DNA from: Prochlorococcaceae cyanobacterium jk18x1bzbins.87
Lineage (GTDB): Bacteria; Cyanobacteriota; Cyanobacteriia; PCC-6307; Cyanobiaceae
Reading direction: 5' to 3'
Assembly: GCA_022826535.1 (NCBI GenBank)
Contig: JAJDUS010000057.1
Span: forward strand, 1 to 33,443
DNA length: 33,443 nt
The notes below the pieces were generated by a model. It worked only from the letters and a program-made list of their open reading frames with translations, did not search any database and was not told where the DNA came from. This document shows positions 1-33,443 of this stretch, piece after piece. Each line of letters opens with the position of its first letter. Position 1 is the first letter of the stretch. The position numbers and the translations under genes are program-made.

Positions 1-188
1 AAGAGGATTGCGAGTGCCCCAGGAGATCCTGGAAGTCCCTGGGGGGAATCATGGGAGTTCCATGCTCATTTTACTCACCTATTCCTATAGCTACTTTCTC
101 TTCTTGATTCCTTATCTTGCCTTTTTTCGTGGTGCCCTAGTGTGGGTAGAAGGGTGAAAATGGGTTTCCACCTTCGCGGGAATGGCGG

Positions 189-923
189 TTAGGGGCTGAT
201 TCTCGGCTTCGGCACTTTGGGATGTAAGTCCGAAACACTGGAAGCCCCTTCTAGTTGAGACCCGACTTTTTGATCAACCTTGGGGAGAAAGGGAAGTGGA
301 AGTTTTCTGTAAACCCACGAGTTTTCCAGTGTTTTCCTGGGCCGGCCGTCTGAAATCACGTAGCCAAGCATAAAAGATAGACCACTAGCCAAAGCCAATT
401 TCAAAATACAGTATCTAGTTTTGTGTATAACTTTCTTAAAGCTCTTAATTGGCTGAGGCTTATGATCGAAAAAGTAATAAAACAAATTAACTTTATCTGG
501 TAATTTGCTGATATGAAAACATTCAGATTCATTCAGACTCCCGTTTTTCACATTATATAATTTGAACATATGAAAATTATTAACAAGAACATATTTTGGA
601 TGATTTTTCTCTTTAAGCATATCAAAATATTCTTTTACTTGCTGATCAAATGCCCTATTCAAATTTTCCCCAGAGCTTTTATTTTCAATCAGAATAACAC
701 CAGGCCAAAGAACATCAATTCGCTTCTTGTTCTCATTCTTGGAAAGATCATACTCAAAATGGATATTGCTAGCAAAACGATCAATATTAAAAATTCCAAA
801 AAACTCATTGATAAAAGTTTGAGACTCCCTGGACTCTCTTATATTATACTTTCTTGTCCATCTTTTTACAAATTCCTTGGCTTTTTTGTGAATCCTCTCC
901 CTGTGCTCAGAGCTTAATTCCAT
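189..923 (-). pseudogene. Truncated MmeI-like (type IIL) restriction enzyme, N-terminal nuclease domain only
   Basis: This 244-codon frame starts with ATG and resembles the N-terminal endonuclease domain of MmeI-like type IIL restriction-modification proteins. The PD-(D/E)xK signature is visible as D70 (in IDVLWPG), E80 and K82 (in IENKSS). From memory this is the same D-X9-ExK spacing as MmeI itself. The flanking RESQTFINEFF and DQQVKEYF segments also fit that domain. Complete family members are roughly 900 residues with methyltransferase and target-recognition domains; all of that is missing here. Similarity fades after about residue 160. A hydrophobic stretch (about 172-190) follows, and the last 55 or so codons run into a more GC-rich repeat (228-339), so the C-terminus is probably not native. 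The body is much more AT-rich than pgl, whose stop lies only 18 bp upstream, which suggests horizontal acquisition. It is probably an inactive remnant; a domesticated nuclease is less likely. Confidence 0.6.
228..339 (-). repeat. Diverged copy of miniature element MITE-A
   Basis: The ends carry inverted AAACACTGGAA motifs (near 233 and, inverted, near 325-335). Read on the minus strand, the interior aligns with the MITE-A copies at 29074, 29880 and 32641; shared blocks include GAGTTTTCCAG, TTCTGT and CCTTG. The length (about 112 bp) is close to the 117 bp of the clear copies. The outer bases have decayed, so the exact boundaries are approximate. It supplies the 3' end of the MmeI-like reading frame. 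Confidence 0.5.
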
Positions 924-941
924 GGTGCAAAAGGCAGAGTC

Positions 942-1658
942 TCAGTCCCCAGGAGGAAAAGCTGCCTGGTCGCAAAGAACCAACACCTCCCCCTTCGGGG
1001 CCACCAGCTTGGCGGGGGTGCGGGCCGGATCTTCCTGGGGATCCAGCAGCCGCTGCAGCGCTTGCCGCTTGGCGGCGCCAGCCACCAGGATGATCACCTG
1101 CTGCGCGGCGCTCAGCAGGGGTGCAGTCATGGACACCCGCGGCAGTCCTTTCCCCCAACCCACGGTGGTCCACCGATCCTTCACCTCCACGGCAGTCGTA
1201 CCGGGAAAGAGGGAGGCCGTGTGACCATCATCCCCCAGGCCGAGGAGCGCCAGATCCAGTTGGGGCGGTTGGCCGGGGCAGAGTGTTTGCAGGAGGTCCC
1301 CATAGGCCCTGGCGCCGGCCTCCGGACTGGGCATCATATGGGTAGGAACAGGGTGGAGGCAGGCCCGGTGGGCCCGGCTGCCGCTCAGCAGACAGCGGCG
1401 CACCATGCCGGCGTTGCTGGCGGGATCCTGGGCATCCACCCAGCGCTCATCCCCCAGCACCAGCTCCACCCTTTCCCAGGGCAGGTCCTCTTGCCCCAGA
1501 TGGCCATAGGCGGCTTCTGGCGTGCTCCCCCCTGCCAGGGCCACGACACAGCGGGGTTTCCGGGTGGCAGTGGCGCGGATCACCGCGGCCATGGCGGTGG
1601 CAGCGGCTTGGGCCAGGGTTGCTTTGTCCGGGCTGCTTTGGAGACGGTAGTGGGTCAT
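942..1658 (-). CDS. pgl: 6-phosphogluconolactonase
   Basis: Hydrolyses 6-phosphoglucono-1,5-lactone to 6-phosphogluconate, the second step of the oxidative pentose phosphate pathway, in the cytosol. Family signatures are clear: ALAGGSTPEAAYG near the N-terminus, VLGDERWV, and the active-site block LLGLGDDGHTASLFPG. The length (238 aa) is normal. I chose the ATG at 1658 because its first four bases form an ATGA overlap with the gnd stop codon, a usual sign of translational coupling; an upstream GTG at 1667 would add only three residues. Its substrate comes from glucose-6-phosphate dehydrogenase, which is not in this window, and its product feeds gnd immediately upstream. The older cyanobacterial name is devB. 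Confidence 0.95.
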   Translation of the reverse strand: MTHYRLQSSPDKATLAQAAATAMAAVIRATATRKPRCVVALAGGSTPEAAYGHLGQEDLPWERVELVLGDERWVDAQDPASNAGMVRRCLLSGSRAHRACLHPVPTHMMPSPEAGARAYGDLLQTLCPGQPPQLDLALLGLGDDGHTASLFPGTTAVEVKDRWTTVGWGKGLPRVSMTAPLLSAAQQVIILVAGAAKRQALQRLLDPQEDPARTPAKLVAPKGEVLVLCDQAAFPPGD

Positions 1659-3073
1659 GCCAGCCACTCCGTATGGAAACTGCCCTCCCGGTCCACCCGT
1701 TCATAGGTGTGGGACCCGAAACAATCCCGCATGGCCTGCACTGCGTTCTGGGGGAGTCGGGGGGAGCGGTAGCTGTCGATGTAATGGAGAGCCGCTGAGA
1801 GGCAGGGGAGGGGAATGCCCCCACGGCCCCCCAGTTGCACAACGGTGCGCAGATTGTCCAGCCGGGCATTGATCTGCTGGGCAAACCAGGGATCCACCAT
1901 GAGGTTGGGCAGGTGGGGATTCTCCTGGAAGGCATTCTGAATGCGGCTCAGGAGCTTGGCGCGGATGATGCAGCCCCCTTTCCAGATTCTTGCGATGCTG
2001 GTGAGGTTCAGGTCATAGTTGTGCCGCTGTGAGCCGCGCCGCAACAGGGCAAGCCCCTGGGCATAGCTGGTGATGATGCTGAGGATGACCGCATCCCGCA
2101 GGGGCGCCATGGCATCCTCCACCCTGCCCAGTTCCATCGGCGGGGCAGATGGACCAGCCAGAATGGTGCTGGCCTTCACCCGCTCCGCCTTCAGGGAGCT
2201 CAGCACCCGGGCATTGACGGATTCATAGATGGTGGGCACAGCCACCCCCATTTCCAGGGCACTGATCACCGTCCAGATGCCTGTGCCCTTCTGGCCGGCC
2301 ACATCCAGAATCTTTTCCACCAGGTGGGCGCCACTCTCCGGGTCTTTTGTGCGCAGACACACCTCTGTGATCTCCACCAGATAGGAACTCAATTCCTCCA
2401 GTTGGTTCCAGGTGCCAACCACATTGGCCATGGTCTGACCATTGAGGCCGGCGCCCCGCTTCATCAGGTCATAGGCTTCCGCCAGAATCTGCTCGACGCC
2501 GTATTCAATGCCGTTGTGAACGGTCTTGACGAAGTGGCCGGCCCCACCGGGACCCATGTAGGCCACACAGGGACCGTCCTCCACCTGGGCGGCCATGGTT
2601 TCCACCAGGCTGGCAATGGCCTGGTAGGCCTCCCTGGTGCCACCGGGCATCATGCTGGGTCCCTCCAGGGCCCCCTTGGCCCCTCCGGAGATGCCCATCC
2701 CGATGTACCCGAAACTGCGGCTTTCCAGGACCTGGACCCGTTGCTCCGTGTCCATGTAGAGGGAGTTGCCCCCATCAATGAGCAGGTCCCCTTCCTCCAG
2801 AAGGGGGGCCAGGGCGTCAATGGTGGCGTCAATGGGGGCGCCCGCCTTGATCATCATCAGGATGCGGCGGGGGCGTTCTAGCTTCTGGACGAATTCCGGC
2901 AGGGTGTAGGCCGCTTGAATGGCCTTTCCCGATCCACGACCGGCCATGAAGGCATCTGTCTTCTCGCGGGTGCGGTTGTAGACCACGCTACTGAAGCCAT
3001 TGCTCTCGGCGTTGAGGATCAGGTTTTCTCCCATGACGCCGAGGCCAACCAAGCCAAAGTGCGCCTTGCTCAT
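1655..3073 (-). CDS. gnd: 6-phosphogluconate dehydrogenase (decarboxylating)
   Basis: Oxidatively decarboxylates 6-phosphogluconate to ribulose 5-phosphate and makes NADPH, which matters for a cyanobacterium in the dark. The N-terminal Rossmann motif GLGVMGENL lies at residues 10-18, with NRTREKTDAF near 33-42. The substrate-binding signature GISGGAKGALEGPSMMPGG spans about 127-145. Catalytic K183 and E190 fall in FVKTVHNGIEYG, at the positions known from characterised family members. The C-terminal HTYERVDREGSFHTEW is the usual closing motif. At 472 aa it is full length. The start is an ATG without an obvious Shine-Dalgarno sequence. It lies between glgC (86-bp gap) and pgl (ATGA overlap), all on the same strand. 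Confidence 0.97.
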   Translation of the reverse strand: MSKAHFGLVGLGVMGENLILNAESNGFSSVVYNRTREKTDAFMAGRGSGKAIQAAYTLPEFVQKLERPRRILMMIKAGAPIDATIDALAPLLEEGDLLIDGGNSLYMDTEQRVQVLESRSFGYIGMGISGGAKGALEGPSMMPGGTREAYQAIASLVETMAAQVEDGPCVAYMGPGGAGHFVKTVHNGIEYGVEQILAEAYDLMKRGAGLNGQTMANVVGTWNQLEELSSYLVEITEVCLRTKDPESGAHLVEKILDVAGQKGTGIWTVISALEMGVAVPTIYESVNARVLSSLKAERVKASTILAGPSAPPMELGRVEDAMAPLRDAVILSIITSYAQGLALLRRGSQRHNYDLNLTSIARIWKGGCIIRAKLLSRIQNAFQENPHLPNLMVDPWFAQQINARLDNLRTVVQLGGRGGIPLPCLSAALHYIDSYRSPRLPQNAVQAMRDCFGSHTYERVDREGSFHTEWLA

Positions 3074-3159
3074 GAGGTGTTGTTGGACTAGGGACAGTTT
3101 GGCCCAATGGGCCTTAAGGGATTCCTAAGAGCCCCCTGCAGCGGGCGGCTGGACCACCC

Positions 3160-4452
3160 TCAGATCACCATGTTGTTGGGAATGGTGGCGTTTTTAATCA
3201 CCACCACCAGATTGCTGCGGATGTAGAAGCCCAGCTCGGGGCGATCAGCATCCGCGATGCGGTCCTTGTTGATAATCTGCACATTGCTGCCAATGCGCAC
3301 GTTCTTATCCAGAATAGCCCCCTTCACCGTGGAGCCGGCGCCCACCCCCAAGGGGATGCCCCCCTTGGCCCGCACAGCCTCCCGTCGGGTGTTGGACTCG
3401 TAGCAGTCACTCCCCATGGTCAGGGTGTCTTGCAGCACGGCGCCGCTGCCAATGCGGCTACGCACCCCCAGCACACACTTGTGAATACTGCAACGTTTCA
3501 AGATGGAGCCGTCCCCAAGGATGGACTCGGTCACCTGGCTATCCAGCAGCTTGGTGGGGGGCAGGTAACGGGGACGGGTGTAAATGGGGAAGGCCTCGTC
3601 GTAGAAGGAAAATGCTGGCAAAGGCTGCTCGGTCAGCGCCAAGTTGGCCTCATAAAATGCCCGGATCGTGCCAATGTCCTCCCAGTAATCATTGAACAGA
3701 TAGGCCCGTAGATCATGGTCCTGCAATGCCGTGGGGATGATCTCCTTGCCGAAGTCCGTTGCTGAGGGATTCTGATCCAACAGATCAAACAGGGCCTTGC
3801 GGCTGAAGACGTAAATGCCCATGGAGGCCAAGTGGGGCTTGCTCTGGGCTTCCTCTGCCGGGAGTCCATAGACGGAGGTGTCCACCCGCATCTGGGCCAG
3901 GGCCTCACCCTGGGGCTTCTCGCGGAACTCCAGGATGCGCCGTGAGGCATCCGTGCGCATGAGGCCGAAGCTCTGGCCTTGCTCCGGGGTGACCGGCAAG
4001 GCCGCCACGCTGATGTCTGCCCCCAGGGCCCGGTGGGAAGCCACAAAGGCACCGTAGTCCATGCGGTAGAGCTGATCCCCGCTGAGGATCAGATACTCAT
4101 CCACGTCCCATTCCTGGAAGAGCCACTTGTACTTGCGCACCGCATCAGCAGTGCCTTCAAACCAACTGGGGCTCTCCGGCGTCTGCTGGGCCGCGAGAAC
4201 CTCCACAAAACCCTGACCGAAGCCTGCCGAGAGGTTGTAGGTGCGGGAAAGGTGGCGATTGAGGGAGGCACTGTTGAACTGGGTCAGGGCATAAATTTTG
4301 TTGATGCCCGAATTGATGCAGTTGCTGACTGGAATGTCGATGAGGCGGTACTTGGCAGCCAGGGGAACAGCCGGCTTGGCCCGCATCTTGGTGAGGGGAA
4401 AGAGACGGGTTCCGGCGCCGCCGCCGAGGATGATTCCCAAGACCCGCTTCAT
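3160..4452 (-). CDS. glgC: Glucose-1-phosphate adenylyltransferase (ADP-glucose pyrophosphorylase)
   Basis: Makes ADP-glucose from glucose 1-phosphate and ATP, the committed and allosterically controlled step of glycogen synthesis. The protein opens with [20 protein letters not shown], the nucleotide-binding signature, followed by [19 protein letters not shown] and [15 protein letters not shown]. The C-terminal half is the left-handed beta-helix with repeated hexapeptides ([18 protein letters not shown]) and ends at [11 protein letters not shown] chose the ATG at 4452 because it gives the usual cyanobacterial length (430 aa) and N-terminus; the open frame runs 23 codons further upstream, but those residues are not conserved-looking. 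With this start there is a 65-bp gap to hemA. Confidence 0.96.
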
Positions 4453-4517
4453 GGACACGCTGCTAACAGACTCACTCTCCTTGATGGAGGGTGCAAACGG
4501 CAAGACCCCCCGGCGAA

Positions 4518-5825
4518 TCAAGGGGCCTCAACCTGATCCAGATCAAACAATTCACACACAACCTGGAGCTGTTGCAGTCGCTTCTGCCGCTCCATGGGCC
4601 CCCGCAACCGGGTCACAGGGCCATGGAGCACCTTGTTGAGAATGCCCTTGCTGAGGGCTTCCACCACATTCTTCTCCCGGGCCGAGAGATCCGGACCCAT
4701 GCGGCTGAGGGCCTTGAGCAACTCCTGTTCACGCACCTGGTCCAGGGTGCGCCGCAACCGGTTCAGCACAGGAACAGCTTCCAGGCCGTCCCACCAGACG
4801 AGGAAGTCCTCAGCATCCTGGCGCAAGAGGGCCTCGGCCACCTTGGCGGTGGCCTGGCGGGTCTCCCTGTTGCGGGCCACCACCTCCTCCAGGTCGTCCA
4901 CGTCATAGGCCGCCACCCCATCCACAGCCACCACATCGGCGGTGATATTGCGAGGCACACCAATATCGAAAAGCTTGAGGCGGCGGATGGGGGGCAGCTG
5001 CTCCAGCCGTGCCCGGGTGAGCATGGGCGTGGTGGCCGCTGTGCTGGTAAACACTATGGAGGCACTTCGCAGTTCTTCATCCAACTGCTCCAGACCGACG
5101 CAGCGAATGGTGAGCTGGGGAAAGTCCTTGGCCAAGGCCTCTGCCCGGGCCGTGGTTCTGTTCACCAGGGTGAGTGCTGTGCAGCCCTTTGCCGCCAGGT
5201 GTTGCACCAGCAACCGACCCATTCGGCCACAGCCCACCACGGCCACCGCTTCCTCACCGAGGCCAACAGGATGCTGTTCACCCCGCTCCTGGCCGCACTT
5301 GAGCTGGGCCAGTTCCACTGCAGCACTGCTGATGGAGACGGCCCCTGTACCCAATTTGGTTTCACTGCGTACCCGCTTGCCCGTGCTGACCGCCTGATTC
5401 AGGAGCCGCCCCAAAATGGGGCCGGTGGATTTGTGCTCCTGTCCCAGGCGGGCCATTTTCTTCACTTGCGCCAGGATTTGCCCTTCCCCCAGCACCAGGC
5501 TGTCGAGGCCAGCGGCAACCCGCAGCAGATGGTCAATGGCCTCAGCGTGATGAAGAACAAACAGATGGGGCCTCAACGCTGTGGCAGGCAGGCCGCTGCG
5601 GTCGCTGAGGAAGCGGGCCATGGCGGCAATGCCTGCATCGGCGTGGCGCAGGAGGGTGTAGATCTCCAGCCTGTTGCAGGTGCTGAGAATGGACGCCTCC
5701 TGCACCTCCTGCACCGCCATCAGACTCCTAAGGGAGTTGGGCAATGTCTCGTCCGTGATGCTGAGCCGTTCCCGCACCTCCACTGGCGCGGTGCGATGGC
5801 TGAGGCCAATGACGGCAATATGCAT
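4518..5825 (-). CDS. hemA: Glutamyl-tRNA reductase
   Basis: Reduces glutamyl-tRNA(Glu) to glutamate-1-semialdehyde with NADPH, the first committed step of C5-pathway tetrapyrrole synthesis and so the entry to chlorophyll, haem and bilins. The N-terminus [19 protein letters not shown] and the catalytic cysteine C50 within STCNRLEIY are diagnostic. A GSVS-type segment ([13 protein letters not shown]) precedes the NADPH-binding motif [11 protein letters not shown] near residue 198. The C-terminal helical dimerisation domain (about 340-420) is complete. At 435 aa it has normal length. It follows glpX by 36 bp and precedes glgC on the same strand, so it is probably co-transcribed with them. I saw no regulatory element. 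Confidence 0.96.
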
Positions 5826-5861
5826 GGGAGGAGCCGGTTGGGAGAGGGCGCTGCTGGCGTC

Positions 5862-6866
5862 TCAGTGCAACGACACCTTGGTGGCGCCTGCTTTGATGTG
5901 GACCGTGTTGGTGAAACGGGCTGTGTGATCCAGGGAGGAAATCACCAGGCTGCTTGTGCGGGTGCAGTCCGGCTCAAACTTCACCCCATGGAACAGGAGA
6001 CCATCGGTGATGCCGCTGGCAGCAAAGACTACATTCCGGCCATTGGCCAATTCCTCTGCCCCATAGACACGGTCGGGATCCGTAATGCCCATCTCCGCCA
6101 GTCGCGCCAGGTTGCCCTCCTTGGTGAGGTTGGCCCATTCTTTGGTCATGGCGACCGCGGGATCATAGACCAGTTGCCCCTGGAAGTGGCCCCCCAGGCA
6201 GCGCAACGCCGCTGCGGAGATCACCCCCTCGGGCGCTGCGCCGATGCCCATGAGGCAGTGGGTGCCGGTTCCTTCAAAACCACAGGCAATGGCGGCGCTC
6301 ACATCCCCATCGCTGATGGGTTTGACGCGGGCGCCGGCGCTGTGGATCTCGGCGATCAGATTTTTATGGCGGGCACGATCCATCACCACCACCACCAACT
6401 CATCAATGGCCAGCCCCAGGCAGTCCGCCAGGATCTTGAGATTGTCCGTGGGCGATTTGCGGAGATCCACTTTGCCCTTGGCGGCTGGCGGTGCAGCCAG
6501 CTTGTTCATGTAGAAGTCCGGCGCATTGAACAGTCCACCACGGTCACTGGCGGCCAGAACTGCCATGGAGCCGGGCTGGGCGTTGGCGCAAAGATTAGTG
6601 CCTTCACAGGGATCAACGGCGAAATCCACCCCGGGTCCGTGGCCACTACCCACCTCCTCGCCGATGTACAGCATGGGAGCCTCATCCCGTTCCCCCTCGC
6701 CGATCACAATGCGGCCCTGCATGGGAATGGCGCCCATGCGCTTGCGCATGGCTTCCACCGCAGCAGCATCCGCATCATTCTTGCGGCCCTGACCGGTGAG
6801 CTGGGCTGACGCAATGGCCGCCTGTTCGACAACTTCCAGCAGTTCCTGAATCAGGTTGCGGTCCAC
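5862..6866 (-). CDS. glpX: Class II fructose-1,6-bisphosphatase / sedoheptulose-1,7-bisphosphatase
   Basis: In cyanobacteria this GlpX-type enzyme hydrolyses both fructose-1,6- and sedoheptulose-1,7-bisphosphate in the Calvin cycle. Visible motifs are [13 protein letters not shown] (29-41), [11 protein letters not shown] (56-66, metal ligands) and VDPCEGTN (84-91), and the end [14 protein letters not shown] is typical of cyanobacterial members. The length, 334 aa, is as expected. The start codon is GTG at 6866, supported because the next residues ([16 protein letters not shown]) match the conserved N-terminus. It heads the minus-strand group glpX-hemA-glgC-gnd-pgl and faces rpe across 125 bp that must hold both promoters; I could not identify convincing -35/-10 pairs there. 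Confidence 0.95.
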
Positions 6867-6991
6867 GGATTCTCAAGCAAAGGTCTGATGCACGCCCCCA
6901 ATGGAGGTCGAAGCGCAGGCGAGTCTATCAGCGACATGCCCCAACTGCCGGTTAGGCTGATGGCGGCCCCCTAATCCACTCCGGCAGCACC

Positions 6992-7675
6992 ATGTCCCCC
7001 AAGCCCCTTGTGATTGCACCGTCCATTCTTTCCGCCGACTTTGCGCGGCTGGGGGATGAGGTGAGGGCTGTGGACCAGGCTGGCGCAGACTGGATCCATG
7101 TGGATGTGATGGATGGGCGCTTTGTGCCCAATCTCACCATTGGCCCGCTGGTGGTGGCAGCCCTGCGCCCGGTGACGGAAAAGCCCCTGGATGTTCATCT
7201 GATGATCGTGGAGCCGGAGAAGTATGCGCCGGATTTCGCCAGGGCAGGCGCTGACCATATTTATGTCCAAGTGGAAGCCTGTCCCCATCTTCATCGCAAC
7301 CTGGCGCAGATCAAGGACTTGGGTAAAAAAGCGGGAGCTGTTCTCAACCCCGGCACATCCCTCAGCACCCTGGAGTACTGCCTTGAGCTCTGCGACATGG
7401 TGTTGGTCATGTCGGTCAATCCTGGTTTTGGCGGGCAGAGCTTTATCCCTTCAGCGGTGGAGAAGATCCGCAAGCTGCGCCAAATGTGTGATGAGCGGGG
7501 GCTGGATCCCTGGATTGAGGTGGATGGGGGTGTCAAGGCCAGCAATGCCTGGAGCGTCATCGATGCTGGCGCCAACGCATTGGTTGCAGGCTCAGCGGTT
7601 TTCGGAGCAGGGGACTATGCCACCGCCATTCATGGCATCCGCAATAGCCGCAATCCCGCACTGGCTGCAGCCTGA
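6992..7675 (+). CDS. rpe: Ribulose-phosphate 3-epimerase
   Basis: Interconverts ribulose 5-phosphate and xylulose 5-phosphate in the Calvin and pentose phosphate cycles. It is a TIM-barrel protein with all signatures present: [25 protein letters not shown] (metal-binding His and Asp), [19 protein letters not shown] (phosphate and active-site loop) and EVDGGV. The length, 227 aa, is normal. The start is ATG at 6992, with no clear Shine-Dalgarno sequence. It is transcribed divergently from glpX, another Calvin-cycle gene. It converges with the small ccsA-linked gene, whose stop lies 14 bp beyond the rpe stop; no clear bidirectional terminator is visible between them. Confidence 0.96.
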
Positions 7676-7689
7676 TCCAGGCAAGGCGC

Positions 7690-8001
7690 TCAGAGTTGGA
7701 GAATGGCCTCGAACACACAGGCCAGGCGGTTCTCTTCGGTGAACGCCTTCAGATCCTCCAGAGAGGCCGGTGGTTCCCCCAGGGCGTCCACCCGTTCCTG
7801 GAGACACCGGCACGATGCCTGAGCAATGGCTTCCGGGGCCCCCTGATGGCGGGCCTCAACCCGGCAAGCCTGTTGGTAGGACTCCATGGGATTGGCGTCC
7901 ATGGGCTCCACCACCTGGGCCGGCTCAGCTTGAGCGATGAGCACAAATCCTGTGGCTGCGCCCAGCACCACGGTGGGGATCAGGAGCTGCCAAGAAACCA
8001 T
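7690..8001 (-). CDS. Small exported or membrane-anchored protein with CxC motif, unknown function
   Basis: A 103-residue protein that I do not recognise. Residues 1-25 look like a signal peptide or membrane anchor (hydrophobic LLIPTVVLGAATGFVLIAQA). The remainder is acidic and soluble with four cysteines: C46, the pair C64 and C66 in a CxC arrangement, and C95. The even spacing suggests disulphide bonds or metal binding outside the cytoplasm. Its ATG overlaps the 3' end of ccsA by 22 bp on the same strand, so it is very likely co-translated with that cytochrome c assembly gene. A link to thiol or haem handling is suggested only by this context and the CxC motif. Confidence 0.65.
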   Translation of the reverse strand: MVSWQLLIPTVVLGAATGFVLIAQAEPAQVVEPMDANPMESYQQACRVEARHQGAPEAIAQASCRCLQERVDALGEPPASLEDLKAFTEENRLACVFEAILQL

Positions 8002-8921
8002 CCGTAACTGTGCAGGCCAACGCCAAGAAGATTAACGCCGATGTAACAGATCACCACCACCACAAATCCGGAGGCGGCCAGCAGCGCTGAGCGACGACCA
8101 TGCCAACCCCGATTCAGGCGAGTGTGAAGGTAGGCAGCGTACACCAGCCAACAGATGAGAGCCCAGGTTTCCTTGGGATCCCAACTCCACCAACTGCCCC
8201 AAGCTTCATTGGCCCACACTGCACCACTGATGATGCCGATGGAGAGCAGCAGGAAGCCCACTGTGATGGTGCGGTAGCTCAGGTTGTCCAGGCGTTCGGC
8301 TTGGCTGAAGGTTTCACTGTAGAGACTGGCGAGTTTCTCTCCCATGGCCATGGTGGGGGCGCGAAATCCGCCGCTGCCGATGGAACTCCCCCGAATTGCC
8401 ACGGCCTGATCCCGATTCGCCAGCAGCACGCCCACCGCCAAGGCAGACCCCACCAGCAATGCCCCATAGCTGGCCATGATCACACTCACATGCATCACCA
8501 GCCAACTGGAGCGCAGGGCTGGCACCAGGGAATTGGCCGCCTGCAGGGAAGAGGGGAGGGCAAAGGAGGCAAAAGCCAAGGCTCCCAGGGCCAGGGGTGT
8601 GGTCAGAGCAGGCACCCAGACATGGGGGGAGATGCGCATCAGCAGCAACTGGGTAAAGCTGGCACACCAACTGAGGAAGCACAGGGACTCATAGAGGTTG
8701 CTCACCGGAAAGTGACCCGTGTCCATCCAGCGGCGCAGCAACAATGCCGCCAGGAACAGATTGGCTCCCGCCACGAATACGGTGCTCAGCCGCTGGGAAT
8801 GGTCCCCTGCCATGAGACCCCAAAACGCTGCGGGTAAAGCCATCAGCAGCAACAACAGGGCTGCCAACTCCAGGGCTGCGATCAGGTTGATGGGCGTCAA
8901 TAATAGAGCAATGGGCATCAC
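7980..8921 (-). CDS. ccsA: System II cytochrome c biogenesis protein CcsA (haem-handling WWD protein)
   Basis: Integral membrane protein that, with Ccs1, carries haem across the thylakoid or plasma membrane and attaches it to apocytochromes c (cytochrome f, c6, c550). The tryptophan-rich WWD motif WGSWWSWDPKETWALI near residues 241-256 is diagnostic. There are about eight hydrophobic segments, and conserved histidines flank the motif (H143 in LVMHVSV, and the His near YLHTRLNRG). At 313 aa it is full length. The start is GTG at 8921 or the adjacent ATG at 8918. The stop overlaps the small CxC protein gene. Some databases name this family CcsB (TIGR03144); the partner ccs1 is not in the window. 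Confidence 0.93.
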   Translation of the reverse strand: MMPIALLLTPINLIAALELAALLLLLMALPAAFWGLMAGDHSQRLSTVFVAGANLFLAALLLRRWMDTGHFPVSNLYESLCFLSWCASFTQLLLMRISPHVWVPALTTPLALGALAFASFALPSSLQAANSLVPALRSSWLVMHVSVIMASYGALLVGSALAVGVLLANRDQAVAIRGSSIGSGGFRAPTMAMGEKLASLYSETFSQAERLDNLSYRTITVGFLLLSIGIISGAVWANEAWGSWWSWDPKETWALICWLVYAAYLHTRLNRGWHGRRSALLAASGFVVVVICYIGVNLLGVGLHSYGWFLGSS

Positions 8922-8967
8922 CGATGCCTTATGGGAGCCTTCAGGTTAGGGTCAGGATCTTAAGCCC

Positions 8968-9582
8968 TAGGGTCAGGCCTCGTCACCAGAAGAGGACGGT
9001 GGCGGCCAGGAGAATGGCAGAACGGAAGACGTGGGCGCAGCCGTCGTAGCGGGTTGCAATGGGCCGCCAGTCCTTCTGTCGGGAAAAGAGCGTCTCGATT
9101 TTGTGAGGCCGGCGATCCAGCCTCTTGTGGCCATGGACTGGTTTCTTGCGGCAGTGACGGGGCATGATACAAGGTGTGATGACCTGCTGGGCCAGCCTCT
9201 TGCGGATTTTGTCCCTGTCATACCCTTGCTCCCCAATCACCGCGGCCGCAGGCGGCAGATCCTTGAGCACCCCATCAGCACCAGTGAAGTCACTACGTTG
9301 CTCCTCACACAGGTGGAGCCATCGGGGACCACCTTTGCTGTGGCAGACCCCATGGAGCTTGCTGGTCATGCCCCCCTTGGCGTGACCGATTAGGCGGGGG
9401 GCATCCCCCTTGTTGAGGATGGACGCCGTGCAATCCACGTTCCTTGGGGAGCAAGGGGCAGATGCGATCAACCTGCTCCTCGCTGAGCCCAAACAACTGG
9501 GCCATCACCCATCCTCCTGCTAACCTCATTGGGCCTCCCTCTCTGGTGAGAGGATCACCCCTCACTATGGGTCCTGACCCTA
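8968..9582 (-). mobile_element. IS5-family (IS427-like) element, copy 1, internally deleted
   Basis: The ends read TAGGGTCAGG (8968) and CCTGACCCTA (to 9582) and match those of the 880-bp copy at 22228-23107. Both sides show CTAG (8967-8970 and 9580-9583). On the minus strand the transposase start is recognisable (SEEQVDRICPLLPKERG). It then jumps near 9430-9437 straight to the LNKGG / GYDRDKIRKRLAQQ / KIETLFSRQKDWRP part. About 265 bp, including the first catalytic aspartate region, are missing, so it cannot encode a working transposase. It lies between ccsA and the LptF/G-like gene. A second end-like TTAGGGTCAGGATC sits at 8945-8958. Confidence 0.85.
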
Positions 9583-10737
9583 GTGGCTGGAACGGTAAAG
9601 AAGAGCCAGGCCTGCCGTGAGTCCAATGGCAACAGGGATCCAGGCAGAGAGGTGGGGGGAGAGAACCCCCTGCACACCCAAGGAACTAAAGACAAACGAG
9701 AGCAGATAATAGCCAAGGATGATGATGATGCTGAGGCCAAATCCCTTGCTGCGGCTCCGTGTTTTGCCAACGGACTGGGCGCCGATGCTGGAGCCCACAA
9801 GAGCGAACACCAGGCAGCTAAACGGAACTGAAAACTTTTCCTGGAGGCGGACACGCAACTTGCGCGCTTGGCGTAGATCGCCCGTCTGCTCCAGCAGGGT
9901 CAGGGACATACGGGTTTGGGCAACGGTCATGTTGGCGGCATCCGTGGGGATCTCAGCCAGGCGCAAAGGGGTATCTCCAATGGGATATATTTGTTCCTCA
10001 AAGCGCATCTGGGACTGGGAGTTGCCGTCGTCAGCCAGGGAAACGGTCTTCCCGTCAAGAAATAACAAGCTGCCCTGATCCTGGTCAAAGTAGGCTTCCC
10101 GGGCCTGCACCACCTGAAGCATGTCGGGGCGGCTCATGTCCAGGACCGTGATGCCTTTCAGGTGGCCGTCCACGGCCTCCCGTGCGTAGAACAGTCGCGC
10201 CAAGCCATGGTGAGAACCACCATCTGCCTTGGGAATTCTGGCGAAGTGGGGATAGATGATGTTCTCGCCGCTGCTGGTGGGCATGGACCGCCCCAAGGCG
10301 GTTTGCAAAACCACAAGGGAGTTGTAGTTGCTGCTGGGCACCACCAGATCACTGACCACAAAGCTCATCACGCTGAAGAAGAGCCCCAACACCACTGCGG
10401 GCAGCACATAGCGCCTGCTGGGCACACCGATGCTGCGTAGGGCAATCAACTCATTGGAACTGGAAAGTTTGCTGTAGGTGAGCAGTGTGCCCAGCAGCAT
10501 GGCCATGGGAAAGGCATAGACCATCAAGCCCGGCACCTGCAGGATGAGCACATGAAGGGCTGGTCCAATGGGCAAACCCCGCTCCACAATTCTGCGCACC
10601 AGGTCAAACAGCACATCACCGGTCACCAGCAGCACGCTGAAGATGCCCACCCCAAACAGCAGTGGACCCAGTAACTCCCTATAGAGCCAGCGATCCAGAA
10701 GGCTCAGACGATGGGCCGGAGGGGACAGTGAAACCAT
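9580..10737 (-). CDS. LptF/LptG-family (YjgP/YjgQ) permease
   Basis: Membrane subunit of the Lpt machine that extracts lipopolysaccharide from the inner membrane, working with LptB. The 385-residue protein has the family layout: a membrane segment near 25-45, two more near 65-85 and 105-130, a periplasmic beta-jellyroll region (about 135-290) and three C-terminal segments (about 305-380). The conserved LPGLMVYAFPMAMLLG-like and SSNELIALRSIGVPS segments are present. Its ATG overlaps the TGA of lptB by one base. Its TAG stop is part of the CTAG flanking the IS element, yet the C-terminus LLYRSSH looks natural, so the insertion apparently left the protein intact. Cyanobacteria usually have a single such permease, so F and G cannot be told apart by sequence alone. 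Confidence 0.9.
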   Translation of the reverse strand: MVSLSPPAHRLSLLDRWLYRELLGPLLFGVGIFSVLLVTGDVLFDLVRRIVERGLPIGPALHVLILQVPGLMVYAFPMAMLLGTLLTYSKLSSSNELIALRSIGVPSRRYVLPAVVLGLFFSVMSFVVSDLVVPSSNYNSLVVLQTALGRSMPTSSGENIIYPHFARIPKADGGSHHGLARLFYAREAVDGHLKGITVLDMSRPDMLQVVQAREAYFDQDQGSLLFLDGKTVSLADDGNSQSQMRFEEQIYPIGDTPLRLAEIPTDAANMTVAQTRMSLTLLEQTGDLRQARKLRVRLQEKFSVPFSCLVFALVGSSIGAQSVGKTRSRSKGFGLSIIIILGYYLLSFVFSSLGVQGVLSPHLSAWIPVAIGLTAGLALLYRSSH

Positions 10738-11465
10738 CAGATGGTGAAGCTTTCGCCCAGGTAATGCCGCTTGACCAACGTATTACTGGCCACAGCTTGG
10801 GAAGAACCGGATGCCAGAATGGTGCCTTTGTTGAGGATATAGGCACGATCCGTAATGGAGAGGGTTTCCCGCACGTTGTGATCGGTGATGAGTAGCCCCA
10901 CCTGATCCTGCTTCAGGTGCAGGATCAGGGTCTGTAAATCATGGACCGCCAGTGGGTCCACGCCGGCAAAAGGCTCATCCAGCAGCAAATAACGGGGGCC
11001 ATGGGCCCCCACCGCCAGCGCCCTGGCCACTTCGGTCCGGCGCCGTTCACCACCGGAGAGTTGGGTGCCGCGCCGCTGGAGGAAAGGCTCCAGATGGAAG
11101 TCTGCAATGAGTTGATCGAGCCGGCGGCGGCGTGCAGGTGCAGGCAGCCGGGATTGCTCCAGGCTGAGCAGTAGATTCTCCTGCACTGTGAGGGAGCGGA
11201 AAACGCTGGCCTCCTGGGGCAGATAGCCCAATCCCATCCTGGCCCGCTGGGGCATGGTCAATGCCGTGATGGAGTGGCCGTCCAGAAGGATATCGCCATA
11301 GTCCGGCTGCAACTGACCCGTGATCAGGTTAAAGGTGGTGGTCTTTCCCGCCCCATTGGGGCCGAGGAGACCCACCACTTCACCCAGTTCCAGATGCATG
11401 TCCAGTGCTTGAATCAACTGGCGACCGGCCAGGCTCAAGTTGACATCCTTCAACTCCAGGCTCAT
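10737..11465 (-). CDS. lptB: LPS export ABC transporter ATP-binding protein LptB
   Basis: Cytoplasmic ATPase that powers lipopolysaccharide transport through LptF/G. It has Walker A GPNGAGKTT (35-43), the ABC signature LSGGERRR (near 140), Walker B YLLLDEPFAGVDP and the H-loop histidine in LITDHNVRET. The C-terminal ITDRAYILNKGTILASG is typical of LptB rather than of general ABC proteins. At 242 aa it has normal length. It is tightly coupled on both sides: ATGA overlap with the lptA-like gene upstream and TGATG overlap with the permease downstream, so these three form one translationally coupled operon. Confidence 0.95.
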   Translation of the reverse strand: MSLELKDVNLSLAGRQLIQALDMHLELGEVVGLLGPNGAGKTTTFNLITGQLQPDYGDILLDGHSITALTMPQRARMGLGYLPQEASVFRSLTVQENLLLSLEQSRLPAPARRRRLDQLIADFHLEPFLQRRGTQLSGGERRRTEVARALAVGAHGPRYLLLDEPFAGVDPLAVHDLQTLILHLKQDQVGLLITDHNVRETLSITDRAYILNKGTILASGSSQAVASNTLVKRHYLGESFTI

Positions 11466-11956
11466 GGAGTCAGGGCCTCCTGGGTGGGAGAGGACAGGTC
11501 ATAGGTGGTATGCACTTGCTCACCTGGCTTGGATTCCACAACAAATGTCTGGGACTGGGTGGTGTACACCAGTTGCTCACCACGAATGCTGTTGCCCCCG
11601 TTTTGCGTGACCTCCACGCTGCCACTGAGGATTAGTCGTCCCTCCCGGGTGAAGTACTGGGCGTGGTCAGCCCTGGCGGTGAGGCGATAGGCCGGGTAAG
11701 TGATCTGCACCCGCCCCTTTGCCGTGAGGATGCCTTTCGCCTCGTTCATCTCCTGCTGGTCGGAGCGGATGGTGATCCGGCTGCCGCCTGGCTGTTGCCC
11801 CCCATCAGGGCTGGCGCCAGTGGTTTGCGCCACGGACGGGAAGGAGGCGGTGGATGGGGGATGGGGCGGTTGAGCCCTGCTGGGCCAGGCTGTTGTGATT
11901 GCCAGAGCCATCATCAACACCATCCGGGTTGGCCCCAGCCAAGACAGATTGGTCAC
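11462..11956 (-). CDS. lptA: LptA/OstA-like periplasmic LPS-transport protein
   Basis: The 164-residue product starts with a signal peptide (hydrophobic MVLMMALAITTAWPSRAQ, residues 12-29) and a proline-rich linker. It is followed by an OstA/LptA beta-jellyroll domain (about 60-150) with the typical pattern ITIRSDQQEMNEAKGILTAKG and GQVE-like strands ending in VESKPGEQ. Such proteins form the periplasmic bridge that passes LPS from LptB/F/G to the outer membrane. The frame opens with GTG at 11956; the ATG at 11923 is an equally plausible start just before the signal peptide core. It overlaps lptB by four bases. Its role is supported mainly by this operon. Confidence 0.85.
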   Translation of the reverse strand: MTNLSWLGPTRMVLMMALAITTAWPSRAQPPHPPSTASFPSVAQTTGASPDGGQQPGGSRITIRSDQQEMNEAKGILTAKGRVQITYPAYRLTARADHAQYFTREGRLILSGSVEVTQNGGNSIRGEQLVYTTQSQTFVVESKPGEQVHTTYDLSSPTQEALTP

Positions 11957-11983
11957 CAGTGGCGTATGGGATGGCCTGAGTCC

Positions 11984-12367
11984 CTAGTCTGCCTTACGAG
12001 GCGTACCCTTGGGGGGCGGTGGAGACAACCGGGGTGGTGACGGTGGGGCACCCCCTGGAGGGGCCTGGAGGAAGCGGAGCCAATGGCGGCCTTGATCATG
12101 CAGGTGGACCAGGTCCACCCCGTCCAGCTCACCACAGCAGCGCAGGCGTGCCACGGCTTCTCCCCAGAGCAAGGCTGCGCCACGACGGTTGCCTTGCTGC
12201 CAATGGACCATGGCCACGGCAATCTGAACCAGGGCCTGAAGGGGTCTACGGCGCGGCTCCAGGCTCTCCTGCCAGAGGGCCTCCAGGGCATCATGGCAAG
12301 CGTACCAGTCCTCCTGGGCAAAGAGGGCCAGGGCCGCGGCAAGGGCAGGGTCTGGACAGGCCGCCAT
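11984..12367 (-). CDS. DUF309 family protein
   Basis: This 127-residue protein matches the DUF309 family, small helical proteins of unknown function common in cyanobacteria and plants. The recognisable core is FAQEDWYACHDALEALW (about 16-32), followed by RRPLQALVQIAVAMVHWQQGN (about 39-59) and GAALLWGEAVARL. The last 30 residues are a low-complexity proline-rich tail (SPPRLSPPPPKGTP) that is probably disordered. The start is ATG at 12367, 30 bp after the typA stop. It sits between typA and the lpt genes on the same strand, so it may be in one transcript with them. No function can be assigned. Confidence 0.8.
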   Translation of the reverse strand: MAACPDPALAAALALFAQEDWYACHDALEALWQESLEPRRRPLQALVQIAVAMVHWQQGNRRGAALLWGEAVARLRCCGELDGVDLVHLHDQGRHWLRFLQAPPGGAPPSPPRLSPPPPKGTPRKAD

Positions 12368-12397
12368 GGAACATGGGAGGCGTAAGGGGAAAGGGAT

Positions 12398-14197
12398 CTA
12401 GCGTTTTACAGGCTTGCGGCTGGGCAGCTTGCGCAGACGAATGGATTCAGGCGTCACCTCCAGCAACTCACCGGGACCAATGTATCCCAGGGACCGTTCC
12501 AGAGTCATATCCACCGGACTCTGCAAGGTGTCCAACTCTTCCGCACCGGCCGAGCGCATGTTGGTGAGCTGTTTGATCTTGCAGACATTGATCTCTAAGT
12601 CCTGGGGCCGGGTGTGTTCCCCCACAATCATTCCTTTGTAAACCTTGGCGCCTGGACGAATGAAGAACTGGCCCCGGTCTTCCGCATTCTTGAGGGCGTA
12701 GACGGTGGCCACACCCGTCTCGAAGGCAATCAGCACCCCGGTGTGGCGGGCTTGGAGATCCCCTTCCATCTTGCGGTAGTCCAGAAATGAGTGGCTCATC
12801 AAGCCCTCGCCACGGGTCATGCGGATGAAGTCGCTGCGAAAGCCCACCAGGCCGCGGGCAGGAATGATGAACTCCATTTGATAGCGGCCATCCCCGGAGG
12901 CGGCCATGTTCTGCATTTCCCCCTTGCAGGTGCCCAGGCGCTCAATGCAGCCACCCACCGCCCCTTCCGGCACATCCAGAACGATGGTCTCGTAGGGCTC
13001 ACAGATCTCCCCATCCATGGTGCGGAAGATCACCTGGGGCTGGGAGACCTGGAACTCATAGCCTTCCCGCCGCATGGTCTCAATCAAAATGCCCAGGTGG
13101 AGTTCTCCCCGTCCGCACACGGTGAAGCGGTCCGGAGATGTTGTATTGCTGACCCGTAGGGCCACATTGGTGAGCAACTCCTTCCTTAAGCGGTCCCCCA
13201 GTTGACGACTGGTGACAAACTTTCCCTCCTGGCCCGCAAAGGGGGAGTCATTCACCATGAAGGTCATCTGCAAAGTGGGCTCATCCACCTTGATCAGGGG
13301 CAGGCCCTTGGAATTGGGGCTGTCACCACAGGCAATGGTGTCCCCGATATTCACCCCGTTAAACCCGGCCACCGCAACAATGTCCCCGGCGGTGGCGCTC
13401 TGGATCTCCAGGCGCCTCAACCCCTGAAACCCCAGAAGTTTGCTGATCCGGCCCCGCTTCGTCGTACCGTCACCACAGATCAAGGTTGCCTGCTGACCGG
13501 TCTTGATGGTGCCATTGTGGATGCGACCGATGGCAATGGTACCCAGGAAATCACTGTAGTCGAGGGTGGTGACTTGCAGTTGCAGGAGCTTGTTGGGGTC
13601 GCCCACGGGGGGTGGCGTATGGCGAAGAATGGCCTCGAACAAGGGCTGCAGGGTGTCACCGCCCCGGGCTGGCTCATCCGTGGCAAATCCCCCTAGGCCA
13701 CTGCCAAAGAGGTAGGGGAAATCGCATTGGTCATCATCAGCCCCCAACTCCAGGAAGAGATCCAGCACCTTGTCCACGGCCGCATCCGGCATGGCTTGGG
13801 GCCGGTCGATTTTGTTGATGAAGACGATGGGCCGCAGGCCCTTCTCCAGGGCCTTTTTGAGCACAAAGCGGGTCTGGGGCATGGGGCCTTCGTTGGCATC
13901 CACCACCAGCAGACAGCCATCCACCATGCCCAACACCCGCTCCACCTCCCCGCCAAAGTCCGCGTGACCTGGGGTATCCACAATGTTGATGCGGGTTTGT
14001 CCGTAGTCCACTGCGGTGTTCTTTGCCAGGATGGTGATGCCCCGCTCCCGTTCCAGCGCATTGCTGTCCATCACGCAACTGGGCACAGCTTCACCCTGGC
14101 GAAAAATGCCCGATTGGGCCAGCAGGGCATCCACCAGGGTGGTCTTGCCATGGTCAACATGGGCAATGATGGCAATGTTCCGGATGGGTCGGCCCAT
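12398..14197 (-). CDS. typA: Ribosome-associated translational GTPase TypA/BipA
   Basis: A GTPase of the elongation-factor family that acts on the ribosome, mainly during stress and in ribosome assembly. From the ATG at 14197 the G1 motif is HVDHGKTT (13-20), with switch [17 protein letters not shown] and the G4 motif NKIDRP. The C-terminal half has the BipA-specific segments ([20 protein letters not shown], and [15 protein letters not shown]). The length of 599 aa is typical. The frame opens 7 codons upstream with TTG at 14218, only 3 bp from the preceding stop; I prefer the ATG because family members start a few residues before [12 protein letters not shown]. Confidence 0.95.
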
Positions 14198-14221
14198 GGC
14201 AGGCGAGGCATCAATCAATGG

Positions 14222-14944
14222 TTATGTTGCGGCATGGAAGCGGCGTGTCTGCTCAAACAATTCCAGCGCATGGCTGCTGCCTTCCCAACGCCAGTGCCAT
14301 GGTTCGTAGGCCACGCCCTGGGGATTATTCGCCGGGAAGGACAGCCGGAAGTGATAGCGGGATGCGTGCTGCTGTAGCCAGGTAAAGGCAGCACTCTGGT
14401 CAAAAGCTGCGTCCAGGTCCAATTCAGGATGGCGGGCATCCCCCAGATCCAGGGCATAACCAGTGTGATGCTCAGAGTAGCCTGGGGGGGCGCTGACTTG
14501 TGCCCGTTCCTCCGGCCGTTGACTCCGTTCCACCATGATGGAAAAAAACAAATCGTGCTGGGTCTCCTGATCCCGAAAAGCGCTCAGCAGCCGCAGTTGC
14601 ACGCCGTCTACCTCAGCATCCTGCTGCATGGCCAGAAATGCCGCTGCCGCATCCCCGTGGAGTCGGCGGCCAGGAACCACCTCCACCAGGTCTGCCTCAC
14701 GGGCAATGGGATAGGAGAAGTGCCCCAAGAGGCGGCCATCCGCCTCCGGGGGGGGCATGAGTTCTGCTGAAGGAGGGAGAAGGGGAGACATGTTCTGGTT
14801 GGAGCGCAGAAAAACGACCGTCCCCGCCAAGGTACTGCCGGCCAGGAGCAGCAGCAGCAAAAGACGGGCCGACAGGCCCTGCTGCTGGGAAACAGGTGGT
14901 GTCAGGCGACGGGCAACAGGGATCTCGTCCAACTGGGTTGTCAT
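14222..14944 (-). CDS. D-alanyl-D-alanine carboxypeptidase, VanY/LdcB family, membrane-anchored
   Basis: Zinc peptidase that trims D-alanine from peptidoglycan stem peptides. After the ATG at 14944 there is a membrane anchor (about 25-47, leucine-rich), a linker, and a VanY-type catalytic domain from about residue 85. The zinc ligands are visible in [13 protein letters not shown] (SxHxxGxAxD) and in EPWHWRW (the second His), with SAFRDQETQ upstream as the usual active-site entrance. The length (240 aa) fits. The open frame extends to a TTG at 14998, but the extra 18 residues are not plausible. It lies 24 bp upstream of typA, on the same strand, and is divergent from chlP. Confidence 0.85.
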
Positions 14945-15084
14945 CTTTAGGCGCGTCCCCCCAGCTACATTATTGCTCTGGAGCACCCTGCCCTGCAACC
15001 TCTTGGCAACACCTTGCCCACTGCCTGTGTCCCGGTTGTTAGGTTCAGAAAATCACTCCCTGCCAAGTCTTGAGGAGAGTTGCC

Positions 15085-16467
15085 ATGCTGCGCGTTGCCG
15101 TTGTTGGCGGAGGCCCCAGTGGGTCCTGCGCTGCGGAAGTGTTGGCCAAAGCTGGAATCAAAACCTGGCTGTTTGAGCGCAAGCTGGGCAATGCCAAGCC
15201 CTGTGGCGGTGCAATTCCCCTCTGCATGGTGGAGGAATTTGACCTCCCCAACCACATCATTGACCGCAAAGTGCGCAATATGCGGATGATTTCCCCTTCC
15301 AACAAGGAAGTGGACATTCGTCTGGACCCCCTCGGGTATCGCCAGGATGAATTTATCGGGATGTGTCGTCGGGAGGTTTTTGACGCCTTCCTGCGCAATC
15401 GGGCAGCCGAGTACGGCGCCACCCTGATCAACGGCCTGGTGCAATCCATCACCGCAGGACCCCAACGCAAAGGTCCCTACACCATCCGTTATGTCGCCCA
15501 CGGCGAGGGGCTCAAGGGTGATTGCCAAACCCTGGAGGTGGATTACATTATCGGCGCTGACGGGGCCAATTCCCGGGTGGCCAAGGCCATGGATGCAGGG
15601 TCCTACAAGGTGGCCATTGCCTTCCAGGAGCGGATCCGTCTGCCCAAGGAGGAAATGTCCTACTACGAGGATTTGGCGGAGATGTACGTGGGCACGGATG
15701 TGTCCCCCGACTTTTACGCATGGGTGTTTCCAAAGTACGACCATGTGGCAGTGGGTACCGGCACCATGCAGGAAAATCAGTCCCTGATTAAGTCCCTGCA
15801 ACGGGGCATCCGCCAGCGGGCCAGTAAGCGCCTGTTCCGCGGTGAGGTGATCAAGGTGGAAGCTCATCCCATTCCGGAACACCCTCGCCCACGTCGGGTG
15901 GTGCAGCAAATGGTTTTGGTGGGCGATGCCGCCGGCTATGTGACCAAGAGTTCCGGCGAGGGCATTTATTTTGCTGCCAAGAGTGGCCGCATGTGTGCGG
16001 AGGCCCTGGTGCAGGTGAGTCAGCATGGCAAACGCATCCCCACGTCCGGGGAGATGAAACGCGCCTACCTGCGCCAGTGGGATCGCCGCTATGGCGCCAC
16101 CTACAAGGTTTTGGACATCCTCCAGCGGGTGTTCTATGCCAATGACGCAACCCGTGAGGCCTTCGTGGAGATGTGCGACGACCGGGACGTGCAACGGCTC
16201 ACCTTTGACAGCTACCTCTATAAGCGGGTTGTGTCCATGAGTCCATGGCAACAAGTGAAGATCACGGCATTGACCGTGGCGAGTCTGTTGCGGGGTCAGG
16301 CGATTGCGCCGAAGAGCTACCGCCCGGTGGATACCGCTGTGGGGCGCTCCCAGGAAGATTTCCTCAATCCCGGCGCTGTGCAGGTGGAGATGACCCCCCG
16401 GGGGCATACGCCAGCGGTTGACCCTCAGCCGGATAACCGGGAAAAGTCTGCAATGACAAGGGCCTGA
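15085..16467 (+). CDS. chlP: Geranylgeranyl diphosphate / geranylgeranyl-chlorophyll reductase
   Basis: Reduces the geranylgeranyl chain to phytyl for chlorophyll a (and tocopherol or phylloquinone) using NADPH and flavin. The N-terminal FAD-binding motif VVGGGPSGSCAAEVL starts at residue 6. The middle motif DYIIGADGANSRVAKAM and VGDAAGYVTKSSGEGIYFA are the other flavin-contact segments of this reductase family. The start is the ATG at 15085, preceded at a good distance by GAGGAG (15072-15077), one of the few clear ribosome-binding sites in the window; a TTG at 15070 is less likely. The product of 460 aa is full length. The 3' end overlaps the convergent glyS gene by 43 bp. Confidence 0.95.
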   Translation: MLRVAVVGGGPSGSCAAEVLAKAGIKTWLFERKLGNAKPCGGAIPLCMVEEFDLPNHIIDRKVRNMRMISPSNKEVDIRLDPLGYRQDEFIGMCRREVFDAFLRNRAAEYGATLINGLVQSITAGPQRKGPYTIRYVAHGEGLKGDCQTLEVDYIIGADGANSRVAKAMDAGSYKVAIAFQERIRLPKEEMSYYEDLAEMYVGTDVSPDFYAWVFPKYDHVAVGTGTMQENQSLIKSLQRGIRQRASKRLFRGEVIKVEAHPIPEHPRPRRVVQQMVLVGDAAGYVTKSSGEGIYFAAKSGRMCAEALVQVSQHGKRIPTSGEMKRAYLRQWDRRYGATYKVLDILQRVFYANDATREAFVEMCDDRDVQRLTFDSYLYKRVVSMSPWQQVKITALTVASLLRGQAIAPKSYRPVDTAVGRSQEDFLNPGAVQVEMTPRGHTPAVDPQPDNREKSAMTRA

Positions 16468-18605
16468 TTGCGCAGGATGGCCAGCAGGTTGAGCCGGTTG
16501 CGGCGCACATCCGGATCGAGGGCCATCACCATCACGCTGTCTTCCCCATCAAAAAAGGCTTGCAGTTTGGGTGACAACCTTCCCAAGCCCATGAGCAAGC
16601 GTTCGTAACCGTGGTGATCCCTGGCCCTGGTGAGGGGTGCCAGGGCTTCCAAAGCAGCCAATACGGCCCCCTCCGCTGGGGAACTGAACAGGGACGCGTC
16701 CACACAGTCCTTGGGGTTACACTGATGACGCTGCAGATCCCCCTTCTCCGCCAGCCGGGCAGCCCGCTGGACCACCGTCTGGATGGGGGCCAACGCCCCG
16801 GCGTCCCGCAGCCGCTGCAGCAGCCGCCCACGGCAGACCACATCCACCGGATCCTGCAGCAAGGCCCCAGGCTCCTGTGCCTCTGCCGCCACCGCATTAA
16901 TGATGTCGTAATCCAGTTCCAGTTCCGCCAGCATGGTGCGTAATCGTTGCTGCAGAAAGGCCAGCAGTTCCGCCAGCAGGGCGACGGGGTCCACCGTCAG
17001 GTTGGGAAAGTCCTTGGCGGATTGGCTGCAGGCAGCCTCCAGCAGGCTCACCAGGTTGAGGGACCAGCCACAGTCCACCAGGATGTGGAGCAGTCCATTG
17101 CCGGCCCGCCGCAGGGCAAAGGGATCGGAAGAACCAGTGGGCCGCTGACCAGTGGCAAAGATGGAGACCAACAGCTCCAGCCGCTCGCTCAAGGCCAAAG
17201 CCCGACCCAGGTGGGAGGCGGGCAGAAGATCGTCAGCGCCACTGGGCAGGTAGTGCTCGCGGATGGCCTCAGCCACTTGCGAACCTTCACCGGAGGCCAC
17301 GGCATACTTCGCCCCCATCACCCCTTGGAGTTCAGGGAACTCGCCAACCATCTGGGTCACCAGATCCGCCTTGCACAGCAGTGCCGCACGGCTGAGCGCC
17401 TGCTGATTCATCTGCAGTGTCCCGTTCTGCTGCTGGAGTGCCATGGCCACTGCCTGGGCCTGGCGCACCAAACGGTCGGTACGGTCCCGCAGGGAGCCGA
17501 GCCCCGCGGCAAAGGTGACCCCTTCCAGACGGGGCAAGTAGTCCTCCAGGGGTTGAGACCGGTCCTGGTCATAGAAAAAGGCCCCATCGGCAAGCCTGGC
17601 CCGCAGCACCCGTTCATTTCCTTGGGTGATGAGGGCCTCATCCGCCAGGGGGCTGGCGTTGGTGATGGCCAGAAAGTGGGGATCCAGCACCCCATGGGCA
17701 TCCAGCGCCAGGGGATCCGCCGGCGTCTGCAACAAAGGCACATAACGTTGGTGCGTCACCATCTCCATGGCGCTCACCTCGGCTGGCAGGGACAGAAAAC
17801 GTTCCTCAATGCGACCAACAATGATCCCCGGCGCTTCCACAAGATCCGTCAGCTCCTCCAACAGTGCCGGTTTGAGTTGGGGGACAGCCCCCAGCGCCGC
17901 GGCCCTGCTCTCAATCAGGCGGCGGATCTCCTCCTGGCGTTGCTGGCGGTCGGGAATGATGCCGGCCTTCCGTAGAATGGTCCCATAGGCTTCAGCCGTG
18001 GCAATGGGGAGGGGATCACAACGCCAGCCCCGGCGGGGACCATAGGAATTGGCCTGCGCTGTCACAGCGGGACTGGTCTGCTCCAGCCGCACCGGCAGCA
18101 GCTCGTCATTCAGCAGGGCCACCAGCCAGCGGATCGGGCGACTAAACCGTTGAGTCCCTGTCCCCCAGCGCATCAGCCGCTTGCCCTGAATGGCCCCGAT
18201 CCAGGTGGGAATCGCCTCCTGCAATAGGTCCCCCGTTGCCTGGCCCGGCTGTCTCACCTCAGCAAAGACAAACTCCCCTTTAGGGGTGGCGCGGATGGTC
18301 AGATCTTCCACCGCCAGCCCACAGCGTTGGGCAAACCCTTGGGCAGCAGCCGTGGGCTGGTCCCGGTGAAAGGCCTGTCGTGCTGGCGGTCCCTTGCGTG
18401 TCTTCACCAGGTCCTTCTGCCGTGGCGGCAGATTCTGCACCAACACCCCCAGGCGGCGGGGTGTGGCGAAGCCCTGCCAGGGCAGGGCGTCAAAATGCCA
18501 GTCTTGTAAAGAGGCCGTGATCAGTTGACCCAACTGGGCCAGCGCTGCCGGGCAAAATGCTGCTGGCAGTTCCTCGGCGCCAATTTCCAGAAGTAGGGAA
18601 GCCAC
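16425..18605 (-). CDS. glyS: Glycyl-tRNA synthetase beta subunit
   Basis: Beta subunit of the bacterial alpha2-beta2 glycyl-tRNA synthetase, which recognises tRNA(Gly) and carries the HD-like and anticodon-binding domains. The N-terminus ASLLLEIGAEELPAAF is diagnostic. Further family blocks are FSRPIRWLVALL, YDQDRSQPLEDYLPRLEGVTF and SDPFALRRAGNGLLHIL. At 726 aa it is complete. The start codon is GTG at 18605. The alpha subunit glyQ is not in the window, as expected for cyanobacteria, where the two genes are unlinked. The 3' end overlaps chlP convergently. A 92-bp gap separates it from divergent dnaG. Confidence 0.95.
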   Translation of the reverse strand: MASLLLEIGAEELPAAFCPAALAQLGQLITASLQDWHFDALPWQGFATPRRLGVLVQNLPPRQKDLVKTRKGPPARQAFHRDQPTAAAQGFAQRCGLAVEDLTIRATPKGEFVFAEVRQPGQATGDLLQEAIPTWIGAIQGKRLMRWGTGTQRFSRPIRWLVALLNDELLPVRLEQTSPAVTAQANSYGPRRGWRCDPLPIATAEAYGTILRKAGIIPDRQQRQEEIRRLIESRAAALGAVPQLKPALLEELTDLVEAPGIIVGRIEERFLSLPAEVSAMEMVTHQRYVPLLQTPADPLALDAHGVLDPHFLAITNASPLADEALITQGNERVLRARLADGAFFYDQDRSQPLEDYLPRLEGVTFAAGLGSLRDRTDRLVRQAQAVAMALQQQNGTLQMNQQALSRAALLCKADLVTQMVGEFPELQGVMGAKYAVASGEGSQVAEAIREHYLPSGADDLLPASHLGRALALSERLELLVSIFATGQRPTGSSDPFALRRAGNGLLHILVDCGWSLNLVSLLEAACSQSAKDFPNLTVDPVALLAELLAFLQQRLRTMLAELELDYDIINAVAAEAQEPGALLQDPVDVVCRGRLLQRLRDAGALAPIQTVVQRAARLAEKGDLQRHQCNPKDCVDASLFSSPAEGAVLAALEALAPLTRARDHHGYERLLMGLGRLSPKLQAFFDGEDSVMVMALDPDVRRNRLNLLAILRNQALVIADFSRLSG

Positions 18606-18697
18606 GTATCCACAACAGGATCCAGGGAACTTTATGGCCCGCGCTTCACCATGGGGTTTCTGTTTAGCCTGCGGTTCTACTCCGGAACACCTCCCTT

Positions 18698-20779
18698 TTG
18701 GCGTCCCCCAAACTCCATCCCAGCACCATCACTGCCGTCAAGGAGCGGGCCGACATTGTGGATGTGGTGTCTGAGCATGTGGTGCTCAAGAGGCAGGGAC
18801 GGGAGTTTGTGGGTCTCTGCCCCTTCCACGAGGACAACTCACCGTCCATGACGGTGTCCCCCGCCAAGCAGATCTACCACTGCTTCTCCTGTGGGGCTGG
18901 CGGCCACAGCATCAAGTTCCTCATGGAGCTGCAGCGGAGCAGTTTTACTGAGGTGGTATTGCAACTGGCCCAGCGCTATCAGGTGCCGGTTCAGACCCTC
19001 TCCAGTAACCAGCAGGATCGGCTGCAGCAACAACTCTCTCATCAGGAGTCACTTTACCGTGTTCTGGCGTTGGCCGCCGGCTGGTTTCAGGCCAATCTGC
19101 AACAGGCACAGGGGCAGACGGCCCTGGCCTACCTCAAGCAACGGGGTCTCAGCGGAGCCACCATGGAGCAATTCCAACTGGGCTACGCCCCAGACAGTTG
19201 GGATGCCCTGCTGCGCCACCTGGGACAGGTGGAGGGGGTCACGGCCTTGCAGTTGGAGGCGGCAGGCCTAGCGGTCCCCCGGCAAGGGGGGGAGGGCCAC
19301 TACGACCGCTTCCGGCAGCGGCTGATGATCCCCATTCGGAACAGGCAGGGCCGGGTGGTGGGCTTTGGTGGACGCAGCCTGGATAGCCGTGAACCCAAAT
19401 ATCTCAACTCTCCCGAGACGGCGGTTTTTGAAAAAGGGAAAATCCTGTTTGGTCTGGACATGGCCGTCAACGCCATCCGCAAGGCTGACCTGGCCGTGGT
19501 GGTGGAGGGCTACTTTGATGTCATTGCGCTTCACAGCGCCGGGGTAGCCAACAGCGTGGCGGCTCTAGGTACGGCCCTCAGTTCCTGGCAGATCACCCAG
19601 CTTTGCCGCGCCTCTGCCAGCAAGCGCATTGTTCTGAACTTTGACGGCGACCGTGCCGGCACGCGGGCCACCCAGCGGGCCATCCAGGAGGTGGAGCAGT
19701 TGGCCCTGCAGGGGCAACTGGAACTTCGGGTGTTCCCACTCCCCCATGGCCAGGATCCTGACGACTACCTCCAGCAGCACGGCAGCAACACCTATGGCCA
19801 ACACCTCGCCGCAGCGCCCCTCTGGCTGGATTGGCAGATCGAGCAGGAGTTGCGGGATTGTGACCTGAGCCGTACTGACCACTTCCAGAGGGCGCTGCGG
19901 TCCATGGTGGAGTTGCTGGGCAAGCTGCCCCCCACGGCTGTGCGCAGCCGCTACATGCACCAGGTGGCGGAGCGGCTTGCCGGTGGCCAGGCCCGTCTGG
20001 TGCTGGATCTGGAGGAAGATCTGCGCCAACAGATCCGGGGTCAGCGGTGGCATGGTCGCTCCAAACGCCATGCATCACTGGGTGAGACCAGTGCCCACGC
20101 CGCTGCCGAGGGCCGGATTTTGCAATTGTACCTTCTCTGCCCCATGCACCGCCTGGCCATCCGCCGCGTCCTGCATCAGCGGGAGCTGGGGGATTTCGCC
20201 ATGGCCACCCATCGGCGGCTTTGGGCAGCCATCACCGAAGTGGAGCATCACCAACTGAGGCCCAGGGCAGGCCAATGGACTCAGGCAAGTGGCGACCCGA
20301 CAGTCTGCTCGGACAAGACGGCCCCGGATCCGGCATCCCTGGATTTGCCCCAGCTTCTGATGGCCCACTTATCAGCGGAGGATACCATTGACATGCAATC
20401 CCAACTGACTGCCCTCTTGCAGCCCAGCGAAATCGCACAGGTGCAGTTGGGACAACCCCTATCCACCTTGGAGGCTGCGGCAGCCCTCCTGGAGCGCCAG
20501 CGCAGTCTGAGACGCTGCCGCCACCTCCTTGAGGCCTGGAGCGCTCAACTCATCACCACCACGGAACACTCCATTGCCGCCCTGCTGGAGCAGGAGGCCA
20601 CCACAACGCCGGAGACCCACCATGATGCCCAGGTTGCCGCGGAAGATGAAATCCACAGCCTCTACGTCCAGGGCAATAAGGAGGCCCTGCACCTGCAAGA
20701 GCTCTACTACATTGAGCGTCGCAATGTCGCTGCCCTGGATACGAAACGTTGTGGGGTGCTGGAGGATCAAAAGCCATGA
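18698..20779 (+). CDS. dnaG: DNA primase
   Basis: Makes RNA primers at the replication fork. The N-terminal CHC2 zinc finger has C41 and H44 (CPFH) and C62 and C65 (CFSC). The RNA polymerase core follows, with the Toprim motif VVVEGYFDVIALH near 270 and the acidic metal-binding block LNFDGDRAGTRAT near 315. The C-terminal third (about 440-690) is weakly conserved and should be the DnaB-binding domain. The start codon is TTG at 18698; no ATG gives the conserved N-terminus LHPSTITAVKERADIVDVV, so TTG is well supported. At 693 aa it has normal length. Confidence 0.95.
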   Translation: MASPKLHPSTITAVKERADIVDVVSEHVVLKRQGREFVGLCPFHEDNSPSMTVSPAKQIYHCFSCGAGGHSIKFLMELQRSSFTEVVLQLAQRYQVPVQTLSSNQQDRLQQQLSHQESLYRVLALAAGWFQANLQQAQGQTALAYLKQRGLSGATMEQFQLGYAPDSWDALLRHLGQVEGVTALQLEAAGLAVPRQGGEGHYDRFRQRLMIPIRNRQGRVVGFGGRSLDSREPKYLNSPETAVFEKGKILFGLDMAVNAIRKADLAVVVEGYFDVIALHSAGVANSVAALGTALSSWQITQLCRASASKRIVLNFDGDRAGTRATQRAIQEVEQLALQGQLELRVFPLPHGQDPDDYLQQHGSNTYGQHLAAAPLWLDWQIEQELRDCDLSRTDHFQRALRSMVELLGKLPPTAVRSRYMHQVAERLAGGQARLVLDLEEDLRQQIRGQRWHGRSKRHASLGETSAHAAAEGRILQLYLLCPMHRLAIRRVLHQRELGDFAMATHRRLWAAITEVEHHQLRPRAGQWTQASGDPTVCSDKTAPDPASLDLPQLLMAHLSAEDTIDMQSQLTALLQPSEIAQVQLGQPLSTLEAAAALLERQRSLRRCRHLLEAWSAQLITTTEHSIAALLEQEATTTPETHHDAQVAAEDEIHSLYVQGNKEALHLQELYYIERRNVAALDTKRCGVLEDQKP

Positions 20780-20925
20780 TGATCATCACGGCAACTCCTC
20801 CGGCATTGTCCGTGGCCCAGGCAGCACCAACCCCTGGGGTCAGCAGCCCGGGATCCATTTGTCCTGACGCAACACAGCCAGGCACCCAGGGATGATGGTC
20901 GCCGTCATCACTTGCCTCAAGCGGC

Positions 20926-21108
20926 TCAGTAGTCCTGGTTGAACGCGGCGGGAGTGTCTGTGAGGCTGCAAACCACGGACTCTTCCTCTGTCATTTCAGC
21001 GACCCTCACCACAGGACGACCCATGCTTTTGAGCACATCCACATCTGCCATGGTCTGGCAACGGGCGATCAAGACGCCCTGTTCGTCGTAGCAGCAGAAA
21101 AATTTCAC
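20926..21108 (-). CDS. Small protein of unknown function (about 60 aa)
   Basis: I do not recognise a named family. The open frame extends to an ATG at 21177, but I prefer the GTG at 21108, because GGAG lies six bases before it and the resulting protein begins MKFFCCYDEQGVLIARCQT, a compact, plausible N-terminus. The 60-residue product has three cysteines near its start, a charged middle (VAEMTEEESVV) and no membrane segment. It resembles short conserved picocyanobacterial proteins of the same kind, but I cannot verify this. It stands alone between dnaG (convergent) and the IS982 remnant. Confidence 0.55.
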   Translation of the reverse strand: MKFFCCYDEQGVLIARCQTMADVDVLKSMGRPVVRVAEMTEEESVVCSLTDTPAAFNQDY

Positions 21109-21385
21109 AGAAGTCTCCAAGGCTTTACATACACAGTATGGCAACGGAACCGGGGCCATGCCGATGGAATTGCCCACATCCGCAGTTGGGCTTTTGGGCT
21201 TGAACCGGAAATGCTGTGGATGCTACAAGAGAAAAAACCTGGTCATAACTGGGAATTTTGCCTGCAGATCGGGAGAGAAAATTTTAGCGCTCGGTTGGCC
21301 GAAGTCAGCCAATGCTGACATGGTTGAGCCAGATCCATGGCGGTTGCCCATGGGCCAGCGTCTTGAACCCCAATTCCGGATGAGG

Positions 21386-22185
21386 TCAGGAGAGGGTACG
21401 GACTGTGCCCATGTTGCCCTTGGTTAGGGCCAGGGAGTAAGTCTCGCGACAGGAGAGGAGATGACAAGGGCATTGATGGGAGAGCGGTGGCGGCTGTGCT
21501 CCAGTCCCATTCCCGGCTTCAGCTTGGCCAAGAGGAGCTCGATAATGGATCGTTTTCTCAGCAGCAGCTTGTCCACCAGGGGAAGGCTGCCATAGGCGTC
21601 CCATGAGGGACTGGCAAATGTATCCCTTATCGCCGACTCCCTTGGCCTGTAGAGCACCACTCATGTGCTCCAAAGGTTGGCGATCATCGGTATTATCCCC
21701 CGCGATCTGCAACACCATGATGTGGCCATGGTGGTTGATGGGCAGATGGAGCTTGAAGCCCAAGAACCAGCCCATGGGTGCGGCCCCGCTGGGCCAGCCC
21801 TCGGGAACACCTTGTTTCGCCTGATCGGCCCGTTATGACAGACCGCCAGCTTGGTGCTATCGACAAAGTAGATTCCGGTTTCCTGGCCACGCTAACAATG
21901 GAGCAGGGGGTCAAAGGGCAGCAGGAGTCGCGGCATCAAGGCCACAAACCTGCTGGTGCTGGGGAGATGAGGAAAGCAGTGGCCCAACTCCTACTCCAGG
22001 CTGTAGCGCCAGAAATGCTTGAAGTTCTTATCGGGGGCGAGAGGGAGGAGCACCAGGATGAAGGGCATCTCGCCGAGGGAGAGCTTGCCGGCTCGCTGGC
22101 GCTGACAGTTTGAGGGGATCAGATGGTGCTGCTGCCACTGGTGGAAGAGTTGGGCAGAATCGTCAAGGCAGCAGAACAGCGCCAC
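21386..22185 (-). pseudogene. IS982-family transposase remnant
   Basis: Pieces of an IS982-type transposase in several frames on the minus strand. The N-terminal piece (22185-21991) includes [20 protein letters not shown] and NFKHFW, matching the family's KRQR...LSLSEVMTILVLF...NFKYFY pattern. The middle piece (21914-21693) carries ESTLSIAPSWR and runs out of frame. The C-terminal piece (21775-21386) has GWFLGFKLHLPINHHG, DDRQPLEHM and GVGDKGYI, and another frame gives [12 protein letters not shown] and [13 protein letters not shown]. At least two frameshifts break it, so it is inactive. I could not find its terminal repeats; the IS427-like element at 22228 lies close to its 5' end. The 208 bp before it (21178-21385) show nothing I recognise apart from a GTCAGC/GCTGAC hairpin at 21304-21319. 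Confidence 0.75.
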
Positions 22186-22227
22186 GGTAGACGCTTTGAT
22201 GAGGGGACCTTCCCCTTGTGTCGTGAC

Positions 22228-23107
22228 TAGGGTCAGGACTCATCACCAGAAGAGGCCAATGGCGGCCAGGAGGATGGCAAAACGGAAGATGTGGGCGCAG
22301 CCGCCCTAGTGGGTTGCAAGACGCTGCCAGTCCTTCAGTCAGGAAAAGAGCGTTTCGATTTTGTGACCCTTGCGATCCAGCCTCTTGCTGTAATGCACTG
22401 GTTTGTTGTGGCAGTGACGGGGCGGGATGTAAGGCAGGATGCCCTGCTGGGACAGCATCTTACGGATTTTGCCCCTGTCATACCCTTGATCCCCCATCAC
22501 CGTGGCCGCGGACGGCAGGTCTTTGAGCACCCCATCAGCACCAGTGAAGTCACTGCATTGCCCCTCACGCAGGTGGAGCCACAGGGGACCAGCTTTGCTG
22601 TGGCAGATCCCATGGATCTTGCTGGCCATGCCCCCCTTGGCGCCACCAATCAGGCGGGGGGCACACCCCCCTTGTTGAGGGTGGACGCCGTGGGATCGGC
22701 TTTGTGTCAGTGGCATCAATCATCAGGACCTCTGGCTCTGGGGCATCAGGCGGCTCTGTGGAGTCGGGTGGCTCTGGGGCATCGGATGCTGACAACTCAG
22801 AAAAGATCAGCTCAAAAACACCCTTGTCTCACCAGCGGTGGCAACGGTTGTAGAGGGTTTTGTGGGGCCATCGGCGCGGGGCATCCACCCAGCACAGCCC
22901 CTTCTGAGTGACAGGGATGATGCCGCTCAACACTTTCCTGTCATCCACCCGCTTACGCCACGTTCCTTGGGGAAGGGGGCGGATGCGATCAACCTGCTCC
23001 GCGCTGAGCCCAACAACTGGGCCATCACCCATCTCCTCCTGGTGCTCTCTTGGGGGGTCCCTCTCTGGTGAGAGGATCATTCCTCATAATTATGAGTCCT
23101 GACCCTA
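22228..23107 (-). mobile_element. IS5-family (IS427-like) element, copy 2, full length (880 bp)
   Basis: Terminal inverted repeats TAGGGTCAGGACTCAT are identical over 16 bases at 22228-22243 and 23092-23107. The transposase reads on the minus strand in three pieces. The first, 23080-22829, carries LSAEQVDRIRPL, VDDRKVLSGIIPVTQKG and GLCWVDAPRRWPHKTLYNR. After an in-frame TGA at 22829-22831 the second continues in the same frame with the first catalytic region VLMIDATD, to about 22700. After a frameshift the last piece ends with GDQGYDRGKIRKMLSQQG and KRLDRKGHKIETLFS. It is therefore structurally complete but probably inactive as a single-chain enzyme. The element holds an 18-bp triple repeat not seen in the other copies. 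Confidence 0.88.
22730..22783 (-). repeat. 18-bp in-frame tandem repeat, three units, inside the transposase
   Basis: Three 18-bp units (22766-22783, 22748-22765, 22730-22747 in minus-strand order) encode DAPEPP, DSTEPP and DAPEPE. The copies at 30677 and 31421 have only one unit here (DAAEPE and DTPEPE), so two units were added in this copy without changing the reading frame. Confidence 0.85.
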
Positions 23108-23682
23108 AGGATGCTGAATCGGGTCCTGCCCGACTGGGGAAGATCCCCCTCTCCCCCATGGGCTCCTGGAAATACGGTCTTGCCCCATGCTGAGGAGCCT
23201 GTGGGGGCAGAACAGCACTTTCCCACAAAGGCTTTCCCCCCATGGAGGGGCCCACACCACAGGGGCTCCTCCCTTCTCTGGTGGCTCCTTAATCTGGAAC
23301 TGGGGTTATTGAAATGGCTCTTGACAGGATGGGTCGTGGCGGAAAACCACTGGTGCGCAGTCCACTGAGAAGAGTCACGCGGCACTGGCGTGCGCCGGAT
23401 TGGGAAAGGGTTTGCTTGTGCAGGCCATTGTCCCTGTGCCACTCCTCTAGCCTTGTGACACGTAAATTAGTGGCACAAAGTCCCCTGCAACATGCCGGAT
23501 TGTGGGTGCTACCTTTTCTTGGTGCTCAGGGGTCCATCTTTTGAAGGCTCCTTGGGCAGTACCTAGACAATCCAGTTCAGGAATCTTGCTCTGCCCCATG
23601 TCCTGAAGCGTTCGGCTTTCGTCAGTTTGCCGTCCTTCAGCCATGGACAATGTGCAGAGTGGAGGTCCCGTCAAGAATTTTT
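23108..23682 (+). other. Intergenic stretch with no recognised gene, upstream of the rRNA operon
   Basis: GC-rich sequence between the IS element and the rRNA leader. The longest plausible frame is on the minus strand at 23447-23674 (75 codons, containing DESRTLQDMGQSKIPEL); it ends in PLIYVSQG and resembles nothing I know, possibly a decayed transposase. An imperfect inverted repeat TTGTGACAC/GTGGCACAA lies at 23453-23478. The rRNA operon promoter is expected somewhere here or just downstream, but I could not identify one with confidence. Confidence 0.4.
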
Positions 23683-23705
23683 GAAGCTTTCAAATTGAAA
23701 GCTTC
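23683..23705 (+). promoter_or_regulatory. Perfect 11-bp inverted repeat in the rRNA operon leader
   Basis: GAAGCTTTCAA and its exact reverse complement TTGAAAGCTTC are separated by one A, about 170 bp before the 16S gene. T bases precede it (23678-23682) and none follow as a U-tract, so it is not a simple rho-independent terminator for the plus strand. It could be a protein-binding palindrome or an RNA hairpin in the leader. Confidence 0.5.
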
Positions 23706-23874
23706 TTGCCGGATCTGAGTCATCCAGAGCGAGTTGTGAAATCATGTTCTGATGATTCAATAACTCAACTCTCGAACACCTTAATGGTTGATCTTTAGCT
23801 ATTTGCCAAATCAAGTCGTTAAAGATAACTCACTTTGCGAGTCTCCACGTTTAAGATTCAAAAGGAAGTGAGCC

Positions 23875-25358
<1,484 letters not shown>

Positions 25359-25440
25359 CAGGGAGACATTACTAACTTTGATGGTTAAGCTTCTTCTATG
25401 CTAGCCCAAAGTCTTGTCATCTCAATGGTCGATCAGTATC

Positions 25441-25468
25441 TCCGGTGAAAATATATTTTTCATCTGGA
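25441..25468 (+). other. Hairpin in the 16S-tRNA-Ile spacer
   Basis: TCCGGTGAAAA and TTTTTCATCTGGA can pair around a short AT loop, giving a stem with one mismatch or wobble pair. It lies between 16S and tRNA-Ile, where cyanobacterial spacers usually hold structured RNA elements. Its function is unknown. Confidence 0.45.
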
Positions 25469-25506
25469 TTCCTGAACTTGTCTTGGTCAAACACGATGAG
25501 ATTCGT

Positions 25507-25580
<74 letters not shown>

Positions 25581-25591
25581 TCATTACTAGG

Positions 25592-25664
25592 GGGGGTTTA
25601 GCTCAGCTGGTAGAGCGCCTGCTTTGCAAGCAGGAAGCCAGCGGTTCGAATCCGCTAACCTCCA
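25592..25664 (+). tRNA. tRNA-Ala (TGC anticodon)
   Basis: 73 nt, with acceptor GGGGGTT pairing with AACCTCC and discriminator A. The third pair is G3-U70, the classic alanine identity element. The anticodon stem CCTGC/GCAGG encloses TTTGCAA, giving TGC. The T-arm is AGCGG TTCGAAT CCGCT. It follows tRNA-Ile by 11 nt; CCA is not encoded. Confidence 0.98.
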
Positions 25665-25713
25665 CTGGCAAGCTTTTTAAGTTTGTCTTTATGAATCGAT
25701 TCGTTAATTGACC

Positions 25714-25742
25714 AGAATCTTGAAAACTGCATAGATTGAGTC
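25714..25742 (+). other. 5' arm of the 23S rRNA precursor processing stem
   Basis: This 29-nt segment begins AGAATCTTGAAAACTG and ends CATAGATTGAGTC. It pairs with 28724-28753 downstream of 23S: 13 perfect pairs at the base near 23S, then 16 more with two wobble pairs and one bulged base. The TTGAAAACTGCATAG part matches a well-known conserved block of cyanobacterial spacers. Such stems are normally cut by RNase III. Confidence 0.8.
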
Positions 25743-25806
25743 TGGAAGAGCATCTCATAGACATTGGATTCTATTGAGATTAAAAGCAGGCCATTATGGT
25801 TTGCTT

Positions 25807-28682
<2,876 letters not shown>

Positions 28683-28723
28683 ACATAATCTCTCAGTTCT
28701 TTGCTCTGTGAGTTGCTTTAATT

Positions 28724-28753
28724 GACTCAATCTATGTAGTTCTCAGGATTCTA
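28724..28753 (+). other. 3' arm of the 23S rRNA precursor processing stem
   Basis: GACTCAATCTATG, followed by TAGTTTCTCAGGATTCT, is the partner of 25714-25742. It lies between 23S and 5S and closes the loop that contains the whole 23S gene. Confidence 0.8.
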
Positions 28754-28776
28754 CTATTACTTTTTCACTTTTCTTT

Positions 28777-28893
28777 CCTGGTGTTCATAGCGCAGTGGAA
28801 CCACTCCGATCCATTCCGAACTCGGTTGTGAAACGCTGCAGCGGTGACAATAGTTAGGGGGTAGCTCCTTGCAAAAATAACTCAATGCCAGGA
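28777..28893 (+). rRNA. rrf: 5S ribosomal RNA
   Basis: About 117 nt. The terminal stem TCCTGG/CCAGGA closes the molecule. The conserved loop C region CCACTCCGATCCATTCCGAA is present, and the whole has the usual bacterial 5S layout. It ends the operon 16S-Ile-Ala-23S-5S. I see no strong terminator immediately after it; the next 100 bp are AT-rich with only weak hairpins. Confidence 0.95.
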
Positions 28894-28991
28894 TAGATCT
28901 TTATGAGTTCTCGTAAAATATATACATGAGAGCCTATTATTTTATCTAAAAATGTAGAATTAAATCATTCGAAACTTTTCATCTTATCCAC

Positions 28992-29073
28992 TAGGGAAGA
29001 GCAGATTGCACGCATCCGCTCTTTACTTTCCTTCTTCCTCAAGGAACAGGGTGTGAAGAGAATGGATGACCGC
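28992..29073 (+). pseudogene. Fragment of IS427-like transposase N-terminus (copy 5)
   Basis: Translates as EEQIARIRSLL followed by KEQGVKRMDDRK, matching the start of the transposase in the other copies (AEQVDRIRPL, VDDRKVLSG). It stops abruptly where MITE-A copy 1 begins at 29074; the rest of the element is absent. It lies about 100 bp downstream of 5S. Confidence 0.65.
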
Positions 29074-29190
29074 AAGAGACACCCTGAAAAACTTCAAAGC
29101 GTTTTCACAGAAGACTCTCGCTCCTCTCTTACAGCAAGGCTTTTCAAAAGCCAGCACTCAGCCAGAAAGAGGTTTCCTAGTGTTTCCCTA
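29074..29190 (+). repeat. Miniature inverted-repeat element MITE-A, copy 1
   Basis: 117 bp with imperfect terminal inverted repeats (consensus ends TAGGGACACCCTGGAAAAC and TAGGGAAACACTGGGAAAC) and an internal palindrome GGCTTTTCAAAAGCC at 29138-29152. It carries no reading frame of its own. On the left it abuts an IS427-like fragment, on the right the C-terminal half of an IS5-group transposase. The left-hand T of the expected TA is mutated to A. Confidence 0.85.
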
Positions 29191-29690
29191 ACGCCAGTGA
29201 TGTAATCATGGCAGCAGAGCCATTGCATGGTCAAGAAAAGGTGGTCTATGGGGATGCAGGCGGCCAAGGCGTTGAGGGCACCATGAAAAATTGGGCAGCT
29301 TCCCTCTGCGGGATGTCGTCTCATCATGGGAAAGTCAGTCCTGGAGAGAGATTACCTAGACCAGCAGACTTTTCCATGCGAGGAGAGATGCAATTTTCAT
29401 GGTGCCCTTGGGAAGCGAGAAGAGATGACAGGACGAGAAGTGGACTGTCCCATCGCTATGGTAGCAGGAGAGCGCCGCCGCTGACATGACGGATGGAGAA
29501 GGGACAGTGCAGCAGTGAGTGGAGCGGGCCAAGATTCATGTCAGAGCCAAGGTGGAGCATTCCTCCTTCCGGTGCTCAAGCAACAGTTTGGGTTCTGGAA
29601 AATCAGGCGACGCGGCCTGGCCAAAAAACATAGTAAGGTGATGGTGTTAGCTGCCCTGACCAACTGATTCTTGGGGAGGAAAAAGTTATC
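29191..29690 (+). pseudogene. IS5-group transposase, C-terminal half (element ISb copy 1)
   Basis: Begins in frame as NASDVIMAAEPLHGQEK, then VVYGDAGGQGVE with the second catalytic aspartate. It is interrupted by MITE-C (29276-29407) and resumes as KREEMTGREVDCPIAM. After a stop and a frameshift it continues as KIHVRAKVEH and LPVLKQQFGFWKIRRRG, the conserved end with the catalytic Glu. The matching N-terminal half is on the opposite strand at 29998-30678. It is inactive. The following 189 bp (29691-29879) show nothing I recognise. Confidence 0.75.
29276..29407 (+). repeat. Miniature inverted-repeat element MITE-C
   Basis: 132 bp with 17-18-bp terminal inverted repeats (GGGCACCATGAAAAATTG at the left; GGGCACCATGAAAATTG read inward from the right). 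It sits inside the IS5-group C-terminal half. Flanks TTGA (29272-29275) and TTGG (29408-29411) look like a slightly mutated 4-bp target duplication. Deleting the element and one flank restores GVEKREEM exactly. Confidence 0.8.
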
Positions 29691-29879
29691 AGTTAGCCAT
29701 GATAATACAGGAGCGGTGTATCAACCCACTGTGCTCTGCGACTGCCATCAACCCCAATAAGGGCCATCCCAAGGGTAACATACAGTGGCTTGGCACTCAA
29801 AACGCTCCTTGAGAGAGAAAAGAAAGAGAGCAGGTCCACTGGCTATCCTCCTGGTTGATACGGTTCTTCAACGATTCCT

Positions 29880-29997
29880 TAGAGAAACACTAGGAAACCC
29901 CTTTGCTGGCAAAGTCCTGGCTTTTGAAAAGCCTTGTTGTAAGAGAGGAGTGAGAGTCTTCTGTGAAAGCGCTTTGGAGTTTTCCAGGGTGTCCTTA
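29880..29997 (-). repeat. Miniature inverted-repeat element MITE-A, copy 2 (inverted)
   Basis: 118 bp, same family as 29074-29190 but in the opposite orientation, with internal palindrome GGCTTTTGAAAAGCC. On the minus strand it follows directly after the IS5-group transposase N-terminal half at HSVATRTA. Its ends carry TA as in the other copies. Confidence 0.87.
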
Positions 29998-30678
29998 GCC
30001 GTCCTGGTAGCCACAGAGTGGATCAAGCCGGAATCCTTATCCACCCCAAGTGTACCTTCGTGCCAAAGAACCACTGTTTCCCTTCACAGCTTTGGTGCAT
30101 CTGTGGATCCCGTTCCCTCTTCTTGTTCTTTGTGGAGGCGGGTGCATGGATGATGGTGGCATCCACCATCGTCCCCTCCCGCAGCATCAGGTCCTTCTCT
30201 CTCAAGTACTGCTCCACTGCCTTGAAAATCTCCTCGGCCAATTAATGCTGTTCCACACCATGGGGGAACGCCAAGATGGTGGTGGCATCCGGGATGTTAT
30301 CCTTGGCAAGATCAATGCTGGCAAAGCGGTGAATGGTGCTGCTATCAATCAGGGCATCTTCCATGGCTTCGTCCCTCAGGGACCACCAGTTCTGCATCAG
30401 GTGAATCCGCACCATGGTCCTCCGATCATAGGGCGCGGCCTTCCTCCTTAAGGATAGACAGGCTCCAGCAACCCCAGTTCTGGATAAGGGTCCATCAGGG
30501 AAGGGCAGCACCGCCTCCATCTCACAGAGGAACTTCTCCTTGCTGGTCTGCTTCCTCACTCAGCCACGCTCCCAGTCGCTGAAGCCCAACTGCTGCTCCC
30601 TCACTCCCACCCTTTCCATCCCAATTTACACCCAGTCTAATCCCCTCAGATTGCTGGGGGGGTTCCAGATGTTCCCTA
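29998..30678 (-). pseudogene. IS5-group transposase, N-terminal half with left terminal repeat (element ISb copy 1)
   Basis: The left end TAGGGAACATCTGGAACC is at 30661-30678. The frame then gives QTSKEKFLCEMEAVLPF, RTMVRIHLMQNWWSLRDEAM, IHRFASIDLAKDNIPDATT and, after an in-frame TAA at 30242, EGTMVDATIIHAPASTKN with the first catalytic aspartate, then ERDPQMHQSCEGKQWFFGTK. A frameshift leads to GVDKDSGLIHSVATRTA, where MITE-A copy 2 interrupts. It is inactive because of two nonsense codons and one frameshift. Confidence 0.8.
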
Positions 30679-31247
30679 GGGTCAGGACCCATAATGTGAT
30701 TTGATCTGATCTTTTCTGAGTTGTCAGCATCCGATGCCGCAGAGCCAGAGGTCCTGATGATTGACACCACTGATCTCAAAGCCCATCCCCCCACGGCGTC
30801 CAGCCTCAACGAGGGGGTGCCCCCCGCCTGATTGGTGGCACTACTAAAGGGGATATGACCAGCAAGCTCCATGGGGTCTGTGACAGCAAAGATGGTCCCC
30901 ACGGCTCCACCTGAGTGAGGGGCAATGCAGTGACTTCACTGGTGCTGATGGGGTGCTCAAGGACTGCCGCCTGCGGCAACGGTGATTGGGGATCAAAGGT
31001 ATGACAGCAACAAAATCCGTAGGATGCTGGTCCAGCAGGGCCTTGCATCGCACCCCGTCGCTGCCGCAAGAAACCAGTCCATTACAGCAAGAGACTGGAT
31101 CGCAGGCGTCACAAAGTCGAGAATCGCTTTTCCCGGCTGAAGGACTGGCGGCGTGTTGCAACCCGCTACGACGGCTGCGCCCACGTCTTCCATTCTGCCA
31201 TCCTCCTGGGCGCTACCGTCCTCTCTGGATGATGAGTCCTGACCCCA
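30677..31247 (+). mobile_element. IS5-family (IS427-like) element, copy 3, 5'-deleted
   Basis: Both ends are recognisable: TAGGGTCAGGACCCATAATGTGA at the left, of which the last bases run straight into the DLIF part, and GAGTCCTGACCCCA at the right (last T mutated to C). Roughly 310 bp encoding the transposase N-terminus are missing. The remaining plus-strand reading includes VVSASDAAEPEVLMID, GGTTKGDMTSKLHGVCDSK, GYDSNKIRRML and KDWRRVATRYDGCAHVF, with several frame breaks. The left end abuts the left end of the ISb copy 1 element. The 173 bp after it (31248-31420) hold nothing I can name. Confidence 0.82.
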
Positions 31248-31420
31248 GGTCCACAATCCCGGCGTGAGCACCTGGGCAATGGTTACGACCCAATGGATCA
31301 TGGTGGGGAAGCTGTTTCAGATGTCAAAGGGTGGCTTCAGAGCACCAGCGGCCTACACTAGAGAGGATTGGATAAAATAAAGGTGTCTGCATTGCTGATT
31401 AGAACTGATGGGCTTTGATT

Positions 31421-32212
31421 CAGGGTCAGGACCCATAATGTGAAGAGAGGGCGCCCCAAGAAAGTATCAGGAGGATGGGTGATGGCCCAGTTGTTTTGGG
31501 TCAGCGCGGAGCAGGTTGATCGCATCCGCCCCTTGTTTCCCAAGGAACGGGGTGTGAGTGGGTGTATGACAGGAAGGTGTTGAGCGACATCATCCATGTC
31601 ATTCAGAGGGGTCTGCGCTAGGTGGGTGCCCCTGCTGCCTATGGTCCCCACAAAACCCTCTACAACCGTTGCCGCCGCTGGTGAGACAAGGGTGTTTTTG
31701 ATCTGATCTTTTCCGAGTTGTCAGCATCAGATACCCCAGAGCCAGAGGTGCTGATGCTTGACGCCACTGACATCAAAGCCCATCGCACGGCGTGCAGCCT
31801 CAACAAAGGGGGGGTGGCCCCCGCCTGATTGGTGGCACCAAGGGGGGCATGACCAGCAAGCTCCATGGGGTCTGGTGGTCCCCTGCGACTCCACCTGAGT
31901 GAGGGGCAATGCAGTGACTTCACCGGTGCTTGGTGTGGTGCCCAAGGACCTGCTGCCTGCGGCAACGGTGATCAGGGATCAAGGGTAGGACAGGGACAAA
32001 ATCCGTAAGATGCTGTCCCAGCAGGGCATCACGCCTTGCATTCCGCCCCGTCGCTGCCGCAAGAAGCCAGTCCATTACAGCAAGAGGCTGGATCGCAAGG
32101 GTCACAAAATCGAGACACTCTTTTCCTGACTGCAGACTGGCGGTGTGTTGCAACCCGCTACGGCGGCTGCCTGGCCGCCATTATCCTCTTCTGGTGATAA
32201 GGCCTGACCCTA
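31421..32212 (+). mobile_element. IS5-family (IS427-like) element, copy 4, degraded
   Basis: Starts with CAGGGTCAGGACCCATAATG (the first T mutated to C) and ends CCTGACCCTA at 32212, 792 bp against 880 for the full copy. The plus strand encodes WVSAEQVDRIRPLFPKERG, PHKTLYNRCRRW, then the same in-frame TGA (31682-31684) as copy 2, then DKGVFDLIFSELSASDTPEP, VLMLDATDIKAHRTACSLNK. Frames break afterwards, and about 40 bp are lost near 31875. It is inactive. Confidence 0.85.
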
Positions 32213-32325
32213 GGGAACCTCTGAACAAGCCAGAGTCGTCCGCCATCAGGCTCCTGCTTCCCCTGTCTCTACTGGGCTTCCCAAAACTCTCAGGGTCTCA
32301 AGGGGACTTGTTCAGAAGTTCCCTA
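32211..32325 (+). repeat. Miniature inverted-repeat element MITE-B
   Basis: 115 bp with 19-bp terminal inverted repeats, TAGGGAACCTCTGAACAAG on the left and TAGGGAACTTCTGAACAAG read inward from the right (18 of 19 identical), including flanking TA. The left TA is shared with the end of the IS427-like copy 4, the right TA with the start of the IS5-group element. There is no coding capacity. The ends resemble those of the IS5-group element ISb. Confidence 0.8.
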
Positions 32326-33443
32326 GGCATCTCTGAACAAGTCTGCCAAGTGGGAGAGGGAGTAGGTTAAGGTGGAAGCGCCTGATATGAGTTGGAGGAG
32401 TGGGTGTCATGAAGAGTATGGAGAAGAGCTTTACCGACCTTGGGTTTCATAGAAAGAAACGGAAGACGAGGAGGGAGCTGCTTCTGGATTGGATGGAGGA
32501 GTTGCTTCCGTAGAGTGGCCTGTTGGAGCAGATCAAAGCAGTACTATCCCAAGCAGGCAAGGGGAGAGTTCCCTGTGATCCGGCCATGGAAGATATGCTC
32601 CATGATGTGGAGAGTGGGGGCCGCTTTACCGGTATCCGTCTAGGGACACCCTGGAAAACTTCAAAGCGCTTTCACAGAAGACTCTCACTCCTCTCTTACA
32701 GCAAGGCTCTTGAAAGGCCAGGACTGAGCCAGACAGGGGTTTCCCAGTGTTTCCCTAGGCAAGGAGCCAGAAAGGAGAGCCATCCTCAAGTTCCGCCATC
32801 TGCTGGAACGTCATGGATTAGGCAAGAAGCTGTTTGGGAGCATCAAGGAGCATCTGGCAGTTGAAGATCTGATGCTGAAGAAAGGGAAGATTCCGGACGC
32901 CAGCATCATTGCAGTGCCAGCATCGACGAAGAACCGCTCCAGGGAACGTGATCCTGAGATGCAGCAGAGCAGGAAGGGGAACCAGTGGCAACTTCGGCAT
33001 GAAGCTGCACAGCGGGGTGGATGCCCAAAGCAGCTTGGTCCATAGCCTACCCATCACCGCCGCCAAGATACATAGCTGACCCCCTTCAGAGAAGCTGCTC
33101 CATGAAGAGGAAACCCGTGTCTGAGAAGATAGAGATTATGGGGAGATTGAGAAGGGCCAAGCCCATGAGGATCGCAAGGTGGCATGGCCCATTGCGATGA
33201 GGTTCAGAGCAGAAGAGATTAACCAGAGAGCAACTGGAGCGATTGTTGAAACAGTGCAAGGGCAGTCTGAGGATATAGAACACCTCTTTTTCTTTGTCAA
33301 GAAACCTCAATTCTGGATAAGATCAAGAGGAGGTTGTGATGGTGGGCATGGTGTTGTGGATGCCGATGTTGCCAATGTTGACCTTGGGTTGTGCCAGGGT
33401 GTAAGCCGCCAGGCATGAGAGAATGTGGAGGAGGGGGTTGCTG
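32324..33443 (+). mobile_element. IS5-group element ISb, copy 2, degraded and cut by the window edge
   Basis: The left end TAGGCATCTCTGAACAAG is at 32324-32341. The transposase starts around 32409 with MKSMEKSFTDLGFHRKKRK and RRELLLDWMEELLP. After a stop it continues as QIKAVLSQAGKGR, AMEDMLHDV and GRFTGIRL, where MITE-A copy 3 (32641-32757) interrupts. It resumes as ILKFRHLLERHGLGKKLF, DASIIAVPASTKNRSRERD and, after a frameshift, FGMKLHSGVDAQSSLVHSL. A decayed C-terminus follows (LLHEEETRV, then EHLFFFVKKPQFW). No intact frame exists. The right end is not visible before 33443. Confidence 0.78.
32641..32757 (+). repeat. Miniature inverted-repeat element MITE-A, copy 3
   Basis: 117 bp, the best-preserved copy: TAGGGACACCCTGGAAAAC at the left and GTTTCCCAGTGTTTCCCTA at the right. 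It sits inside the transposase of ISb copy 2. Removing it together with one TA restores the frame GIRL-GKEPERRAILKFRHLL, which directly shows the TA target duplication. Confidence 0.9.

Follow-up and report, generated by a model that had tools for sequence, protein, structure and literature searches.

A family of about 111-bp MITEs with IS5-group ends, probably mobilised in trans, in a cyanobacterial genome

MITEPsy1 of Pseudomonas syringae pv. phaseolicola is a geneless element of 100 nt with 18-nt imperfect ends (from GGAAGGTCTGAAAAAGCC). It is bordered by a 4-nt duplication, CTAG or YTAA, its proposed parent is the IS5-family element ISPsy2, and its own genome carries six copies, some of them within other transposons (PMC3189936). 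In Porphyromonas gingivalis, MITEs are paired with ISPg1, ISPg3, ISPg4 and ISPg9, all of the IS5 family (PMC4596501). IS5 insertions bear a YTAR duplication (PMC10359306), and the genome of Anabaena sp. 90 holds 147 MITEs, complete or partial (PMC3542288).

Here, we describe a MITE found in a window of 33,443 nucleotides, the whole stretch of DNA analysed. A first-pass annotation had classed it as a miniature element with an internal palindrome, and both points hold: the element is short, multicopy and devoid of a transposase gene, and its palindrome measures 15 bp. MITEPsy1 is a close precedent, with a like size, no gene, a 4-nt duplication and an IS5-family parent. It differs by its sequence and its six copies, and its movement was demonstrated in vivo, that of the present MITE being deduced from sequence (PMC3189936). 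The P. gingivalis MITEs resemble it in that their ends are identical or nearly so to those of IS5-family IS of the same genome and in the absence of a transposase remnant, but their ends are others and their target duplications are described as possibly non-canonical (PMC4596501). Those of Anabaena sp. 90 are likewise cyanobacterial and multicopy and some interrupt genes; they were reported to have no evident likeness to the ends of resident IS, whereas the present genome has IS with similar ends (PMC3542288). Nezha is likewise a cyanobacterial multicopy MITE. A literature search joining Synechococcus spongiarum with miniature inverted-repeat found nothing, and the match obtained with picocyanobacteria and the same term concerns a Dolichospermum bloom. 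The MITE is a new family of an already known kind of element.

Other copies had been predicted in the genome and in related strains. In its own 2.49-Mb genome, at least 40 matches were obtained (40 of the 72 candidates were scored and all 40 matched), the best beyond the query itself having an E value of 4.0e-40, and the similarity is therefore not due to chance. Relatives were also found in 6 of the 9 congeners searched. Patterns derived from the MITE ends matched 50 and 61 places, two overlapping counts that include the ends of full-length IS along with those of the MITE, and the reversed-pattern control matched none. The consensus, from 42 copies, is 111–112 bp long with a mean pairwise identity of 0.883.

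The three copies of the window, one of them inverted, lie where first reported, and copy 1 shares 90% identity with copy 3 across 116 nt (Table 1). All three are inside decayed transposase genes.

Table 1. Positions of the MITE copies and IS5-type elements in the window
Feature	Position	Strand	Remarks
MITE copy 1	29077..29187	+	4-mers differ: CAAG left (29073-29076), CTAA right (29188-29191)
MITE copy 2	29883..29994	- (inverted)	read in element orientation, CTAA at 29995-29998 and again at 29879-29882
MITE copy 3	32644..32754	+	CTAG on both sides (32640-32643, 32755-32758)
Decayed fourth MITE relative	about 230..336	-	sequence match, E 1.9e-9; absent from the first-pass annotation
IS5-group element (IS-B type), C-terminal part and right end	29192..29878	+	flipped relative to its own other half; ends set by eye
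Same IS-B type element, N-terminal part and left end	29999..30675	-	left end set by eye
Second IS5-type transposase pseudogene	32400..33150	+	split by copy 3; matches 32752-32991 and 32975-33148; outer limits approximate, set by eye

Unoccupied sites were searched by joining left and right flanks, after removal of the element and of one target copy, and comparing 45 such joins with loci of the same genome. A match spanning the junction was obtained for 8 joins, and 6 of the 8 were gap-free at the junction. For three of them (copy 3, L012 and the join of the left flank of copy 2 with the right flank of copy 1) the best match was wholly gap-free. The L004 join was gap-free at the junction in its second-best match, and those of L008 and L030 had a gap-free junction and 1–3 gaps elsewhere. 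Copy 3, reduced to a single CTAG, aligned ungapped over 213–215 nt with the transposase loci L117, L099 and L116 (the best 3 of 16), which bears out the proposal that its removal restores a transposase frame. When all left flanks were joined to all right flanks, 24 pairs gave a junction-spanning match and four best matches were ungapped. Two of these are self pairs (copy 3 and L012), one is the window pair, and the last combines L012 with L007, two loci with similar right flanks. The remaining cross pairs were gapped and we place no reading on them. Among congeners, 4 of 5 unoccupied places had no gap near the junction and the fifth had a 1-bp indel. The unoccupied sites carry a single 4-mer. 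Precise single-copy junctions in relatives are thus present as predicted, with a unit that is a 4-mer rather than the expected TA.

The TA duplication had been deduced from restored reading frames. Excising GGG...CCC with one TA or GG...CC with one YTAR shortens the sequence equally, so the frame test is blind to this distinction. We therefore compared the bases bordering each copy. An exact 4-bp repeat is present on both sides of 14/42 copies (shuffle mean 3.0; 0 of 10000 shuffles reach 14). The outer base 1 agrees between left and right in 31/42 copies (shuffle mean 18.8; no shuffle reaches 31) and base 4 in 25/42 (shuffle mean 16.5, p 0.0027). This paired variation of the outer bases, beyond that of shuffles, favours a 4-bp, YTAR-like duplication over TA. 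Four of the 14 exact repeats deviate from YTAR (CTTG, CTAT, CTCA and CAAA). The other 28 of the 42 copies are without an exact repeat, which decay or recombination may account for, evidence of the latter coming from the window pair. An IS630/Tc1-type transposase duplicating TA would fit the central TA of most target sites, position 2 of the left-side 4-mer being T in 35/42 copies and position 3 A in 32/42. However, the duplicated block takes in the outer bases, CTTG, CTCA and CAAA are exact repeats lacking a TA core, and the matching ends that we found belong to IS5-group elements (see below). A TA-only duplication is rejected on the paired outer bases, and movement by an IS630/Tc1-type enzyme appears extremely improbable. 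A TA core and a restored reading frame are insufficient grounds for inferring a TA duplication.

Two types of IS5-group element of the same genome have ends like those of the MITE. MITE left ends vary between copies at positions 4, 6 and 7; those of the AAG class match the left end of L111, of IS-B type, at 23/23 and 26/30 bases. The left end of IS-A matches the MITE left end at 17/19 bases and the MITE right end at 16/17. The IS right ends are poorer matches to the MITE right end (IS-A 14/17, IS-B 11–14/17), and the ends of the IS that copies 1 and 2 interrupt match the MITE at just 11/17. Only 9 of the 66,852 17-mers of the window score at least 13 against either MITE end, and a chance likeness of the ends is rejected on this count. 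The IS427-like and 'ISb' ends, already noted as a poor match, reach 7/17 and 11/17 against the better MITE end, and derivation from either element is rejected.

The IS-A transposase piece matches the NF033581 IS5 transposase model (249 bits, cut-off 140) and the Pfam domains DUF772 and DDE_Tnp_1. The IS-A left end is present in 13 copies (at least 136 of 141 bases, 96–100% identity). An intact IS-A transposase gene was not found in the genome: 11 of the 13 left-end copies break at contig ends and the C133 copy stops after codon 234, whereas by our count an open gene would run to about 330 codons. L111 is also a decayed copy, which stops within the transposase piece. The search suggested for a full-length element with the same ends gave IS5-group left ends that match; right ends match less well and the IS-A copies are cut or stopped. 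IS5-group transposase pieces gave 101 matches in this genome versus 3 to 15 in nine congeners, several matches possibly coming from one element. Scanning a genome collection with the transposase gave 15 loci, with top matches at 55% (Shewanella, Oligella) and no cyanobacterial title among the 15, in a collection that may omit this genome or near ones.

From these ends, the 4-bp duplications and the unoccupied sites we infer end recognition and mobilisation in trans, and put at roughly 0.9 the probability that the copies form a non-autonomous MITE family of about 111 bp moved by the IS5-group transposases of its own genome, rather than by the IS630/Tc1-type or unassigned mover first suggested. 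Such a transposase would recognise a GGAAACCCTGGAAAAC-like left end and a GGAAACACTGGGAAAC-like right end and would join the MITE to a YTAR-like target, generating the 4-bp duplication on both sides. Inserted copies could then serve as homology for recombination.

The window pair illustrates this last step. Joining the left flank of copy 2 to the right flank of copy 1 gives 233 nt aligned ungapped with L097 (88%), in agreement with the claim that both copies share one interrupted gene. Their flanks are swapped, as is expected from recombination between inverted copies, which most likely flipped the intervening segment of about 690 bp, in an order of events that we infer. Recombination or segmental duplication together with host IS might also have spread the family in the main, in place of transposition. 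IS remnants contain or border several of the copies, L013 and L017 have a left flank in common and L009 and L010 a right flank, and copies 1 and 2 exchanged theirs. Yet flanks mostly differ from copy to copy, and the 4-bp repeats and the precise unoccupied sites, in paralogues as in congeners, require insertion events, which makes this mode of spread very unlikely.

Compared with IS-A and IS-B (L097), the MITE matches at its ends alone, the rest giving pieces of 8–14 nt. Beneath IS5-group type ends, the interior would thus have been captured or have diverged beyond recognition, and the comparison gives no sign of descent by simple internal deletion. The interior is the more uniform part, its mean difference from the majority base being 0.050, against 0.144 and 0.088 at the ends, and it is recognisable in congeners; both features would suit a conserved sequence that is not mobile, be it a small RNA or a regulatory element. 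However, of five strands from window copies 1 to 3 folded as RNA, none is notably stabler than its shuffles (z -0.83 to -0.02; equally good folds in 41 to 97 of 200 shuffles), and an RNA structure for the palindrome is rejected at this level. Since the window copies also lie inside decayed transposase genes and target duplications exist, a non-mobile element is highly improbable; the interior may have a function in addition to mobility. The two left-end classes, AAG and CAC, show no link with similarity of the interior (0.9226 within classes, 0.9213 between, p 0.26). One MITE exploiting several enzymes (see below) would fit this result, but two master copies that differ nowhere except at the end would account for it just as well.

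Finally, 11/42 MITE copies adjoin another IS5-family end (at least 13/16 bases). At a cut-off of 11/16, an adjoining IS or MITE end was found for 14/42 copies versus 92/628 YTAR sites, the latter taken from own-genome loci chosen for repeats and including the sites of the copies themselves. Within the window, an IS-type end adjoins 11/170 YTAR sites at 13/16, and the MITE copies account for four of these with their own ends. Enrichment beside IS ends, from these repeat-selected loci and the window, is no more than suggestive. One rather unlikely extension is that IS5-family elements and MITEs home onto resident IS5-family target duplications and build end-to-end nested arrays; with a constrained interior and end bases varying among the ends of several IS5 transposases, one MITE could then exploit more than one enzyme.

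An orphan repeat family now has a likely transposase group and a target rule. Its host genome is rich in IS5-group pieces where MITEs and IS nest in one another and, in the window, probably caused a local inversion.

Both searches of the own genome and of its relatives place the three window repeats, noticed in the first-pass annotation, within a multicopy family of miniature elements (MITEs). Copies 1 and 3 share 90% identity over 116 nt, copy 2 lying in inverse orientation. The own-genome search gave 40 MITE matches (72 first-look candidates, 40 scored), and the family was matched in 7 of 40 genomes: the own genome and six of its nine congeners (G002, G003, G004, G005, G008 and G009). At the threshold used, no match was found in the 30 more distant genomes. 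A profile search of the window and fetched loci yielded 49 matches, 44 with both ends. The copy set analysed below comprises 42 copies (mean pairwise identity 0.883), leaving out as divergent those at position 332 of the window and 1242 of locus L028, and keeping two flank-sharing pairs. By eye, the decayed relative near the window start is as like the congeners' copies as the local ones.

Features in and around the MITE copies of the window
Feature	Positions	Strand	Remarks
Decayed fourth MITE relative	230-336	-	profile match, E 1.9e-9
MITE copy 1	29077-29187	+	
Interrupted transposase, one half	29192-29878	+	
MITE copy 2	29883-29994	-	
Interrupted transposase, other half	29999-30675	-	
IS427-like transposase remnant, first copy	30700-31220		86-94% identical in pieces to second copy
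IS427-like transposase remnant, second copy	31697-32200		
Second miniature element, ~109 bp	32214-32322		by eye; GGAACCTCTGAACAAG-type ends, CTAG on both sides
MITE copy 3	32644-32754	+	

The insertion sites were examined by joining MITE flanks with one 4-mer kept and comparing the 45 joins against own-genome and congener loci. Eight matched across the junction and 37 did not. Six of these junctions were ungapped: copy 3, whose unoccupied sites occur in two congeners as well as the own genome; copy 2 left flank with copy 1 right flank, L004, L008 and L030, with unoccupied sites in the own genome; and L012, best matched in congeners. Alignments of the L008 and L030 joins have gaps away from the junction, and the L020 and L025 joins gave no clean alignment near it. 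L004 carries CTTG; a related site in L018 gives a gap-free alignment of 167 nt. Direct searches of the genus found unoccupied counterparts of an insertion common to G003 and G004 (L068/L069) and of a second G004 insertion (L080): three in G009, the others in G005 and at another place in G004. Around the junction, four of the five are gap-free and the fifth carries a 1-bp indel; all have short left arms (~20 to 40 nt). By eye, L012 and the right flank of L007 share their site, within one kind of transposase gene, with copy 3 but are oriented the other way; the site may have been targeted repeatedly, or the MITE may have been inverted there.

With element boundaries taken as GG...CC, the flanking 4-mers are identical on both sides in 14 of 42 copies (shuffle mean 3.0), the exact repeat being absent from the other 28, and differ for instance at L012 (CTAA/CTGA) and L008 (TAAA/TCAA). 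The outer positions agree in 31/42 and 25/42 copies (shuffle 18.8 and 16.5). A TA duplication had been proposed for this element; a 2-bp TA explains the restored frames equally well, but leaves the paired outer bases unexplained, and three exact flanking repeats, CTTG, CTCA and CAAA, contain no TA. The 2-bp model was thus rejected.

The mobilising transposase had been left unknown, with an IS630/Tc1-type enzyme as candidate; the ends found to match those of the MITE belong to two IS5-group elements of the own genome, IS-A and IS-B. MITE end patterns match 50 and 61 places, which include ends of full-length IS as well as MITEs, against none for the reversed-pattern control. Many lie ~140 nt from contig ends, as expected where near-identical multicopy IS break a short-read assembly. 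Thirteen copies of the IS-A left end retain 136 or more of its 141 bases (96-100% identity), and 11 of these copies lie at contig ends. Read inward by eye, the adjoining DNA leads to the start of a protein. The longest piece, on contig C133, can be translated for 234 codons up to a stop; its product, reading MSSKEGQLDFGDYERSF..., is an IS5 transposase. The 3′ end of this piece and the right-end piece of contig C36 overlap by 25 exact nt, so that the IS-A length of ~1229 bp is a composite of two different copies. The IS-A left end agrees with the MITE left end at 17/19 bases and with its right end at 16/17, and the IS-A right end with the MITE right end at 14/17. In IS-B, a decayed copy (L111) has a left end identical over 23/23 bases to MITE left ends of the AAG class, and the right ends of this group agree with that of the MITE at 11 to 14 of 17. 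The gene that copies 1 and 2 interrupt is another sequence of IS-B type (88% to L097), whose ends score 11/17. Judged by their ends, IS-A and IS-B are both candidate enzyme sources.

Transposase recognition as the main constraint would predict ends varying less than the interior. The reverse was found: departure from the majority base averages 0.144 over the 18 leftmost columns, 0.088 over the 18 rightmost and 0.050 across the interior. Left positions 4-6 read AAG in 18, CAC in 14 and other bases in 8 of 40 copies (one of each flank-sharing pair removed), and among these 40 end class showed no link with interior similarity. Another IS5-family end adjoins 11/42 copies at ≥13/16 bases and 14/42 at ≥11/16, against weak controls. 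Near the end of locus L054 (own genome, contig C70), a right end of IS-A type has broken into a MITE at CAAG, leaving MITE positions 1-63; this IS was therefore inserted after the MITE. The second miniature element of the window, which likely belongs to the IS5-type element ISb, has a relative in L043, adjoining the MITE there.

Copies 1 and 2, mutually inverted, stand between the two oppositely directed transposase halves. Once joined, copy 2's left flank and copy 1's right flank align over 233 nt (88%) without a gap, which upholds the restored frame described earlier. The simplest reading is that the two copies recombined, flipping the segment between them. The remaining side fits this inversion less tidily: the left 4-mer of copy 1 is CAAG, and copy 2 is followed on its right by CTAA and then directly by the interrupted IS right end. 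Two other copy pairs, L009/L010 and L013/L017, have one flank in common and the other different, which suggests either that MITEs have recombined in other places too or that these are longer repeats with a MITE at their end.

The own genome is a 2.49 Mb draft in 145 contigs, of which the window is one entire contig (C41); five of its proteins, when scanned, proved to be geranylgeranyl reductase ChlP, glutamyl-tRNA reductase, class II fructose-bisphosphatase, CcsB and 6-phosphogluconate dehydrogenase, a set that suggests a small Synechococcus-like cyanobacterium. IS5-group transposase pieces gave 101 matches in this genome, many short or stop-containing, versus 3 to 15 per genome in nine congeners, which suggests that IS5-group elements expanded and decayed in this lineage. 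No description of the present MITE family was found in the open-licence literature. It resembles MITEPsy1 (PMC3189936), for which movement has been demonstrated, in its size, its target rule and the IS5 parent proposed for it. With the P. gingivalis MITEs (PMC4596501) it shares ends that match those of the IS5 family. Given these likenesses, it is a new family of a type already known.
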